A stretch of DNA of 64,000 bases from Actinomyces sp. oral taxon 414. GTDB lineage: Bacteria > Actinomycetota > Actinomycetes > Actinomycetales > Actinomycetaceae. Below, one piece after another: positions 1-64,000 of the stretch. Both the position numbers and the translations under genes were made by a program. The stretch covers positions 1,364,001 through 1,428,000 of the forward strand of contig NZ_CP012590.1 in NCBI RefSeq assembly GCF_001278845.1, given 5' to 3'. The stretch's first letter is position 1. Each line of letters starts with the position of its first letter. The notes under the pieces are model-generated. The model was given only the letters and a program-made list of their open reading frames with translations, ran no database searches and was not told the DNA's origin.

Positions 1-891
1 CCCGACGCCTGGCAGGTCCTGCGCGCCCTGGCGAGCGGGGGAGGGCGCGATGCGGCCCTGTCCCTGGCGGCGACGAGCCCGCGGCAGCTGGCCGTGCGCC
101 ACCGCGCCGCCTACGCCGAGGTCCTCCTGACCGCGCCGCGCGAACCCGAGACCCTCGCGGCCCTGGGCCAGTGGTGCCAGGAGATCCCCGACCTGACCCA
201 GCGGCTGGCCTCCACGATCCTGGACGGCCAGAGGGTGCCGGCGCGGGTCGCCATTGCGACCGTCGTCGCCCACGCCGAGCGGGCCGCCGACTGGGGACCG
301 CACCTGAAACTCGTGCGCGACCTGCTTGAGCGCGCGACCTCGCCGGACGAGCCCGACGCCGGGGCCCAGGAGGACCTGCCGCACCTGCACCGCCTGGAGG
401 AGCTGGTCGCGGGGCTCGTCCCCGACCGGGCGGCGGCGCTGACCTGGCACCGCGAGCACCTGGGGCGCCTGGCCGAGGTCCTGTCCGCCTCCCCGTGGAC
501 CGCGGGCCCCGCCCGGCGGGTGCGCCTGGCGGCCTTCGACTGGGCCGAGGTCGCCGACGCCGCCGCGACCGCCGACGGCCTGGCGGACCTCGCCGACCGG
601 AGTGCGGACGAGGGCCTCCTGGCGGATCTTCTCGACGACGCCGCCGCGACCCTGGCCCTCGCCCGCAGCGAGCGCCTGCTGCCCGACGCCGGGGCGGCCC
701 CCGGGATGGTCGACGCCCTCCTGGCGCGTCGTCGGCCGGCCGCCGATGTCCTGGCCCTGGCCCTGACGCAGGACGGGGGAGGCGCCGCGGGCTGGCCGCC
801 CGCCTGGCGTGAGCGCCTGCGCGCCCTCAGACGCTGCCCGGTCGCGCTCGTCGCCGAGCGCGCCAGGCGGATCGACACGGCCGCGGACTGA
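1..891 (+). CDS. C-terminal part of an unrecognised protein (cut by window edge)
   Basis: The reading frame is open from the first base of the window and stops at 891, so only the last 296 codons are seen and the start lies outside. The product is Ala/Leu/Asp/Arg-rich and looks wholly helical, with no membrane segment, signal or catalytic motif that I recognise. Acidic helical stretches alternate with Leu-Ala runs, which would suit a helical-repeat or scaffold protein, but that is only an impression. It is convergent with the PASTA kinase gene; the gap between them holds a palindromic repeat and a strong hairpin. The function is unknown. Confidence 0.6.
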   Translation, partial: PDAWQVLRALASGGGRDAALSLAATSPRQLAVRHRAAYAEVLLTAPREPETLAALGQWCQEIPDLTQRLASTILDGQRVPARVAIATVVAHAERAADWGPHLKLVRDLLERATSPDEPDAGAQEDLPHLHRLEELVAGLVPDRAAALTWHREHLGRLAEVLSASPWTAGPARRVRLAAFDWAEVADAAATADGLADLADRSADEGLLADLLDDAAATLALARSERLLPDAGAAPGMVDALLARRRPAADVLALALTQDGGGAAGWPPAWRERLRALRRCPVALVAERARRIDTAAD

Positions 892-1048
892 CTTCACCGA
901 AACCGGCGGAAAAGACACGCGAAACCGGCGGAAACTGCACATCCTGTGGATAACTCGGCGCGGCCGGGCGGGACCGACGGCGCGGTGCGGGCTGAAAAGT
1001 ACGCGGGAGCCGCCTCTCCGCCCCACTGGGCCTTCTCCTCGCCCCCCT

Positions 1049-1123
1049 CGCCGAGACGTGCACTTCGCACTCGAGCGTGCAGTTCCAACCGTCACTTTCG
1101 AGTGCGAAATGCACCTCTCGGCG
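1049..1123. repeat. 75-bp palindromic element, copy 1
   Basis: This is an imperfect inverted repeat with ends CGCCGAGA...TCTCGGCG, inner arms containing GCACTCGAG / CGAGTGC, and a central GTTCCAACCGTCA. Two further copies of exactly the same length lie at 29021-29095 (about 70/75 identical to the reverse complement of this one) and 35748-35822 (about 60/75). It lies in the gap between two convergent genes. Apart from this element and the hairpin at 1165-1233, I see nothing else in 892-1326. Confidence 0.85.
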
Positions 1124-1164
1124 CCGGGGGCGTCCGCAGCGTCCGGGGCGCCCGATCACCATGG

Positions 1165-1233
1165 CGAGCGCGTAGGTTTCCAGTCGAACGCGCGGATGGG
1201 AGGTGCGCGTTCGACTGGAAACCTACGCGCTCG
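1165..1233. terminator. Bidirectional hairpin terminator (29-bp perfect stem)
   Basis: The arms 1165-1193 and 1205-1233 are perfect reverse complements (29 bp) around an 11-nt loop. The hairpin sits between two converging genes and lacks a clear T-tract, as is usual for high-GC actinobacterial terminators. It could end transcripts from both sides. Confidence 0.75.
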
Positions 1234-1326
1234 CGGAACCGGGCCGGTTGCGTGAGTCATGTGAGCCGGGGGCCGGTCGGAGGCGCCCGCCCCGGGACGC
1301 GCCGGAGCCGGGCGGGCCCGGCGCGC

Positions 1327-3330
1327 TCACACGACGCGGAGGGTGACCGTCGATCCCCTGCGCACGCTGGTGCCCGCCGCCGGGTCGGTGGACAGCGACG
1401 AGATGAAGGGGATGCCGAAGACGTGCTCGATCTTGACCACCAGGCCCGCGGCCTCCAGCGCGGCGACGGCCTCGTCCTGCTTCATGGAGCTCACGTCCGG
1501 CACCGTGACCATCTCCGAGCCCTTGGAGACGACAATGCTGACCGAGTCGCCGTAGAAGCCGGAGGCCCCGGCCGCCGGGTTGGAGGAGATGACCTTGCCG
1601 CTCTCGACGCTGTCGGAGTAGTCCTCCGTGGTGGTGCCCACGACCAGGCCGGCCTTGCGCAGCGCGGCGGTCGCGTCCGCCACGGTCATGCCCCTGACAT
1701 CGGGCACCGTGGCGGGGCGGCGCCCCTTGGAGACGACCAGGGCGACGGCGGAGGAGTGGTTAATGCTCTGCCCGGCCTTCGGGTCGGAGGAGATGACCCT
1801 GCCGCTCTCGACGGTGGGGGAGTAGTCGTTCGTCACGGCCCCCACCGTCAGGCCGGCGCCGGTGATGGCGGTGCGCGCCTCCTGCTCGGTGCGCCCCACG
1901 ACGTCGGGCACCGTCTTCTGCTCCACGCCCCGGGAGATGACGGCGGTGACGGCCTGCCCGATCGGTATGGCCGTGCCGGTCGGCGGCTTGCAGGAGATGA
2001 CCGAGCCGGAGACCACGGTGTCGGAGTAGGCGCGGGTCGGGGTGCCCCACACCAGGCCCGCCCGCGTAATGGCGGATTGCGCCTCTTCCTGGGTCCGGCC
2101 GACGATCTCGGGCACCGCCACCCGGCGCCCGGGGCCGCTCAGGCGGTACCAGACGCCGGCCGCGACCCCGCCCAGCGCGACGAGCACCCCGGCGCCGACC
2201 AGGGTGCGCCTGCGGGCCAGAACGGTGCGGGCCGACTGGATGACCGTGGTCTTCTGGTCGTCGCCCAGGGCCTGGCGGTCCAGCGCCCGCGTCCTGGTGT
2301 CCGGGCCGATCGAGCCGATGGGCAGGGAGACGGTGCGCACGCCCGGGCTGGTCTGGCCCTGGTTCGCCTCCTCGCCGTCCCCGGGGGCGTCGGCGCGCAC
2401 CGCCTGGCGGGCGGCCTCCGCATTGGCGGCGAGCACCTCGAGGGTGCGCACGGACTCGGTGGCGCCGCCGCGCCTGGCGCTCAGCTCGGAGGGGCTGAGG
2501 CCGGCGACGACCTCCCGCAGGCGGGCGAGAGCCGCATCGGCGTCCTCCAGGCGCTCGTCCGCCTCGCGCCGGGTCATATCGGCCACGAGCCCGTCGACCT
2601 CGGCGGGCAGGCTCGGCACGAGGGACGAGGGGGCGGGGACGTCCTCGTGGACGTTGCGGAAGGCGATTTGGACGGGGGAGTCGGCGTTGAAGGGCTGCTC
2701 CCCGGTGAGAAGCTCGTAGAGGATGACGCCCACGGAGAAGACGTCGGCCCGCGGCGCGGAGTCGCCCGAGGTGATGAGCTCGGGGGCGAGGTAGGCGGCC
2801 GTGCCCATCACATTGCCCGTCGTCGTCTGGGCCACCTCCGTCACCGCCCGGGCGAGCCCGAAGTCGGCGACCTTGGCCACCGAGCCGTCGTCGGGCAGCA
2901 GCACGTTCTCGGGCTTGATGTCCCGGTGGACCAGGCCCGCCCGGTGCGCGGCCCCCAGGGGGCGCAGCACCTGCGCGGTCAGCCCCAGGGCCTCCTTGAC
3001 GCTCAGCGGCCCCGCGGCAATGAGGTCGCGCAGGTTGGGGCCCTCGACCAGCTCCATGACGAGGTAGGCGACGCCGTCGATGCTGCCCTGGTCGTAGACG
3101 GCCACGACCCCGGGGTTGGACAGGCGCGCCGCGGCGCGGGCCTCGCGCCGGAAGCGGGCGACGAAGTCGGGGGAGTCGGCCAGGTGCGGGTGCATCACCT
3201 TCAGGGCCACGCGCCGGTCCAGGCGCCGGTCCCGGGCGACGTAGACGGTGGCCATGCCGCCGCGGGCGACCCGGTCGACGATTTCGTAGCGAGAGTCGAC
3301 CAGCCGACCGAGGAGGGGATCCGTGACCAC
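1327..3330 (-). CDS. pknL: PASTA-domain Ser/Thr protein kinase (PknL-like)
   Basis: This is a membrane-anchored eukaryotic-type Ser/Thr kinase that would sense cell-wall material and phosphorylate division or wall-synthesis proteins. The 667-aa product has a glycine-rich loop ARGGMATVY, the ATP lysine near residue 44 (VALKVM), the catalytic loop HRDIKPEN near 135, DFG near 156 and GTAAYLAPE in the activation segment. A juxtamembrane linker, one transmembrane helix (about 376-396) and four C-terminal PASTA repeats (each with a VPD/VPE-type start) follow. It lies just downstream of a polyprenyl synthase gene on the same strand, as pknL lies near idsA2 in mycobacteria; that basis for the name is contextual. 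The GTG start at 3330 is preceded by TAGAAT at 3338-3343, so the transcript is probably leaderless. A second GTG follows three bases later. Confidence 0.92.
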   Translation of the reverse strand: MVTDPLLGRLVDSRYEIVDRVARGGMATVYVARDRRLDRRVALKVMHPHLADSPDFVARFRREARAAARLSNPGVVAVYDQGSIDGVAYLVMELVEGPNLRDLIAAGPLSVKEALGLTAQVLRPLGAAHRAGLVHRDIKPENVLLPDDGSVAKVADFGLARAVTEVAQTTTGNVMGTAAYLAPELITSGDSAPRADVFSVGVILYELLTGEQPFNADSPVQIAFRNVHEDVPAPSSLVPSLPAEVDGLVADMTRREADERLEDADAALARLREVVAGLSPSELSARRGGATESVRTLEVLAANAEAARQAVRADAPGDGEEANQGQTSPGVRTVSLPIGSIGPDTRTRALDRQALGDDQKTTVIQSARTVLARRRTLVGAGVLVALGGVAAGVWYRLSGPGRRVAVPEIVGRTQEEAQSAITRAGLVWGTPTRAYSDTVVSGSVISCKPPTGTAIPIGQAVTAVISRGVEQKTVPDVVGRTEQEARTAITGAGLTVGAVTNDYSPTVESGRVISSDPKAGQSINHSSAVALVVSKGRRPATVPDVRGMTVADATAALRKAGLVVGTTTEDYSDSVESGKVISSNPAAGASGFYGDSVSIVVSKGSEMVTVPDVSSMKQDEAVAALEAAGLVVKIEHVFGIPFISSLSTDPAAGTSVRRGSTVTLRVV

Positions 3331-3337
3331 GAGGCGT

Positions 3338-3343
3338 ATTCTA
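3338..3343 (-). promoter_or_regulatory. -10 element for the PASTA kinase gene
   Basis: TAGAAT reads on the minus strand and ends 7 nt before the GTG start at 3330. No ribosome-binding site fits between, so transcription probably starts at or next to the start codon. No good -35 is visible. Confidence 0.5.
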
Positions 3344-3428
3344 AGGGGTGACAGGACCCGCGGCGATCACCCGGGTACAGCTACCCGCTCCGGGCGCGGC
3401 GCCCGCCGCCCGGCCGGATCGGGCTCGC

Positions 3429-4580
3429 TCAAGCGCGCCGCTCGCACAGGCGCCGGGCGAGCTCGAGCAGGTCGGAGCGGGACTGGTCGGAGATCTCCGC
3501 CGGGCCGATGAGGTCGAGGGCGGCCACGGCGGCCCGCAGATGCCGGGCGATCTGCTCCTCGTGCTCGGCGCGCGCCCCGCAGGCCTCGATGAGCCCGGTG
3601 ACCCGGGCGATGTCCGCGTCCCCGGCGCGCGGGCGGGCCAGCACGGAGCGCAGCAGGGCCCGGCCCTGCGTGTCCGCGCGCTCCCAGGCCAGGGCCACCA
3701 GGACGGTGCGCTTGCCCTCGCGCAGGTCGTCCCCGACGGGCTTGCCGGTCAGCGCCGGGTCGCCGAAGACGCCGAGCTCGTCGTCGCGCAGCTGGAAGGC
3801 GATGCCCAGCTCCTCCCCGAAGACGGACAGGCGCTGGTGGAGCGGGGCGCCGGGGACCGCCCCGCCCTGCAGGGCCCCGATGAGCAGGGGGTGCATGACG
3901 GAGTAGCGGGCGGACTTGCGGCGCACGACCTCCAGGGCGTCGCGGTGCATGCGGCCCCCGGCCCCGATGGGGTCCTGGTCGGGGCGGGGCGGGGGCAGCT
4001 GCTGGCAGCGCACGTCGAGGTACTGGCCGACGGCGACCTCCGCGGTCATGGCGTCGAAGGCCGCGCGGGCGGCGGCTGCGCGGGCGGGGTTCAGGTCGGC
4101 CCGGACCTGGGCCGCGGCCAGCTCCTCGCCGGCCGCGGACAGCAGGAGGTCCCCCAGCAGGATGGCGGCCGAGGCGCCGAAGGCGCGGGCGCCGCCCAGC
4201 CAGGCGCGGTCGCGGTGGAGGGCCTCGAAGCGGCGGTGCGCGGCCGGCTGCCCGCGCCGCAGCGAGGCGTCGTCGATGACGTCGTCGTGCATGAGGGCGC
4301 TGGCCTGGTAGAGCTCCAGGGCGGCGCCGGTGCCCGCCACCAGCGCGGAGCCCAGCGTCTCCTCGCGCTCGGCGCCCTGCTGGCCGAGGGCGGCGCCCAG
4401 ACCCGCCAGGAGCGCCCGCGTGCGCTTGCCCCCGGCCAGCAGGGCGTCGGCTGCGTCGAAGAGCTCCTCCGCGGCGTCGCCCAGGTCGGCGGCGCGCTCG
4501 CGCCGGGTCGTGAGGATGCGGTTCAGGCGGGCGTTGACGCCCGTCTTGACCAGTGCGGAGGCGGCGCTGAGCGAACACAT
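3429..4580 (-). CDS. Polyprenyl (geranylgeranyl-type) diphosphate synthase
   Basis: This enzyme condenses isopentenyl diphosphate onto an allylic diphosphate to make the prenyl chains used for quinones and lipid carriers. The 383-aa product has the IPP-binding GGKRTRALL near the N-terminus, the first aspartate-rich motif in [16 protein letters not shown], and the second in [12 protein letters not shown] long Ala-Arg-rich helical stretch separates them. I chose the ATG at 4580 because homologues begin close to this point, and because TACCCT (minus strand, 4587-4592) ends 6 nt upstream, which fits a leaderless start. The frame stays open to 4799, but that extension overlaps the sigma factor coding region on the other strand and is unlikely. 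Chain length cannot be read from the sequence. Confidence 0.9.
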
Positions 4581-4634
4581 GGGGGCAGGGTACCGGCGCC
4601 GGGGCCGCCGGGGCGCCGGGGCGGGAATAAGGGC

Positions 4635-4640
4635 TATAAT
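4635..4640 (+). promoter_or_regulatory. Consensus -10 box upstream of the primary sigma factor
   Basis: This is a perfect TATAAT in otherwise GC-rich DNA, 82 nt before the sigma factor GTG. The -35 position is GC-rich and poor. It lies between the divergent prenyl synthase and sigma genes, so it would give a leader of roughly 75 nt. Confidence 0.6.
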
Positions 4641-4722
4641 CCCACGGTTGTCCGCTGCGTCGGTGGTGATGCGCTCCCCGCGCGCGCCCCACCCGATACG
4701 CCCGCCCCGTGAAAGGAAATCC

Positions 4723-6399
<1,677 letters not shown>

Positions 6400-6411
6400 C
6401 CCGGACCGACG

Positions 6412-6458
6412 ACGACGCCGGGCCCCGCGACCTTGAGGGTAGCGGGGCCCGGCGTCGT
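6412..6458. terminator. Terminator after the sigma factor gene
   Basis: A perfect 17-bp GC-rich stem (6412-6428 with 6442-6458) encloses a 13-nt loop, 12 nt after the sigma factor stop. It also lies downstream of the convergent DUF7455 gene and may act in both directions. Confidence 0.85.
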
Positions 6459-6516
6459 ACAGGATCAGGCGGGATGTCAGGGGGGAGCGGGCAGGGAGGG
6501 CGCGGGGCCCGGCGGG

Positions 6517-6783
6517 TCAGGCCCCGGGGGCCAGACGGCCGGTCTCGTCCTGGACGAACAGCGCCTGCCTGTCCAGGGCGTCCCGGTGGGCGCGCCCGTG
6601 GTGACCGCAGAAGAGCAGCTCGCCCGCGGACAGGACGACGCGGATGAAGGCCTGCGCGCCGCAGACGTCGCAGCGGTCCGCCGTGGTCAGCGGGCGTTGC
6701 GTGCTCGGGCGCGACTGGACGGCGGCCTGCTCGGCCGCGTCGGCGATCGGCTCGGCGACAGCGGGGGTGGACGTGTAACTCAT
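6517..6783 (-). CDS. Small DUF7455-type zinc-ribbon-like protein
   Basis: This 88-aa protein belongs to a family found next to the primary sigma factor across actinobacteria. After a loose N-terminal 35 residues come DRCDVCGAQAF and LLFCGHHGRAH, whose Cys/His spacing suggests one bound metal. The C-terminus is short and polar. It is divergent from the topoisomerase IV B gene and convergent with sigA. No function is known for the family; conservation next to sigA/parE is the main context. The ATG at 6783 is the only reasonable start. Confidence 0.85.
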   Translation of the reverse strand: MSYTSTPAVAEPIADAAEQAAVQSRPSTQRPLTTADRCDVCGAQAFIRVVLSAGELLFCGHHGRAHRDALDRQALFVQDETGRLAPGA

Positions 6784-6964
6784 GGCTGTACTTCATCACG
6801 CCCCGATGACGCCCGCGTGTCGCAGGGGCCCGTTTCCGCCCCCGGCGCAGCCACTGAGCCGACGGCGAACGCCAGGAATGCCGCCCCGGCGCCCCGGCGC
6901 GCCGTCGGGCCAAGGCCACATGCCGGCGGCGGCGCGAAAGGCGGCCGCGGCCCGCCGGATCGGC

Positions 6965-6970
6965 TAGATT
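6965..6970 (+). promoter_or_regulatory. -10 element for parE
   Basis: TAGATT ends 6 nt before the GTG start of parE at 6977. No Shine-Dalgarno sequence lies between, so a leaderless message is likely. Confidence 0.5.
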
Positions 6971-6976
6971 TTCGGC

Positions 6977-9160
<2,184 letters not shown>

Positions 9161-9281
9161 GGCGCGCCGCGCCGGGGCCCGGGCGGGGCGCGGGGCGCGG
9201 GTGCGACCCGCATCGGGTAAGGTGCCCAGTGCTTGATCGTCGTCACCGGGCCAGTCCTGGTACCCGCGCAAGGAGGCGCCC

Positions 9282-10340
9282 ATGGCCCCCGTCTACGGAT
9301 CCTCGCGTCGCCCCGGTCCGTCCGGGCCCTGGTCGATACTGCGCCCCGGCCCCCGCTCGGCCCTGTCCCCCCAGCTGCTCTGGGCGCCGCTGAGCCCGCT
9401 GGACAACACCGAGCTGGCCGCGCTCATCGCCCGCGCCGAGGCGGTCGACGACCCGCCCTACCGCACCACCGAGCAGGAGACGGCCGAGTACTTCGTCGAC
9501 CCCACCTACTCGGGGGTCGCCGGGCGCGACGGGGAGGGGGTCATGCGCGCCTTCGGCCTGGTGCGCATCCGCCCCGCCGGCGAGGTCTACGCCTCCATGA
9601 GCGGGGTCGTGGACCCCCAGTGGCGGCACCGGGGCATCGGGGGGGCCCTGCTGCACTGGCAGACCGAGCGCGCCCGCCACCTCATCGGGGCGGAGCGGGC
9701 CGGGGCGGCGCCCGGCTCCGTGGCCGCCACGGCCCCCGCCCACGTGGTGACCACCGTCCTGGAGGAGGACGAGCGCATGCAGGAGCATCTGCGGGACCTG
9801 GGCTTCTCCGCACGCCGGTGGTACCGGGAGGTGCGTCGCAGCCTGGCCGACGCCGTCCCCGAGGTCGATATCGACGGCTTCCTGACGATCGAGCCCTGGA
9901 GCCAGGACTACGACGACGCCGCCCGGCGGGTCCACAACCAGAGCCTGGCGGGCGGCTTCGGCTCCTTCACCATGAGCCGGGAGGACTGGAACGCCGGGCG
10001 GACCTACTTCGTGCCCCAGTGGAGCTTCATCGCCGTCGACCGCTCCGGCGACCGGGCGCGCGTGGCCGGGTATCTGCGCTCGGCCCGCTACGAGCAGGAC
10101 TGGGAGGCGCTGGGCTGGCGCGAGGGGTACACGGACATGCTGGGGGTGCTGGCCGACTACGGCGGGCGCGGCGTCGCCCCGGCCCTGCTGACCGCTGCCA
10201 TGCGCGCCTACCAGCGCGACGGCATGGAGTTCGCCGCGGCCGGCGTCGACTCCGACAGCCCGACCGGCGCCGTCGACCTCTACCGCGAACTCGGCTACGC
10301 CCCCACCCAGGGCTCCATCCTCTACGCCCTGGACGTGTGA
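9282..10340 (+). CDS. Tandem GNAT-family N-acetyltransferase
   Basis: The 352-aa product carries two GNAT folds in a row, the layout seen in mycothiol synthase MshD and its relatives. The first domain (about 55-195) has the acetyl-CoA motif QWRHRGIGGALL; the second (about 205-350) has YGGRGVAPALLTAAMRAY and ends with the typical LYRELGYAPTQGSILYAL. The ATG at 9282 has a strong AAGGAGG 7 nt upstream. It lies between the topoisomerase IV subunit genes, a place where a GNAT gene is common in related genomes. The substrate cannot be told from sequence; MshD itself is possible but the motifs are not specific enough. Confidence 0.85.
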   Translation: MAPVYGSSRRPGPSGPWSILRPGPRSALSPQLLWAPLSPLDNTELAALIARAEAVDDPPYRTTEQETAEYFVDPTYSGVAGRDGEGVMRAFGLVRIRPAGEVYASMSGVVDPQWRHRGIGGALLHWQTERARHLIGAERAGAAPGSVAATAPAHVVTTVLEEDERMQEHLRDLGFSARRWYREVRRSLADAVPEVDIDGFLTIEPWSQDYDDAARRVHNQSLAGGFGSFTMSREDWNAGRTYFVPQWSFIAVDRSGDRARVAGYLRSARYEQDWEALGWREGYTDMLGVLADYGGRGVAPALLTAAMRAYQRDGMEFAAAGVDSDSPTGAVDLYRELGYAPTQGSILYALDV

Positions 10341-10367
10341 GCGCCCCGCCCGCCCTCTTCGCGTCCG

Positions 10368-10430
10368 CTGCGCCCCTTCACCCTCCGCTACACCCCTTTT
10401 TCTCGTACAGCAGAGGGTGAAGGGGCGCAG
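10368..10430. terminator. Terminator after the tandem GNAT gene
   Basis: Arms 10368-10385 and 10413-10430 are perfect 18-bp reverse complements (CTGCGCCCCTTCACCCTC and its complement), around a loop with a CCCCTTTTTCTC run. It starts 28 nt after the GNAT stop. Confidence 0.8.
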
Positions 10431-10626
10431 CAGAGGGAATGGGCCCTCCGGGCGAATCGCCGACAAGGGCCATGTGGGAAGGGGAATGATCGCCCTACAC
10501 AGGAAGCCCCTGACGGCGCACTGAGCGAGGCGGCGAAGGAGGCGAACAGGAGCGTCAACGGGAAGGTTATTCTGGGGTATCTGCGTGGTGCGGGTGGGGC
10601 TCCTGTGGCGACCCGGGGTGGGGTCG

Positions 10627-10746
10627 TGTCCAAATCTGCCACAAAGGCGCCCCGGGCCGGGATCGGTCGCGGATAAAACCGCGGAATATCAACGATTCTC
10701 TTCCGGTGTTTCGGCTCGACCGAGGCCTTTGTGGCAGATTTGGACA
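10627..10746. repeat. 120-bp element with 22-bp terminal inverted repeats, copy A
   Basis: The ends are TGTCCAAATCTGCCACAAAG(GC) and its exact complement. The interior holds CGCGGAATATCAACGATT, which in reverse complement matches the second copy at 29260-29379. Both copies are exactly 120 bp, and recognisable similarity continues about 50 bp beyond each end. This copy lies between the convergent GNAT and parC genes. No transposase is present. It resembles a MITE or a REP/BIME-like palindromic unit. Confidence 0.85.
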
Positions 10747-10930
10747 ACTGGCGCCGCCGCGGGCCCTGTGGGGAGGGCGTCGCCCGCCTCGGCGAGGTCC
10801 ATGACCCCAACACCGGCGCGGGCACCCGCGCGGAGGGCGGTCGCGGACCGGGCGGGCGCCCCGTTCGACCGCGCCGGCCCCGCCCGAGCACCACCCGAGC
10901 CCCGCCCGGCCCCGCGCAGGCGCCCCGATC

Positions 10931-11023
10931 CGCGAGATCGCCACTTAACCCACGAGAACGTACCTCTAGCAGACGTTCTCGCGGGTTACCCGGCGATCTC
11001 GGCGGTTAAGTGGCGATCTCGCG
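10931..11023. repeat. Nested inverted and direct repeats in the GNAT-parC gap
   Basis: Outer arms 10931-10950 and 11004-11023 are perfect 20-bp reverse complements. An inner CGAGAACG / CGTTCTCG pair is nested inside. The phrase GCGGGTTACC plus GGCGA(T/C)CTCG occurs twice, from 10981 and from 11021. No gene is visible between 10431 and 11245; this element, the 120-bp repeat and the tandem duplication at 11084-11173 are the only structure I see. Confidence 0.75.
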
Positions 11024-11083
11024 GGTTACCAGGCGACCTCGCGGACCGGCGGCGTCACGACATGCGAGACGCCGTCTCATTAT

Positions 11084-11173
11084 GCGGAATGGCCAGCCCG
11101 GGTGAGCCACAGGACGACCGGCCCTGCCGAACTGCGGGATAGCCAGCCCGGGTGAGCCTCGGGACGGCCGGTC
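11084..11173. repeat. Two imperfect tandem copies with a 50-bp period
   Basis: Units starting at 11084 and 11134 share about 40 bp, including GCCAGCCCGGGTGAGCC and a GGACG(A/G)CCGG tail. They lie just downstream of the parC stop codon and may form part of its termination region. Confidence 0.6.
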
Positions 11174-11245
11174 CCGGCTGGCGCGGCGCCGACCGGCGCC
11201 GACCGGGGCCGGCAGGGCGTCGAGCCCGGCTTACCGGCGCCCGCC

Positions 11246-13792
11246 TCAGCCGATGCCGATAATGGGGGCGGACAGCGGCGAACCGGAGGCGTCGCGGCGC
11301 TCATCGGGCTCGGGCAGGGGCACGGCCCGCCCCTCCGCCCCGACGGCGCGGGCCGGACCCACCCCCGCCCAGGCCAGCACCAGCCGGTCCTCCCCGCGCA
11401 GGAAACGATGGGCGCGCACCCCGCCGGTGGCCCGGCCCTTGGCCGGGTAGCGGTCCAGAGGGGTGACCTTGACACTGCCCGTGCCCATGCCCGGCAGGGC
11501 GCCGCCCCCGCCGGCGACAGTGACCACCACCGCCTCGGCCAGCAGATCGGCGGGCACCGAGGCGGCGGCAATGACGCGGGCCGCCTCGCGCAGGGCGATG
11601 CCCGCCATGCCGCCCGCGGCCCGCCCCTGCGGACGGACCCTGCCCGCCTCGAAGCGCAGCAGCTGGGCGTCGCTGGCCACCAGGACGAGCACATCGGCGT
11701 CCGCCGCCGTGCCCGCGAAGACGACCCGGTCGCCCTCCGCCAGGGAGATGACCTCCCAGGAGTCGCCGCGACCCGGCTCGTCACCGGGCTTGACCCGCTT
11801 GACCACGCCCCGCGCGGTGGCCAGCACCACGGGCGTCCCCGCCCCCTCGCCAATGGGCACGAGCCCGACGACCGTCTCATCGGCGGCCACGTCGACCAGG
11901 AGCCGCGCCGGCTGACCGCCGGCCAGCGAGGGCGCCCCCTCCGGACGCGCCACCTCGGGGGTGTCGAGCACGTCGAGGCGCACCAGGCGGCCGGTGTCGG
12001 TGACAACGCCCACCCGGGAGCGGGCGGTGGTGGCGACCTGACTGGTCAGGGCGTCGTGGGGCCGGCGCGCCCCGGAGCGGGAGACCGCCTCGGCGCCGGC
12101 CAGGCGCGCCACCAGCCCCGTCGCGGACAGCAGCACCCGGCAGGGGTCGTCGGGGACCGTCAGGGGCACGTCGGAGGCGCCGGCCATGAGGCTCACCGCC
12201 GCCCTCACCGCCTGCGGGGAGCCCGCGCCGCCCGCGTCCGCGCCGCCGGGGGCCCCGACCCCGGCCCCGCCCGCCAGCGCCCCGGCCTCCGCCCCCGGGG
12301 CCGGCAGGAGCACAGTGCGCCGGGGCGTGCCGTACTCCTCGGCCACCGCCGCCAGCTCGCCGGAGACCACCGCGCGCAGCCGGCCCTCGTCGGCCAGGAT
12401 CGCCTCGAGCTCGGCGATCTCGCGCACCAGGTCCTCGCGCTCCCCCTCCAGTTCGATGACGGAGAACCTGGTCAGGCGCCGCAGCTGAAGCTCGAGGATG
12501 TAGCCCGCCTGCGGCTCGGTCAGGTCCAGGGCCCGCATGAGGCGCTCGCGCGCGGCGGCCGCGTCCTGGCTGGAGCGGACGATGGCAATGACCTCGTCTA
12601 TGTCGGCGATGGCGGTGAGCAGCCCCTCGACCAGGTGGATGCGCTCGCGGCGCTTGCCCAGGCGGAAGCGCGTACGCCGGGCGACCACCGTCAGGCGGTG
12701 GCGCACGAAGACCTCCAGCAGCTCGCGCAGCCCCAGGGTGCGCGGTTGGCCGTCGACCAGGCACACATTGTTAATGCCGAAGGAGTCCTCCAGGGGCGTG
12801 TGCCTGTAGAGCTGGGCCAGGACCGCCTCGGGGTTGTAGCCGTTCTTGACGCCAATGACCAGGCGCGTGCCGTGCTTGCGGTCGGTCAGGTCGGCGACGT
12901 CGGTAATGCCCTGGAGTTTCTTGGAGGCGACCGTCTCCTTAATGCGGGCGATGACCTTCTCCGGACCCACCAGATGGGGCAGCTCGGTGACGACGATGCC
13001 CTTCTTGCGGGGGGTGATGTTCTCAATGCGGGCGGTGGCGCGGGTGAGGAACTTGCCCCGGCCCGTGCGGTAGGCCTCCCGGATGCCGTCCAGGCCCACG
13101 ATCATGCCGCCGGCGGGCAGATCCGGCCCGGGCACGATGGCCATGAGGTCCTCCAGGTCCGCCTCGGGGTGGGCGAGCAGGTGGCGGGCGGCGGCGACCA
13201 CCTCGCGGAGGTTGTGCGGCGGCATATTCGTGGCCATGCCCACCGCAATGCCCGAGGCGCCGTTGACCAGCAGGTTGGGCAGGGCGGCGGGCAGGACGTC
13301 GGGCTCGGTGAGGGTGTAGTCGTAGTTGGGGGAGAAGTCGACGGTGTCCTCGTCAATGTCGGCCGTCAGGGACAGCGCCGGGGTCGCCAGGCGCGCCTCG
13401 GTGTAGCGGGGCGCGGCCGGCCCGTCGTCGAGGGAGCCGAAATTGCCGTGGCCGTCAATGAGCGGCAGGCGCATGGTGAAGGGCTGGGCCAGGCGCACCA
13501 GCGCCTCGTAGATGGCCACGTCGCCGTGCGGGTGGAGGCGCCCCATGACGTCGCCGACCACGCGCGAGGATTTCACATGCGGCCGGTCGGGGCGCAGCCC
13601 CATGCGGTCCATCTGGAACAGGATGCGGCGCTGGACGGGTTTGAGGCCGTCGCGGGCGTCGGGCAGCGCCCGGGCGTAGATGACCGAGTAGGCGTACTCC
13701 AGGAAGGAGGTGCGCATCTCCGTGGGGAGGTCCTGCTCGACGATAAGGCCGTCGGGGGGCGGAGGCGTCTGCGTGGAGGACTTGGTGGGCAT
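11246..13792 (-). CDS. parC: DNA topoisomerase IV subunit A (type IIA, cleavage subunit)
   Basis: This is the DNA-cleaving subunit that pairs with ParE. The 848-aa product has the winged-helix core with [20 protein letters not shown] (quinolone-resistance region) and catalytic Tyr130 in RYTEARLA. Next come the tower and coiled-coil with [14 protein letters not shown], then a C-terminal beta-pinwheel. The canonical GyrA-box (QRRGGKG) is absent; only a degenerate [11 protein letters not shown] is seen, which favours ParC over GyrA. An Ala/Gly-rich insert interrupts the region before the pinwheel. I chose the ATG at 13792 (MPTKSSTQ). The frame runs on to an ATG at 13879, but that overlaps the divergent DUF5998 gene. 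The gene is convergent with the tandem GNAT gene. Confidence 0.92.
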
Positions 13793-13877
13793 GCGGGCAT
13801 TGTTGCGGTTGGCGGCGTCGGGGCGCGAGTCGACACCCGGGGGTGAGCGGGACGACGGCGGGTGGCATGATCGGCCC

Positions 13878-14510
13878 ATGAGCAGTCGGACGCCGCCCCC
13901 GCCCCGCCCAGTCCCGGCCGGGTCCGCCGATGAACCCGCCTCCGGGTCCGTCGCGGCGGCCCTGGGCGAGGACGTGGCCCGCGCCGGCTACTACCCCGAG
14001 CTCGTCGCCGGCTGCCTGGAGGTGGCCCTGGCGGGTGAGGAGCCGGTGGCGCACCTGGTCCAGGCGGAAACGAGCTTCGCCGACGCCGTCCACCGGCACC
14101 TGACCGTCCTGGCCCTGACCCCCGGCCGCCTCATTATCGTCCACGTCGACGACGCCGCCCTGGAGGACGGGGTGCCCGGGGCGGTGGCCACCAGCGAGGC
14201 CGTGCCCGTGCGGCGCATCTCCTCCCTGGCGCTGAGCCGGGGGGTGGCCCGGCCCGCCGCGGGCGGGGGACGCCTGGTCGAGATGACCATCGCCATCTCC
14301 TGGGGGGCGGTGCGCCGCCTGGACCTGGAGCCCGCCTCCTGCCCCGACCCCGCCTGCCAGGCCGACCACGGCCTGACCGGCACCTCGGTGCCCGACGACA
14401 TCGTCGTGCGCGTGGCCGCCGGGGTCGAGGGCGACGAGGCCCTGGAGCGGGCCGAGGCCTTCGCCCGGGCCCTGTCGCGGGCCACGGCCCGTTCGGCGGT
14501 GGACGCGTGA
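13878..14510 (+). CDS. DUF5998 family protein
   Basis: This 210-aa protein is of unknown function and belongs to a family found between parC and an alkaline phosphatase-like gene in many actinobacteria. The middle contains a beta-strand-rich core (RHLTVLALTPGRLIIVHVDD, SLALSRGVA) followed by a strand that includes ISWGAVRRLDLEPASC. The short DPACQADHGL near the C-terminus contains a Cys and a His. The ATG at 13878 follows a CATGAT at 13866-13871 by 6 nt. It overlaps the next gene by 4 bp (GTGA), so the two are translationally coupled. No enzymatic motif is visible. Confidence 0.8.
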   Translation: MSSRTPPPPRPVPAGSADEPASGSVAAALGEDVARAGYYPELVAGCLEVALAGEEPVAHLVQAETSFADAVHRHLTVLALTPGRLIIVHVDDAALEDGVPGAVATSEAVPVRRISSLALSRGVARPAAGGGRLVEMTIAISWGAVRRLDLEPASCPDPACQADHGLTGTSVPDDIVVRVAAGVEGDEALERAEAFARALSRATARSAVDA

Positions 14511-15817
14511 ACCCGCCCGAGCTGAGGCTGGTCCTGGGCGCCGCCGCCGCGGGCGCGGGCCTGGCTCTGGCGCCGGCGGGCGTCCCGGACACGCTCGACG
14601 ACGCCGCCGCGCGCCAGACCGCCGCCGCCTGGGGCCTGCTGGAGGACCCCGGCCGGGACCCGCGGCGCGGGGGCGGCCTCGTCGTCGTCCTTGTCGACGG
14701 CCTGGGCCTGGAGCTGCTGCGCGAGCGCCGGGGCCACGCCCCCACGCTGCGCTCCTGGCTGACGGAGGCGGAGAACGGGCCCGGCCCGGGCCCGCGGGCC
14801 CTCACCTGCCTGCCCACCACGACGGCGGCGGCCCTGACGACGCTGGGCACCGGCGCCCTCCCGGGAGTGACGGGCGTCGTCGGCTACAGCGTCCTGACGC
14901 CCCGGATCGACCGCGCCCGGCTCATGTCCGGCCCGCCCGGCCCGAGCCGCATCCTGTGCCTGATCACCTGGGAGGGCGGCGACGCCCCCGACCCGGCCGC
15001 CTGGCAGGACGTGCCCACTATCTTCGAGCGCCTGCGCCGGCCCGACGATCCCGCCGCCGCGGGCGGTGCCGGGCCCGCCGCGGCCGACGCACCCGACGCG
15101 GCCGACGGGCGCCCCGGGGCGCTCGCGGTGACGATCGGACCGGCCCGTTTCGCCGGCTCCGGCCTGACCCGCGCCGCCCTGCGCGGCTGCCCCCACCTGG
15201 GCGCCGACCGCATGGAGGACCGCCCCGCCCTGGCGGCGGGGGCCCTGCGCCGCGGCACGCCCCTGGTCTACCTCTACGTCGGCGAGCTCGACCACGCCGG
15301 GCACCTCCACGGCTGGCGCTCGACGCAGTGGCTGGACCAGCTGGAGCGGCTGGACGCGGCCATGGCGGAACTGGCCCGTCGGGTCCCCGCCGGGACCCGG
15401 ATCGTCTTGACCGCGGACCACGGCATGGTCGACACCGGCCCGGACCGGCGCGTGGACGTCACCGCCCACCCCGAGCTGGCCCGCGACGTCGTGGCCGTAG
15501 CGGGCGAGCCCCGCTTCACCCAGCTCTACGTGCCCGGCTCCGACCCGGAGGTCGCCGCGCGGGTGGCCGGGCGGTGGCGCGACCTGCTGGGGGAGCGGGC
15601 CGCGTGGGTGGGCACCCCCGACGAGGCCCCCGCCGGCCTGGGGCCGATCGGGCCGCGGGCGCGCGGCGTCCTGGGCGACGTCCTGGTCGCTATGGACGGG
15701 AACTGGGTCGTGGTGGACCCGCGGGTCCACAGCCCCGCGGCGATCGCCATGCCCGGCGTCCACGGCTCGGTCACGACTGCGGAGAGGGACGTGCCCCTGC
15801 TCCTGGCCGGCGCCTGA
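14507..15817 (+). CDS. Alkaline-phosphatase-superfamily protein (nucleotide pyrophosphatase-like)
   Basis: This 436-aa metal-dependent hydrolase has the alkaline phosphatase/NPP fold. It shows LVVVLVDGLGLELL (first metal Asp), the nucleophile threonine in TCLPTTTAAALTTLGTG, the metal ligands in LYVGELDHAGHLHGW, TADHGMVDT, and a final VHGSVT. No signal peptide or membrane helix is obvious, so it is probably cytoplasmic. It begins with GTG overlapping the DUF5998 stop (GTGA). It could hydrolyse phosphodiesters or nucleotides; the substrate cannot be assigned. Confidence 0.85.
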   Translation: MNPPELRLVLGAAAAGAGLALAPAGVPDTLDDAAARQTAAAWGLLEDPGRDPRRGGGLVVVLVDGLGLELLRERRGHAPTLRSWLTEAENGPGPGPRALTCLPTTTAAALTTLGTGALPGVTGVVGYSVLTPRIDRARLMSGPPGPSRILCLITWEGGDAPDPAAWQDVPTIFERLRRPDDPAAAGGAGPAAADAPDAADGRPGALAVTIGPARFAGSGLTRAALRGCPHLGADRMEDRPALAAGALRRGTPLVYLYVGELDHAGHLHGWRSTQWLDQLERLDAAMAELARRVPAGTRIVLTADHGMVDTGPDRRVDVTAHPELARDVVAVAGEPRFTQLYVPGSDPEVAARVAGRWRDLLGERAAWVGTPDEAPAGLGPIGPRARGVLGDVLVAMDGNWVVVDPRVHSPAAIAMPGVHGSVTTAERDVPLLLAGA

Positions 15818-15848
15818 GTCCGGCCGGTCCCTGAGTCCGGCCGGTCCC

Positions 15849-16094
15849 TCACTCGGACTCGGGGCGGGCGCCGAAGACGATCTCGTCCCAGGTGGGCACG
15901 GGGCGGCGCTGGTGGCCCTGGGACGGGGTCTTGGAGGCCCTGTCGGGGCGCACGGGTATGGGGATCACCTGCGCCATCCGCGGCTGCTCGGGCTGCTCAC
16001 GGGGGGAGGTCCGGGGCTCCGCCCCGTCCGCCTCCATGGGATCGGCCCCGGGCTCGTCGTCATTCCTGCGCGGGGCGTCGTAGTCGCTCGCCAT
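15849..16094 (-). CDS. 81-aa chimeric mini-protein: DUF4193 N-terminus joined to SepH C-terminal motif
   Basis: The first residues, MASDYDAPRRNDDEPGAD, nearly repeat the start of the DUF4193 protein encoded at 17539 (MATDYDAPRKNDDEPEAD). The last residues, HQRRPVPTWDEIVFGARPE, nearly repeat the SepH C-terminus (HQRRPVPTWDDILFGARPE), and a middle piece (PRTSPREQ) matches SepH PRTSPRGQ. The homology is also seen in DNA. The upstream leader (TGAGCGCCGCATCGACT and the GAAGAGAGTGA before the ATG) copies the DUF4193 leader, and the end copies the sepH 3' end. The frame is intact, and the gene sits 60 nt downstream of sepH on the same strand, so it may be co-transcribed. It may be a functional mini-protein or merely a duplication scar. 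Confidence 0.65.
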   Translation of the reverse strand: MASDYDAPRRNDDEPGADPMEADGAEPRTSPREQPEQPRMAQVIPIPVRPDRASKTPSQGHQRRPVPTWDEIVFGARPESE

Positions 16095-16154
16095 GACTCA
16101 TCACTCTCTTCTTGTCTCTTCTTGTTTCTTGTCGGCGACAAGTCGATGCGGCGC

Positions 16155-17282
16155 TCACTCGGGGCGGGCGCCGAAGAGGATATCGTCCCAGGTGGGCACG
16201 GGGCGGCGCTGGTGCCGCCGGGACGGGAACTCGGAGACCGCGGGGGGCCGGGACGTGCGCGCCGGCGCCTTGGGATCGGGGGCTCCGGCGTCGGGCGCCG
16301 CCTGCGCGTCGGCGTCGGTCGCCGGCGCGGGGGAGGGGGCCGACGGCGCGGAGGCGGCGGCGCGGCCCCGGCGGGCCCCCGCGGAGTACATGGAGGCTCG
16401 CCGGCGCTCGGACATGGAGACCACCTGCGCCTGCCCGCGGGGGGAGGTCCGGGGCGCCGGCTCGGAGGGGGCGCCGGCGCTGGCGAACTGCTCCAAGTCC
16501 TCGTCGTCCTCCATCGGGAGATCGACCCCGACGCGCTGGCCGCGGCTGGAGGCGAGGTTGGCCAGCAGGGCGTCGGTGGAGGAGTCCTCCATGAGCGCGC
16601 GCTCGGGGTCGTCGGGATCGTCGGGATCGTCCTCGCCGGGCGGCGGAGCGAGGTGCCGGGGCCCGGCGGAGGCGGTGCGCGCCGAGGAGTCCTGGTCGAA
16701 GACCTCCGGCAGGCGCTGACCGGCGGCCTCGGTCAACCACCGCGACTCGTCGTCGAGGGCGCTGACCGAGCGCGCCGCGAGGTCCAGCACCCAGCTGGCG
16801 TGCTTCTCCTCGGCGCCCTGGACGAAGGTCAGGTTCACCTGCCAGGGCTCGCGCCCCTCGCGCGAGGCGTCCCAGGTGAGACTGGAGGGTTCGACGCCGC
16901 GGGTGGCCAGGCGGTCGATGACGAGCTCGCCCAGCACCGGGGAGTCCTTCTCCCAGCCGATGCGGCAGGCCTGGGCCTGCTCCACCGCCCAGCGGCGCTC
17001 GGCCAGGACGGGGCCCTCGAAACGCCGTACGTGGTTGACGTCCATACCCGTGGACTGGGCGACCTCCTCGGCGCTGGCCCCGGCGCGCATGAGCGCCTGC
17101 AGGGCGCGGGGCCGCAGGTTGCCGTCGGAGGGGATCTCGGACGCGGGGGAGAGGGCGGCGGGCCCGGCCCGGCGCACCGCGGCGCGCAGGGCGTCGTCGA
17201 CGACGATGCTGTACCGCTGGCCGTCCTGGTCCGTCATGACGATGCGGTCGCCGTTGCCCCCCAGCAGTTCGAGCTCGATCAT
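16155..17282 (-). CDS. sepH: Cell-division regulator SepH (DUF3071)
   Basis: SepH is an actinobacterial protein that binds FtsZ and promotes its assembly and Z-ring formation. The 375-aa product has the N-terminal DUF3071 region (MIELELLGGNGDRIVM), a helix-turn-helix near 65-85 (MRAGASAEEVAQSTGMDVNH), and WAVEQAQACRIGWEKDSPVLGELV. A long disordered Asp/Pro/Ala-rich linker leads to the conserved C-terminal motif RRPVPTWDDILFG. The ATG at 17282 has GAAGGAGG upstream. It is divergent from DUF4193, as in many actinobacteria. Directly downstream lies the chimeric mini-gene that repeats this C-terminus. Confidence 0.92.
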   Translation of the reverse strand: MIELELLGGNGDRIVMTDQDGQRYSIVVDDALRAAVRRAGPAALSPASEIPSDGNLRPRALQALMRAGASAEEVAQSTGMDVNHVRRFEGPVLAERRWAVEQAQACRIGWEKDSPVLGELVIDRLATRGVEPSSLTWDASREGREPWQVNLTFVQGAEEKHASWVLDLAARSVSALDDESRWLTEAAGQRLPEVFDQDSSARTASAGPRHLAPPPGEDDPDDPDDPERALMEDSSTDALLANLASSRGQRVGVDLPMEDDEDLEQFASAGAPSEPAPRTSPRGQAQVVSMSERRRASMYSAGARRGRAAASAPSAPSPAPATDADAQAAPDAGAPDPKAPARTSRPPAVSEFPSRRHQRRPVPTWDDILFGARPE

Positions 17283-17390
17283 GGGGTGGGGCCTCCTTCA
17301 ATCCCTGCTTCGGACCTCAGCGTGCCACCTGCTGCGCCGCAGTCAAGGGAGGTGTCCCGGTGTGCCCCATGAATCGGGTCTCGGAATCTA

Positions 17391-17419
17391 TTCACGATCG
17401 GCCCTCGTGGTGCTATTGT
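17391..17419 (+). promoter_or_regulatory. Promoter for the DUF4193 operon
   Basis: The -35 TTCACG (17391-17396) and -10 TATTGT (17414-17419) are 17 bp apart, and a TG precedes the -10 by one base (extended -10). This gives a leader of about 110 nt before the ATG at 17539. Confidence 0.6.
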
Positions 17420-17538
17420 GCGCGTGCCCTGCTCGAAGGGACGATCCGGCAGCTCCTGTGTCCCGGGCCGCCCCCGGTGGCCGCCCCGCCGCCTGAGCGC
17501 CGCATCGACTGCCGCCGACGAGAAGAGAGTGACGAGCC

Positions 17539-17844
17539 ATGGCGACCGACTACGACGCACCGCGTAAGAATGACGATGAGCCCGAGGCCGATTCCATCGA
17601 GGAGCTCACCGCTCGTCAGAAGGATCACTCCTCCGACGCCATCGAGGAGGACGAGAATGAGGTCGCCGAGGGCTTCGAGCTGCCCGGGGCGGACCTGTCG
17701 CGCGAGGAGCTGAGCGTGCACGTCGTGCCCCAGCTCGACGACGAGTTCACCTGCTCGGAGTGCTTCCTCGTCCACCACCGCAGTCAGCTCGCCTATATCG
17801 ACGAGGCCACCGGGCTGCCGGTGTGCACCGACTGCGCCGGCTAA
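17539..17844 (+). CDS. DUF4193 zinc-ribbon protein
   Basis: This 101-aa acidic protein is conserved next to sepH in actinobacteria. The N-terminal 55 residues are charged and probably disordered (MATDYDAPRKNDDEPEAD). The C-terminal part has CSECFLVHHRSQ and CTDCAG, two CxxC knuckles expected to bind zinc. The family resembles RbpA-neighbourhood zinc ribbons, but no role is established. A GAAGAGAGTGA precedes the ATG. The 5' end of this gene, including its leader, was duplicated into the chimeric gene at 15849-16094. Confidence 0.9.
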   Translation: MATDYDAPRKNDDEPEADSIEELTARQKDHSSDAIEEDENEVAEGFELPGADLSREELSVHVVPQLDDEFTCSECFLVHHRSQLAYIDEATGLPVCTDCAG

Positions 17845-17924
17845 GCGCCGCGCACCGCCGCATCCGTACATCCATCCAGTCACGAGCGAGCCCGACCGGG
17901 CCCGTCAGCACCGAGGAGCCTGAT

Positions 17925-18605
17925 ATGGGCCTGTTCTCCCGCCGCCACGACGACCCCGCGCCCGACCCCGAGGAGAGGAGCGCCCCCGCCCAGCCGCGGG
18001 ACACCGGCCCCTGGGACCGCGACGAGGCCCCCGAGGCGCCCCACGGCCGCGTCGACCTGGGCTCCCTGCGCGTGCCCGTCGTCGACGGGATGCAGCTGCG
18101 CCTGGAGATCCCCCGCCCCGGGGCCGAGGCGGTCGCCGTCATCCTCGCCCTGGGCGGCTCCACCCTGGAGTTGCGCGCCTTCGCCGCTCCCCGCACGGCC
18201 GGGGTGTGGGACGAGCTGCGGGCGGACATCACCGCCGAGCTGACCCGGGCGAAGGCGAGCTGCCGGGAGCTGACGGGCCCCCACGGGCCCGAGATCCTCG
18301 CCCAGGTGCCCGTGCGCGGCCCCGGCGGCCAGCCCATGAACGTCCCGGCGCGCTTCATTGGCGTCGACGGCCCCCGGTGGTTCCTGCGCGGCGTCCTCCA
18401 GGGCCGCGCCGCCATGGACGACGGGGCCGCGCGGGCCCTGCGGGAGGTGTTCGACGACGTCGTCGTCGTGCGCGACGGCCAGGCCCGCCCGCCCCGCGAG
18501 CTGCTGCCCCTGCACGCCCCCGGCGCCGTGGGCGGCCCCGAGGCCGAGGACCTGCCGGGGCTGGAGCCGCTGACTCCCGGGCCGACGATCTCCGAGATCC
18601 GATGA
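17925..18605 (+). CDS. DUF3710 family protein
   Basis: This 226-aa cytosolic protein is homologous to the Rv2696c type. It starts with MGLFSRRHDDPAP followed by an acidic disordered stretch, then a mixed alpha/beta domain (VDLGSLRVPVVDGMQLRLEI, AVAVILALGGSTLELRAFAAP, GPRWFLRGVLQGRAA). The start at 17925 follows CCGAGGAGCC. It overlaps the OB-fold gene by 4 bp (ATGA). In M. tuberculosis and many relatives dut and a DUF3093 gene lie between DUF4193 and this gene; both are missing here. No biochemical function is known. Confidence 0.88.
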   Translation: MGLFSRRHDDPAPDPEERSAPAQPRDTGPWDRDEAPEAPHGRVDLGSLRVPVVDGMQLRLEIPRPGAEAVAVILALGGSTLELRAFAAPRTAGVWDELRADITAELTRAKASCRELTGPHGPEILAQVPVRGPGGQPMNVPARFIGVDGPRWFLRGVLQGRAAMDDGAARALREVFDDVVVVRDGQARPPRELLPLHAPGAVGGPEAEDLPGLEPLTPGPTISEIR

Positions 18606-18976
18606 CTCTGCGCTCCCGACTCGCCGAACTGCTGCACCCGCTGCGGGCCAGCCGCGAGGAGCTCGACGCCGCCGATGAGGCGCGCGGCGCGACCCGCCGG
18701 GGAACCGTTCCGATCGGGCGGATCGTGCCGCGCCACCGGGCGAGGGTGTCGGGGGTGCTGCGGGCCCTGACGTACGGGCCCGCGCAGAGCAAGCCCGTGC
18801 TGGTCGGCCAGCTCTTCGACGGCACCGGGTCGGTGGACCTGGTGTGGCTGGGGCGCCGCTCGATCGCCGGGGTGCGCCCCGGCGTCCATCTGCGCGCCGA
18901 GGGCATGGTCGTCGCCGGCGATCCCCGTTCGAGCATCTACAACCCCGCCTACGAGCTGATCGGAGACGAGTCATGA
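18602..18976 (+). CDS. OB-fold nucleic-acid-binding protein
   Basis: This 124-aa protein has an OB-fold (ARVSGVLRALTYGP, PVLVGQLFDGTGSVDLVWLGRR, GVRPGVHLRAEGMV), similar in position and pattern to Rv2694c and RecG/tRNA-anticodon-type OB domains. A short helical N-terminus (MTLRSRLAELLHPLRASREEL) precedes it. It overlaps the genes on both sides by ATGA, so the four-gene run from DUF3710 to DUF3159 is tightly coupled. The target nucleic acid is unknown. Confidence 0.85.
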   Translation: MTLRSRLAELLHPLRASREELDAADEARGATRRGTVPIGRIVPRHRARVSGVLRALTYGPAQSKPVLVGQLFDGTGSVDLVWLGRRSIAGVRPGVHLRAEGMVVAGDPRSSIYNPAYELIGDES

Positions 18977-19767
18977 GCCCTCGCCCGCCGGCGCGCACCG
19001 GTCTGGGCGCCATCGACGCCGAACGCTTCGACGTCGCCTCAGCCGTCGGCGGGTGGCGCGGCGTCATGGAGTCGGCCGCCCCCACCCTCGTCTTCGTCGT
19101 CGTCATGGCGGTGCGCCCCTCCGCCCTCGTGACCGCCCTGGCGGCCTCGCTGGCGGTCAGCGGGGCGGCGCTGGCGGCCCGCCTGGCCCAGCGCCAGGGC
19201 CTGACGCAGGTGCTGGGCGGGGCCGTCCTGGCCCTGGCCAGCGCCGCCTGGGCGTGGCGCAGCGGCGAGGCCTCGAACTTCTACGCGACCGGGCTGCTCA
19301 TCAACGCCGTCTGGCTCGCCGGGTGCCTGCTGTCCCTGGCGGCGGGCCGGCCGCTGGTGGGGATCCTCATGGGGCTGTGGCGCGCCGCCGCCGGCGGCGG
19401 GTCCGCCCGGCCCGGCGGCGGGGCCGACGCCGATGACGCCGCCCGGCCCGGCGGCGGGGCCGACGCCGATGACGCCGCCCGGCCCGAGGACGCCGCCGCC
19501 CGGTCCCGGCCCGCCGGGCGGGGCGGTCGACGACGCGACCCGGTCCGGGCGGCGGAGCACCGCCGCCACCAGGCCGCCACCGCGGTGCTGGCGGCCATGT
19601 TCGCCCTGCGGCTGGCGGTGGAGGTGCCGCTCTACCTGACCGGCGCCGCGGGCGTCGGCGCGCTGGGAGTCGCCCGGCTCGTGCTGGGGCTGCCGCTGTT
19701 CGCCCTGACCGCGTGGTTCATCTGGCTGCTCGTGCGCGACCCGGCCCGCCCCGCCCGGCCGGACTGA
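18973..19767 (+). CDS. DUF3159 integral membrane protein
   Basis: This 264-aa membrane protein has about five or six hydrophobic segments: PTLVFVVVMAVRPSALVTAL, VLGGAVLALASAAWAW, LLINAVWLAGCLLSLAAG, a gap, then AATAVLAAMFALRLAVEV and LVLGLPLFALTAWFIWLLV. The family typically has one uninterrupted set of helices. Here a hydrophilic, repeat-derived loop (two 12-residue copies rich in Gly, Ala and Asp, then an Arg-rich stretch) separates the halves, so the protein is longer than usual. It is translationally coupled to the OB-fold gene. A transport role has been guessed for the family but not shown. Confidence 0.85.
   Translation: MSPRPPARTGLGAIDAERFDVASAVGGWRGVMESAAPTLVFVVVMAVRPSALVTALAASLAVSGAALAARLAQRQGLTQVLGGAVLALASAAWAWRSGEASNFYATGLLINAVWLAGCLLSLAAGRPLVGILMGLWRAAAGGGSARPGGGADADDAARPGGGADADDAARPEDAAARSRPAGRGGRRRDPVRAAEHRRHQAATAVLAAMFALRLAVEVPLYLTGAAGVGALGVARLVLGLPLFALTAWFIWLLVRDPARPARPD
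19405..19476 (+). repeat. 36-bp perfect tandem duplication inside the DUF3159 gene
   Basis: Two identical 36-bp units (19405-19440, 19441-19476) encode two copies of a 12-residue Gly/Ala/Asp-rich block in a cytoplasmic or external loop. The unit is a whole number of codons, so copy-number change keeps the frame. Confidence 0.85.
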
Positions 19768-19803
19768 TCGGCCCGGACTGATCGGCCGGGGCCGGCCGGC
19801 TCG

Positions 19804-19825
19804 GCCGGGGCCGGCCGGCCCCGGC
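19804..19825. terminator. Palindromic terminator between DUF3159 and trkA genes
   Basis: A 22-bp perfect palindrome of G and C only lies in the 65-bp gap between convergent genes. A related GGCCGGGGCCGGCCGG stretch lies just before it. Confidence 0.55.
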
Positions 19826-19832
19826 TGGGACC

Positions 19833-20552
19833 TCAGCCCAGCTGGGGCGCCGGGTCGGCCCGGGTGGGATCGGGCGCGGGCTCGTCGTCGGCGGTGAAGA
19901 TCACGGGGATCTCGCCCAGGGTGGACTCCCCCTCGCGGGCGGTGAGGAAGAGCAGCTCGTCGCCGCGCTCGAAGCGCTCGTCGGCGTCGGGGGTGATGGG
20001 GCGGTATTCGCGCAGGATCGCCGCTAGCACCGTGTGCGGGGGCAGCTCCACCTCGCTGACGAGCTCGCCGATGACGGGCGAGTCGTCGGGCAGGGTGAGC
20101 TCGTGCATGAGGGCGCCGGACTGGTGGAAGGTGAACACCGACACGAGCGAGCCGACGCTGACCGCCTCCTCGACCAGCGCCGTCATAATGCGCGGGGTCG
20201 ACACCGACACGTCCACGCCCCAGGCGTCGTCGAAGAGCCACTCGTTCTTGGGGTTGTTGACCCGCGCGACGGTGCGGGGCACCCCGTACTCGGTCTTGGA
20301 CAGCAGGGAGATGACGAGGTTGGACTTGTCGTCGCCCGTGGCGGCCACGACGACGTCGGCGGTGCCGGCCCCGGCCTCCGCCAGGGCGTCGACGTCGCAG
20401 GCGTCGGCCAGCTGCCAGTCGGCGTCGGGCACCGAGGAGATGCGCATGGCGTCGGGAGAGCGGTCCACGAGGGTCACCTCGTGGCCGTGACTAATGAGTT
20501 CGCGGGAGATGGACCGGCCCACGGAGCCGGCTCCGGCGACGAGGATCTTCAT
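19833..20552 (-). CDS. TrkA-type potassium channel/transporter regulatory protein
   Basis: This 239-aa RCK protein has an N-terminal Rossmann NAD(H)-binding domain (MKILVAGAGSVGRSISREL, then the acidic residue in TLVDRSPDAM) and a C-terminal TrkA-C domain ending in FERGDELLFLTAREGE. Such subunits gate membrane K+ uptake pores in response to nucleotide. It is the second gene of a pair (3-bp gap) with another TrkA, matching CeoB/CeoC (TrkA/TrkB) of mycobacteria. The cognate pore could be the neighbouring divergent APC-type permease or a Trk pore elsewhere; this is an inference. Confidence 0.88.
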   Translation of the reverse strand: MKILVAGAGSVGRSISRELISHGHEVTLVDRSPDAMRISSVPDADWQLADACDVDALAEAGAGTADVVVAATGDDKSNLVISLLSKTEYGVPRTVARVNNPKNEWLFDDAWGVDVSVSTPRIMTALVEEAVSVGSLVSVFTFHQSGALMHELTLPDDSPVIGELVSEVELPPHTVLAAILREYRPITPDADERFERGDELLFLTAREGESTLGEIPVIFTADDEPAPDPTRADPAPQLG

Positions 20553-20555
20553 GAC

Positions 20556-21221
20556 TCAGACCTCCTGGACGGGCGGACGGGACAGGGCGCGCTGCACGGC
20601 GGTCAGCCGCTCGGTGGCCACCGCCAGGTGGAGGCGGTCGTGCTCCTGGATCAGGGTGGTCCCGGTGGGCACCAGGGCTCCCGAGCCGCGCGAGATCCAG
20701 GCCACCCGCACGCCCAGCCTCTCCTCGATGGCGGTCACGGACGTGCCCACCCAGGCGTTGGACACGTCGGGCTGGACCAGGCCGACGGCGCCGGAGGGAT
20801 CCACGATCTCGCGGGCGATCCCGCCGGGCAGCATGCGGCGCATCATCTGCTCGGCCGTCTGCCGCACGGTCGCCACGGTGGGGATCCCCAGCCGCTCGTA
20901 GACGTCGGCGCGCCGGGCGTCGTAGATGCGGGCCACCACGTGCTCGATCCCGAAGGTCTCGCGCACCACCCTGGCGGCCACGATATTGGAGTTGTCCCCG
21001 TTGGACACGGCGGCGAAGGCGTAGGCCTCATCGATCCCAGCCTGCTCCAGGGCGTCGCGGTCGAAGCCAATGCCCTTGACCTTGCGCCCCTGGAAGTCGG
21101 GCGGCAACCGCCGGAAGGCGTCGGACAGCTGATCTATGACGGACACCGAGTGGCCCATGCGGTCGAGCTGGGCGGCCATCGAGGCACCCACGCGGCCGCA
21201 GCCCATAATGACGAAGTGCAC
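20556..21221 (-). CDS. Second TrkA-type potassium uptake regulatory protein
   Basis: This 221-aa RCK protein has the NAD-binding motif in HFVIMGCGRVGASMAAQL, an acidic residue after the second strand (VIDQLSDAF) and a C-terminal TrkA-C domain (VGTSVTAIEERLGVRVAWIS ... EHDRLHLAV). I chose the GTG at 21221, although the frame is open to 21314, because family members start exactly here and because TACGGT on the minus strand (21229-21234) ends 7 nt before it. It is first in a two-gene operon with the other TrkA and divergent from the APC permease gene. Confidence 0.88.
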   Translation of the reverse strand: MHFVIMGCGRVGASMAAQLDRMGHSVSVIDQLSDAFRRLPPDFQGRKVKGIGFDRDALEQAGIDEAYAFAAVSNGDNSNIVAARVVRETFGIEHVVARIYDARRADVYERLGIPTVATVRQTAEQMMRRMLPGGIAREIVDPSGAVGLVQPDVSNAWVGTSVTAIEERLGVRVAWISRGSGALVPTGTTLIQEHDRLHLAVATERLTAVQRALSRPPVQEV

Positions 21222-21322
21222 GGGCCCAACCGTACCCCGGCCCGGGCCCCGGCGCCGACGGACGTGCCCGTCCCGGCGGGCCCGCTTGGCCCAGGGCGCT
21301 GTCGGACGTACCATTCGCTGAC

Positions 21323-23413
21323 GTGCGCGACTTCGCAGACCGCCTCAAACGGATCCTCGTCGGGCGCCCGGTCCCCAGCCAGGCCCTCGGCGAAACCCTC
21401 CTGCCCAAACGCATCGCCCTGCCGGTCTTCGCCTCCGACGCCCTGTCCTCCGTGGGCTACGCCCCCGACGAGGTCCTCATCACCCTGGCGGTCGCAGGCG
21501 TGGCCGCCACCGCCCTGTCCCCGTGGATCGCCCTGGCGGTCGTCGGCGTGCTCGTGGTCGTCGTGGCTTCCTACCGCCAGACCGTCCACGCCTACCCCTC
21601 CGGGGGCGGGGACTACGAGGTGGTCTCCACCAACCTCGGCCCCCACGCCGGCCTCCTGGTGGCCTCGGCCCTGCTGAGCGACTACGTGCTCACGGTCGCG
21701 GTCTCCGTCTCCTCGGGCACCGGCTACCTGGCCGCCGCCGTGCCGGGCCTGGCCCCCTACAAGGTGTCCATCGCCGTGGGCGTGGTCACGGTCCTGGCGG
21801 TGCTCAACCTGCGCGGCTCGCGCGAGTCCGGCAGCGCCTTCGCCATCCCCACCTACCTGTACATGGCCGCCATCGGCATCACGGCCGTGACCGGCCTCGT
21901 CCAGGAGCTGACCGGCACCCTCGGGCGGGCGGCCAGCTCGGGGTACCAGATAGCGGTCGACGCCGACTGGGACCGGGGGCTGACCGGCTTGGCGGGCGCC
22001 TTCCTCATTCTGCGGGCCTTCTCCTCCGGCTGCGCCGCGCTGACGGGAGTGGAGGCCATCTCCAACGGTGTGCCCAGCTTCCAGCGCCCCAAGTCCCGCA
22101 ACGCCGCCACCACGCTGCTGTTGCTGGGCTCCATCGCCGCGCTCATGCTCATGAGCATGATCCACCTGGCGGGCGCCACGCACGTGCAGATGGTTGAGGA
22201 CCCCGCCACCCAGCTGCTGCACGACGGCGAGCCCCTGGGCGGGGGGTACCACCAGGACCCCGTCATCGGGCAGATCGCCGCCACCGTGTTCTCCGGGTTC
22301 AGGCCGATGTTCTACCTCGTGACCGCCGTGACCGGCCTCATCCTCGTCCTGGCCGCCAACACCGCCTTCAACGGCTTCCCGGTGCTGGCCAGCGTGCTGG
22401 GCCGCGACGAGTTCCTGCCCCGCCAGCTGTCCCAGAGGGGCGACCGCCTGGCCTACTCCAACGGCATCATCGTCCTGTGGCTGGGGGCGGTGGCCTTCAT
22501 CGTCGGCTTCGGCGCCAACACCAACCGGCTCATCCAGCTCTACATCGTGGGCGTGTTCATCTCCTTCACCCTGTCCCAGATCGGCATGGTGCGCCACTGG
22601 ACCCGCGAGCTGACCACCGCCACCGACCCCAGGGCGCGCGCGCGCATGCAACGCTCGCGCCTGATCAACGCCGTCGGCGTGGTCGGCACCGGCACGGTCC
22701 TGATCATTGTGCTGGCCACCAAGTTCACCCGCGGCGCCTGGATCACCCTGACAATCATGGCGCTGCTGTACCTGGTCATGAACCGGATCCGGCGCCACTA
22801 CCGGCGCGTGAGCGCGGAGCTGGCGATCTCCGACCTGCACGACGCGCGCGTGCTGCCCGCCCACGTGCACGCCATCGTCCTGGCCTCGCGCCTGCACCGG
22901 CCCACGCTGCGGGCCCTGACCTACGCCCAGTCCACCCACCCGACCTCCATCGAGGCCGTCACGGTGGACACCGGCGACGGCGGCGCGGACCGGCTCCTGG
23001 ACGCCTGGGAGGAGGCGGAGCTGCCGGTGCCGCTGACCATCCTGGACTCGCCCTTCCGCGACATCACCCGCCCCATTATCTCCTACGTGCGCAGCGTGCG
23101 CCGCGAGTCCCCGCGCGACCTCGTCGTCGTCTTCCTGCCCGAGTACCTCGTGCGCCACTGGTGGGAGCAGATCCTCCACAACCAGACCGCGCTGCGGCTC
23201 AAGACGGCCCTGCTGTTCACCCCCGGCGTCGTCATGGCCTCGGTGCCCTGGCAGCTGGGACTGCCCGGGGAGAGGCTCATCCACCACGGCGTGCGCGCCA
23301 CCGCACCCACCGGCATCGCCGACGCCGACGCCGCCGCCCGGGCGGCCGACGCCGTGCGCCTGGCCCCCGCGGACGACGGCGCCGGCGGCGCCGGGACCGG
23401 AGGGACGCCATGA
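21323..23413 (+). CDS. APC-family permease (amino acid / potassium transporter type)
   Basis: This 696-aa membrane protein has about 12 helices in its first 480 residues, beginning LPVFASDALSSVGYAPDEVLI, and a soluble C-terminal domain of about 190 residues (HARVLPAHVHAIVLASRLHR, LVVVFLPEYLVRHWWEQILHNQ). That layout matches the Rv2690c-type proteins that sit beside the TrkA pair in actinobacteria and are related to KUP/KimA-type K+ permeases, so potassium uptake controlled by the TrkA proteins is plausible. The start is GTG with TACCAT 8 nt before it. The stop overlaps the next ATG (ATGA). Confidence 0.85.
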   Translation: MRDFADRLKRILVGRPVPSQALGETLLPKRIALPVFASDALSSVGYAPDEVLITLAVAGVAATALSPWIALAVVGVLVVVVASYRQTVHAYPSGGGDYEVVSTNLGPHAGLLVASALLSDYVLTVAVSVSSGTGYLAAAVPGLAPYKVSIAVGVVTVLAVLNLRGSRESGSAFAIPTYLYMAAIGITAVTGLVQELTGTLGRAASSGYQIAVDADWDRGLTGLAGAFLILRAFSSGCAALTGVEAISNGVPSFQRPKSRNAATTLLLLGSIAALMLMSMIHLAGATHVQMVEDPATQLLHDGEPLGGGYHQDPVIGQIAATVFSGFRPMFYLVTAVTGLILVLAANTAFNGFPVLASVLGRDEFLPRQLSQRGDRLAYSNGIIVLWLGAVAFIVGFGANTNRLIQLYIVGVFISFTLSQIGMVRHWTRELTTATDPRARARMQRSRLINAVGVVGTGTVLIIVLATKFTRGAWITLTIMALLYLVMNRIRRHYRRVSAELAISDLHDARVLPAHVHAIVLASRLHRPTLRALTYAQSTHPTSIEAVTVDTGDGGADRLLDAWEEAELPVPLTILDSPFRDITRPIISYVRSVRRESPRDLVVVFLPEYLVRHWWEQILHNQTALRLKTALLFTPGVVMASVPWQLGLPGERLIHHGVRATAPTGIADADAAARAADAVRLAPADDGAGGAGTGGTP

Positions 23414-24795
23414 CCGCGAATGCGACCCAGCCGCGCCAGGAGCGCGAGGAGCTCGTCCTGACGGTGGGGCCGCCCGCCCACGGCGGGCACTGCGTGGCCC
23501 GCCCCGCCGACGACCCGTCCGGACGGGTCGTCTTCGTGCGCCACGCCCTGCCCGGCGAGACGGTGCGGGCGGTCATGACGGAGAAGAACGCCAAGATCTG
23601 GCGGGCCGACGCCGTCGAAATCCTGTCCGCCTCACCCGACCGCGTCGAGGCGATCTGGCCCGAGGCCGGGCCCGGCGGGGTCGGCGGCGCGGAGCTCGGC
23701 CACGTCGCCCTGCCCGCCCAGCGCACCTGGAAGCGCTGGGTCCTGGCCGACTGCCTGCGGCGCATCGGCGGCGAGGAGGTCGCCTCGGCGGTGGCGGCCC
23801 TGCCCGAGGCGGGCGGCGCGGGGGCGGTCCCGGTCGAGCCCATGGCGAGCGAGGCGGCGGCGGAGGCGAGCGGGACGGCGCGCGTGCGCGCCCGGGCCGG
23901 CACCGGCACCCGGACCAGGGTCGCCCTGGTCGTCGACGACGAGGGCCGGGTCGGCATGCACGCCTTCCGCTCCGGGCGCGTCGTGCCGGTGCGCTCCCTG
24001 CCCCTGGCGGTCCCGGCCATCCGCGACCTGGGCCTGACTGAGCGCGCCGTGTGGCGCCACCACTACCGGCCGGGACTGCGCATCCGGGCCATCGCCCCCA
24101 GCCGCGGCGAGCCGGTGGTACTCCTGTCCGACGGCCGGGAGGACCGGGTCCTGACCGCCTCGGGGCGCCCCACCGGGCGCCGGCGCGTCGAGGAGGTCGT
24201 CGACGCCTCCGGCCCGGGGCTGGGCGAGCTGCGCTACACCGTTCACGTCTCGGGCTTCTGGCAGGTCCACCGCGACGCCCCCGCCGCCCTGGTGGAGCGG
24301 GTCGTGCGCGCCGCCGTGCCGGATCCGGCGCGGGCCGGGGACGTCCGGGTGCTGGAGCTGTACTCGGGGGCCGGCCTGCTCACCCTGCCCCTGGCCGCGC
24401 TGGGGTGCGAGGTCCGCTCCCTGGAGGCCGACGAGCAGGCGGTGCGCGACGCCCGGCGCACCCTGCACGACTTCACCTCAGCCCACCTGCACGTGGGGCG
24501 GGCCGGCGCCGACGCCGTGGCCTCGCTCGGCTCCGGCTTCGGGCCGGGGCGGGACGGGCGGGCCGACGTCGTCGTCCTCGACCCGCCGCGCCGGGGCGCC
24601 GGCCGCGAGGTCGTGGAGGCCGTGGCCGCCCTGCGCCCGCGGCGCATCGTCCTGGTCGGCTGCGACCCGGCCGCCCTGGCCCGGGACCTGCGGACCTTCA
24701 TTGGCCGCGGCTGCCGGATCGTCGCCCTGAGCGCCCTGGACATGTTCCCTCACACCCACCACTTCGAGACGATCGCGGTGCTCGAGGGCGCCTGA
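23410..24795 (+). CDS. TRAM-domain class I SAM-dependent RNA methyltransferase (TrmA/RlmD family)
   Basis: This 461-aa enzyme is predicted to make 5-methyluridine in tRNA or rRNA. It has an N-terminal TRAM domain (VFVRHALPGETVRAVMTEKN), the SAM site VLELYSGAGLLTLPLA, the DPPRRGAG loop, the catalytic cysteine in VLVGCDPAALARDL, and the closing HHFETIAVLE. The four cysteines that hold an Fe-S cluster in RumA/RlmD are absent; the region reads IWPEAGPGGVGGAELGH, as in other actinobacterial members. An Ala/Glu/Arg-rich insert follows at about 130-165. It is translationally coupled to the APC permease. Confidence 0.88.
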   Translation: MTANATQPRQEREELVLTVGPPAHGGHCVARPADDPSGRVVFVRHALPGETVRAVMTEKNAKIWRADAVEILSASPDRVEAIWPEAGPGGVGGAELGHVALPAQRTWKRWVLADCLRRIGGEEVASAVAALPEAGGAGAVPVEPMASEAAAEASGTARVRARAGTGTRTRVALVVDDEGRVGMHAFRSGRVVPVRSLPLAVPAIRDLGLTERAVWRHHYRPGLRIRAIAPSRGEPVVLLSDGREDRVLTASGRPTGRRRVEEVVDASGPGLGELRYTVHVSGFWQVHRDAPAALVERVVRAAVPDPARAGDVRVLELYSGAGLLTLPLAALGCEVRSLEADEQAVRDARRTLHDFTSAHLHVGRAGADAVASLGSGFGPGRDGRADVVVLDPPRRGAGREVVEAVAALRPRRIVLVGCDPAALARDLRTFIGRGCRIVALSALDMFPHTHHFETIAVLEGA

Positions 24796-24885
24796 GCGCG
24801 GCCGGCCCGGCGGCGGGGAGAAAGGCCCGGCGGCGGGGGAGGGCGGCCCATGGGGTGCGGCTCGGCCGCCGGTCACCATGGGGTC

Positions 24886-25695
24886 ATGAGATCCACTGCT
24901 GTGAATCGTCGCGCGCTCCTGGGCCTGGTCGCGCTCGGCGGCGCCGGGGCGGGGTCGGGGGTGTGTGCGCTCGAGCGCGCCGACGGGCGGGTGCGCTGGA
25001 CCGTCGAGCTCGACGCCCCGGCGCAGGGGCTGGTCGTCGGGGGCGTGTCGCGCGGGCTGGTGTGGACCAATGCGGGCGCCCTGGACCTGAGGACCGGCGA
25101 GGTCCAGGCCGTGCCCGGGACAGTGGCCCGGGCGGTCAACCTCCTGGCGGGCGAGGGCGTCGTCGTCGCCGTCGTGCCCGACGAGGACGACGCCGACAGG
25201 GGCGAGCTCGTCTGCCTGGAGTCCCGCGACTGCTCGCGGAGGTGGAGCGCCGAGATCGACGACCCGGGCCCGTCGCCGGTGAGGCTCAACAGTGCGCTTG
25301 TCGCCATCGGCATGCTGGATCGCTACGAGCTGGACAGCGGGGAGTACGAGCCGCTGGTGTGCGTGCTGGGGCCGCGCCCCGTGCCCCGGGAGGGTGTCTT
25401 CGTCGTCGTCGACACCAATGCTGGCAGGTCGGTGCGGGTCGTCGTCGACGACGACGGGGCGGCGGTCGCGGTCCGCGCATTCGCGCCGCGCGAGAGGGGG
25501 TATCCGAACGGGTCGGGCCACCGGGAGGAGTACACCTCGGGCAAGGAGTTGTGGTCGGCTCCGCTGGAGGCCCGCCCGGGCGCCGTCGTCGCCGCCGAAT
25601 CCGCCCTGGGGGAGTACGGGTCCTCCTTCTGGGTCATGGACCTGGACGGCTCGGGCGCACTGCACCTGTCGCACTGGGAGCCCGGCCCGACCTGA
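24886..25695 (+). CDS. Exported propeller-like protein of unknown function
   Basis: The 269-aa product begins MRSTAVNRRALLGLVALGG, a twin-arginine-like or simple signal sequence with two arginines before a short hydrophobic core. The rest is beta-rich with repeated W/L-x-V and D-L-R-T-G-E patterns (ERADGRVRWTVELDAP, ALDLRTGEVQAVPG, ELVCLESRDCSRRWSAEI) that resemble PQQ-like propeller blades. Only about half a propeller is present, so it may be truncated. Two ATGs fit; 24886 is preferred because the signal then starts the protein, and the one at 24850 adds a His/Gly-rich tail. It lies alone between the methyltransferase and aconitase genes. Confidence 0.55.
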   Translation: MRSTAVNRRALLGLVALGGAGAGSGVCALERADGRVRWTVELDAPAQGLVVGGVSRGLVWTNAGALDLRTGEVQAVPGTVARAVNLLAGEGVVVAVVPDEDDADRGELVCLESRDCSRRWSAEIDDPGPSPVRLNSALVAIGMLDRYELDSGEYEPLVCVLGPRPVPREGVFVVVDTNAGRSVRVVVDDDGAAVAVRAFAPRERGYPNGSGHREEYTSGKELWSAPLEARPGAVVAAESALGEYGSSFWVMDLDGSGALHLSHWEPGPT

Positions 25696-25815
25696 GCGCG
25701 GCGCCCCGACCGAGGATCGGCACGGGCGGCCGCACGTTAATCGGCCCCCGTCCCGCGGCGGGCCCGACGGCGCGATCGGCGCCCCGCCTGGACTCCGTCG
25801 GGGCCGCGCGGCATA

Positions 25816-25847
25816 TTGACGCGGGATGACGGAGCGTCGTCTAGCGT
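25816..25847 (+). promoter_or_regulatory. Candidate acnA promoter
   Basis: TTGACG (25816-25821) is followed at 18-20 bp by a weak TCTAGCGT -10 region (25840-25847). The leader to the TTG start would be about 85 nt. Otherwise 25696-25937 holds nothing recognisable. Confidence 0.35.
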
Positions 25848-25937
25848 GGGTCACGGCTTGACCGAGCAGGACCGGCCCCGCGCCCGGCGCGCGGGCGCAC
25901 GGCGGTCCGCTCTCCCTTGCGCAGAACAGGAGCGACG

Positions 25938-28634
25938 TTGACGAGCCTCGACACCTTCCACTCCCGCTCCACCCTCGACGTGGACGGCCGCAGCTACGAG
26001 ATCTTCCGCCTGGACGCCGTGGACGGCCTGGAGCGGCTGCCCTACTGCCTCAAGGTCCTGGCCGAGAACCTGCTGCGCACCGAGGACGGCGCCAATGTCA
26101 CCGCCGACCACGTGCGGGCCCTGGCCGCCTGGGACCCCGCCGCCGAGCCGGACACCGAGATCCAGTTCACCCCCGCCCGCGTCATTATGCAGGACTTCAC
26201 GGGCGTGCCCTGCATTGTGGACCTGGCCACCATGCGCGAGGCGGTGGCCGACCTGGGCGGCGACCCGAAGGTCATCAACCCCCTGGCCCCCGCCGAGATG
26301 GTCATTGACCACTCCGTGCAGATCGACTCCTTCGGCCTGGCCTCCTCCCTGGAGATCAACAAGGAGCGCGAGTACGAGCGCAACGCCGAGCGCTACCAGT
26401 TCCTGCGCTGGGGACAGGGCGCCCTGTCCAACTTCCGCGTCGTCCCCCCGGGCACCGGCATCGTCCACCAGGTCAATATCGAGTACCTGGCCCGCACCGT
26501 CTTCACGCGCGAGATCGCCGGGCCCGACGGCGCGGGCGTCGTCCAGGCCTACCCCGACACCTGCGTGGGCACCGACTCCCACACCACCACCGTCAACGGC
26601 ATGGGCGTGCTGGGCTGGGGCGTGGGCGGCATTGAGGCCGAGGCCGCCATGCTGGGCCAGAGCGTGTCCATGCTCATCCCCCGCGTGGTCGGCTTCAGGC
26701 TCACCGGCTCCATTCCGGCCGGGGCCACGGCCACCGACGTCGTGCTCACCATCACCCAGATGCTGCGCGCCCACGGGGTGGTGGGCAAATTCGTCGAGTT
26801 CTACGGCGAGGGCGTGGCGCAGGTGCCCCTGGCCAACCGCGCCACCATTGGCAATATGAGCCCCGAGTTCGGCTCGACCGCCGCCATCTTCCCCATCGAC
26901 GACGTCACCCTGGACTACCTGCGCCTGACCGGGCGCAGCGAGGAGAACGTGCGCCTGGTCGAGGAGTACACCAAGGCCCAGGGCATGTGGCACGACCCGG
27001 GGCGCGAGCCGGCCTTCTCCGAGTACCTGGAGCTGGACCTGGCCACGGTGGTGCCCTCCATCGCCGGGCCCAAGCGCCCCCAGGACCGCATTGAACTGTC
27101 GGGGGCCAAGGCCTCCTTCGAGCGGACCCTGCCGACCTACGCCGCCCAGGCCCACAAACCCACCCCGGTGACCCTGGCCGACGGCACGCCCACCGAGCTC
27201 GACCACGGGCACGTGGCCATCGCCTCCATCACCTCGTGCACCAACACCTCCAACCCCTCCGTCATGGTCGCCGCCGGGCTGCTGGCCCGCAACGCCGTGG
27301 CCCGCGGGCTGCGCAGCAAGCCGTGGGTCAAAACCTCCACGGCGCCCGGCTCCCAGGTGGTCACCGACTATTACGCCAAGGCCGGGCTGTGGCCGGCGCT
27401 GAACGCGCTGGGCTTCAACGTCGTGGGCTACGGCTGCGCCACGTGTATCGGCAACTCCGGGCCGCTGCCGGAGGAGATCTCGGCGGCCGTCAACGACGCC
27501 GACCTCGCCGTCGTCTCCGTCCTGAGCGGCAACCGCAACTTCGAGGGGCGCATCAACCCCGACGTCAAGATGAACTACCTGGCCTCCCCGCCGCTGGTCA
27601 TCGCCTACGCCCTGGCCGGCACCATGGACTTCGACTTCGCCACCCAGCCGCTGGGGCGCGACGAGCGGGGCCGCGACGTCTTCCTGGCGGACATCTGGCC
27701 CGACCCCGCCGAGGTCCAGGCCACCATCGACGCCACCATCGACCGGCAGATGTACACCCGCGACTACGCCGACGTGTTCGCCGGCGACGAACGCTGGCGG
27801 GGACTGGACACGCCCGAGGGGGAGACCTTCGCCTGGAATGAGGAGTCCACCTACGTGCGCAAGGCCCCCTTCTTCGAGGGGCTGACCATGGAGCTCACCC
27901 CGGTGGCCGACATCCACGGCGCCCGGGTGCTGGCGCTGCTGGGCGACTCGGTGACCACCGACCACATCTCCCCGGCCGGCGCTATCAAGTCCGACTCCCC
28001 GGCGGGCCGCTACCTGGCCTCCCGGGGGGTGGCGCGCCGCGACTTCAACTCCTACGGTTCGCGCCGCGGCAACCACGAGGTCATGATCCGCGGCACCTTC
28101 GCCAATATCCGCCTGCGCAACCAGCTGCTCGACGGCGTCGAGGGCGGCTACACCCGCAACTTCCTCACCGGCGAGCAGGAGTCGATCTTCGACGCCTCCC
28201 TGGCCTACCGGGCGGCCGGCGTCCCGCTGGTGGTGCTGGGCGGCAAGGAGTACGGCTCGGGCTCCTCGCGCGACTGGGCCGCCAAGGGCACCGCGCTGCT
28301 GGGGGTCAGGGCGGTCATCACCGAGTCCTTCGAGCGCATCCACCGCTCCAACCTCATCGGCATGGGGGTGGTGCCGCTGCAGTTCCCGGCGGGGGAGTCG
28401 GCGGCGAGCCTGGGCCTGGACGGCACCGAGACCTTCTCCATTACGGGGCTGACGGCGCTCAACGAGGGCGTCACGCCGCGCACCGTCGCCGTCGAGGCCG
28501 AGCGGGCCGACGGGTCGGTTGTCTCCTTCGACGCGACCGTGCGCATTGACACCCCCGGCGAGGCCGACTACTTCCGCAATGGCGGCATCCTCCAGTACGT
28601 GCTGCGGGGCCTGGCGCGCGGCGAGTCCGCCTGA
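25938..28634 (+). CDS. acnA: Aconitate hydratase A
   Basis: Aconitase isomerises citrate and isocitrate in the TCA cycle with a 4Fe-4S cluster. The 898-aa product has the cluster cysteines in [14 protein letters not shown] and [14 protein letters not shown], the substrate-site [10 protein letters not shown], and the swivel-domain [15 protein letters not shown]. Its length is normal for the AcnA/IRP1 type. I chose the TTG at 25938, with AGGAG 8 nt upstream, because the product then begins (M)[19 protein letters not shown] like its homologues; another TTG lies 21 nt upstream. It faces the response regulator gene across a 1.16-kb gap made of inverted repeats. Confidence 0.95.
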
Positions 28635-28730
28635 GGGTCGGCCCGGAGCCGGCCCGGCGGTCCGGCGGCCCGACGCCCCAGCGGGTCGGCGTCCCGGCGG
28701 TCCGGCGTCCCGGCGCCCGCCGACCTACAC

Positions 28731-28922
28731 CGACACCCCAGCGCCCCGGTGTCCCGACGCCCCGGGGAGAGTCGAATTGGTGATGTCACCTCAGCTCACA
28801 TCGTGCGAGCTGAGCTCGCACGAATCGAGCTCAGGTGGATTTTGTCGAGCTGAGCTCACATCGTGCGAGCTGAGCTCACATCGTGCGAGCTGAGGTGGAT
28901 TTCGGCGAGCTGAGCTCGCATT
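28731..28922. repeat. Left arm of a 1-kb inverted repeat
   Basis: From CGACACCCCAGCGCCCCGGT through a series of GAGCTGAGCTCACATCGTGC units, this arm is the reverse complement of 29582-29753 at about 95% identity. The arm holds one extra 20-bp unit compared with the right arm. The units are rich in GAGCTC/AGCTCA palindromes. The rest of the acnA downstream gap (28635-28730) is GC-rich with short CGGTCCGGCG(T/C)CC-type repeats. Confidence 0.88.
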
Positions 28923-29020
28923 GAGCCCTTCTCGCCGGAAGCGGCGGCCTGGAGGCCGAGGTCGTCGTGGACCGCGGGGTCGTCGTCGCGGTCCACGGTG
29001 GCTGCGGCCGGCCCCTTCCT

Positions 29021-29095
29021 CGTCGAGAGGTGCATTTTGCACTCGAGAATGACGGTTGGAACTGCACGCTCGAGTGCGAAGTGCACGTTTCGGCG
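29021..29095. repeat. 75-bp palindromic element, copy 2
   Basis: This copy is inverted relative to the one at 1049-1123, with about 70/75 identity to its reverse complement. It lies in the spacer of the 1-kb inverted repeat between acnA and the response regulator gene. Confidence 0.85.
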
Positions 29096-29259
29096 CCGGG
29101 GGTCGTCCGGGGAGGCCGTCTCCGTGGCCTGCGGGCCCCGTTCGCTCGCCGGGGTGCCCGTTGTGGTCGTCGCCCGGCCTGGGGTGGCCCTCCCAGAGGC
29201 CTGTCCCGGCCACCGACCGGCCCGTGGCGCCCTTCCCGGGGGTTCGCAGCGACGCGGGT

Positions 29260-29379
29260 TGTCCAAATCTGCCACAAAGGCCCGGATCGAGCCGGAGCGT
29301 GCGAGAAGAATCGTTGATATTCCGCGCTTTTCTTCGCGGCCGATACCGCCGCGGGGCGCCTTTGTGGCAGATTTGGACA
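29260..29379. repeat. 120-bp element with 22-bp terminal inverted repeats, copy B
   Basis: The terminal TGTCCAAATCTGCCACAAAG and its complement match copy A (10627-10746), and the core AATCGTTGATATTCCGCG is shared. The orientation is opposite. Similarity extends about 50 bp beyond both ends, so the full unit may be about 220 bp. Confidence 0.85.
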
Positions 29380-29581
29380 CGCTCCCGCCCCGGATCGTCC
29401 CAGGAGTCCCACCAGCACCACGCCGCGCCCGTCCATCCCCCATACTGCGCCGACCCGGGCTCCTGAGCCGCCGGTTCTGGTGAGGTGAGGCTCGTTGAGT
29501 CTTTCTCGTCGGGGGAGTCCGGAGCGGAGTCTTCAGAGGTGATGCGGGTCGGAGCCGGCGCATGCCGAGCCCGGATCACGC

Positions 29582-29753
29582 GATGTGAGCTCAGCTTGCT
29601 GAAATCCACCTCAGCTCGCACGATGTGAGCTCAGCTTGACAAAATCTACCTGAGCTCGATTCGTGCGAGCTCAGCTTGCACAATGTGAGCTGAGGTGACA
29701 TCACCAATTCGACTCTCCCCGGGGCGTCGGGACACCGGGGCGCTGGGGTGTCG
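29582..29753. repeat. Right arm of the 1-kb inverted repeat
   Basis: This is the reverse complement of 28731-28922, ending at CGCTGGGGTGTCG. It includes the mirror of the block GTCGAATTGGTGATGTCACC that precedes the GAGCTC-rich units in the left arm. It ends 42 bp before the stop of the response regulator gene. Confidence 0.88.
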
Positions 29754-29794
29754 GGGGCGCCGGGGCGGGACGCTGGGGCGTCCTCGCCTCCCGC

Positions 29795-30529
29795 TCACGC
29801 GCCCTGGTGGGGGCTGATGAGGCCGGCCTCGTAGGCGGCGATGACGAGCTGGGCGCGGTCGCGGGCGCCCAGTCGGGCCAGGAGCGCGGTGATGTGACTG
29901 CGGCAGGTGGCCCGGGTGATGCCCAGCTCCACCTCGATCTCGCTGTTGGACAGGCCGCGGGCGATGAGCAGGAGGACCTCGCGCTGGCGGGGCGTGAGCG
30001 CCCCGACGTCGTCGGCCCGCCGGCCGGCGAGCGCACCGGCCGGCGCGGTGCTCGGCATGCGGGCCACCAGGCGCGCCAGGACTCGGGGGCTGAGCAGCGA
30101 CTGGCCCTCGTGGACGGTGCGCACGGCGTCGACGAGGGACTGCGGGTCGGCGTCCTTGAGCAGGAAACCGCAGGCTCCGGCGCGCAGGGCGCCCAGGACA
30201 TAGTCGTCGACCTCGAACATGGTCAGGACCAGGACGCGCGTGCCCTTGAGCGCCGGGTCGGCGCAGATCCGGGCGGTGGCCTCGATGCCGCTCAGCCCCG
30301 GCATCTGAATGTCCATGAGGACGACGTCGGGGCGCAGCTCGGCGGCCAGGGCGAGGGCGCGGGCGCCGTCTCCGGCCGTCCCGACGACGCTCATCCCCTC
30401 CTCGGCCTGGAGCAGGGCGGCCAGGGTGGCGCGCAGGAGGGCCTGATCCTCGGCAATGAGGACCCGGATGGGGGCGCCGGCCGCCTCGCCGCCCGGTCCA
30501 CCGGCGCCGGCGGGCTCAATCACGGGCAC
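29795..30529 (-). CDS. NarL/LuxR-type response regulator
   Basis: This 244-aa regulator is the output half of a two-component system with the kinase encoded just upstream. The receiver domain has the acidic pair in LIAEDQALLR, phospho-acceptor Asp73 in VVLMDIQMPGLSG, and Lys125 in GFLLKDADPQ. A linker with ARRADDVG leads to a LuxR helix-turn-helix (ALTPRQREVLLLIARGLSN, then GITRATCRSHITALLARLGA). The first 20 residues are a Gly/Ala-rich extension. The start overlaps the kinase gene by 14 bp. Likely targets are its own operon or the divergent ABC transporter; this is inferred only from position. Confidence 0.92.
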   Translation of the reverse strand: MPVIEPAGAGGPGGEAAGAPIRVLIAEDQALLRATLAALLQAEEGMSVVGTAGDGARALALAAELRPDVVLMDIQMPGLSGIEATARICADPALKGTRVLVLTMFEVDDYVLGALRAGACGFLLKDADPQSLVDAVRTVHEGQSLLSPRVLARLVARMPSTAPAGALAGRRADDVGALTPRQREVLLLIARGLSNSEIEVELGITRATCRSHITALLARLGARDRAQLVIAAYEAGLISPHQGA

Positions 30530-31526
30530 TCCCCGGGATTGACCCGGACGCGCGGGGGCCAGGCTCCCGGGGGAGCACGGCCTCGACGGCGAAGCCGGGG
30601 GCGTCGCCCCGGGGCCCCGCGGCCAAGGAGCCGCCGAGGGCCGCCACGCGCTCGTGCAGGCCGCGCAGCCCCTGGCCGGCCCCGGGGCGGGGCGTCCAGC
30701 CGGGGGCCGGGCCGTCGTCGACGACGCGCACGCGCAGCCACCCCGGCTCCTTGAGGAGGGCGACGCGGGCGCGGGTGGGCCCGGCGTGGCGGGCCGTATT
30801 GACCAGGGCCTCGTCCACGACCCGGGCAGCGGCCCGGCTCACCGGGGCGGTCAGGCCGTCGGGAACCGTCGCGCCCAGGACCGTATCCACTCCCGCGTCC
30901 GCCTCTGCGCCGGCCCCGGCGTCGGCCCCGGCGCCGACCCCGGCCCCGGCGTCGGCGTCGAACTCGACCCCGACGCCGGCTCGTCGGGCCGCGTCGATCG
31001 CCTCCGCGAGGCTCCCGGCGAGCCCGGCCCCGGCCCCGGCGGACGGCGCGGACGCCGTCACGGCCCCGGGCGCGGGCGGCGTGCGCCCGTCACGCAGGAC
31101 GGCGAGCATGCGCCGCAGGCCGTCGGTGGCTTCGCGGGAGGCGGCCTCGACGTCGTCCAGGGCGCGGCGCAGGCCGTCGGGGGTGGTCTCGAGGCGCCGG
31201 GCCACGGCGCAGCGCACGGTGATGGCGCCCAGGTTCCCGGACACGGCGTCGTGCAGCTCGCGGGCGATGACGAGGCGGTCCTCGGCCACCGCGCGCGCGG
31301 CCGTCTCCTGCGCCAGGCGCCACTCGTAGACGCGCCGGTCGCGCCGTCGCAGCCACAGGGCGGCGGCGACGAGACCCGTCATGGCGAGAATCATCGTCAT
31401 CTGAATGCGCGGGGAGGGGGCCGGGTAGACGCCGATGAGGAGGCCGACGCCGACGATGAGCGCAGCGGTGCCCGTGATGGCGCGTCCGAACGCGGAGTGG
31501 CGCGGGAGGGCGTCGAGGGCGGGCAC
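30516..31526 (-). CDS. NarL-class sensor histidine kinase
   Basis: The 336-aa kinase has two N-terminal transmembrane helices (about 14-34 and 41-58), almost no extracellular loop, and a HisKA_3 domain with phospho-acceptor His92 in ARELHDAVSGNLGAI. Its HATPase domain includes EALVNTARHAGP, VRVVDDGPAPG and GQGLRGLHERV. Between them lies an unusual Ala/Gly/Asp-rich repetitive insert (about residues 195-220). The tiny sensing part suits a bacitracin-type or membrane-stress sensor. The GTG start at 31526 follows TAGACT on the minus strand (31533-31538) by 6 nt, suggesting a leaderless transcript. The divergent ABC genes are a likely functional partner. Confidence 0.9.
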   Translation of the reverse strand: MPALDALPRHSAFGRAITGTAALIVGVGLLIGVYPAPSPRIQMTMILAMTGLVAAALWLRRRDRRVYEWRLAQETAARAVAEDRLVIARELHDAVSGNLGAITVRCAVARRLETTPDGLRRALDDVEAASREATDGLRRMLAVLRDGRTPPAPGAVTASAPSAGAGAGLAGSLAEAIDAARRAGVGVEFDADAGAGVGAGADAGAGAEADAGVDTVLGATVPDGLTAPVSRAAARVVDEALVNTARHAGPTRARVALLKEPGWLRVRVVDDGPAPGWTPRPGAGQGLRGLHERVAALGGSLAAGPRGDAPGFAVEAVLPREPGPRASGSIPGSARD

Positions 31527-31658
31527 GCGGTCAGTCTAGGAGGACGGCCCGGGGGCTTCATCGAACCAGGGTCTGACGGACCTGGGTCCGAGACGCCGGC
31601 CCGGTATTCGGCCCGGCGGCCGATGCCGGCCGCGCCCCGGCGCGGCGAGGGTTGGCCC

Positions 31659-32423
31659 ATGATCAGTATTGAGAATCTCGTCAAACGACACGGGGAGCGG
31701 GAGGTGCTCCACGGCGTGAGCCTGCAGGCCCGCCCGGGCCGTGTCACCGGCTTCGCGGGCCCCAACGGCGCCGGGAAGTCCTCGACCCTGCGGTGCCTGC
31801 TGGGACTGGACCGGGCCGACGGCGGGCGCGCGCTCATCGGCGGGCGCCCCTACCGCGAGCTGCGCGAACCGCTGCGCGTGGTGGGCGCAATGCTCGACGG
31901 CTCCGGCGCACACCCCTCGCGCACGGCCCGCGGGCACCTGGCGTGGGTGGCCTCGGGATCGGGCATCGGGCGGCGCCGGGTGAACGAGGTGCTCGACGTC
32001 GTCGGCCTCGGCGAGGCGGCCGGACGCCGGGTGGGCACCTTCTCCCTGGGAATGGGCCAGCGTCTGGGGCTGGCCGCGGCGCTGCTGGGCGACCCGGAGG
32101 TGCTGGTCCTGGACGAGCCGGTCAACGGCCTGGACCCGGAGGGCATCCGGTGGATCCGCACGCTGCTGCGCCGGCGGGCCGACGCCGGGGGCACGGTCCT
32201 GCTGTCCAGCCACGTCCTGGCCGAGCTGGCCGAGGTGGCCGACGACGTCGTCGTCATCGCCCACGGGCGGGTGCGGGCGGCCGGGACGCTCACCGAGATC
32301 GCCGCGGGCCACTCGAGCCTGGAGGAGGCCTTCTTCTCCCTGACCGGGGGCGAATTCGGCGGCCGGGCGGGACTGGCGGGCCGGTCGGGCCGCCCGGCGC
32401 GCGCGGAGGGGGTCCGGGCATGA
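31659..32423 (+). CDS. ABC transporter ATP-binding protein (export type)
   Basis: This 254-aa ATPase resembles those of bacitracin/lantibiotic-immunity exporters. It has a Walker A GPNGAGKSSTL, a Q-loop region, signature TFSLGMGQRLGLA (SLGMGQ in place of LSGGQ), Walker B VLVLDEPVNGLDPEG and the switch histidine in LLSSHVLAELAE. It starts the three-gene operon of one ATPase and two permeases, overlapping the next gene by ATGA, and is divergent from the two-component genes. The substrate is unknown; antimicrobial peptide efflux is a guess from the architecture. Confidence 0.9.
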   Translation: MISIENLVKRHGEREVLHGVSLQARPGRVTGFAGPNGAGKSSTLRCLLGLDRADGGRALIGGRPYRELREPLRVVGAMLDGSGAHPSRTARGHLAWVASGSGIGRRRVNEVLDVVGLGEAAGRRVGTFSLGMGQRLGLAAALLGDPEVLVLDEPVNGLDPEGIRWIRTLLRRRADAGGTVLLSSHVLAELAEVADDVVVIAHGRVRAAGTLTEIAAGHSSLEEAFFSLTGGEFGGRAGLAGRSGRPARAEGVRA

Positions 32424-33220
32424 GCACGACGACGGCCCTGATCCGCTCCCTCAGGGCGGAGGCGCGCAAGACGGCCGGGTTGCCGGGTGTCTGGTTGGGG
32501 GCGGCGCTGGCGCTCGTCCTGCCGGTCCTGATCGAGTACTACGTCAATCACGACCTGGCGGCCGAGCTGGCCGCCGGCGACCCGCAGGCGTCGGCGCGGC
32601 TGGACGACATCGGCGTTATCGGCCTCTACATGGGGACGACGGGGATCGTGGTGCTGGCGGCGAGCGTCGTGGTGGGCGAATACGTGAGCGATCCGCGCAC
32701 GAACGGCGCCTCGCGGCAGGTGACGACGACGATGCTGGTTCAACCCCGGCGCGGGGCGGCGGTGGCCGCGAAGCTGGTGGTGGTGCTGGGGGCCGCGCTG
32801 GTGCTCCTGGCGCTGGCGTGGGCGGCGACGTTCTCGCTGTTCCGGCACCTGCTGGGGTCGCGAACGTCCTTCGGTCCGGTGCCGTGGTGGATGCTGACCG
32901 GGATACTGGCGTGGTGGCTGTTCTCGGCGGCGGCGTCGATGGCGCTGGCCGCGGCCACGCGCAGCGCGCTGGCGTCGATGACGGCCCCCATCGCCATGTC
33001 GACGATGATCTCGCCGGGGGTGCTGCTCATTAAGTCCATCGATGCGGCGCGGTTCCTGCCGGATGCCGCCGCGGTCCGCCTCATTGCGGACCCGACGACG
33101 CTCAACTACGACCGGCTCGTCGAGCTGCTGTCCGTTCCCATGGCGGCCGCGGTCTGCGCGGCGTGGGCGGGCGGCTGCGCCGTGGCCCTCTGCTGGGTGT
33201 GGATGAGGAGGGACGCATGA
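32420..33220 (+). CDS. ABC-2 type permease subunit, first
   Basis: This 266-aa membrane protein has about six transmembrane helices (for example VWLGAALALVLPVLIEYYV, GTTGIVVLAASVVVGEYV, AKLVVVLGAALVLLALAWAA, WMLTGILAWWLFSAAASMAL). The EYVSDPRTNGASRQVTTTML loop is typical of ABC-2 permeases of the bacitracin-exporter group. Its ATG overlaps the ATPase stop, and its stop overlaps the next gene. It probably forms a heterodimer with the second permease. Confidence 0.85.
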   Translation: MSTTTALIRSLRAEARKTAGLPGVWLGAALALVLPVLIEYYVNHDLAAELAAGDPQASARLDDIGVIGLYMGTTGIVVLAASVVVGEYVSDPRTNGASRQVTTTMLVQPRRGAAVAAKLVVVLGAALVLLALAWAATFSLFRHLLGSRTSFGPVPWWMLTGILAWWLFSAAASMALAAATRSALASMTAPIAMSTMISPGVLLIKSIDAARFLPDAAAVRLIADPTTLNYDRLVELLSVPMAAAVCAAWAGGCAVALCWVWMRRDA

Positions 33221-33999
33221 GCGGGACCCGTGTGCACAGCAGAACCGGCGGGGCCGCTGGGGCCGCCGGGGCCCGGACGGTCGGGCACGGCGGGGCCGGC
33301 GCCGGGTCGCCCTGGGGGCGCGCGCTGCGCGGCGAGCTGATGAAGGCGGTGACGCTGCCGGGGATGTGGTGGACGGCGGCGGTGACCGGCGCGGCGGGGA
33401 TCGCCGTCGTCATGTCGGCCTTCCAGAACAGTGCGGGCGGGCGGCCGTTCGGCTTCGAGGAGATCGCCCCGACGTGGACGCTGGCGGTGCAGATCGGGTT
33501 CGTGGCCGCCGGGGCGATCGTGGCCGGGGCCGAGCACTCCAGCGCGCAGGGGATGACGAGCCTGCTGGTGACGCCCGTGCGTGGGCGACTGGCGGCGGCC
33601 CGGCTCGTGGTGCTCACCGGCGTGGGGCTGGCGGCGGCCTGCGCGCTGGTCGCCATGGGCGTGGCGGCCTGCCCGCGGATGTCGGCGGCGGCCCTGTGGG
33701 CCGGCGGCAGAACCGTCGTCTGGCTGACGGCGGTCCTGCTGCTGGCCGCGGGAATCGGCGAGATCGTGCGCAGTGCGACGGGGGCGGCGGTCGCCGCGTT
33801 GATCCTGGTGGTCCTGACGCCGCAGCTGGCCATGATCCTGGGCGAGGCCGTCGACTGGCTTCCGGGTCGGGCGGGTCAGATCTGGGTGGCGGGCGCCGCC
33901 TCGCACGACGACGTCGTCGCCGCCGGGCTCATCGCCCTGGCGTGGACGGCGGCGGCGACGGCGGTCGGCGCGGCGCGGTTGGTGCGCGCCGACGCGTGA
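33217..33999 (+). CDS. ABC-2 type permease subunit, second
   Basis: This 260-aa membrane protein has a disordered Gly/Ala-rich N-terminus of about 35 residues, then about six helices (including MWWTAAVTGAAGIAVVMSAF, LAVQIGFVAAGAIVAGAEHS, AAVAALILVVLTPQLAMILG). The segment AGAEHSSAQGMTSLLVTPVR parallels EYVSDPRTNGASRQVTTTML of the first permease, so the two are paralogues. It is the last gene before the CRISPR region. Confidence 0.85.
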   Translation: MSGTRVHSRTGGAAGAAGARTVGHGGAGAGSPWGRALRGELMKAVTLPGMWWTAAVTGAAGIAVVMSAFQNSAGGRPFGFEEIAPTWTLAVQIGFVAAGAIVAGAEHSSAQGMTSLLVTPVRGRLAAARLVVLTGVGLAAACALVAMGVAACPRMSAAALWAGGRTVVWLTAVLLLAAGIGEIVRSATGAAVAALILVVLTPQLAMILGEAVDWLPGRAGQIWVAGAASHDDVVAAGLIALAWTAAATAVGAARLVRADA

Positions 34000-34354
34000 G
34001 GGCGCGGGGAGAAGGGGGACGATGGGCGTGGGCGCGGCCGCTGCTGAGCCCGTGGGTCTCCTTCTCCTTCTCCCCGTTCCGCCCCGCCCCCGGCGGCGCG
34101 AACGGCGGGCGGCGCGGGCGGCTCCGGGACCGGGGCCTTCGGGCCCACCTTGCACTGGAGGGACGACGCCCCCGCCGGCGGGCAGCTGATCGACACCATC
34201 ACCCCGAGGCCCCGGGGCGGACGATCCCTGCCCCCGCACCTCCTGAGAAAACAGAAGCGCACGAACAGAACAGCGATTCATCAACCCCGACGCACCCACA
34301 AGCACACAGCCACCCGGCACTCCGGTCGAGTTCGTCGACCTCATATGTGAACTG
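34000..34354. other. Non-coding stretch between ABC operon and CRISPR array
   Basis: No gene is supported. The first part is GC-rich with a possible hairpin (GGCGGCGCG / CGGGCGGC type runs). A short open stretch near 34135-34200 would encode FGPTLHWRDDAPAGG, which may be a gene fragment, but it has no start and no recognisable family. The last 150 bp are less GC-rich, running into the first CRISPR repeat. Confidence 0.4.
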
Positions 34355-34971
34355 GCCTTAATGCATCTACAGGTGCGCGGTGCTCCCTGACATTATCTCG
34401 GACGGCGCCCGCAGCGCAGTCCGTCTGTCTCAATGTACCTACAGGTGCGTGGTGCTCCCTGACCAAGGCCTGGACATCCGTCCTGAAGGCCGACGACCAG
34501 TCTCAATGCATCTACAGGTGCGTGGTGCTCCCTGACACTTGCACTGGACAACCCCGGAGAGACCGTACGCGTGTCTCAATGCACCTACAGGTGCGTGGTG
34601 CTCCCTGACCCTGGTCAAAGTAGACCGCGGCCGCAAGGTCGTGTGTCTCAATGCACCTACAGGTGCGTGGTGCTCCCTGACCCGTCGTCAGCCACGCGTA
34701 TACGTGGTATGCCATGTCGTCTCAATGCACCTACAGGTGCGTGGTGCTCCCTGACTGGCTGGCGTCGCCGGTCTCATCACCGGCATCAATGTCTCAATGC
34801 ACCTACAGGTGCGTGGTGCTCCCTGACGCGCGCCAGTTTCACTCGGGGTTTGGTCTTTTTTGTCTCAATGCACCTACAGGTGCGTGGTGCTCCCTGACTA
34901 CGCCGGCGACGGCGGACGAAGCCCTCCAAATCTTGTCTCAATGCACCTACAGGTGCGTGGTGCTCCCTGAC
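34355..34971 (-). CRISPR. Orphan CRISPR array: 9 repeats, 8 spacers
   Basis: Repeats of 37 nt start at 34355, 34427, 34500, 34573, 34645, 34719, 34791, 34862 and 34935; spacers are 34-37 nt and all different. On the plus strand the repeat starts GTCTCAATGC and ends GTGGTGCTCCCTGAC, with a small GCACCT/AGGTGC stem. Read on the minus strand it ends ATTGAGAC, the usual end that leaves an 8-nt crRNA 5' handle in class 1 systems, so transcription is probably right to left. The first repeat (34355-34391) has about four mismatches, as expected at the trailer end. No cas gene lies in the window, so the type is unassigned. Confidence 0.95.
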
Positions 34972-35747
34972 CCCTGCTCTCGGGAGTGGCGGTATGACGC
35001 CACTTCGAGGGCCCGGAGCGCCACCGGCCCCGGGAGCACCCCTGCGGACCGGCCAGCACCGGGCTCAGACTAGCACATAGTGGCGGAATCACGCCAAGCG
35101 CCACCGACGGCCCTCCAAGCCCTCCGCGCGCCAACTTTCAACCAGGTCATGCGGAAAAGTCGGTGTCGGAGCGCCATCTTGCAAACATGTAACATGACAC
35201 CCTGTTCACTATACTGCCCCACCAGCCACAACAGCACCTCCAGTACCAATCGGGTCGACCTCGCCGAGGCCGCCCCGCACCCCGACCGGACACGACATGC
35301 CCCCTCGCCCGACCGGGACAAGCACGGGCTCCCAACCGGCCCGGCGGACCGGAATGAGCCCTCACATCGAATATTCTGCGCGCCGAGAAGATTGTTCTCA
35401 AAACGTCTGGACTCATTCGCGAGTAACCACCCTCCTCGCGGCGACCAAGAACCTGCGTCAGAGACCGTCGCGCCCGTCCAACAATATCCTGATGTGCGCA
35501 TATCCATCGAAATACAACACGGCTCTTCTCAGGATAATCTTGAGACGGGTCTAGGTCAAGCCTCTTGGCGTGGCATAGATCCGGTCAAGGCTTGGGAGTG
35601 CTGGGTCGTCTACTGCGACACACCCCATTACTACGTCACTAGCGAGCCTTCTCGCTAGGTGTCGTGGTCCGTGGGCCCGGGTCAGCGCGGTGACGGGGAC
35701 GGGCGGGCGCGGCGATTACCCCGGCCCCCGGCCCGCCCCGCCCCCGA
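34972..35747. other. Candidate CRISPR leader and lower-GC DNA without a recognised gene
   Basis: The first ~90 bp may be the leader of the array read right to left. The part 35090-35660 is clearly less GC-rich than the rest of the window, which hints at transferred or decayed DNA. Open frames occur on both strands (for example 35070-35507 minus and 35080-35658 plus), but none has a good start, codon pattern or recognisable motif. A perfect 8-bp stem, CTAGCGAG-CCTT-CTCGCTAG, lies at 35639-35658. Confidence 0.5.
35067..35097 (-). promoter_or_regulatory. Candidate promoter of the CRISPR array
   Basis: On the minus strand TTGGCG (35092-35097) is followed after 19 bp by TAGTCT (35067-35072), with TG one base before the latter (extended -10). 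Transcription would start near 35060 and enter the array about 90 nt later. Confidence 0.35.
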
Positions 35748-35822
35748 CGCCGAAACGTGCACTTTGCACTCGAGCGGGCACTTTTAACTGCACCTCTCGA
35801 GAGCAAAATGCACATCTCGACG
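35748..35822. repeat. 75-bp palindromic element, copy 3
   Basis: This copy has the same orientation as copy 1, about 60/75 identical, with conserved ends (CGCCGAAACGTGCAC ... TCTCGACG) and most changes in the centre. It lies 150 bp downstream of the stop of the 812-aa gene. The DNA from 35823 to 35971 shows nothing else. Confidence 0.8.
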
Positions 35823-35971
35823 AGCACAGAGCCGACTCGGGAGCGCCCGCCCCGCCGAAACCGACCGGTGTACGGCAGTCCGTCAGGCCAGCACCCACAG
35901 CGTGCCCGCCGGCACGACGACTTCGGCCGTATCCGCTGCGCCCGCCGGCCCCGCCGGGCGCCCCGCCCGGC

Positions 35972-38410
35972 CTACTTCGCGCCGGGACGGTAGGCGGTGA
36001 GCTCGCCGTCACTGGTTTCGCGGGCCACGATGAGCTCGGGATTGACGAGGTAGAAGACGGTTCCGCTGTCGAAATCGTTGCCGGGGAAATCGATGGTCTC
36101 ACCGTCCTTGACGGTCCATGCGCCGCTGATCCACATGCCCGTGGACGTGCTCGTCGGGTCGGCGGACACGCGCATGAGCACCGACTCGTTCGAGGACAGG
36201 GAGTACAGGACGATGCCGTCCGGTTCGTAGCAGCTGCCCGAGTCGTTGACCGGTTTAAAGGTCGACTCGCCGATCGTGAGCTTGGTCGGGCAGTCGCTGC
36301 TCGAGTTCCTGGTGCGGGTGATCTTGATCTTCGCCCAGCTGAGGTCCTTGTCCTGGATGAAGGACTTGAATTCGGCCGCAGTCAGGCGGGGGTGGTCCAG
36401 GGTGGCTGCGGCGCTGACGTCCTCCGGGTAATCCCCGTTGAAGGTGTCGCGCTTCTCGCCGGTGGGAGACAGGATTGTGAACTGCTCCTTCTCGTAGTTG
36501 TACTTGCACCAACCGTCGGCCAGGGCGAAAACGATCTCCGAACGGGTCGTGTCGAAGTCGTAGATCTCGCCGGTGATCACGTCGATCCAGGTACTCTCGG
36601 CGGCCTGCACGATGAGCTTGCCGTTCCCCTGGTAAACGGATCCGTTTAGGGAGGGAATATCCTGGAAGTCGGAGCTGCCGGAGACGTTGGTCTTCCACAG
36701 CTCCTGGTTCGGTTTCGCGGCGCTCCAGCCGGTGCACAGGTCCTTACTGCCGCAGGAGAAGGCGTAGTCGCCGACGATGATGGGGTTCTTGTGCCAGGGA
36801 GCGTCGGTGGTCTCGCCGGTGTCGGCCTTGATAAGCATGTCTCCGATGACGACGTACTCGCCCCAGTAGGACAGGTAGAAGGAATCGGTGTGGGGATTCG
36901 TGGACCACTGCTTCTTGGGCTTGTCGCCGGAGACGTCGTAGGCGGACACCGTCGTGATCGTGTAGTCCGAGTCCATGTCGGCGACGACGAGCTGGTCCTT
37001 GTTGCCAATGAATATCGACCGTTCATCGATATCCATGTCCCAGACCTTGTGGGCGCCCTCCGCCCAGCTGTTGGAGGGGGCGGTGGATCCGTTCGCGGAG
37101 TCTCCGCGCAGCAGGTGCATCCCCAGCACGACCGCACCGCTGATGACAAGAACGGCGACGAGGACGACGACCGTGATGATGACGGGCCGTGAGACCCGCC
37201 GTCGCGGCGGCGCGGGGGCGGCGGGCGGCGGCTGCGGCGGGGCCATCTGCGGAGCCGCCGCGGTGTATCCGGCGGCCTGCGGCCCCGGGACCACGAAGTT
37301 CCCCGAGGCTGGCGTGCCCGCCCCGGGCGGTAGCGCCGGCAGGGAGCTGGGCGCCGAGGCCGCGACCGGTGCGGAGTACACGGCTGGCGCTGCGGCGCCG
37401 GTCGGGGGAGGCGGCGCTGGGACAGCGACCAGCGGCGCCGATGGCGCCGAGGGTGTCGGGGGAGGCGGCGCCGATGCGGCCGGGGGAGGCGGCACCGGGG
37501 CGGTCGGGGGAGGCGGGGGCATCGGCGTCCCGGGGTGCGCGAAGCGTGCCGCGAGGGCAGCATGGACCGCGGGGTCCTCGGATTGCCGCAGCCAGTCCAC
37601 GAGACCCGGGGACGTCGACGGGTTCGTCGCGAGGACGGCGTGCAGGTCGGGCCGGTAGGTGGCGATGCGGGCCAGCTCGGCGGCGGGGGTCAGGGGGGAG
37701 GCGGCGGCGTCGGCATCAGCATCGGCGGTGGTGTCGCCGTTGCTGTCAGCAGCATCGCCGTCGGTGTCGTTGCTGGCGGTGCTGGTGTCGGCGTCGGCGT
37801 CGCTGTCAGCGGTGTCGCCGTCGCTGTCGGTGGTCTCGGCGGCGTCGGCGTTGGCATCGTCATCGGTATCGGCGGTGCTAACGGCGTCGCTGTCAGCGGT
37901 GTCGCCGTCGCTGTCGATGGTCTCGCCAGCGTCACCGTCGCTGTCATCAGCATCACCGTCGTCGGTGTCGTCGCTGGCGGTGCTGGTGTCGGCGTCGGCG
38001 TCGCTGTCAGCGGTGTCGCCGTCGGTGTCGTCGCTGGCGGTGCTGACGGCAGTGTCGCCAGCATTGCTGTCGGTGGTCTCGGCGGCGTCGGCGTTGGCAT
38101 CGTCATCGGTATCGGCGGTGCTAACGGCGTCGCTGTCAGCGGTGTCGCCGTCGCTGTCGATGGTCTCGCCAGCGTCACCGTCGCTGTCATCAGCATCACC
38201 GTCGTCGGTGTCGTCGCTGGCAGTGCTGGTGTCGGCGTCGGCGGTGCTGACGGCGGTGTCGTCGCCAGCATCGTCGGTGTCGGCGTCAATAGCGGCGGGG
38301 GTCGGGGGAGAGGCGGCGTCGGCGCCGGCGTCAACCGCGGTGTCGGCGTCAACCGCGGTGTCGGCGTCGTCGTCAGGAGAAAGGGCCGAGGAGGGCGGCG
38401 GAGTGCTCAT
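35972..38410 (-). CDS. Large membrane protein: Asp/Ala/Thr repeat region, leucine-rich-repeat variant domain, TM helix, propeller-like exterior
   Basis: The 812-aa product has four parts. Residues 1 to about 235 are a low-complexity Asp/Ala/Thr/Ser region built of long tandem repeats. About 238-290 is one variant-leucine-rich-repeat module (LARIATYRPDLHAVLATNPS). A Pro/Ala-rich linker (about 290-400) follows, then a single transmembrane helix near 405-432 (PVIITVVVLVAVLVISGAVV). The C-terminal 380 residues are beta-rich with Trp-containing blade-like repeats (HKVWDMDIDERSIFIGN, WSTNPHTDSFYLSYWGEY, KTNVSGSSDFQDIPSLNGS) and would lie outside. Proteins with this LRV-linker-TM-propeller plan are common in Actinomyces, with unknown function. 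TACCTT on the minus strand (38417-38422) ends 6 nt before the ATG. The C-terminal part is less GC-rich than neighbouring genes. Confidence 0.75.
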   Translation of the reverse strand: MSTPPPSSALSPDDDADTAVDADTAVDAGADAASPPTPAAIDADTDDAGDDTAVSTADADTSTASDDTDDGDADDSDGDAGETIDSDGDTADSDAVSTADTDDDANADAAETTDSNAGDTAVSTASDDTDGDTADSDADADTSTASDDTDDGDADDSDGDAGETIDSDGDTADSDAVSTADTDDDANADAAETTDSDGDTADSDADADTSTASNDTDGDAADSNGDTTADADADAAASPLTPAAELARIATYRPDLHAVLATNPSTSPGLVDWLRQSEDPAVHAALAARFAHPGTPMPPPPPTAPVPPPPAASAPPPPTPSAPSAPLVAVPAPPPPTGAAAPAVYSAPVAASAPSSLPALPPGAGTPASGNFVVPGPQAAGYTAAAPQMAPPQPPPAAPAPPRRRVSRPVIITVVVLVAVLVISGAVVLGMHLLRGDSANGSTAPSNSWAEGAHKVWDMDIDERSIFIGNKDQLVVADMDSDYTITTVSAYDVSGDKPKKQWSTNPHTDSFYLSYWGEYVVIGDMLIKADTGETTDAPWHKNPIIVGDYAFSCGSKDLCTGWSAAKPNQELWKTNVSGSSDFQDIPSLNGSVYQGNGKLIVQAAESTWIDVITGEIYDFDTTRSEIVFALADGWCKYNYEKEQFTILSPTGEKRDTFNGDYPEDVSAAATLDHPRLTAAEFKSFIQDKDLSWAKIKITRTRNSSSDCPTKLTIGESTFKPVNDSGSCYEPDGIVLYSLSSNESVLMRVSADPTSTSTGMWISGAWTVKDGETIDFPGNDFDSGTVFYLVNPELIVARETSDGELTAYRPGAK
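37781..38260 (-). repeat. Long tandem repeat (about 243-bp units) inside the 812-aa gene
   Basis: The phrase TGCTGGTGTCGGCGTCGGCG recurs at 37781, 37981 and 38224, and longer blocks match with a 243-bp period (for example 37861 with 38104, and 37921 with 38164). The unit starting at 37781 is about 43 bp shorter. Units encode about 81 residues rich in Asp, Ala, Thr and Ser. Copy number could change without breaking the frame when whole units are gained or lost. Confidence 0.8.
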
Positions 38411-38610
38411 AAGGGCAAGGTAGGCGCCCGGAGCCCGGTGTTCTGGGACTTCGGGGCCGTGACACGGCGGCGGGGCCCCGCTCGTCGCGCCTCCTGCCGG
38501 ACCCCGCGGGGCGCGGCGGGCGGGGAGACGGGTCTCACTCGCCGTCGGGAATGAAACACGCCGATCTCATGGTTCACGCCTATCGAGAATCGAGTGCAAG
38601 GAGAACCGCC

Positions 38611-40080
38611 GTGACTCACGCCGACACGCCCGCCGCAGTCCCCGCCGCAGTCCCCGCCCCCGCCGGGCCGGTCGAGGACGTCGAAGAGGTCGACCTGCTC
38701 GTCGTGGGGGGCGGCAAGGCCGGCAAGTCCCTGGCGATGCTGCGCGCCAAGGCCGGCGACAGGGTCGTCATGGTCGAGCGCGACAAGGTGGGCGGCACCT
38801 GCATCAATGTCGCCTGCATCCCCACCAAGACCCTCATCTCCGCCGCCCGGGTCCTCCGCGAGGTCCAGGGCTCGGGCGCCCACGGCGTCACCCTGCCCAG
38901 CCGCGACGGCGGCGCCGGCGCCCTGGAGCGGGCGCGCATCGACCTGGCCGCCCTGCGCGCCCGCAAGGAGGCCGTCGTCTCCGGCATGGTGGCCGCCCAC
39001 GAGAAGATGTTCCCCGCCTCCGGCATGGACTTCGTGCGCGGCACGGCCCGGTTCGTCGCCCCGCGCACTGTCGAGATCGCCCTGAACGACGGCGGGCGGC
39101 GGCGCGTGCGCGGCGCCCGGGTCCTCATTAACACCGGCACCGCCCCGGCCGTCCCCCCGATCGAGGGCCTGGCCGACGTGCCCCACTGGACCAGCGAGGA
39201 CCTGCTGGCCCTGCCCGAGCTGCCCGACTCCCTCGTGGTCCTGGGCGGCGGCGTCATCGGCGTCGAGATGGCCTCCCTCATGGGCCTGCTCGGCGTGCCG
39301 GTGACCGTCGTCCACGCCGGGGCGCACATCCTGGACCGGGAGGACGACGACGTCGCCGCCGAGGTGGCCGCCGGGCTGGAGGCCCTGGGGGTCACCATCC
39401 TCACCGGGGCCCGCGCCGCGAGGGTCGGCGCCGCCCCCGACGGGCGCGGCGTCGTCGTCACCACCGCCGACGGGCGCGAGGCGGCCGGATCCCACCTGCT
39501 CGTGGCCCTGGGGCGCACCCCCGTCACCGCCGGTCTCGGCCTGGAGGCCGCGGGCGTGGAGCTGACCGGGCGCGGCTTCGTGCGCGTCGACGACCACCTG
39601 CGCACCACCGCGCCGGGCGTCTACGCCGCCGGCGATGTGGCCGGCACGCCCCAGTTCACCCACGCCTCCTGGAACGACTTCCGCGTCCTGCGCGACATCC
39701 TGGCCGGAGGGGAGGCCTCCACCGCCGGCCGGCTCATCCCGTGGGCCGTGTTCACCACGCCCGAGCTCGGGCACGTCGGCATGACCGAGGCCGAGGCCCG
39801 CCGGGCCGGCCACGAGGTGCGCGTGGCCAAGACCCCCGCGGCCGCCGTCCCGCGCGCCAAGACCCTGGGGCGCACCGAGGGCTTCTACAAGGTCATCGTC
39901 GACGCCGACACCGACGAGATCCTGGGCGCCGCCATTATCGGCGCCGAGGCCAGTGAGGTCGTCACCGCCATCCAGATGGCCATGCTGGGGGGCCTGAAGT
40001 GGCAGCAGGTGCGCGACGCCGTCATCACCCACCCCACCATGGGCGAGGGGCTCAATATCGTCCTGGACTCCCTGGGCTGA
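38611..40080 (+). CDS. FAD-dependent disulfide oxidoreductase (dihydrolipoamide dehydrogenase / mercuric reductase-like)
   Basis: This 489-aa class I pyridine nucleotide-disulfide oxidoreductase has the FAD site VDLLVVGGGKAGKSLAML, redox cysteines in VGGTCINVACIPTKT, an NAD(P)-binding motif VVLGGGVIGVEMASL, the second FAD motif APGVYAAGDVAG, and the C-terminal HPTMGEGL that supplies the His-Glu pair. The GTG at 38611 has AAGGAG 7 nt upstream; the frame is open further to 38551. There is no lipoyl, heavy-metal-associated or pyruvate dehydrogenase neighbour, so the substrate is unknown. Lipoamide dehydrogenase is one candidate. Confidence 0.88.
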   Translation: MTHADTPAAVPAAVPAPAGPVEDVEEVDLLVVGGGKAGKSLAMLRAKAGDRVVMVERDKVGGTCINVACIPTKTLISAARVLREVQGSGAHGVTLPSRDGGAGALERARIDLAALRARKEAVVSGMVAAHEKMFPASGMDFVRGTARFVAPRTVEIALNDGGRRRVRGARVLINTGTAPAVPPIEGLADVPHWTSEDLLALPELPDSLVVLGGGVIGVEMASLMGLLGVPVTVVHAGAHILDREDDDVAAEVAAGLEALGVTILTGARAARVGAAPDGRGVVVTTADGREAAGSHLLVALGRTPVTAGLGLEAAGVELTGRGFVRVDDHLRTTAPGVYAAGDVAGTPQFTHASWNDFRVLRDILAGGEASTAGRLIPWAVFTTPELGHVGMTEAEARRAGHEVRVAKTPAAAVPRAKTLGRTEGFYKVIVDADTDEILGAAIIGAEASEVVTAIQMAMLGGLKWQQVRDAVITHPTMGEGLNIVLDSLG

Positions 40081-40128
40081 GGGCCGCGCCCGGCCCGGCG
40101 GCCCGCCGGTCGCCGACCGCTGGCGCGC

Positions 40129-40746
40129 TCACCGGCCCGCCGCGGCGTCGCGCCCCTGCGGCCGCAGGCCCAGGCCCGCGACGATCTCGGCCCCCGGCAG
40201 TGCCGCCAGCAGCGCCCCGGGCACCAGGAGCTTGGAGTGGCGCACGCCCGAGCCGATGAGTACCGTGTCCCGGTCCGCCACGGCGCCGTCGATGAAGAGT
40301 CTCCAGTCCTCGGGCAGGCCGATCGGTGTGATCCCGCCGTACTCCATGCCGCTCATCTCCACGGCCCGCTCCACCGGCAGGAATGAGGCCTTGCGCACGT
40401 CGATGCGCTTCTTGACGACGTGGTTGACGTCGGCGAAGTCGGTGGCGCGCACGACGCAGGCGGCGATGCGCTCCTGGCCGGTGCGCTTGCCGGCCACGAG
40501 CACGCAGTTCCCGGTCGCCTCGGGGTCTAGGGAGTAGTGCGCGTTGAGGGCGTCGGTGTCGGAGTAGCGGGGGTCGATGGGGACCACCTGTGCCTGACGG
40601 GCCAGATCCGCGTCCTCGGGGGAGGAGACCTCCAGCGCTCGTAGCGCCGCAGCCACGGGCTCGGCGAGCAGGTCGGTACGCTCCAGTGCCGGCTGCCAGC
40701 CGATCTCCGCGGCGAAGACCTCAGTCGGATCACGCAGCTCAGTCAT
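40129..40746 (-). CDS. YbaK/EbsC-type aminoacyl-tRNA deacylase
   Basis: This 205-aa protein of the YbaK/ProX editing superfamily hydrolyses wrongly charged aminoacyl-tRNA. It shows the typical pattern NCVLVAGKRTGQERIAACVV, with the conserved lysine, then NHVVKKRIDVRKASFLP and EYGGITPIGLPEDWRLFID. The upstream GNAT gene ends in ATGA, so an ATG at 40755 would be coupled. I prefer the ATG at 40746 because GAGAGG lies 9 nt before it. Which tRNA it edits is not apparent. Confidence 0.82.
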   Translation of the reverse strand: MTELRDPTEVFAAEIGWQPALERTDLLAEPVAAALRALEVSSPEDADLARQAQVVPIDPRYSDTDALNAHYSLDPEATGNCVLVAGKRTGQERIAACVVRATDFADVNHVVKKRIDVRKASFLPVERAVEMSGMEYGGITPIGLPEDWRLFIDGAVADRDTVLIGSGVRHSKLLVPGALLAALPGAEIVAGLGLRPQGRDAAAGR

Positions 40747-40751
40747 GCCTC

Positions 40752-41405
40752 TCATCCTCTCGACGACGTGGAGCGTCTCTCGATGCGCTCCACCAGACGG
40801 GTCCTGACCTCAGGCCACTGCTCAGGGGTCATGGCGAACATGGCCGTGTCGCGCGGGCGACCCTCCTCGCCGGGTGCCAGTGAGGGCTGCCAGGCGCGCA
40901 GGACTCCTTCGAAGGTCGCGCCCAGTGCCGCGATCGCGCCGCGAGCCACCTCGTTGCGCGCATCGGTCTTGATGTCCACGCGGTCCACGCCCCACTCCTC
41001 AAAAGCCTGCGTGAGCAGCAGGAGCTTGGCGGCTGGGTTGACGGCGGTGCCGCGAACAGCCGGCGAGAGCCATGAGGATCCGACTTCGACGGCGAAGAGC
41101 CTCCCGTCCGGCATCCATCGCGGCGTCAGGTAGGCGGTGTGCCCGACGACTCGGCCGGAGGCGACCTCCACCTGCGCGAAAGGCGCGTAGGTGCCCGTAT
41201 CCCGACGGGCCAGGCTGCGAGCTACGTAGTCCTCGACCGCCTCCGGCGCCGGAACCGTGGCGAATGGGCTGGTCGCGGCCGCCTCGGCGGCCTGCTGCAG
41301 TCCGGGGACGTGATCGGGCGTCAGCGGCTCCAGGCGCACGATGCTGCCGGCCAGGACGCCAGAAGACAGAACAGGGGACGGAATGTGCGGTGGGGCCGAG
41401 CTCAT
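40752..41405 (-). CDS. GNAT-family acetyltransferase (RimJ/RimL type)
   Basis: This 217-aa protein is of the type that acetylates ribosomal or other protein N-termini or small molecules. The pattern is that of RimL-like proteins: IVRLEPLTPDHVPGLQQAAE, VEVGSSWLSPAVRGTAVNPAAK, AFEEWGVDRVDIKTDARN, and AALGATFEGVLRAWQ. I chose the ATG at 41405 (MSSAPPHIP), preceded by CATGAT 6 nt upstream; the frame is open to 41486. It is coupled to the YbaK gene and divergent from trmL. Confidence 0.82.
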   Translation of the reverse strand: MSSAPPHIPSPVLSSGVLAGSIVRLEPLTPDHVPGLQQAAEAAATSPFATVPAPEAVEDYVARSLARRDTGTYAPFAQVEVASGRVVGHTAYLTPRWMPDGRLFAVEVGSSWLSPAVRGTAVNPAAKLLLLTQAFEEWGVDRVDIKTDARNEVARGAIAALGATFEGVLRAWQPSLAPGEEGRPRDTAMFAMTPEQWPEVRTRLVERIERRSTSSRG

Positions 41406-41472
41406 GCCCCGATCATGGCAGCCGCGGCACAGTCGCCGCCGAGATGCTTCAGCATGTGGTCTCATTGTCCCC

Positions 41473-41931
41473 GTGCTGCACGTCATCTTCTACTGCCCGC
41501 GCATCCCCGGCAATTCGGGGGCCGCCATCCGCCTGAGCGCCAACACCGGCTCCATGCTGCACCTGGTCGACCCGCTGTTCGACATGGACGACGCCAAACT
41601 GCGCCGCGCCGGCCTGGACTACCACGACCTGGCCTCCACGCGCGTGCACGGCACCTGGGAGGAGTGCCTGGAGCGGGTGCCCGGGCGGATCATCGCCTTC
41701 ACGGCCCGCGCGCAGCAGCTGTACACGCAGGTCGACTGGCGCGACGACGACGCGCTGCTCTTCGGCCCCGAGCCGACGGGGCTGCCCGAGGAGATCATGG
41801 CCCACCCGCGCGTGGACGAGCGGGTCCGCATCCCCATGGTCGGGGCCAGCCGGTCCCTCAACCTGGCCAACGCGGCCGCCATCGGCCTGTACGGGGCCTG
41901 GCGCGCCCTGGGCTTCCCCGGGGGGAGCTGA
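41473..41931 (+). CDS. trmL: tRNA (cytidine/uridine-34 2'-O)-methyltransferase TrmL
   Basis: This 152-aa SPOUT-family methyltransferase modifies the wobble ribose of tRNA-Leu. It shows the family start VLHVIFYCPRIPGNSGAAIR, the knot motif LLFGPEPTGLPEE, and IPMVGASRSLNLANAAAIGL. The GTG at 41473 begins exactly where family members do. A tRNA-Leu(GAG) lies 8 kb away, but this is not evidence of a link. Confidence 0.93.
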   Translation: MLHVIFYCPRIPGNSGAAIRLSANTGSMLHLVDPLFDMDDAKLRRAGLDYHDLASTRVHGTWEECLERVPGRIIAFTARAQQLYTQVDWRDDDALLFGPEPTGLPEEIMAHPRVDERVRIPMVGASRSLNLANAAAIGLYGAWRALGFPGGS

Positions 41932-41970
41932 CGGCGCGGCGGTCCCCCGCCGGCCCGGCCCCGCCGGCCC

Positions 41971-42768
41971 TCAGAGGATCTCCGCGGGGCGGATGGACAG
42001 ATCCTCCACGACGGCGTCCAGCGACGTGTCCGCGGCCAGGCGCACGGCCGCCGCGACCGAGCCGGGCGACATGTGGTCCTCGGCGCGGTACTCCCCGCCC
42101 CGGGCGGCCTGGACGCGGTGCTGCATGGGGGTGTCGACGCTGCCGGGGAAGATGCTGGTCACGCGCACCACGCCCCGCTCCTCCTCGCGCAGCCCGTCCG
42201 CCAGCGCCTTGAGGCCGGCCTTCGCCGCGCTGTACAGGGTGTGGCCGGGCCACGTGCGCAGCCCGGCGCTGGAGTTGATCATGACGACCAGGCCCCGCGT
42301 GGCCCGCAGCGCGGGCAGGACCAGGCTCGTCAGGTGGGCGACGGCCACCAGGTCGAGGTCGAGGACCTCCCGCCACTGCGCGGGGGTGAGGGAGGCGATC
42401 GGCGCGGAGGACTCCACGCCCGCGGAGTGGACGAGGATGTCCAGGCTGCGCAGCCTGAGGTCGGTCACGGCCTTGGCCACGGCCTCGTCGTCGGTCAGGT
42501 CGACGGCGCAGGTGCGCACCCGCGTGCCGTTCTCCTCGCTCAGCACCGCGGCCAGCTCGTCGAGGTGGGAGCCGTTGCGGGCCATGAGGACCAGGTCGTG
42601 GTCCAGGGCCAGGTTCTGCGCGATCGCCAGGCCGATCCCGGAGGTCGCGCCGGTGACCAGGGCCATGTGCCGGCGCTGGTGGCGTCCCGTGATCTGGGGG
42701 ATCTCCCCGGTGACGGGCGAGACCGCGGCCGGGGGGACGACGGCGGGGCTCATACGACGTCGGCTCAT
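41971..42768 (-). CDS. Short-chain dehydrogenase/reductase
   Basis: This 265-aa classical SDR has the NAD(P) motif ALVTGATSGIGLAIA, the NAAG-like LVHSAGVES, catalytic serine in MINSSAGL, and YSAAK for the Tyr-Lys pair. The first 33 residues (Pro/Arg-rich) are an extension ahead of the core. It overlaps the PEBP gene by ATGA on the same strand. The substrate is unknown. Confidence 0.88.
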   Translation of the reverse strand: MSRRRMSPAVVPPAAVSPVTGEIPQITGRHQRRHMALVTGATSGIGLAIAQNLALDHDLVLMARNGSHLDELAAVLSEENGTRVRTCAVDLTDDEAVAKAVTDLRLRSLDILVHSAGVESSAPIASLTPAQWREVLDLDLVAVAHLTSLVLPALRATRGLVVMINSSAGLRTWPGHTLYSAAKAGLKALADGLREEERGVVRVTSIFPGSVDTPMQHRVQAARGGEYRAEDHMSPGSVAAAVRLAADTSLDAVVEDLSIRPAEIL

Positions 42769-43340
42769 GCGTGGGACTCCTCGGTGATGAAGGGGGCGTG
42801 GGCGCCCGGGACGGAGTAGGTGGCGGTGAGCAGGGCGCGCCCCAGGGCGTGGAAGGAGACCTGGCAGGCGACGGCGGCGGCGCTGGCCGACTCGTCCAGG
42901 CCGAGGGTGTCGACGTCCAGGGCGTGGACGGCGAAGACGTAGCGGTGGTCGCCGTCGCCCGCGGGCGGATAGGGGCCGTACCAGGCGCGGGTGCCGGCGT
43001 CGTTGCGCACATGGAAGGCGGGGGCCCCGAGGGCGTCGTCGGACTCGCCCGCGCCGCGGGGCAGCCCCGCGGCCGAGGGGGGCAGGTCGACGACCGTCCA
43101 GTGCCACCAGCCCGAGGGGCCCGGGGCGTCGGGGTCGAAGCAGGACACGACGAAGGAGCGCGTCCCGGCCGGGGCGCCCGACCATCGCAGCCCGGGGGAG
43201 AGGTTCTCGTGGATCGCGGTGAAGCGGTCCCCCATGCGCCCCCCGTCGGCGAGGTCTTCCGAGGTCAGGGAGAAGGAGGGAACGGCGGGAAGAGTGTCGT
43301 AGGGCGGGGTCGCGCGGGGGCGAGTCAGATCGGGTGTCAC
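42765..43340 (-). CDS. PEBP family protein (YbhB/YbcL, Raf-kinase-inhibitor-like)
   Basis: This 191-aa cytosolic protein has the PEBP fold, with ENLSPGLRWSGAPAGTRSF, CFDPDAPGPSGWWHWTVVD and GPYPPAGDGDHRYVFAVHAL around the anion-binding pocket. There is no signal peptide. The start GTG at 43340 has AGGAG 6 nt upstream. It is coupled to the SDR gene, so the two may act together. The function of bacterial members is not settled. Confidence 0.88.
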   Translation of the reverse strand: MTPDLTRPRATPPYDTLPAVPSFSLTSEDLADGGRMGDRFTAIHENLSPGLRWSGAPAGTRSFVVSCFDPDAPGPSGWWHWTVVDLPPSAAGLPRGAGESDDALGAPAFHVRNDAGTRAWYGPYPPAGDGDHRYVFAVHALDVDTLGLDESASAAAVACQVSFHALGRALLTATYSVPGAHAPFITEESHA

Positions 43341-43554
43341 GGGAGGCTCCTGGAGAGCGGCGGCGGGCCTTTTGGGTCACTGTAGACGGCTCTGGGGCGG
43401 ATGGAAGCACCCCGCGACGCCGCCCGGGCCGGCGCACCGGCACCTTTGCCCGTGATCCCGCCGTAATCCCGATGTGACCCCTTTGATATGGCGCAGGCCA
43501 CCATGTGGGCGCGGTTGAACGCCGGTGGCCAGCGCCGCGCTCCCCGCCGGCGTG

Positions 43555-44088
43555 TTACGCGCGCGGGCGCCGTCGGACGCGGCGGCGCCCGGCGGGCGGA
43601 CGGCGCACCACCAGGGCCACCAGGCACAGCCACGCCGCCGCCAGCGCCCACCCGGCCAGGACATCGGTGAACCAGTGGTGGGCCAGATAGACGCGCGACA
43701 GGCCCACCGCCGTCGCCACCGCCCCCGCCCCCGCGGCGGCCACCGCCTTACTGCGCCTGGAGGCCGGGGAGAACAGGACGAAGCCGGCCAGGGCGCCGGC
43801 GAACACCGCCGTGTTGAAACTGTGCCCGGAGGGGAAGGAGTAGGTGCTCAGCGCCTCGTCCGCGAGCAGGTCGACCGGGGGACGGTGGCGGGCGAAGACC
43901 AGCTTGAGCACCACGGTCAGCCCCGCCGAGCCCGCCATGGCCGCCGCCAGGACCGCGGCGCGGCGGCGCAGGCGACGGGCCAGCAGGAGCGCCACGGCCA
44001 GGACCGTCCAGGCCGTCAGCCCCGCCACACCACCCAGGTCGGTCAGGACCCGGACCGCGGGCGTCAGGGCGGGGCGACGCACGGACAC
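43555..44088 (-). CDS. PAP2-superfamily phosphatase (5' end uncertain)
   Basis: This membrane phosphatase of the type 2 phosphatidic acid / undecaprenyl diphosphate phosphatase superfamily has KLVFARHRPP, TYSFPSGHSFNT and LSRVYLAHHWFTDVLAGW, the three signature motifs. The annotated GTG at 44088 has no ribosome-binding site and would drop the first transmembrane helix. The same frame stays open to 44268 and encodes that helix (ATAAVGILALVVFAVLAVGA) and LDWAVTHWAV, but no ATG/GTG/TTG lies in it. A frame-shifted ATG at 44258 begins the other frame; one base missing in a C-run (44241-44250 on the plus strand) would join them. So either a frameshift or a rare start is likely. Confidence 0.75.
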   Translation of the reverse strand: MSVRRPALTPAVRVLTDLGGVAGLTAWTVLAVALLLARRLRRRAAVLAAAMAGSAGLTVVLKLVFARHRPPVDLLADEALSTYSFPSGHSFNTAVFAGALAGFVLFSPASRRSKAVAAAGAGAVATAVGLSRVYLAHHWFTDVLAGWALAAAWLCLVALVVRRPPAGRRRVRRRPRA

Positions 44089-44386
44089 GGCCCAGTGGGT
44101 GACGGCCCAGTCCAGGCGGGACGGGCCCGCGCCCGCGGCGGCGCCGACGGCCAGGACGGCGAAGACGACCAGGGCGAGGATCCCGACCGCCGCCGTCGCG
44201 GCGCCCGGGACGGGGCTGTGCGCCCGGCGGGGGCCGGGGCGGGGGGAGGGTGTGTCATGGGCGGGAGGCTAGCGGGCATCGCCGCGCCCGCGGGCCCGGC
44301 CGGCCGGTAGCATGCCCGCGGCGCCCCGCCGCCCCGTCGCCCCGCCCAGAAAACCCCAGAAAACCCCAGGAGAACCGGGAGGACCC

Positions 44387-45016
44387 ATGGCCAAGCTCTA
44401 CTTCCGCTACGGCGCCATGAACTCGGGTAAGACCACGAGCCTGCTCCAGACCGCCCACAACTACGAGGAGCGCGGCCAGCGGGTCGTCCTCGTCAAGGCC
44501 TGCGTCGACACCAAGGGCGACGACACGATCGTCTCCCGCCTGGGCGTGTCGCGCCGCGTCGACGTCCTCCTGTCCGCCGCCGACGACGTGCGCGCCCTCG
44601 TACGCGCCCTCGCCCGGGGGGAGGGCGCACGCGCCCTGGGCGAGTCGGGGCCGCGGCGCCGCGCCGTCGACTGCGTCCTGGTCGATGAGGCCCAATTCCT
44701 CACCCCCCTGCAGGTCGACCAGCTCATGGAGCTGGTCCTGCTCGACGACGTCCCGGTCCTGGCCTACGGCATCCGCACCGACTTCCGCACCACGGGCTTC
44801 CCCGGCTCGCGGCGCCTGCTGGAGATCGCCCACTCCCTGGAGGAGCTCAAGACGATCTGCCGCTGCGGCCGCAAGGCGGTGTTCAATGCGCGCAGAATCG
44901 GCGGGGCCTTCGTCTTCGACGGCGATCAGGTGGCCATCGACGGCGCCGACGTCGCCTATGAGTCCCTGTGCGGCAAGTGCTACCTGGAGGTCGGGGGGAC
45001 GCTGCTGGGCCGGTGA
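44387..45016 (+). CDS. tdk: Thymidine kinase
   Basis: This 209-aa type II thymidine kinase phosphorylates thymidine in the salvage pathway. It has the P-loop YGAMNSGKTTSLLQ, the catalytic acidic region LVDEAQFL, the lasso segment, and a Cys4 zinc site (CRCGRKAVFNA, LCGKCYLE). The start at 44387 has GGGAGGA upstream. It is monocistronic, lying between the PAP2 gene and the HNH gene. Confidence 0.93.
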   Translation: MAKLYFRYGAMNSGKTTSLLQTAHNYEERGQRVVLVKACVDTKGDDTIVSRLGVSRRVDVLLSAADDVRALVRALARGEGARALGESGPRRRAVDCVLVDEAQFLTPLQVDQLMELVLLDDVPVLAYGIRTDFRTTGFPGSRRLLEIAHSLEELKTICRCGRKAVFNARRIGGAFVFDGDQVAIDGADVAYESLCGKCYLEVGGTLLGR

Positions 45017-45114
45017 GGGCGAGGGTCGAGGGGGCGAGAGGGGGCGCGAGGGAGCCCGCCCGGGACGCCTCCGCGGCGAAATGGCGCGATTGCCTGGATA
45101 TGCCGGGCCGAATG

Positions 45115-45123
45115 TGCTACCAT
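45115..45123 (+). promoter_or_regulatory. Extended -10 promoter of the DUF222-HNH gene
   Basis: TGCTACCAT forms an extended -10 (TG-n-TACCAT), ending 6 nt before the ATG at 45130. Transcription should begin close to the ATG, giving a leaderless message. Confidence 0.55.
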
Positions 45124-45129
45124 GTACAC

Positions 45130-47181
45130 ATGTTCGAACAGAGTCCGACGGGAGGCGCCCTCCCCGCCCCGGGCGGGGAGGTGCCGGACGCGGCCGCCCT
45201 CGCCGAGCGCCTGGCGTCCCTGGCCCCCGGCGCGGACCTGGCCGCCCTCGTCGAGGGGCTCATGAGCGGCCTCCTGGGTCCCGCCGTGCCCGCCCCGCTG
45301 CGCGAGGAGGCCCAGGGGGAGGCGGCGCTGCTGGACGAGGGGCCCCTGGCGCCCGCGGACCTGTCCCTGCTGCGAGCGGCCCAGACCCGCGAGATCGGCG
45401 CCGCCGGGGCGCTCGCGGCGGACGCCCTGGGCGAGATGGGGGCGGAGGTGCTGAGCGAGGTCGTGGCGGCCTGCCACCGCCTGGCGGCCTGGTCCCAGTG
45501 GGCCCTGGGCGTGGCGAGCGCCTGCCTGGCCCGCAGCCCCGAGATGCGCACGGGCCCGGCGTCCTGGGGACCCGACGGGCGCGCGGAGCGCTTCGTCGCC
45601 CCGGAGGAGACCCGCTTCCGCGCCTCCAGCGAGATCGCCTGCCGTCTGGGCGTGTCGCGGGCGAGCGCCGAGCGCCTGCTGGACCGGGGCGAGGGCCTGC
45701 TGGACGGGGTCTTCACCCCCGTCGAATGCCTGCACCGCTGCGGCCTGCTCGACGAGGCCAAGGCCGCCCTCGTCCTGAGCCGTCTGAAGGGGGTCCCGTA
45801 CGAGGTCGCCCGCGAGGTCCAGGAGCGGGTGCTGCCCCGCGCGCCCCAGCGCACCCGCCCCCAGCTCGCCCGCGACATCGACCGCGCCCTGACGGCCCTC
45901 GATCCGGAGGGGGCGGGCGCGCGCCGCCGGCACAATATCGCCCAGCGGCACGTCGGCCGCCCGAGTCCGCGCGGCGAGGGCGTGGCGCGCATGAGCCTGC
46001 TCCTGCCGACGGCGGACGCCTTCCTGCTTGACGCGACCCTCGACGCCGTCGCCGCCTCCGCCCGCGCCAGCGGCCAGGATCGGACCCTCGGCCAGCTGCG
46101 GGCCGACGCCCTGGTCGGCCTGTGCCTGCACGCGCTGCGCAGCTCCCAGCACGCCGCCCACCGCCGCGCCCCCGGCGGACCGGGGGAGGCCGTCGATCCC
46201 GCGGACTGGGCCGAGGCGCCCGCTCAGGGGCCGGACCCCGACGCGGAGCGCCGGCGCCTCCTGCCCGACGGGGTCCCCCTGGAGGGCCTGCTCTCCTCCC
46301 TCAGCGACCTGGTGGGCTCCTCGAGCCCCTGGTGGACGCCCTCGGGGACCGGCCCCGTCCCGCTCCCGCCGGGCCTGACCGTGAGGGTGGACGTGACCGT
46401 CCCGCTCGACCAGCTCCTGCCCGACGCCGCCGCACCCCCGGCGCGCGGGGCGGGTCCGCGCCCCCCGTCCTCCGGCGACCCTCCCGACGCCCCCGTCCTG
46501 ACCGCGGGGGGCCGCAGCGCCCCCGTACCCGCCCTGCTCGCCCGGGCCCTGGCCGTCGGCGGGACCTGGCGGCGGATCGTCACCGACCCGCTCTCCGGCG
46601 CCGTGCTCGACGTCGGCCGCACCCGCTACCGCCCGCCCGCCGCCCTGGCCGATCTCGTGCGCGCCCGGGACCGCTCCTGCACCCATCCCGGGTGCGAGGT
46701 ACCTGCGCGCCGCTGCGACCTCGACCACCTGCGGCCCTGGGCCCGGGGCGGCACCACCAGTCTGGACAACCTCACCGTCCTGTGCGAGGCCCACCACCGC
46801 CTCAAGCACACGCCCGGATGGTCGCTCGTGCGGCTGGACGACGGCGCCCTCCAGTGGCGCACGCCCTCGGGGGCCGGCTACCGCCGCGAGGCCGACGGCA
46901 CCATTGTCCGCCTGCCCCGGCGGGTCGGGCCGCGCTCCCTCGTGGACCCCGGCGGGCCCGTCCCGGCGGGCCTGGCCGCGGCCGTCACCGGCCCCGTCCT
47001 GGAGCGCCTGGAGCGCGGACTGGCGCAGGCCGTCGCGCGGGCGGGGGAGGGGGCGGGCCGCCTGGAGACCCGCGGGCCCCGTCCCGGCCAGCGCCCCGGC
47101 GCCTTCGAGGCCGCCCCCTACCCCGCCGCCCTCCACGAGCTGGGCCTGACGGCGCTGCTGGACGCCGTCGTCCCCTTCTGA
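45130..47181 (+). CDS. DUF222 domain protein with C-terminal HNH endonuclease
   Basis: This 683-aa protein is of the 13E12-repeat/DUF222 type, which is found in multiple copies in many actinobacteria and is suspected of mobility. The N-terminal DUF222 helical region (ALAERLASLAPGADL, ETRFRASSEIACRLGVSRAS) leads to an HNH domain near residues 515-570 with CTHPGCEVPARRCDLDHLRP, ARGGTTSLDNLTVLC and EAHHRLKH; its metal-binding histidines are intact. I prefer the ATG at 45130 because of the extended -10 six bases before it. A second ATG lies 18 nt upstream. A Pro/Ala-rich C-terminal tail follows the HNH. Confidence 0.85.
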   Translation: MFEQSPTGGALPAPGGEVPDAAALAERLASLAPGADLAALVEGLMSGLLGPAVPAPLREEAQGEAALLDEGPLAPADLSLLRAAQTREIGAAGALAADALGEMGAEVLSEVVAACHRLAAWSQWALGVASACLARSPEMRTGPASWGPDGRAERFVAPEETRFRASSEIACRLGVSRASAERLLDRGEGLLDGVFTPVECLHRCGLLDEAKAALVLSRLKGVPYEVAREVQERVLPRAPQRTRPQLARDIDRALTALDPEGAGARRRHNIAQRHVGRPSPRGEGVARMSLLLPTADAFLLDATLDAVAASARASGQDRTLGQLRADALVGLCLHALRSSQHAAHRRAPGGPGEAVDPADWAEAPAQGPDPDAERRRLLPDGVPLEGLLSSLSDLVGSSSPWWTPSGTGPVPLPPGLTVRVDVTVPLDQLLPDAAAPPARGAGPRPPSSGDPPDAPVLTAGGRSAPVPALLARALAVGGTWRRIVTDPLSGAVLDVGRTRYRPPAALADLVRARDRSCTHPGCEVPARRCDLDHLRPWARGGTTSLDNLTVLCEAHHRLKHTPGWSLVRLDDGALQWRTPSGAGYRREADGTIVRLPRRVGPRSLVDPGGPVPAGLAAAVTGPVLERLERGLAQAVARAGEGAGRLETRGPRPGQRPGAFEAAPYPAALHELGLTALLDAVVPF

Positions 47182-47205
47182 TCTTCGGGGCCCGCCGCGC
47201 CGGCC

Positions 47206-48639
47206 CTAGCCCTTCTCGGCGGCGTTGTACCTGGGCAGCTCGCCGACGACGGGGGCGTCCTTGGTGTGCAGCTCGGAGTAGACCGACCAGGCCACGCTCA
47301 CCAGCGGCACGGCGACGACGGCGCCCAGCAGTCCCGCGGAGAAGGTGCCCACCGCGACGGCCAGGCCCACGACCACCGGGTGCAGCGAGACCTGCCGGCC
47401 CATAATGAGCGGCTGGAGGATGTGCCCCTCGATCTGCCCGATCCCGGCCACGCCGAGCCCGACGACGACCATGGCGATGAAGCCCTTAGAGGCCAGCGCC
47501 ACCACCATCGCCACCAGCATCGCCGCGGGCGCGCCGATGATGGGCACGAAGGCGCCGATGAAGACCAGGACCGCCAGGGGCGCCGCCAGCGGCACCCCGA
47601 CCACCTGCAGGAAGACCCCCGCCATGACGGCGTCGGTCAGGGCCAGGATGACCGTGCCGCGGGCGTAGCCGGCGAAGGTGTACCAGCCGGCCCCGGCCGC
47701 GCGGTGGACCCTCTCGCGCAGGCGCGCCGGCAGCTCGTTGAGGAACCAGCGCCACATGCGCCCCCCGGAGGCCAGGAGGAAGATGGCCGTGAACAGCGCC
47801 AGCGCGAGCACGACGAAGACGTCGACGATCGAGCCCGCGTTGGACAGGACCTCCCCGGCCAGGCTCGGGGCGTTGGACTGCACGTACTCCTGCCCCTGCT
47901 CGACCAGGTTCTGCACGGTGTTGACGAGCTCCTGCTGGGTCAGGTGGACCGGCAGGGGCCCGTGCTCCAGGAAGTCGACGATCGTGTCCAGACCGTCGGA
48001 GAACTGCCGCGCCAGGGAGTCCCACTGGCTCGTCACCGAGGACACGACGTAGGCGATGAGGGCGGCCACCACCGCCAGGGCCGTGAGCAGGCCCAGGAAT
48101 GTGGCCGGGTAGCGGGGCATGAAGCGGGCGAAGAAGGAGACCAGCGGGTAGAGGATCGCGGTGATGACCAGGGCGATGAACACCCCGATGAACACGGGGA
48201 TGACCTGCGCCGTGCCTATGAACACGAGGCTGACGGCCGCCACAATGCCCAGCAGGAGCCAGGCGCCCACGCCGCCGCGCACGAGCCAGCTGGGCAGGGA
48301 GTCCAGGGTCGAGGACCGCGCGGCGACCTCGCCGACCACCCTCACGCGCGCGGTCTCCTCCGGCTCCGGCTCCGGCGCGGCGCGCCGCTCGCCGGAGTCG
48401 ATCGGGGCGTCCAGGCGCATGACCAGGGCCCTGTCGGCCTCCCGCCACTGGTCCGCCCGGTCGATCTGACGGTGCAGCGCCTGCCTGGCCCGGAAGAGCG
48501 GGTTGATCGGGCGGTGCTCGCCGGCCCCGCGCGGGGGATCCGCCGGCCCGTCGGCCGGTGCGGCGACGTCGGCGGGGGCCTCGACCCCGGCCGGCTCCGG
48601 TGGGGGCCCCGGGACGGGGTTGGGATCATTCAGGGTCAA
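47206..48639 (-). CDS. AI-2E family transporter
   Basis: This 477-aa membrane protein belongs to the AI-2E/PerM family. Hydrophilic ends flank about eight helices (for example GVGAWLLLGIVAAVSLVFIG, VIPVFIGVFIALVITAILYP, GTVILALTDAVMAGVFLQVV, AIGTFSAGLLGAVVAVPLVS-like). The family name reflects one E. coli member, but many are Na+/H+ or unrelated exporters, so the substrate is unknown. The first 110 residues are a Pro/Ala-rich, charged extension. The start is TTG, with AAAGG 8 nt upstream. Convergent with the HNH gene, divergent from the mutarotase gene. Confidence 0.85.
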   Translation of the reverse strand: MTLNDPNPVPGPPPEPAGVEAPADVAAPADGPADPPRGAGEHRPINPLFRARQALHRQIDRADQWREADRALVMRLDAPIDSGERRAAPEPEPEETARVRVVGEVAARSSTLDSLPSWLVRGGVGAWLLLGIVAAVSLVFIGTAQVIPVFIGVFIALVITAILYPLVSFFARFMPRYPATFLGLLTALAVVAALIAYVVSSVTSQWDSLARQFSDGLDTIVDFLEHGPLPVHLTQQELVNTVQNLVEQGQEYVQSNAPSLAGEVLSNAGSIVDVFVVLALALFTAIFLLASGGRMWRWFLNELPARLRERVHRAAGAGWYTFAGYARGTVILALTDAVMAGVFLQVVGVPLAAPLAVLVFIGAFVPIIGAPAAMLVAMVVALASKGFIAMVVVGLGVAGIGQIEGHILQPLIMGRQVSLHPVVVGLAVAVGTFSAGLLGAVVAVPLVSVAWSVYSELHTKDAPVVGELPRYNAAEKG

Positions 48640-48692
48640 CGTCCGGCCTTTCTCTCGGTGACGCGGCGCCGTAAGCCTACTAGCGTGGTCGC

Positions 48693-49583
48693 ATGAGCAT
48701 CCCAGATGAGACGAGTCGAACCCCGACCCCTTCGCTCGCGCCCCGCCTGCCGCGCACCGCCGCCCTCGGACCCGGCCGCGGGGGCCTGCCCCGCCTCCTG
48801 GTCGACGCCGCCGCCGGCGGCGGTGAGATCTACCTCCACGGGGCGCATCTGACGTCGTGGCGCCCCCGCGGCGGCGAGGAGGTCGTCTTCACCTCGCGCC
48901 GGGCCGTCTTCGACGGCGTGCACGCCATCCGCGGGGGCGTGCCGATTTGCGCGCCCTGGTTCGCCGGGGGAGTCGATGGGGAGAGCTCCCCCGCGCACGG
49001 CTGGGCCCGGATCCGGCCCTGGGAGCTGCGCAGCGCGCAGGCCACTGCCTCCGGCGGCGTGCGCGCCCTGTTCGCCCTGGAGCACGACGGGCTGTCCCTG
49101 CTCTACGAGGTCGGCATCGGTGAGGAGCTGAGCCTGGACCTGTCCCTGCGCAACGCGGGCGGCGCGCCGCGCACTGTGGAGGCCGCCCTGCACACCTACC
49201 TCGCCGTCGGCGACGTCACCGCGGTGTCGATCACCGGCCTGGAGGGGGCCCGCTACTCCGACCGGCTCACCGATGAGGAGCGGGTGCAGGACGGGCCCAT
49301 CCGCTTCTCCGGGCGCGTGGACCGCATCTACCGGGCCCGGGGGCCCGTGGCCGTGACGGACCCGGCCGGCCGGCGGCGCATCGTCGTCACCGGGGTCCGC
49401 GCGCCCAACGCCGTGGTGTGGAACCCGTGGAACAGGGTCGCCGCGACCATGGCGGACCTGGGGGAGGAGTGGCCCTCCATGGTTTGCGTCGAGTCCGCGG
49501 CGGTGCGCGACCAGGCCGTGCGCCTGGAGCCGGGGGAGTCGATGTCACTGGGCGCGCGCATCGGGGTCGAGCCGCTCTCCTGA
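48693..49583 (+). CDS. D-hexose-6-phosphate mutarotase (aldose 1-epimerase family, YeaD-like)
   Basis: This 296-aa beta-sandwich enzyme converts the anomers of hexose-6-phosphates. It has LHGAHLTSWRPRGGEEVVFTS, a conserved RGGVPICAPWFAG, the catalytic histidine in PAHGWARIRPWELR, the Glu/Asp region LHTYLAVGDVTAVSITGLEG, and VVWNPWNRV. The ATG at 48693 follows TAGCGT (48681-48686) by 6 nt, pointing to a leaderless transcript. It is divergent from the AI-2E gene. Confidence 0.88.
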   Translation: MSIPDETSRTPTPSLAPRLPRTAALGPGRGGLPRLLVDAAAGGGEIYLHGAHLTSWRPRGGEEVVFTSRRAVFDGVHAIRGGVPICAPWFAGGVDGESSPAHGWARIRPWELRSAQATASGGVRALFALEHDGLSLLYEVGIGEELSLDLSLRNAGGAPRTVEAALHTYLAVGDVTAVSITGLEGARYSDRLTDEERVQDGPIRFSGRVDRIYRARGPVAVTDPAGRRRIVVTGVRAPNAVVWNPWNRVAATMADLGEEWPSMVCVESAAVRDQAVRLEPGESMSLGARIGVEPLS

Positions 49584-49658
49584 GGCCGGCCGGGCGCCCG
49601 CCCGCCGGGCCTCCCCCCGGACCGCCCGGACCTGTGATGCACCGCACCGGGAGCCGAT

Positions 49659-49689
49659 TTGCCCCGCCTCGACGCGGGCGTGCTAAGTT
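49659..49689 (+). promoter_or_regulatory. Candidate promoter of tRNA-Leu
   Basis: TTGCCC (49659-49664) is followed after 19 bp by TAAGTT (49684-49689), with TG one base before (extended -10). The tRNA begins about 47 nt later. Confidence 0.4.
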
Positions 49690-49736
49690 GTCCTGCGTCG
49701 CCGCGGCGGGGTCCGCCCCGCATCGCGATGAGCGCA

Positions 49737-49824
49737 GTCCGAGTGGCGGAATAGGTAGACGCGCTAGCTTGAGGTGCTAGTGCCCTATTAAACGGGCGTG
49801 GGGGTTCAAGTCCCCCCTCGGACA
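49737..49824 (+). tRNA. tRNA-Leu (anticodon GAG)
   Basis: The acceptor stem pairs GTCCGAG with CTCGGAC, followed by A as discriminator; no CCA is encoded. The anticodon stem CTAGC/GCTAG holds the loop TTGAGGT, with GAG at 49771-49773. The long variable arm TGCCCTATTAAACGGGCG, the T-arm GGGGGTTCAAGTCCCCC and the 88-nt length are those of a class II (Leu) tRNA. Confidence 0.97.
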
Positions 49825-49833
49825 CCCGGTGCC

Positions 49834-49863
49834 AGGGCCCCGATTCGAACGGATCGGGGCCCT
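49834..49863. terminator. Terminator after tRNA-Leu
   Basis: An 11-bp perfect stem (AGGGCCCCGAT at 49834-49844 with ATCGGGGCCCT at 49853-49863) with an 8-nt loop lies 9 nt after the tRNA and 15 nt downstream of the convergent membrane-protein gene. Confidence 0.8.
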
Positions 49864-49877
49864 CGTCGTCCGGCCGC

Positions 49878-51206
49878 TCAGGCCACCCCGGCCCCGGCCC
49901 GCCGCCGCTCGTCGCGCAGGCGCACCTGACGCGCGGACCACCGCGCGCCCGCCGCGCCGCCCAGCGCGAAGACGACCAGGGGCACCGCCGTCCCCGCCGG
50001 TCCGATCCCGTCGCCGCCCGCAATGAGCGAGTCGCCGTGGAAGACGGCGGCGACGACGGCCTGCGCGGCCAGCACGGCGACGACCAGGCCGATGTGCACG
50101 GCGGTCAGGGCGTTCCACCTGTCCTCCCGGCGCCTGGCCTCGCACCACGAGGGCAGGGAGGGGGCGTCGATGCGCTCCGGGGTGATCTCCACGGGCTTCC
50201 GGTCCCCGGGCGCGCGGGCCGGGCGGCTGAGGATCAGGGCGTCGGAGCTCCTGCGGCGGGCGCAGACGAACGCCCCGCAGACCCCGTAGGCCAGGGCCGG
50301 CAGGGGCACGGGGGAGAACAGCCCCATGGACACCGGGATCACCAGGGCCACTCCGGCGGCGGCCAGCCCCAGGACCAGGATGACGCCGAGCCCCGCCGTG
50401 ACCCGCCGGGCCCGGCGCGCCGCGCGGGCCACGTCGATCCGGTCGGGCCAGGCCGGCCCGGGCAGCCCGTCGCGGGTCGGCCCGCGCACCATGCGCTCCC
50501 CGCCCGGGTGGGTGAGCAGGTCGCGCCGCAGGCCCGCCTCCACGTCCAGGGGCCGGGAGGAGCCCGGCTCCTGGCGGGCGAGCCCGGCCAGCGTCCGGCG
50601 CAGGAGCCGCCACTGGTCCTCCGCCAGCCACGACGGCGTGCGCAGCACCCACGCGCGCCGCGCCAGGGTGAGCACGATCGCCGTCGTGCCGACCACTATC
50701 AGCGACACGAGAACGGCCATGAACACCTCGAAGAAGCGGTCCCCGCCGGAACCCAGCAGCTCGCGCCCCACCGTGACGGCGAACCAGTACACGCCGGCGG
50801 CCACGCCGACCGCGGCGAGCGCCGACACCAGGTGGCCGAATAAGTCCCCCGGGGACGGGGCGGCCGGGAACGGGCCGCCCCCGGTCCGCCGGTCCTCCGC
50901 CAGCGCCGCGCGGACGGCCCGCCGCACCTCCTCGACCGTCCCGACGGCGGCCAGGGGGACGGTCAGCCGCTCGCGCACCAGCCGCAGGGGGGTCGGCGAG
51001 CCGCCCAGCCCCGACTCGTAGAACGGGACGGGGCGCCCGGACCCCGCCCGGTGCTCGCCGATGCGGTCGAGCTTGAACCGGATCTCGGCGACCCGGGCGG
51101 GCACGCGCTGCTCGACGCACACCGCCCCCGAGCGCAGGCGCACCCGCACGGCCGGGCGCAGCCATCGGGGCGCGGGCGGGGCGGGCGGTGCGGGGTGCTG
51201 GCTCAT
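49878..51206 (-). CDS. Multi-pass membrane protein of unknown function
   Basis: The 442-aa product has about six hydrophobic segments in three pairs (GHLVSALAAVGVAAGVYWFA with VFMAVLVSLIVVGTTAIVLT; VTAGLGVILVLGLAAAGVAL with PALAYGVCGAFVCA; AVHIGLVVAVLAAQAVVAAVF with TAVPLVVFALGGAAG). They are joined by charged cytoplasmic loops rich in Arg. No conserved catalytic or transport motif is seen. The ATG at 51206 has GGAG 5 nt upstream. It lies alone between tRNA-Leu and the divergent GNAT-MazG gene. The function is unknown. Confidence 0.7.
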   Translation of the reverse strand: MSQHPAPPAPPAPRWLRPAVRVRLRSGAVCVEQRVPARVAEIRFKLDRIGEHRAGSGRPVPFYESGLGGSPTPLRLVRERLTVPLAAVGTVEEVRRAVRAALAEDRRTGGGPFPAAPSPGDLFGHLVSALAAVGVAAGVYWFAVTVGRELLGSGGDRFFEVFMAVLVSLIVVGTTAIVLTLARRAWVLRTPSWLAEDQWRLLRRTLAGLARQEPGSSRPLDVEAGLRRDLLTHPGGERMVRGPTRDGLPGPAWPDRIDVARAARRARRVTAGLGVILVLGLAAAGVALVIPVSMGLFSPVPLPALAYGVCGAFVCARRRSSDALILSRPARAPGDRKPVEITPERIDAPSLPSWCEARRREDRWNALTAVHIGLVVAVLAAQAVVAAVFHGDSLIAGGDGIGPAGTAVPLVVFALGGAAGARWSARQVRLRDERRRAGAGVA

Positions 51207-51315
51207 GCGGACTCCTCGTCATGGGGAGGGACGCCGCCCAGCCTAGCGGGCGGGCCCGCCGGGCCCGGCCCGCGAGCCGGGGCCGGGTGCGGCGCCGGGA
51301 CTATGATCGCCCGCC

Positions 51316-52497
51316 ATGAGGCCCTTCGAGATCCGCGTTCCCGCCGCCCGTCGGGGCGGCGCGGAGCCGCCCGCGCTCCTGCTGTCCGCGCCCACCGGGG
51401 CCGATGTCGAGCGGATCGCCGAGATCTGCCAGGACCCCGACATCCAGGAGTGGACCACCGTGCCGCGCGGCTACACCCGCGCCGACGCCGAGGACTTCGT
51501 GACCGGGGCCGTCGTCGAGGGGTGGGAGAGCGGCGAGGGGCCGACCTGGGCCGTGCGCGAGGAGCGGCCGGGCGGCGCCGTCCTGGTGGGCATGATGGGC
51601 CTGTCCGGCCGGGCCGGCGGCGTCTGGGAGATCGGCTACTGGCTGGATCCGGCCGCCCGCGGACGGGGCACCGCCTCCCGCGCCGCCCGGGCCCTGGTCG
51701 AGACGGCCTTCGACCCTGACGGCCCGCTGCGCGCCGCGGCCCTGCGGTGGCGCTGCGACATCCACGACGGGGTGCCCAACTGGGCGTCGTGGCGCGTGGC
51801 CCGGGGGCTGGGCTTCCGCCGGGAGGGGCGGGTGCGCTCCCTGTTGGTCAACGACGGCGTCCTGCACGACGGCTGGATCGGCACACTCCTGCCCGGCGAC
51901 CCGCGCCGCCCGGCGGCCCCCTGGGACGGGCCGGTCGTCGTGGCCGGGCGGCCGGCCGGCTCCTCCCACGCCCGCGGCGCCGACACCCCGCTGGTGGAGG
52001 CGGACGGCGTCGGCGAGCGGGAGGGCGACGACCCCGAGGCCCTCGTGCGCCGCTTCCACCGCCTCTACGGCCTGCCCATCCGCACCGACGGGCCCGGCCT
52101 GGAGCGCGAGAGCCTGCACATGCGCATGAGCCTGATCGCCGAGGAGTTCGCCGAGCTCGTCGGGGCCGTTTACGGGAAGGCCGCCCGCGGCGAGATCGAG
52201 GCCGCCTGGGGTCGGGCCGCGGCCGCCGACGACGGCGAGCGGGACACGGTGGCGGCCGCCGACGCCCTGGCGGACCTGGTCTACGTCGTCTACGGCATGG
52301 CCCTGGAGACGGGCATCGACCTGGCCGCCGTGCTCGCCGAGGTGCAGCGCTCCAATATGTCCAAGCTGGGCGCCGACGGGCGGCCGGTCTACCGCGGGGA
52401 CGGCAAGGTCCTCAAGGGGCCCGACTACTTCCCCCCGGACGTGGCGGGGGTGCTCGGGATCGGGCGGCGGGAAGTGGGCGGCGGGGCCGGGTCGTGA
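51316..52497 (+). CDS. GNAT acetyltransferase fused to MazG-like nucleotide pyrophosphohydrolase
   Basis: This 393-aa two-domain protein has a RimL-like GNAT domain at about residues 10-195 (PTGADVERIAEICQDPD, EIGYWLDPAARGRGTASRAA, WASWRVARGLGFRREGRVRS). At about 240-380 it has an all-alpha NTP pyrophosphohydrolase domain (MazG/HisE type) with LIAEEFAELVGAVYGKA and ADALADLVYVVYG supplying the EExxE and ExxD-like metal residues. Its YRGDGKVLKGPDYFPPD tail is typical of MazG-like house-cleaning proteins. The ATG is preceded by TATGAT 8 nt upstream. It may both acetylate and clear an altered nucleotide, but no substrate is shown. It overlaps the MFS remnant (GTGA). Confidence 0.82.
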   Translation: MRPFEIRVPAARRGGAEPPALLLSAPTGADVERIAEICQDPDIQEWTTVPRGYTRADAEDFVTGAVVEGWESGEGPTWAVREERPGGAVLVGMMGLSGRAGGVWEIGYWLDPAARGRGTASRAARALVETAFDPDGPLRAAALRWRCDIHDGVPNWASWRVARGLGFRREGRVRSLLVNDGVLHDGWIGTLLPGDPRRPAAPWDGPVVVAGRPAGSSHARGADTPLVEADGVGEREGDDPEALVRRFHRLYGLPIRTDGPGLERESLHMRMSLIAEEFAELVGAVYGKAARGEIEAAWGRAAAADDGERDTVAAADALADLVYVVYGMALETGIDLAAVLAEVQRSNMSKLGADGRPVYRGDGKVLKGPDYFPPDVAGVLGIGRREVGGGAGS

Positions 52498-52925
52498 GGG
52501 GATTCACGGCCCCGACGCCGGCCGCCTCCTCGCCGCCTCCGCCGCGCCCGCGCGACTGGACCGCCCTGGCCGTGCTCACCCTGGCGGTCACGCTCCTGGC
52601 CGTTGACGCCACGGTCCTGTCCCTGGCCATCCCCTCCTTGAGCGCCGACCTGGCTCCCAGCGCCAGCCAGCTGCTGTGGATCGGCGACGTCTACTCCTTC
52701 GTCCTGGCCGGCCTGCTGGTCACCATGGGCAATGTCGCCGACCGCATCGGCCGGCGCCGCCCGCTGCTCATCGGCACCGCCGGCTTCGGGGTCTCCAGCG
52801 TCCTGGCGGCCCTGGCCGTGGGCGCCATCGTCCCGCTCGTCTACGCCGTCATGGCCTGGCGGTACGTGCCCGCCGGGGATCCCGACCCGGCCGACCCGCC
52901 GGTCCATGGCACCATGGGCCCATGA
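52494..52925 (+). pseudogene. MFS (DHA2-type) drug transporter remnant
   Basis: An intact frame of only 143 residues matches the N-terminus of DHA2-family multidrug exporters: RDWTALAVLTLAVTLLAVDA, LSADLAPSASQLLWIGDVYS, LVTMGNVADRIGRRRPLLIG (motif A loop between TM2 and TM3), then one more helix. After SSVLAALAVGAIVP it runs into AVMAWRYVPAGDPDPADPP and stops. A full transporter has 12-14 helices in about 450-500 residues, so most of the gene was lost by an internal deletion. It is coupled to both neighbours (GTGA before, ATGA after), so ribosomes may still translate it. Confidence 0.75.
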
Positions 52926-55039
52926 CCGAGTCCTCCGCCGTTACCGCGGCCGCGCTTGCCGAGACCAACGTCTTCGCCCGGCCGTGGGCGCTCGACCTGG
53001 GACTGCCCGATTTCGCCGCCGTGCGCCACGAGGACATCGAGCCGGCCGTGCGCGCGGGCATGGCCGCCCAGCGCCGCGAGTGGGAGGCCGTGGCCTGCGA
53101 CGGGGCCGAACCCACGATCGCCAACACCGTCGCGGCCCTGGAGCGCTCCGGGGAGCTGCTCGACCGGGCCCTCACCGTCCTGGGGACGCTCACCTCGACC
53201 ACGCACTGCCCCGACCTGGACGAGCTGGAGGAGGCCCTGGCCCCCGAGCTGTCGGCGCACACCGACGCCCACGACCTCGACGTCCGCCTGTACCGCCGCT
53301 TCAAGGCCCTCGACGACCTCGTCCGCGCCGCGCGCGAGGCCGGCGTCGAGCCGGTCGACGCCGACGGCGCGCCCGTCGACGGGCCGACCGCGCGTCTCAT
53401 CCGCCTGACCGTCGAGGCCTTCGAGCGCGACGGCGTGGCCCTGACCGGCGCCGACGCCGACCGTCTGCGCGCGATCAACTCGCGGCTGACGGGCCTGACG
53501 ACCCGCTTCGGAACCCTGGCGGCCAACGCCATGCACGCCGCGGGCGTGGCCAACTTCACCGCCGACCCCGGGCTGGCGACCGCCGAGTCGCACGCGGCGC
53601 GCGTCGAGCTGCTGGCCAGGTCCATGGGCCGCGGCCTGGGGGGCGAGTACGACACCCGCGGCCTCGTCGTCGAGATCGCCCGCCTGCGCGCCGAGCGCGC
53701 CGCCCTGCTCGGCTATCCCCACCACGCCGCCGTCGTCGCCGCCGGGTCCGCGGCCGGCACCGCCGAGGCGGTGGCCGGAATGCTGGGCCGGCTGACGCCC
53801 GCGGCCATGGCCAACGCCCGCCTTGAGGCCGAGGCCTGCGCGGCCCGCATGGCCGCCGACCCGCGCACGCGACCGGGCGAGACCTTCGGGCCGGCCGACT
53901 GGCCCCGCTACGAGCGGGCCGGGCGCAGGGAGCGCTTCGGCCTGGACGACGCCATCCTCGCCCCCTACCTGGAGCTGTGGAGCGTCGTCGAGCGGGGCGT
54001 CTTCTACGCCGCCACTCGCCTGTACGGCATTACCTTCCACGAGCGGACCGACCTGGCCGAGCGCATGTACGACCCCGATGTGCGCGTGTGGGAGGTGCGC
54101 GACGGCGCCGGGGCCGGCGCCCCAGTGCTGGGCCTGTTCGTCGGCGACTACTACGCCCGGCGGGGCAAGCGGGGCGGGGCCTGGATGGGCGCCCTGGTCG
54201 ACCAGTCCCGCCTGACGGGGCGGCGCCCCGTGGTCATTAACTGCGTCAATATCGACAAGCCCGCCGACGGGCCGGCGCTGCTGACCTGGGACCAGGTCAT
54301 CACCTGCTTCCACGAGTTCGGCCACGCCCTGCACGGCCTGCTGTCCGACACCTTCTGGCCCAGCGCCTCGGGCACCTCCGTGCCCTGCGACGTCGTCGAA
54401 TTCCCCAGCCAGGTCAACGAGCAGTGGGCGCTCCACCCCCAGGTCCTGGCCTCCTACGCCCGCCACACGGACACCGGCGAGGCGCTTCCCGCCGGGCTCG
54501 TCGAGCGGCTGCGGGGGCAGGGGGCCTTCGGCCAGGGCTACGCCACCGCCGAGTATCTCGGAGCGGCCCTGCTCGACCAGGCCTGGCACACGCTGGGCCC
54601 CGGGCAGGGGCCCGCCGGGGCGGAGGAGGTCGAGGCCTTCGAGCACGCCGCCCTGGCCGAGCGCGGCATTGACGACGCCCTGGTCCCCCCGCGCTACCGC
54701 AGCACCTACTTCAGCCACATCTTCGCCGGCGGCTACGACGCCGGCTACTACTCCTACATCTGGAGCGAGGTCATGGACGCCGACACCGCCGAGTGGTTCC
54801 GCACGGACGGCCAGGGCGCGCGCGACGGCGACCTGGGCCTGAACCGCCGGGCCGGGGAGGCCTTCCGCCGGGAGTTCCTCTCCCGCGGGGACTCGCGCGA
54901 CCCGCTGGTCTCCTACCGGGCCTACCGGGGCCGGGACCCGCGCATCGAGCCGCTCCTGTCCCGCCGCGGCCTGGCCCGAGCGCGCGGCGCGTCGGCGCCC
55001 CGCACCGCCCATAGCGCGAATCGGAAGGAGCACACATGA
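52922..55039 (+). CDS. M3 family metallopeptidase (oligopeptidase A / dipeptidyl carboxypeptidase type)
   Basis: This 705-aa cytoplasmic zinc peptidase degrades short peptides. The zinc motif CFHEFGHALHG lies near residue 464, with the third ligand region in CDVVEFPSQVNEQW. Its helical M3 N-terminal half (LPDFAAVRHEDIEPAVRAGM ... EPTIANTVAALERSGELLDR) and C-terminal YFSHIFAGGYDAGYYSYIW are intact. Length is normal. It starts with the ATG that overlaps the MFS remnant stop. Its own stop overlaps the NDH-2-like gene, so the two are one operon. Confidence 0.93.
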   Translation: MTESSAVTAAALAETNVFARPWALDLGLPDFAAVRHEDIEPAVRAGMAAQRREWEAVACDGAEPTIANTVAALERSGELLDRALTVLGTLTSTTHCPDLDELEEALAPELSAHTDAHDLDVRLYRRFKALDDLVRAAREAGVEPVDADGAPVDGPTARLIRLTVEAFERDGVALTGADADRLRAINSRLTGLTTRFGTLAANAMHAAGVANFTADPGLATAESHAARVELLARSMGRGLGGEYDTRGLVVEIARLRAERAALLGYPHHAAVVAAGSAAGTAEAVAGMLGRLTPAAMANARLEAEACAARMAADPRTRPGETFGPADWPRYERAGRRERFGLDDAILAPYLELWSVVERGVFYAATRLYGITFHERTDLAERMYDPDVRVWEVRDGAGAGAPVLGLFVGDYYARRGKRGGAWMGALVDQSRLTGRRPVVINCVNIDKPADGPALLTWDQVITCFHEFGHALHGLLSDTFWPSASGTSVPCDVVEFPSQVNEQWALHPQVLASYARHTDTGEALPAGLVERLRGQGAFGQGYATAEYLGAALLDQAWHTLGPGQGPAGAEEVEAFEHAALAERGIDDALVPPRYRSTYFSHIFAGGYDAGYYSYIWSEVMDADTAEWFRTDGQGARDGDLGLNRRAGEAFRREFLSRGDSRDPLVSYRAYRGRDPRIEPLLSRRGLARARGASAPRTAHSANRKEHT

Positions 55040-56139
55040 CTCGCGTCACCATTGTCGGAGGCGGCTACGGCGGCATTGCGCTCGCCAAGGCCCTCGACGA
55101 CGTCGCCGAGGTCGCCCTGGTCGAGCAGAAGGACACCTTCGTCAACCACGCCGCGGCCCTGAGGGCCGTGGTCGACCGGCGGTGGGCGGAGCGGATCTTC
55201 ATGCCCTACGACCGCCTCCTGACCCGCGGGCGCGTCGTGCACGGCACCGCCCTGGCCGTGCGCGGCACCACCGTGTCGGTGACCGGAGCCGGCGACATCG
55301 ACGCCGACCACCTCGTCCTGGCCACCGGCACCGCCTACCCCTTCCCGGCCAAGCACCTGGAGTCCTGCGCCGCCATTGCCCGGGCCCGCATCGAGCGCGC
55401 CCACGCCAACCTGGAGCGCGCCGGGCGCGTGCTCGTGGTGGGCGCCGGCGACGTGGGCGTGGAGCTGGTGGGGGAGATCACCTCCGCCTTCCCCGGTATC
55501 GAGGTGGTCCTGCTGGAGGCCGAGGAGCGGATCCTGCCCAACCGGGACTACCTGCCCGAGCTGCGCCAGTCCATCGACCGCCAGCTCGCCGGACGCGGCG
55601 TCGAGATCATCACCGGCGACACCCTGGCCTGGCTGCCGCCCATCGACCCCGGCGTCCTCTCGCCCTTCCGCGTGACCACCACCGGGGGCCGGCGCCTGGA
55701 GGCGGACATGTGGTTCCGCGCCCACGGCGCCTCGGCGGCCACCGGGTTCCTCGGCGAGGACTACGACGAGATCTGCCGCTACGACGGCACCATCCGCGTC
55801 GACGACCGCCTGCGCGTGGTCGGCCACCCCGGCGTGTGGGCCATTGGCGACATTACCGACGTGCGCGAGACCAAGCGCGCCGACGCCGCCCGCGCCCACG
55901 CCCGCGTCGTGGCCGCCAATATCCGCTCCCTCATCGCCGGCGGGAGCCCCGATGCCGTCTACGCCCCCCGGCCCGAGCACGTCGTCCTGCCGCTGGGCCC
56001 CGACGGCGGGGCCTCCCAGATCCTGCGCGACGGGGAGCGCGCGGTCGTCGGCCCCGAGGAGACCTCCCGCTTCAAGGGCCGCGACATCTTCGACGGCGCC
56101 ATGCGCCGGATCCTGGGTCTGGAGCGGGACGACCAGTGA
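55036..56139 (+). CDS. NAD(P)H:quinone-type FAD oxidoreductase (NDH-2 / AIFM2-like)
   Basis: This 367-aa two-dinucleotide-binding flavoprotein has the FAD motif TRVTIVGGGYGGIALAKAL, the NAD(P) motif RVLVVGAGDVGVELVGEI, and the FAD-closing GVWAIGDITDVRETKRA. It would oxidise NAD(P)H and reduce quinone or another acceptor without pumping protons. The sequence lacks the C-terminal membrane anchor of standard NDH-2, which is closer to the AIFM2/FSP1-like short form. It is coupled to the M3 peptidase gene (ATGA). Confidence 0.82.
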   Translation: MTRVTIVGGGYGGIALAKALDDVAEVALVEQKDTFVNHAAALRAVVDRRWAERIFMPYDRLLTRGRVVHGTALAVRGTTVSVTGAGDIDADHLVLATGTAYPFPAKHLESCAAIARARIERAHANLERAGRVLVVGAGDVGVELVGEITSAFPGIEVVLLEAEERILPNRDYLPELRQSIDRQLAGRGVEIITGDTLAWLPPIDPGVLSPFRVTTTGGRRLEADMWFRAHGASAATGFLGEDYDEICRYDGTIRVDDRLRVVGHPGVWAIGDITDVRETKRADAARAHARVVAANIRSLIAGGSPDAVYAPRPEHVVLPLGPDGGASQILRDGERAVVGPEETSRFKGRDIFDGAMRRILGLERDDQ

Positions 56140-56188
56140 GCGGCAGGGCGCGGGGCGCAGGACGGCCCGGGCCGGTATTGTGACCCGC

Positions 56189-56488
56189 ATGACGAACGAC
56201 CCGCGGTCCGCGCTCAACCGACTCATTGCCGCCTTCGAGGCGCACCTGGACGCCGCGGCCACCGGGGATGATCTCTCGCCCGCGGTGGTCGCCGCCGAGA
56301 ACGCGCTCCAGGACGCCTTCTTCACCTACGACGACGCCCTGTTCACCGCCTACGGCATCGAGCTGCCCTTCGACATTGTCGACGCCGACGACGAGGAGGA
56401 CTACGGCGAGGACGAGGACGGCGAGGACGAGGACTACGACGACTACGACGAGGAGGAGGACTCCGACTACGAGGAGGACGAGGAGTAG
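56189..56488 (+). CDS. Small acidic protein of unknown function
   Basis: The 99-aa product has a helical N-terminal half (NRLIAAFEAHLDAAATG, ALQDAFFTYDDALFTAYGIE) and a C-terminal tail of almost only Asp, Glu and Tyr. Similar small acidic proteins in Micrococcales and Actinomyces are sometimes labelled primosomal protein, but I see nothing that supports a replication role. TATTGT (56176-56181) ends 7 nt before the ATG, which suggests a leaderless start. It is single and sits 49 nt after the NDH-2-like gene. Confidence 0.65.
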   Translation: MTNDPRSALNRLIAAFEAHLDAAATGDDLSPAVVAAENALQDAFFTYDDALFTAYGIELPFDIVDADDEEDYGEDEDGEDEDYDDYDEEEDSDYEEDEE

Positions 56489-56532
56489 GACGCCCCTTAT
56501 CGCCTCCGTCCGAGCGAGACCCTCCCGGTTTA

Positions 56533-56565
56533 AGGACTTAAGTCCTGGTAAACTGAGGCTTACCA
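56533..56565. promoter_or_regulatory. Operator-like palindromes upstream of the FecCD operon (candidate metal-regulator site)
   Basis: AGGACTTAAGTCCT (56533-56546) is a perfect 14-bp palindrome. It overlaps the next inverted repeat, TGGTAA-N8-TTACCA (56546-56565), by one base. The second has the AAGC/TTACC flavour of DtxR/IdeR-type iron boxes but is not a close match to the classical consensus. Position just upstream of an iron-siderophore-type uptake operon supports a metal-responsive repressor site. That is inference. Confidence 0.5.
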
Positions 56566-56704
56566 TAGTTGCACTGATATCTTCCTCCCGGCGGTAGTCC
56601 TGGGCGCCCTGGTCCTGGCGTGCCTGGTCTCCCTGGGCACGGGCGCGGCCGACCTCGGTCTGGCCGACCTGTTCTCCGGATCCGACGACTCCTCGCGCAT
56701 CCTG

Positions 56705-57541
56705 ATGGTCTCGCGCGTGCCCCGCACCCTGGCGGCGGTGCTCGCCGGCTCCGGGGTGGCGGTGGCGGGCTCCGTCATGCAGATGAGCATGCACAACCGC
56801 TTCGTGTCGCCCACCACGGCGGGCACCAGCCAATTCGCCCTGGTCGGGCTGCTCGCCGTCGCCCTGCTCGCCCCCGCCACCAGCGTCATGGGCAAAATGC
56901 TCGTCGCCTCCGCCTGCGCCGTCGCCGGCAGCGGACTCCTGCTGCGCCTGCTGCACCTGCTGCCCGCCCGGCGCACCCCCGCCGACGTGACCGTCCCGCT
57001 CATCGGCCTCATGCTCGGCGGCGTCGTCGAGGCCGGAACCACCTTCGTCGCCTGGCGCTACGACCTCCTCCAGTCGTTGGGGTCGTGGACCGCCGGAGAC
57101 CTGTCCCGCGTCCTGGCCGGCCGCTACGAACTGCTGTGGGTCGTGGCGGCCCTGGCCCTGGCCCTCTACCTCGCCGCCGACCACCTGACCGTCGCCGGCC
57201 TGGGCGAGGACGCCGCCACGGGCCTGGGGCTGAGCTACCGCCTGGTCGTCGACCTCGCCGTCGCCGCCGCCGCCGTCATGACGGCCGTCAGCGTCGTCGT
57301 GGTCGGCACCCTGCCCTTCCTCGGCCTGGTGGTGCCCAACGCCGCCTCCCGGATCTGCGGGGACAACCTGCGGCGCGCCCTGCCGGTCGTCGCCGCGGGA
57401 GGGGCGCTGCTGACCGTGGTCTGCGACGTCGTCGGCCGCCTGGTGCACTACCCCTACGAGATCTCGGTGACGGTCATTATGGGCGTCGTCGGCGCCGGCG
57501 CGTTCATTGTCATTATCCTGCGCGGGGTGGACCGTGCCTGA
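56705..57541 (+). CDS. FecCD-type ABC permease, first (5' end uncertain)
   Basis: This membrane permease is of the iron-siderophore/haem/cobalamin uptake family and probably works with the second permease and ATPase downstream. From the ATG at 56705 it has 278 residues, with typical MVSRVPRTLAAVLAGSGVAV and LPFLGLVVPNAASRICGDNL. The frame is open upstream to a stop at 56549, and the missing part would encode the usual first helix (LPAVVLGALVLACLVSLGTG) and DLGLADLFSGSDDSS. No ATG/GTG/TTG start lies there in frame. So the true N-terminus is lost, uses a rare start, or the sequence is frameshifted. No substrate-binding protein lies in the operon. Confidence 0.8.
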   Translation: MVSRVPRTLAAVLAGSGVAVAGSVMQMSMHNRFVSPTTAGTSQFALVGLLAVALLAPATSVMGKMLVASACAVAGSGLLLRLLHLLPARRTPADVTVPLIGLMLGGVVEAGTTFVAWRYDLLQSLGSWTAGDLSRVLAGRYELLWVVAALALALYLAADHLTVAGLGEDAATGLGLSYRLVVDLAVAAAAVMTAVSVVVVGTLPFLGLVVPNAASRICGDNLRRALPVVAAGGALLTVVCDVVGRLVHYPYEISVTVIMGVVGAGAFIVIILRGVDRA

Positions 57542-58526
57542 AGCGCCCGCCGCCCGCCCCTCGCCCCGGCGCCGGGCCGACGACCTGGCCGCCGCGGCGC
57601 GCCTGGCCGTCGCCGTCGTCTGCCTGCTGGCCGCCTGCGCGGCCTTCCTCACCGTCGGCGCCCGCAACCCGGTCCGGGTCCTGCCCTTCCGCCTGCCCAG
57701 GCTTGGGGCCCTGCTGTGCGTGGGCTGGACCAGCGGCGCCTCCACCGTCATGTTCCAGACCGTGACCGGCAACCGCATTCTGACCCCCTCCGTGCTCGGC
57801 CTGGACGCCCTGTACGCCCTCATCCAGGCGCTCATGCTGATCGCGCTCGGGGCCGCCGGGGCGGCGCTGCCCGACCTGGGCGTCTTCGCGCTCACCGTCG
57901 CCGTCATGATCGGGGCGGGCGCGGGCCTGACGGCCCTGGTGCTGCGCGGACGGCGCTCGGCGACCACCCTGGTGCTCCTGGGCATTGTGCTGGGCACCTT
58001 CCTGCGGGCCAATACGACCTTCATCCAGCGCCTGCTGGACCCCAACACCTACCTGGTGCTCCAGAACCGGCTCTTCGCCTCCTTCAACTCGGTCGACACC
58101 AGGCTGCTCGTCGCCTCCCTGGCTCTGACGGCCCTGGCCTCCCTGGCGTCCGTCAGGGACCTGCGCGCCCTGGACGTCGTGGCCCTGGGCCCGGACACCG
58201 CCACCGCCCTGGGCGTCGACCACCGCCGCGTCTCCCGGCGGATTATCGTCCTGGTGACCGTCCTGGTGTCGGTCTCGACGGCGCTGGTGGGCCCCATCCT
58301 GTTCCTGGGGCTGCTCGTCGCCCACCTGGCCTACTGGGCCGCGCGCACCGACCGGCACGTCGTGACCGTGCCCATGGCCGCGCTCGTGGCCATGGTCGTC
58401 CTCGTGGGCGGACAGACCCTGCTCGCCCACGCCCTGGGCAACGAGACCGTGCTGTCCGTCGTCATCGAATTCCTCGGCGGGCTCGCCCTCATTGTCCTGC
58501 TCATCCGCTCCGGGAGGCGTTCATGA
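57534..58526 (+). CDS. FecCD-type ABC permease, second
   Basis: This 330-aa membrane permease of the iron-siderophore family has about nine or ten helices and the characteristic motifs NRILTPSVLGLDALYALIQ, LALTALASLASVRDLRALDV, and GPILFLGLLVAHLAYWAA. The GTG at 57534 overlaps the first permease gene by 8 bp, and its stop overlaps the ATPase ATG. It would form the channel with the first permease. Confidence 0.87.
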   Translation: MPEAPAARPSPRRRADDLAAAARLAVAVVCLLAACAAFLTVGARNPVRVLPFRLPRLGALLCVGWTSGASTVMFQTVTGNRILTPSVLGLDALYALIQALMLIALGAAGAALPDLGVFALTVAVMIGAGAGLTALVLRGRRSATTLVLLGIVLGTFLRANTTFIQRLLDPNTYLVLQNRLFASFNSVDTRLLVASLALTALASLASVRDLRALDVVALGPDTATALGVDHRRVSRRIIVLVTVLVSVSTALVGPILFLGLLVAHLAYWAARTDRHVVTVPMAALVAMVVLVGGQTLLAHALGNETVLSVVIEFLGGLALIVLLIRSGRRS

Positions 58527-59308
58527 TCCGAGTCCGCCACGTCGCCAAGTCCTACGGGCGCCGCCTCGTCCTGGACGACGTCGACCTCGACCTGCCCGCC
58601 GGGGGCCTCATCTGCCTGGTCGGCGCCAACGGCGCCGGCAAGTCGACGCTGCTGTCGGTCATGGCCCGCCTGCTGGGCTCCGACGCCGGCACCGTCGAAG
58701 TCGGCGGCCTGGACGTGGCGCGCACCCCCGGCGATGAGCTCGCCCGCGTCCTGTCGGTCCTCAAACAGGACAACCACCTGGTCATCCGCCTGACCGTGCG
58801 CGACCTGGTCGGCTTCGGCCGCTACCCCCACAACCACGGGCGCCCCACCGCCGCCGACGACGAGGTGGTGGACCGGACCCTGGAGTGGATGGACCTGACC
58901 GGCCTGGCCGGCCGCCATCTCGACGAAATGTCCGGTGGCCAGCGCCAGAGGGCCTTCGTGGCCATGGTCCTGGCCCAGGAGACCCCCTACATGCTCCTGG
59001 ACGAGCCCCTCAACAACCTCGACATGGTCCACGCGGTGGCCATGATGCGCCGCCTGCGCGACGCCTCCCGCGAACTGGGGCGCACCGTGGTCGTCGTCCT
59101 CCACGACATCAATATGGCCGGCGCCTGGGCGGACCGGATCGTGGCCCTGCGCGAGGGGCGCGTCGTGGCCCAGGGGACGCCGGAGGAGATTATGACCCGC
59201 CGGTGCCTGAGCACCGTGTTCGGCATGGACGTGCCCGTCCACGAGGTCGACGGGCGGCGCGTGGCCCTCGTGTGGGGCGAACTCCCCGATCAGAAGCGCT
59301 CGGGGTAG
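58523..59308 (+). CDS. Siderophore-type ABC transporter ATP-binding protein
   Basis: This 261-aa ATPase energises the FecCD permeases. It has a Walker A VGANGAGKSTLLSV, the FepC/FecE-type RYPHNHG region, the signature EMSGGQRQRAFVAMVLAQ, Walker B YMLLDEPLNNLDM, and the H-loop LHDINMAGAWADRI. It is the third gene of the operon. Its 3' end overlaps the convergent aldo/keto reductase gene by 19 bp. Confidence 0.9.
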   Translation: MIRVRHVAKSYGRRLVLDDVDLDLPAGGLICLVGANGAGKSTLLSVMARLLGSDAGTVEVGGLDVARTPGDELARVLSVLKQDNHLVIRLTVRDLVGFGRYPHNHGRPTAADDEVVDRTLEWMDLTGLAGRHLDEMSGGQRQRAFVAMVLAQETPYMLLDEPLNNLDMVHAVAMMRRLRDASRELGRTVVVVLHDINMAGAWADRIVALREGRVVAQGTPEEIMTRRCLSTVFGMDVPVHEVDGRRVALVWGELPDQKRSG

Positions 59309-60267
59309 CCCAGCTCCGGCGCCGTCACCTCGTCCAGGGCATGGCGGATCTGCACCGGCAGGCTCAAATCCTCCGCCGACAGGGCCCCCTGGAGCTGGGC
59401 GGGGGTGCGCGCCCCCACAATGGTGCAGGCGACGCCCGGCGCGTCGCGCGCCCAGGCCAGGGCCACCTCCACCGGCTTGCGGTCCAGGCCCACGGCCGCC
59501 GTCGCCACCGCCTCGACCACCCCCTCGTAGCGCTGGGCCAGATAGGGAGCCACATAGGAGCGCAGGTGCGGGGAGCCCCCGCGCGAATCCGCCGGCGTGG
59601 ACGCCCGGTACTTGCCGGTGAGCACCCCGCGCCCCAGCGGGGCGTAGCCGATGACCCCCAGGCCCAGGGCCGCCGCGGCGGGCACCACCTCGCGCTCAAT
59701 GCCGCGGCTGAGCAGGGAGTGCTCGACCTCGACGGCCGCCATGCGCGCCCCACCGCGCCCGGCCAGCAGATCGGCGGCGTGAACAGTGGCCCACGCCGGA
59801 TGATTGGACACCCCCACATAACGGGCCCGGCCCGAGACGACCGCAATGCGCAGCGCATCGACCGTCTCCTCCATGGGGGTCGTGGCATCGGGCACCTGCA
59901 CCAGCCACAGGTCCAAGTGGTCGGTGCCCAGGCGGCCCAGGGATATGTCCAAGGTGTCCAGAAGCGTGCCGCGCGAGGCGTCCGCGGCGCTGGGCCGCTC
60001 GCCCGTGCGCCAGGTGCGCACCCCCGCCTTGGACACCAGCACCAGCTCCTGACGGTCCACGTGCTGCTCCAGCAGCTGGCCGATGACCTCCTCGCTCAGC
60101 CCCTCGCAGTAGGAGGCCGCCGTATCCAGGAGCGTGCCGCCGGCGTCGAGGAAGACGTCGAGCTGCTCCTTGGCCTCCACCTCATCGGTGTCGCGCCCCC
60201 AGGTCATTGTGCCCAGGCCCACCGACGACACGCGCAGGCCCGTGCGGCCCAGTCTGCGATGCTCCAT
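59290..60267 (-). CDS. Aldo/keto reductase
   Basis: This 325-aa NADPH-dependent reductase has a TIM-barrel fold. It shows GLGTMTWGRDT, catalytic Asp and Tyr in LLDTAASYCEG, the Lys in LVLVSKAGVR, and the nucleotide-binding C-terminus. The fourth tetrad position, usually His in a YLIH/LH stretch, reads LWLVQVPDATTP, so Gln replaces His. This may weaken catalysis or change the substrate. TACGGT on the minus strand (60274-60279) ends 6 nt before the ATG. It overlaps the ABC ATPase gene by 19 bp (convergent). Confidence 0.88.
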   Translation of the reverse strand: MEHRRLGRTGLRVSSVGLGTMTWGRDTDEVEAKEQLDVFLDAGGTLLDTAASYCEGLSEEVIGQLLEQHVDRQELVLVSKAGVRTWRTGERPSAADASRGTLLDTLDISLGRLGTDHLDLWLVQVPDATTPMEETVDALRIAVVSGRARYVGVSNHPAWATVHAADLLAGRGGARMAAVEVEHSLLSRGIEREVVPAAAALGLGVIGYAPLGRGVLTGKYRASTPADSRGGSPHLRSYVAPYLAQRYEGVVEAVATAAVGLDRKPVEVALAWARDAPGVACTIVGARTPAQLQGALSAEDLSLPVQIRHALDEVTAPELGYPERF

Positions 60268-60329
60268 GGGCTAACCGTAAACGGCCCCGTCAAGACGAGG
60301 GCGGCGGCGCGCGGCCCGCCCGCCCCGCC

Positions 60330-61187
60330 TCAGGCGGCCCGCCGGGCCGCGAGCAGCCGCGCCGCACCCTCCTCCGGCGCCGGCGGGGGCTCGCCCCCGA
60401 ACAGGGGGCACAGCGACTGGAAGGAGCACCAGTCGCACAGGCGCGAACGGCGGGGCGCGAACCGCCCGCTCCGGGCGCACTCCTCCACCTCGTCCCACAA
60501 TCGCTCCAGATCCGCGGCCAGGGCCTCCAACTCCGCGACGCGCGGGTCGTGGGTCAGCACCCGCCCGTCCTTGAGATAGACCAGCTGCAGCCGCCGCGGC
60601 GCCCGGCCGCGCATGAGCCGCAGCACCAGCGCGTAGAAGCGCATCTGGAACAGCGCCTCCTCCACGAAGCGCGGCCCGGGGGAGCGGCCCGTCTTATAGT
60701 CCACCACCCGCACCGCCCCGTCGCCGGCCACGTCCAGGCGGTCGATGAAACCGCGCAGGAGCAGCCCCGAACCGGTCCGCGCCTGGACGAACAGCTCGCG
60801 CTCGGCCGGCTCGAGCCGGGCGGGGTTCTCCAACCGGAAATAGGAGACAATGAGCCCGCGGACCTCCTCCAGCCACGCCTCGACCCGCCCGGGGGAGTCG
60901 AACAGTCCCATGACCGCCGGATTCCCCTCCCGATGGGCCTCCCACAACCCCGGCAGCATCCCCAGGGCCGCCGACACGGTCCGCTCACCGGCCGGCAGGT
61001 CGTAGAGCCGCTCCAGGACCGCGTGCACGAGAGTGCCCCTGTGCGTGGCCAAGGACCCCGGCTCATCCAGCCGATCCACCATCCGCAGCCGGAACAACAG
61101 GGGGCACTGCTTGAAGTCCTTGGCCCGCGACGGGGACAGGGCCGCGCACCGACGCTCCGGCGCGCCGAGGGGCGCATGATGGCTCAC
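60330..61187 (-). CDS. RecB-family PD-(D/E)XK nuclease with C-terminal Fe-S-type cysteines
   Basis: This 285-aa protein resembles the nuclease module of AddB/RecB-like and Cas4-like proteins. It has LSPSRAKDFKQCPLLFRLRM, the metal-binding HRGTLVHAVLERL, the nuclease motif RGFIDRLDVAGDGAVRVVDYK, and a Q-containing FVEEALFQMRFYAL. The final CDWCSFQSLCPL with the upstream Cys (RCAALSP or FKQCPLL) would hold a 4Fe-4S cluster. It lies alone. I chose the GTG at 61187, because TAGGTT ends 7 nt before it; a second GTG at 61193 lies 6 nt upstream. A role in recombination or repair is likely; the exact partner is unknown. Confidence 0.85.
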   Translation of the reverse strand: MSHHAPLGAPERRCAALSPSRAKDFKQCPLLFRLRMVDRLDEPGSLATHRGTLVHAVLERLYDLPAGERTVSAALGMLPGLWEAHREGNPAVMGLFDSPGRVEAWLEEVRGLIVSYFRLENPARLEPAERELFVQARTGSGLLLRGFIDRLDVAGDGAVRVVDYKTGRSPGPRFVEEALFQMRFYALVLRLMRGRAPRRLQLVYLKDGRVLTHDPRVAELEALAADLERLWDEVEECARSGRFAPRRSRLCDWCSFQSLCPLFGGEPPPAPEEGAARLLAARRAA

Positions 61188-61225
61188 GCCCACGAACCTA
61201 CCCCGGACCGGCTAGGCTCACCCGC

Positions 61226-62329
61226 ATGTCACCGCAGTCCACGCCCCGAGGCTGGGTCCTGGGCCGCATCGGCGGCGCCGACATCGTCGTCCAACCGGCC
61301 TCGGCCCTGCTCGGGCTGCTCATCGCCGGCTCCTGGTACCCGCTGGCCGCCGACGCCCTAACCGGCCTGAGCGCGCCCGCCGTCGCCGGGGCCGTCGCCG
61401 CCACCGTAGTGGGCGCGGCCGTAAGCATCCTCGCCCACGAACTCGCCCACGGCGCCGTGGGCGCCGCCCTGGGCCGCCGCCCCGTCCTGTACGAACTGCA
61501 CCTGTGGGGCGGGCGCACCACCTTCGGCCCCGCCACCGCCTGGCGCCCCTGGAAAGACGCCCTGACCTCCCTGGCCGGCCCCGCCGCCAACCTGGCCCTG
61601 TGGGCCGCCGGCCGGGCGGCCCTGGAAGCGGCCCTCCCGCCACTGGCCCCCGCCTTCGCCCTGTGGGCGCTGACCTGGGTCAACCTCGCCCTGGCCGTCT
61701 TCAACGCCCTGCCCGCCCTGCCCCTCGACGGCGGCCACGCCCTGGCCGCCGCCGTCGAGCAGATCACCGGACGGGCCCGGCTCGGCCGCACCATCGCCGC
61801 CTGGGGCGGCCTGGCCGTCATCACCGCCATCGCCTGGCAGTGGATCGCCCGCCCCCTGCTCGCATCCGGGCACCGGCCCGACTCCTTCTCCCTCATCCTG
61901 GCCGTCATGGTGGCCTGGCCCATCGCCGCCACCAGCTGGCGGGTGCTCGGACTCGGACGGGAGCAGCGGGCCGCCGCCCGCCTCGACCTGCGCGACCTGG
62001 CCCGCCCCGTGACGGTGGTGCCCTCCGACACCGGCCTGGAACGGATCCGCCACATCCTGGACGACGGCGCCGCCCTCATCCTCGTCACCGACGGACCGAC
62101 CCTGCTGGGCGTCATCGACACCGCCGGCCTGGACGGACTGGGCGCCATGGACGAGCAGCGGGCCACAGCCGGACAGGTCTGCCTGGCCCTGCCCGCCCGC
62201 GCCGTGACCACCGCCACCACCGGACCCGAGGCCGCCCGGGCCCTCAAGACCGCCCGCACCGTCTCGCGCTGGCTCGTCCTGGTCGAGGACGGCCGCATGA
62301 GCGGCGCCGTGCCCACCGGAGCCAAGTGA
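61226..62329 (+). CDS. M50 site-2-protease-type intramembrane metalloprotease with CBS-like tail
   Basis: This 367-aa membrane zinc protease of the SpoIVFB/Rip3 type cleaves within membranes. It has the zinc motif HELAH at about residue 71, the third ligand in NALPALPLDGGH (Asp near 168), and about six helices. The C-terminal portion, from about 255, has a short CBS-like regulatory region (RIRHILDDGAALILVTDGPT ... GVIDTAGL). TAGGCT (61213-61218) ends 7 nt before the ATG, so the mRNA is probably leaderless. It is divergent from the nuclease gene. The substrate is unknown. Confidence 0.88.
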   Translation: MSPQSTPRGWVLGRIGGADIVVQPASALLGLLIAGSWYPLAADALTGLSAPAVAGAVAATVVGAAVSILAHELAHGAVGAALGRRPVLYELHLWGGRTTFGPATAWRPWKDALTSLAGPAANLALWAAGRAALEAALPPLAPAFALWALTWVNLALAVFNALPALPLDGGHALAAAVEQITGRARLGRTIAAWGGLAVITAIAWQWIARPLLASGHRPDSFSLILAVMVAWPIAATSWRVLGLGREQRAAARLDLRDLARPVTVVPSDTGLERIRHILDDGAALILVTDGPTLLGVIDTAGLDGLGAMDEQRATAGQVCLALPARAVTTATTGPEAARALKTARTVSRWLVLVEDGRMSGAVPTGAK

Positions 62330-62337
62330 CGACAACC

Positions 62338-63135
62338 ATGACCCCCTCCACCCCGACCCCCCACGACCCGCCCGCCCGACGCCGCCTGCCGCGCAGAGGA
62401 CTGGCCGGCGTCGCCCTCCTGACCGCCGGCGCCCTGGGTGCGGCGGGCGGCGCCGCCCTCACCCACCGCCTCGACACCCACCTGGCGCCCACCGACCGGG
62501 TCGCCCCGGCGCCCACGGGCCCCGGCGCCCTCACCGCCCGCGTCCTCCTCCAGGGCCCCGACAACGCCCCCCGCGCCTGCATCACCTTCGACGACGGCCC
62601 CGACCCCACCTGGACGCCGCTCGTCCTGGACCTCCTCGCCGCCGCCGGCGCGAGCGCCACCTTCTTCGTCCTGGGCCAGGCCGCCACCGCCCACCCCGAC
62701 CTCATTGCCCGCGAAGCCGGGGCCGGCCACGAAATCGGCGTCCACAACTGGGTCCACACCGACGTCTACAGCGCCGACGCCGACCACCTGCGCGCCGACG
62801 TGGACCGCACCATCGCCGCCATTGAGGCGGCCGGCGCCCCGCGACCGGGGCTGTGGCGCCCGCCCTACGGGCGCATTGACGCCCCCGCCCTGGCCGTGGC
62901 CGCCGAACGCGGACTCGACCTGCTGCTGTGGAGCGAGCACACCCCCAGCGCCGAACACGCCCGCGCCCTGACGACGCGCGCCCACGCCGGCTCGATCATT
63001 CTGTGCCACGACGGGCGCACCCAGCCCAGCCGGGAACTGCTGGAGGCGGTGGGTCAGTCCCTCATCGCGCTCGCGGACCGGGGACTGACCTTCGTGACCG
63101 GCTCCCAGATGCTCGCCGCTACACTGGCGCCATGA
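62338..63135 (+). CDS. Secreted polysaccharide deacetylase (NodB domain)
   Basis: This 265-aa protein has an N-terminal Arg-rich, hydrophobic segment (RRGLAGVALLTAGALGAAGG) that serves as a signal or anchor, followed by a NodB hydrolase domain. Motif 1, ITFDDGPDPTW, is intact; motif 2 reads GVHNWVHTDV (usually HSxxHP), with the histidines kept. Motif 3 is WRPPYG. It would remove acetyl groups from peptidoglycan or another glycan outside the cell. It starts 8 nt after the M50 stop (a GTG 12 nt upstream also fits) and is coupled to the next gene. Confidence 0.88.
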   Translation: MTPSTPTPHDPPARRRLPRRGLAGVALLTAGALGAAGGAALTHRLDTHLAPTDRVAPAPTGPGALTARVLLQGPDNAPRACITFDDGPDPTWTPLVLDLLAAAGASATFFVLGQAATAHPDLIAREAGAGHEIGVHNWVHTDVYSADADHLRADVDRTIAAIEAAGAPRPGLWRPPYGRIDAPALAVAAERGLDLLLWSEHTPSAEHARALTTRAHAGSIILCHDGRTQPSRELLEAVGQSLIALADRGLTFVTGSQMLAATLAP

Positions 63136-64000
63136 CCGAGCCGGACCCCGGCGCGACGCACAGCGCCCACTTCGCCGACAACCGCGCCAACTGGGACGAC
63201 CGCGCCGCCCTCCACGAGGCCGCCGGGTACGGCATTGCCGAGCTGCTCGCCTCGCCCGGGGCGATCACGAAGGATGTCGCCGCCGACCTGGGGCGCCTGG
63301 GGGACCTGACCGGCCTCGACGTCATCCACCTCCAGTGCCATCTGGGGCTGGACACGATCAGCCTGGCCCGGCTGGGGGCGCGGCGCGTCGTCGGCCTCGA
63401 CCTGTCCGCCCGGTCGCTGGAGCGGGCTCGGGACCTGGCGCGGCGGGCCGGGGCCCGCATCGAGCTGGTCGAGTCCAATGTCTACGCGGCCCGAACGGCC
63501 GTGACCGGAGACTTCGACCTGGTCTACACCACGCTGGGCGTGCTGTGCTGGCTGCCCGACGTCGGCGCCTGGGCGCGCGTCGTGGCCCGTCTGCTGCGCC
63601 CCGGCGGGCGCCTCGTCCTGCGCGACGACCATCCCGTCTTCATGGCCGTGGGGGACGACGCCTCCCGCGGCCTGACCCTCCACGAGCCCTACTTCCAGCG
63701 GGACGAGCCCATGACCTGGCAGAACGAGGGCTCCTACGTGGAGGCGCCCGCGGGCGCCGCGCCCATCGCCCACCCCTGCAACCACCAGTGGAACCACGCG
63801 GTGGGGGAGATCCTCACCGCCCTGCTGGAGGCGGGCCTCGTCCTGGAGGAGGTGGGCGAGACCCGGGTGAGCGCCTGGCGCCGCTGGCCCGACCTCATGG
63901 AGCCCTGCGAGGACGGCTACCGCTTCACCGATCCGGCGCTGCGCGACATGCTGCCCCTCCAGCTCGTCGTCGTCGCCCGCCGGCCGGACCCCGCCGCACT
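63132..64000 (+). CDS. Class I SAM-dependent methyltransferase (3' end beyond window)
   Basis: The first 289 codons are present without a stop. The SAM site is VIHLQCHLGLDTISLARLGA, followed by VVGLDLSARSLERARDLA, DFDLVYTTLGVLCWLPDVGA and LLRPGGRLVLRDDHPV. The N-terminus FADNRANWDDRAALHEAAGY is typical of a family of small-molecule methyltransferases. It is coupled to the NodB gene (ATGA). Its substrate is unknown. The visible part is nearly full length for the family. Confidence 0.85.
   Translation, partial: MTEPDPGATHSAHFADNRANWDDRAALHEAAGYGIAELLASPGAITKDVAADLGRLGDLTGLDVIHLQCHLGLDTISLARLGARRVVGLDLSARSLERARDLARRAGARIELVESNVYAARTAVTGDFDLVYTTLGVLCWLPDVGAWARVVARLLRPGGRLVLRDDHPVFMAVGDDASRGLTLHEPYFQRDEPMTWQNEGSYVEAPAGAAPIAHPCNHQWNHAVGEILTALLEAGLVLEEVGETRVSAWRRWPDLMEPCEDGYRFTDPALRDMLPLQLVVVARRPDPAA

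Follow-up and report, generated by a model that had tools for sequence, protein, structure and literature searches.

A short mosaic reading frame downstream of sepH in Actinomyces sp. oral taxon 414: a candidate microprotein carrying the SepH C-terminal motif

Introduction

Directly after sepH in Actinomyces sp. oral taxon 414 lies a short open reading frame that begins like a neighbouring DUF4193 gene and ends like SepH itself. Is it a gene assembled from pieces of its neighbours, or the trace of a duplication that happens to be open? We addressed this question in a window of 64,000 nucleotides (contig NZ_CP012590.1, positions 1,364,001 to 1,428,000), in which a first-pass annotation had described the frame as a DUF4193/SepH chimera and suggested that its product could act as a competitor or regulator, a role that is a reasonable guess. 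If real, the gene would document how a new protein is put together from parts of two adjacent genes inside a single genus, and the sister species would serve as its empty-site control.

According to the parts of PMC7968930 drawn on here, the DUF3071 half of S. venezuelae SepH binds FtsZ and the C-terminal half does not. Of the separate halves, the C-terminal one behaved as a tetramer, the N-terminal one as a dimer; in vivo the C-terminal half was diffuse and did not complement a sepH deletion. The same parts of the paper report two elements in all SepH homologues analysed, a K/R-rich patch of four residues and, far towards the C-terminus, a string of 10 residues, with no function assigned to them as of 2021 (PMC7968930); we take these to be the R-rich patch and P[ST]WDEIVFG of our own analysis. 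The main text of that paper contains no match for Actinomyces, paralog or DUF4193; among the later papers listed, none names a function for the conserved tail; and open-licence PMC papers, searched by wording other than the exact phrase, gave no report of tail-only SepH proteins. Proteins that keep only this tail offer a direct handle on it, their partner being likely that of the tail.

Results

The reading frame is a mosaic of two neighbouring genes

Comparison with the surrounding genes confirms the frame as a mosaic of the DUF4193 start and pieces of the sepH 3' end (Table 1). Its start region forms an inverted repeat with the DUF4193 start (16031-16116 and 17517-17602; 86 nt at 87% identity), and its tail forms a direct repeat with the sepH 3' end (15857-15950 and 16157-16250; 94 nt at 85%). 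A blastn search of a three-sequence database, made up of both donors plus the sister, gave best E-values of 6e-23 for DUF4193 and 3e-24 for sepH. The DUF4193-like leader and start, the SepH-like end and the PRTSPR match in the middle, all reported in the first-pass annotation, are borne out by these repeats. The chimeric assignment needed one refinement: the DUF4193 share ends at about codon 18 (GAD), and everything from PME onward aligns to SepH. This second part lacks most of the SepH linker and has internal gaps and one insertion relative to SepH, with the frame kept to the tail. Elsewhere in the same genome, beyond the two donors, only short matches were seen, at E 6e-4 or worse, among the 40 of 189 first-look candidates that were scored.

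Table 1 Coordinates of the chimeric frame, its parts and its neighbours in the window.
Feature	Coordinates	Strand	Evidence or remark
Chimeric ORF, 81 codons plus stop	15849..16094	-	GC by codon position 0.74/0.56/0.95
DUF4193 leader copy with likely ribosome-binding region (GAAGAGAGTGA)	16095..16157	-	begins at sepH stop codon
Codons 1-18 of chimera, DUF4193-derived	16041..16094	-	sequence comparison with donor
PRTSPR block, SepH-derived	15993..16026	-	direct repeat with 16431-16464, 85%, 34 nt
AQV block, SepH-derived (AQVIPIPVR vs AQVVSMSER)	15947..15975	-	direct repeat with 16403-16431, 83%, 29 nt
SepH C-terminal motif copy, 19 codons (HQRRPVPTWDEIVFGARPE)	15858..15914	-	0/57 chimera-only changes
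17-nt tandem repeat	15793..15849	.	3' edge of chimera; overlaps phosphodiesterase gene end
sepH (DUF3071), tail donor	16155..17282	-	Pfam PF11268, E 3.2e-46; own motif WDDILFGARPE
DUF4193 leader, donor	17494..17538	+	repeat match to chimera leader
DUF4193 gene, donor of 5' end	17539..17844	+	Pfam PF13834, E 1.5e-39
Type I phosphodiesterase gene, convergent	14507..15817	+	Pfam PF01663, E 1.2e-28

The frame starts 60 nt past the sepH stop codon on the same, minus, strand, where it had first been placed, and 1.4 kb from the DUF4193 start. It sits between sepH and a gene that is convergent with it; the latter was found as announced, with its earlier label of alkaline phosphatase now replaced by type I phosphodiesterase. 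The 17-nt leader TGAGCGCCGCATCGACT is present at 16141-16157 on the minus strand and at 17494-17510 on the plus strand, and the first TGA of the minus-strand copy is the sepH stop codon itself. Extra ACAAGAA-type units lie inside the leader copy.

The window holds further repeats. A CRISPR-like array occupies 34360-34973 with a period of about 73 nt and a repeat of about 37 nt (TGTCTCAATGCACCTACAGGTGCGTGGTGCTCCCTGAC), and a tandem repeat of 243 nt at 37823-38261 has 1.8 copies with 97% matches. A 198-nt inverted pair, made up of GAGCTGAGCTCACATCGTGC-type units of about 20 nt, lies at 28730-28927 and 29557-29754 (85% complementary); the 28.9-29.5 kb region is matched in part by other repeats of the window, near 1042-1155, 10583-10883 and 35647-35834.

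The full chimera is confined to one genome of the genus

We searched 49 Actinomyces genomes, including the window's own, with the protein as query and, in the other 48, with tblastn of the sepH region. Related genomes, to which the first-pass annotation had looked for an ORF at this site, gave a divided answer: the full chimera is absent from all 48, sister A. dentalis included, and a separate ORF with copies of the SepH tail occupies the same site in one of them, G033. Among the matches listed, the other genomes match SepH and DUF4193 separately, and the tblastn results for the 48 sepH regions agree. Judged by this distribution, with absence from the 48 other genomes including the sister, the chimera is young and lineage-specific, present in one genome of 49.

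The gap between the stop codons of sepH and the phosphodiesterase gene measures 337 nt in the window as against 41 nt in A. dentalis (G005). Across the 49 genomes the window and G033 (716 nt) have the two longest gaps, the other 47 ranging from 2 to 186 nt. In the alignable tail, the chimera has three codon states in common with the window sepH and not with A. dentalis, and the duplication therefore probably postdates the split from that species. In a wider collection of genome contigs, which may omit genomes very near the window's own, a scan returned 30 loci, every one with a single motif, in the SepH-matching frame.

Substitutions avoid the motif

A scripted, post hoc count over ungapped blocks of our own choosing set the chimera against its two donors, each taken from the window and from A. 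dentalis. By block, the changes seen only in the chimera come to 3 of 22 leader sites and 4 of 54 sites in DUF4193 codons; the two SepH linker blocks have 3/28 and 5/27, the stretch just before the motif 6/21, and the motif itself 0/57. Outside the motif this amounts to 21/152 against 0/57 inside (Fisher p 0.0013, post hoc), and the DUF4193-derived sites alone give 7/76 against the same 0/57 (p 0.020). Three of the four changes in DUF4193 codons alter the amino acid, and those beyond the motif are mostly non-synonymous. Since the changes fall outside the motif only and mostly alter amino acids, the body of the chimera looks unconstrained and the motif untouched.

The strongest rival to a functional gene is a neutral duplication scar, in which a young mosaic, left behind by template switching near sepH, is open by chance and has had no time to decay. 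An unconstrained body suits this explanation well, as do the absence of the chimera from every other genome of the genus and the local slippage visible in the expanded leader and the 17-nt tandem repeat. The even spread of substitutions expected of a scar is nevertheless contradicted by the counts of 21/152 and 0/57, post hoc and in chosen blocks as these are; the frame, moreover, is kept to the tail in spite of several indels, and G033 has separate tail copies at the same site. Weighing these points, we consider a plain scar a serious possibility, clearly below an even chance.

A scar could also show a clean motif if its tail was temporarily restored by gene conversion from sepH. The two similar tails are direct repeats 300 nt apart, and conversion before the two changes in the sepH motif could mimic what is seen. 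The copies, however, differ at two sites at which the chimera has the A. dentalis state, so that no conversion has run over those sites since sepH changed, and this variant appears improbable. With or without conversion, a neutral scar comes close to an even chance.

The parental motif (16158-16214) has itself drifted from WDEIVF to WDDILF by two non-synonymous changes, E to D and V to L. Both fall at positions with at least 90% conservation in an alignment of 27 SepH proteins, of which only the window SepH lacks WDEIVFG. This drift need not mean that the copy relieved the parent, because each change is also found by itself: two of the 49 genus tails read WDDIV, and other genera of the family have WDEIL. 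Between the intact sepH genes of the window and A. dentalis, the motif differs at 4/57 sites and the linker blocks at 1/28, 1/27 and 2/21, and the motif is therefore not the slower part in the parent.

Tail copies recur in a distant Actinomyces genome and in another family

A DNA pattern for WD[DE]I..F, run on 213 Actinomycetaceae genomes with the resulting table read by eye, gave at least one match in 204 and more than one in two, the window's own genome (2) and G033 (3). In G033 an ORF (L032:2327-3169) directly after sepH, in the 716-nt gap, holds two extra copies of the SepH motif. Their 24-nt core is identical to that of the G033 sepH and their flanks differ from it; this identity is less informative than it appears, because the 18-nt core spelling found in G033 is common across the genus. 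A search with this ORF matched 27 of the 49 genus genomes, nearly always in SepH tails. The ORF is coding-like in frame over 2327-3001 and extends into the antisense of the phosphodiesterase gene.

That the window chimera and the ORF of G033 share an ancestor was rejected as the likeliest reading, G033 being distant: best-segment amino acid identity to the window is 53% for its sepH and 63% for its phosphodiesterase, against 88% and 90% in A. dentalis. In the 42 of 49 gaps of at least 15 nt, the seven shorter ones being left out, similarity to the sepH tail or the DUF4193 start stood out only in the window and G033; each score in the other 40 was reached by at least 8 of 100 shuffles. We also set aside the idea that the G033 ORF took its start from DUF4193: the resemblance is suggestive and not significant. 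The score was reached by 6 of 100 shuffles, by 151 of 4492 anchored ATG contexts, a set that includes true DUF4193 starts, and by 121 of 13427 start contexts from which DUF4193 frames had been removed and in which frames overlapping DUF4193 starts remained.

With a wider pattern, 9 of the 49 genus genomes had at least two matches. Seven of these (G006, G013, G016, G017, G021, G032 and G042) owe the extra match to another word (TGGGAGGA...), situated away from sepH; the narrower WD[DE]I..F excludes such words. We ran another, narrow pattern on 394 genomes of the class, 85 of the family of G468 and 396 of the order, sets which overlap. Two-match genomes were G277 and G468 in the class, these two with G663 and G666 in the family, and G678 in the order; among those inspected, only G468, which belongs to another family, has a real extra motif. 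The extra matches of G277 and G666 lie in unrelated frames (LWDEIVFVAIQ), that of G663 comes from two SepH-like genes in an assembly 77% complete, and that of G678 is a fragment at a contig end next to a phosphodiesterase homologue. These rates are lower bounds, because the narrow pattern misses variants and inspection was limited to multi-match genomes.

The G468 protein (214 aa, L116:5725-6366) has no DUF3071 hit and ends in RRGRASVPTWDEIVFGLTHGDDASLRSQI; its gene is on a different contig from the sepH of that genome. At E <=0.01 it matches 62 of the 85 family genomes, nearly always in its own SepH-like tail. Two weak matches fall elsewhere (residues 73-148, E 3e-4; residues 48-109, E 0.008), and Pfam gives a sub-threshold hit only. 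We call it an orphan in the sense that it has no clear homologue.

Expression potential and predicted structure

The first-pass annotation held that retention of the frame over both donor parts argues against a scar. Taken alone, this argument proved weak: when single bases are shuffled at constant composition, 37% of the resulting sequences stay open over 81 codons (P=0.37), which is equally a point for the scar. Codon scores were positive in the chimera frame only, with a training set of five genes that includes both donors. The start region folds weakly, at -7.5 kcal/mol; the corresponding values are -11 for DUF4193, -20 for sepH, and -29 and -31 for two 70-nt stretches close by. Its composition accounts for this, 154 of 200 shuffles folding at least as well. 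A promoter and terminator scan of 15700-17700 returned no consensus site, and says little because it found none for sepH or DUF4193 either. No Rfam family reached its gathering score. Read-through from sepH would be the simplest source of a transcript.

The AlphaFold2 model of the window SepH (27 sequences; mean pLDDT 69.3, pTM 0.45) places the motif in a short helix at 365-370, the block 361-370 having a mean pLDDT of 83 in a tail otherwise mostly of low confidence. A second tail helix (235-246), of low confidence, has no counterpart in the chimera, and because this helix is missing the chimera product may not oligomerise. A search of solved structures gave one weak match to SepH (8vd6, E 7e-5, residues 59-90).

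Discussion

We propose that the frame encodes a functional microprotein that displays the C-terminal motif of SepH and lacks its FtsZ-binding domain, a reading to which we give slightly less than an even chance. It is supported because the substitutions of the chimera avoid the motif and because a separate tail-copy ORF occupies the same site in G033. A recent local rearrangement after the split from A. dentalis would have set an inverted DUF4193 leader and about 18 codons before an internally shortened copy of the sepH 3' end, so that a small gene arose immediately after sepH, in the same orientation. We infer its transcription, translation, binding partner and effect as follows. Ribosomes would start at the region taken over from DUF4193, on the mRNA of sepH, and make a disordered microprotein in which nothing but the motif is conserved; the motif would then work in trans on the binding partner of the SepH tail. 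By the simplest route the product would enter SepH oligomers and tune the strength of SepH assembly on FtsZ; alternatively, the free tail would compete for the partner of the tail. Either is conceivable because, in the parts of PMC7968930 used here, the C-terminal half is a tetramer, and because the motif is predicted to be helical. An effect in trans is made less likely by the same source, where the C-terminal half is diffuse and inert in FtsZ assays (PMC7968930).

Two further alternatives fare worse than the scar. The insert might act not as protein but through its RNA or the distance it adds, for instance by buffering the convergent sepH and phosphodiesterase genes from each other; its position and the two insert-bearing gaps being the longest of 49 would agree with this, while the lack of a terminator-like site or of an Rfam family at gathering score, together with the coding-like composition, makes it very improbable. 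An assembly artefact, although the region carries repeats, is hardly credible in a genome that is a single contig of 100% estimated completeness, with copies diverged from each other as a mis-joined identical repeat would not be.

Returning to the microprotein, a bolder extension, which we think unlikely, would make the SepH tail a portable binding module, repeatedly released beside sepH (in the window species and separately in G033) and grafted onto the G468 orphan protein. In the window species the copy would then have taken over the consensus motif with the SepH motif drifting, a nascent division of labour.

How does the chimera compare with known proteins? The G033 ORF resembles it in its site after sepH, its SepH motif copies, the lack of a DUF3071 hit and an acidic proline-rich linker; it differs in having two motifs, neither at the C-terminus, and a DUF4193-like start that is not significant. 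With SepH the chimera shares the R-rich patch and P[ST]WDEIVFG (QRRPVPTWDEIVFGARPE), and the earlier statement that the motif is kept without the N-terminal domain holds: the motif is conserved, there is no DUF3071 match by hmmscan up to E 10, and the FtsZ-binding helix-turn-helix is thereby missing too. With DUF4193 it shares the leader, the likely ribosome-binding region and the first 18 or so codons; its match to PF13834 (16.7 bits, cutoff 25) covers residues 1-24 only, and the remainder of the domain is missing, the CSEC and CTDC cysteines with it. By these sequence measures the chimera is neither a SepH, having no DUF3071, nor a DUF4193 protein, falling below the Pfam cutoff. MicroProteins (miPs) are small proteins that derive from part of a larger one and act on the partners of the parent. 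MciZ, a small regulator of FtsZ, is not known to derive from a divisome protein. The chimera, which keeps a single parental motif without the catalytic or effector domain of the parent and would work, if at all, in the manner of a miP, would be a putative microProtein.
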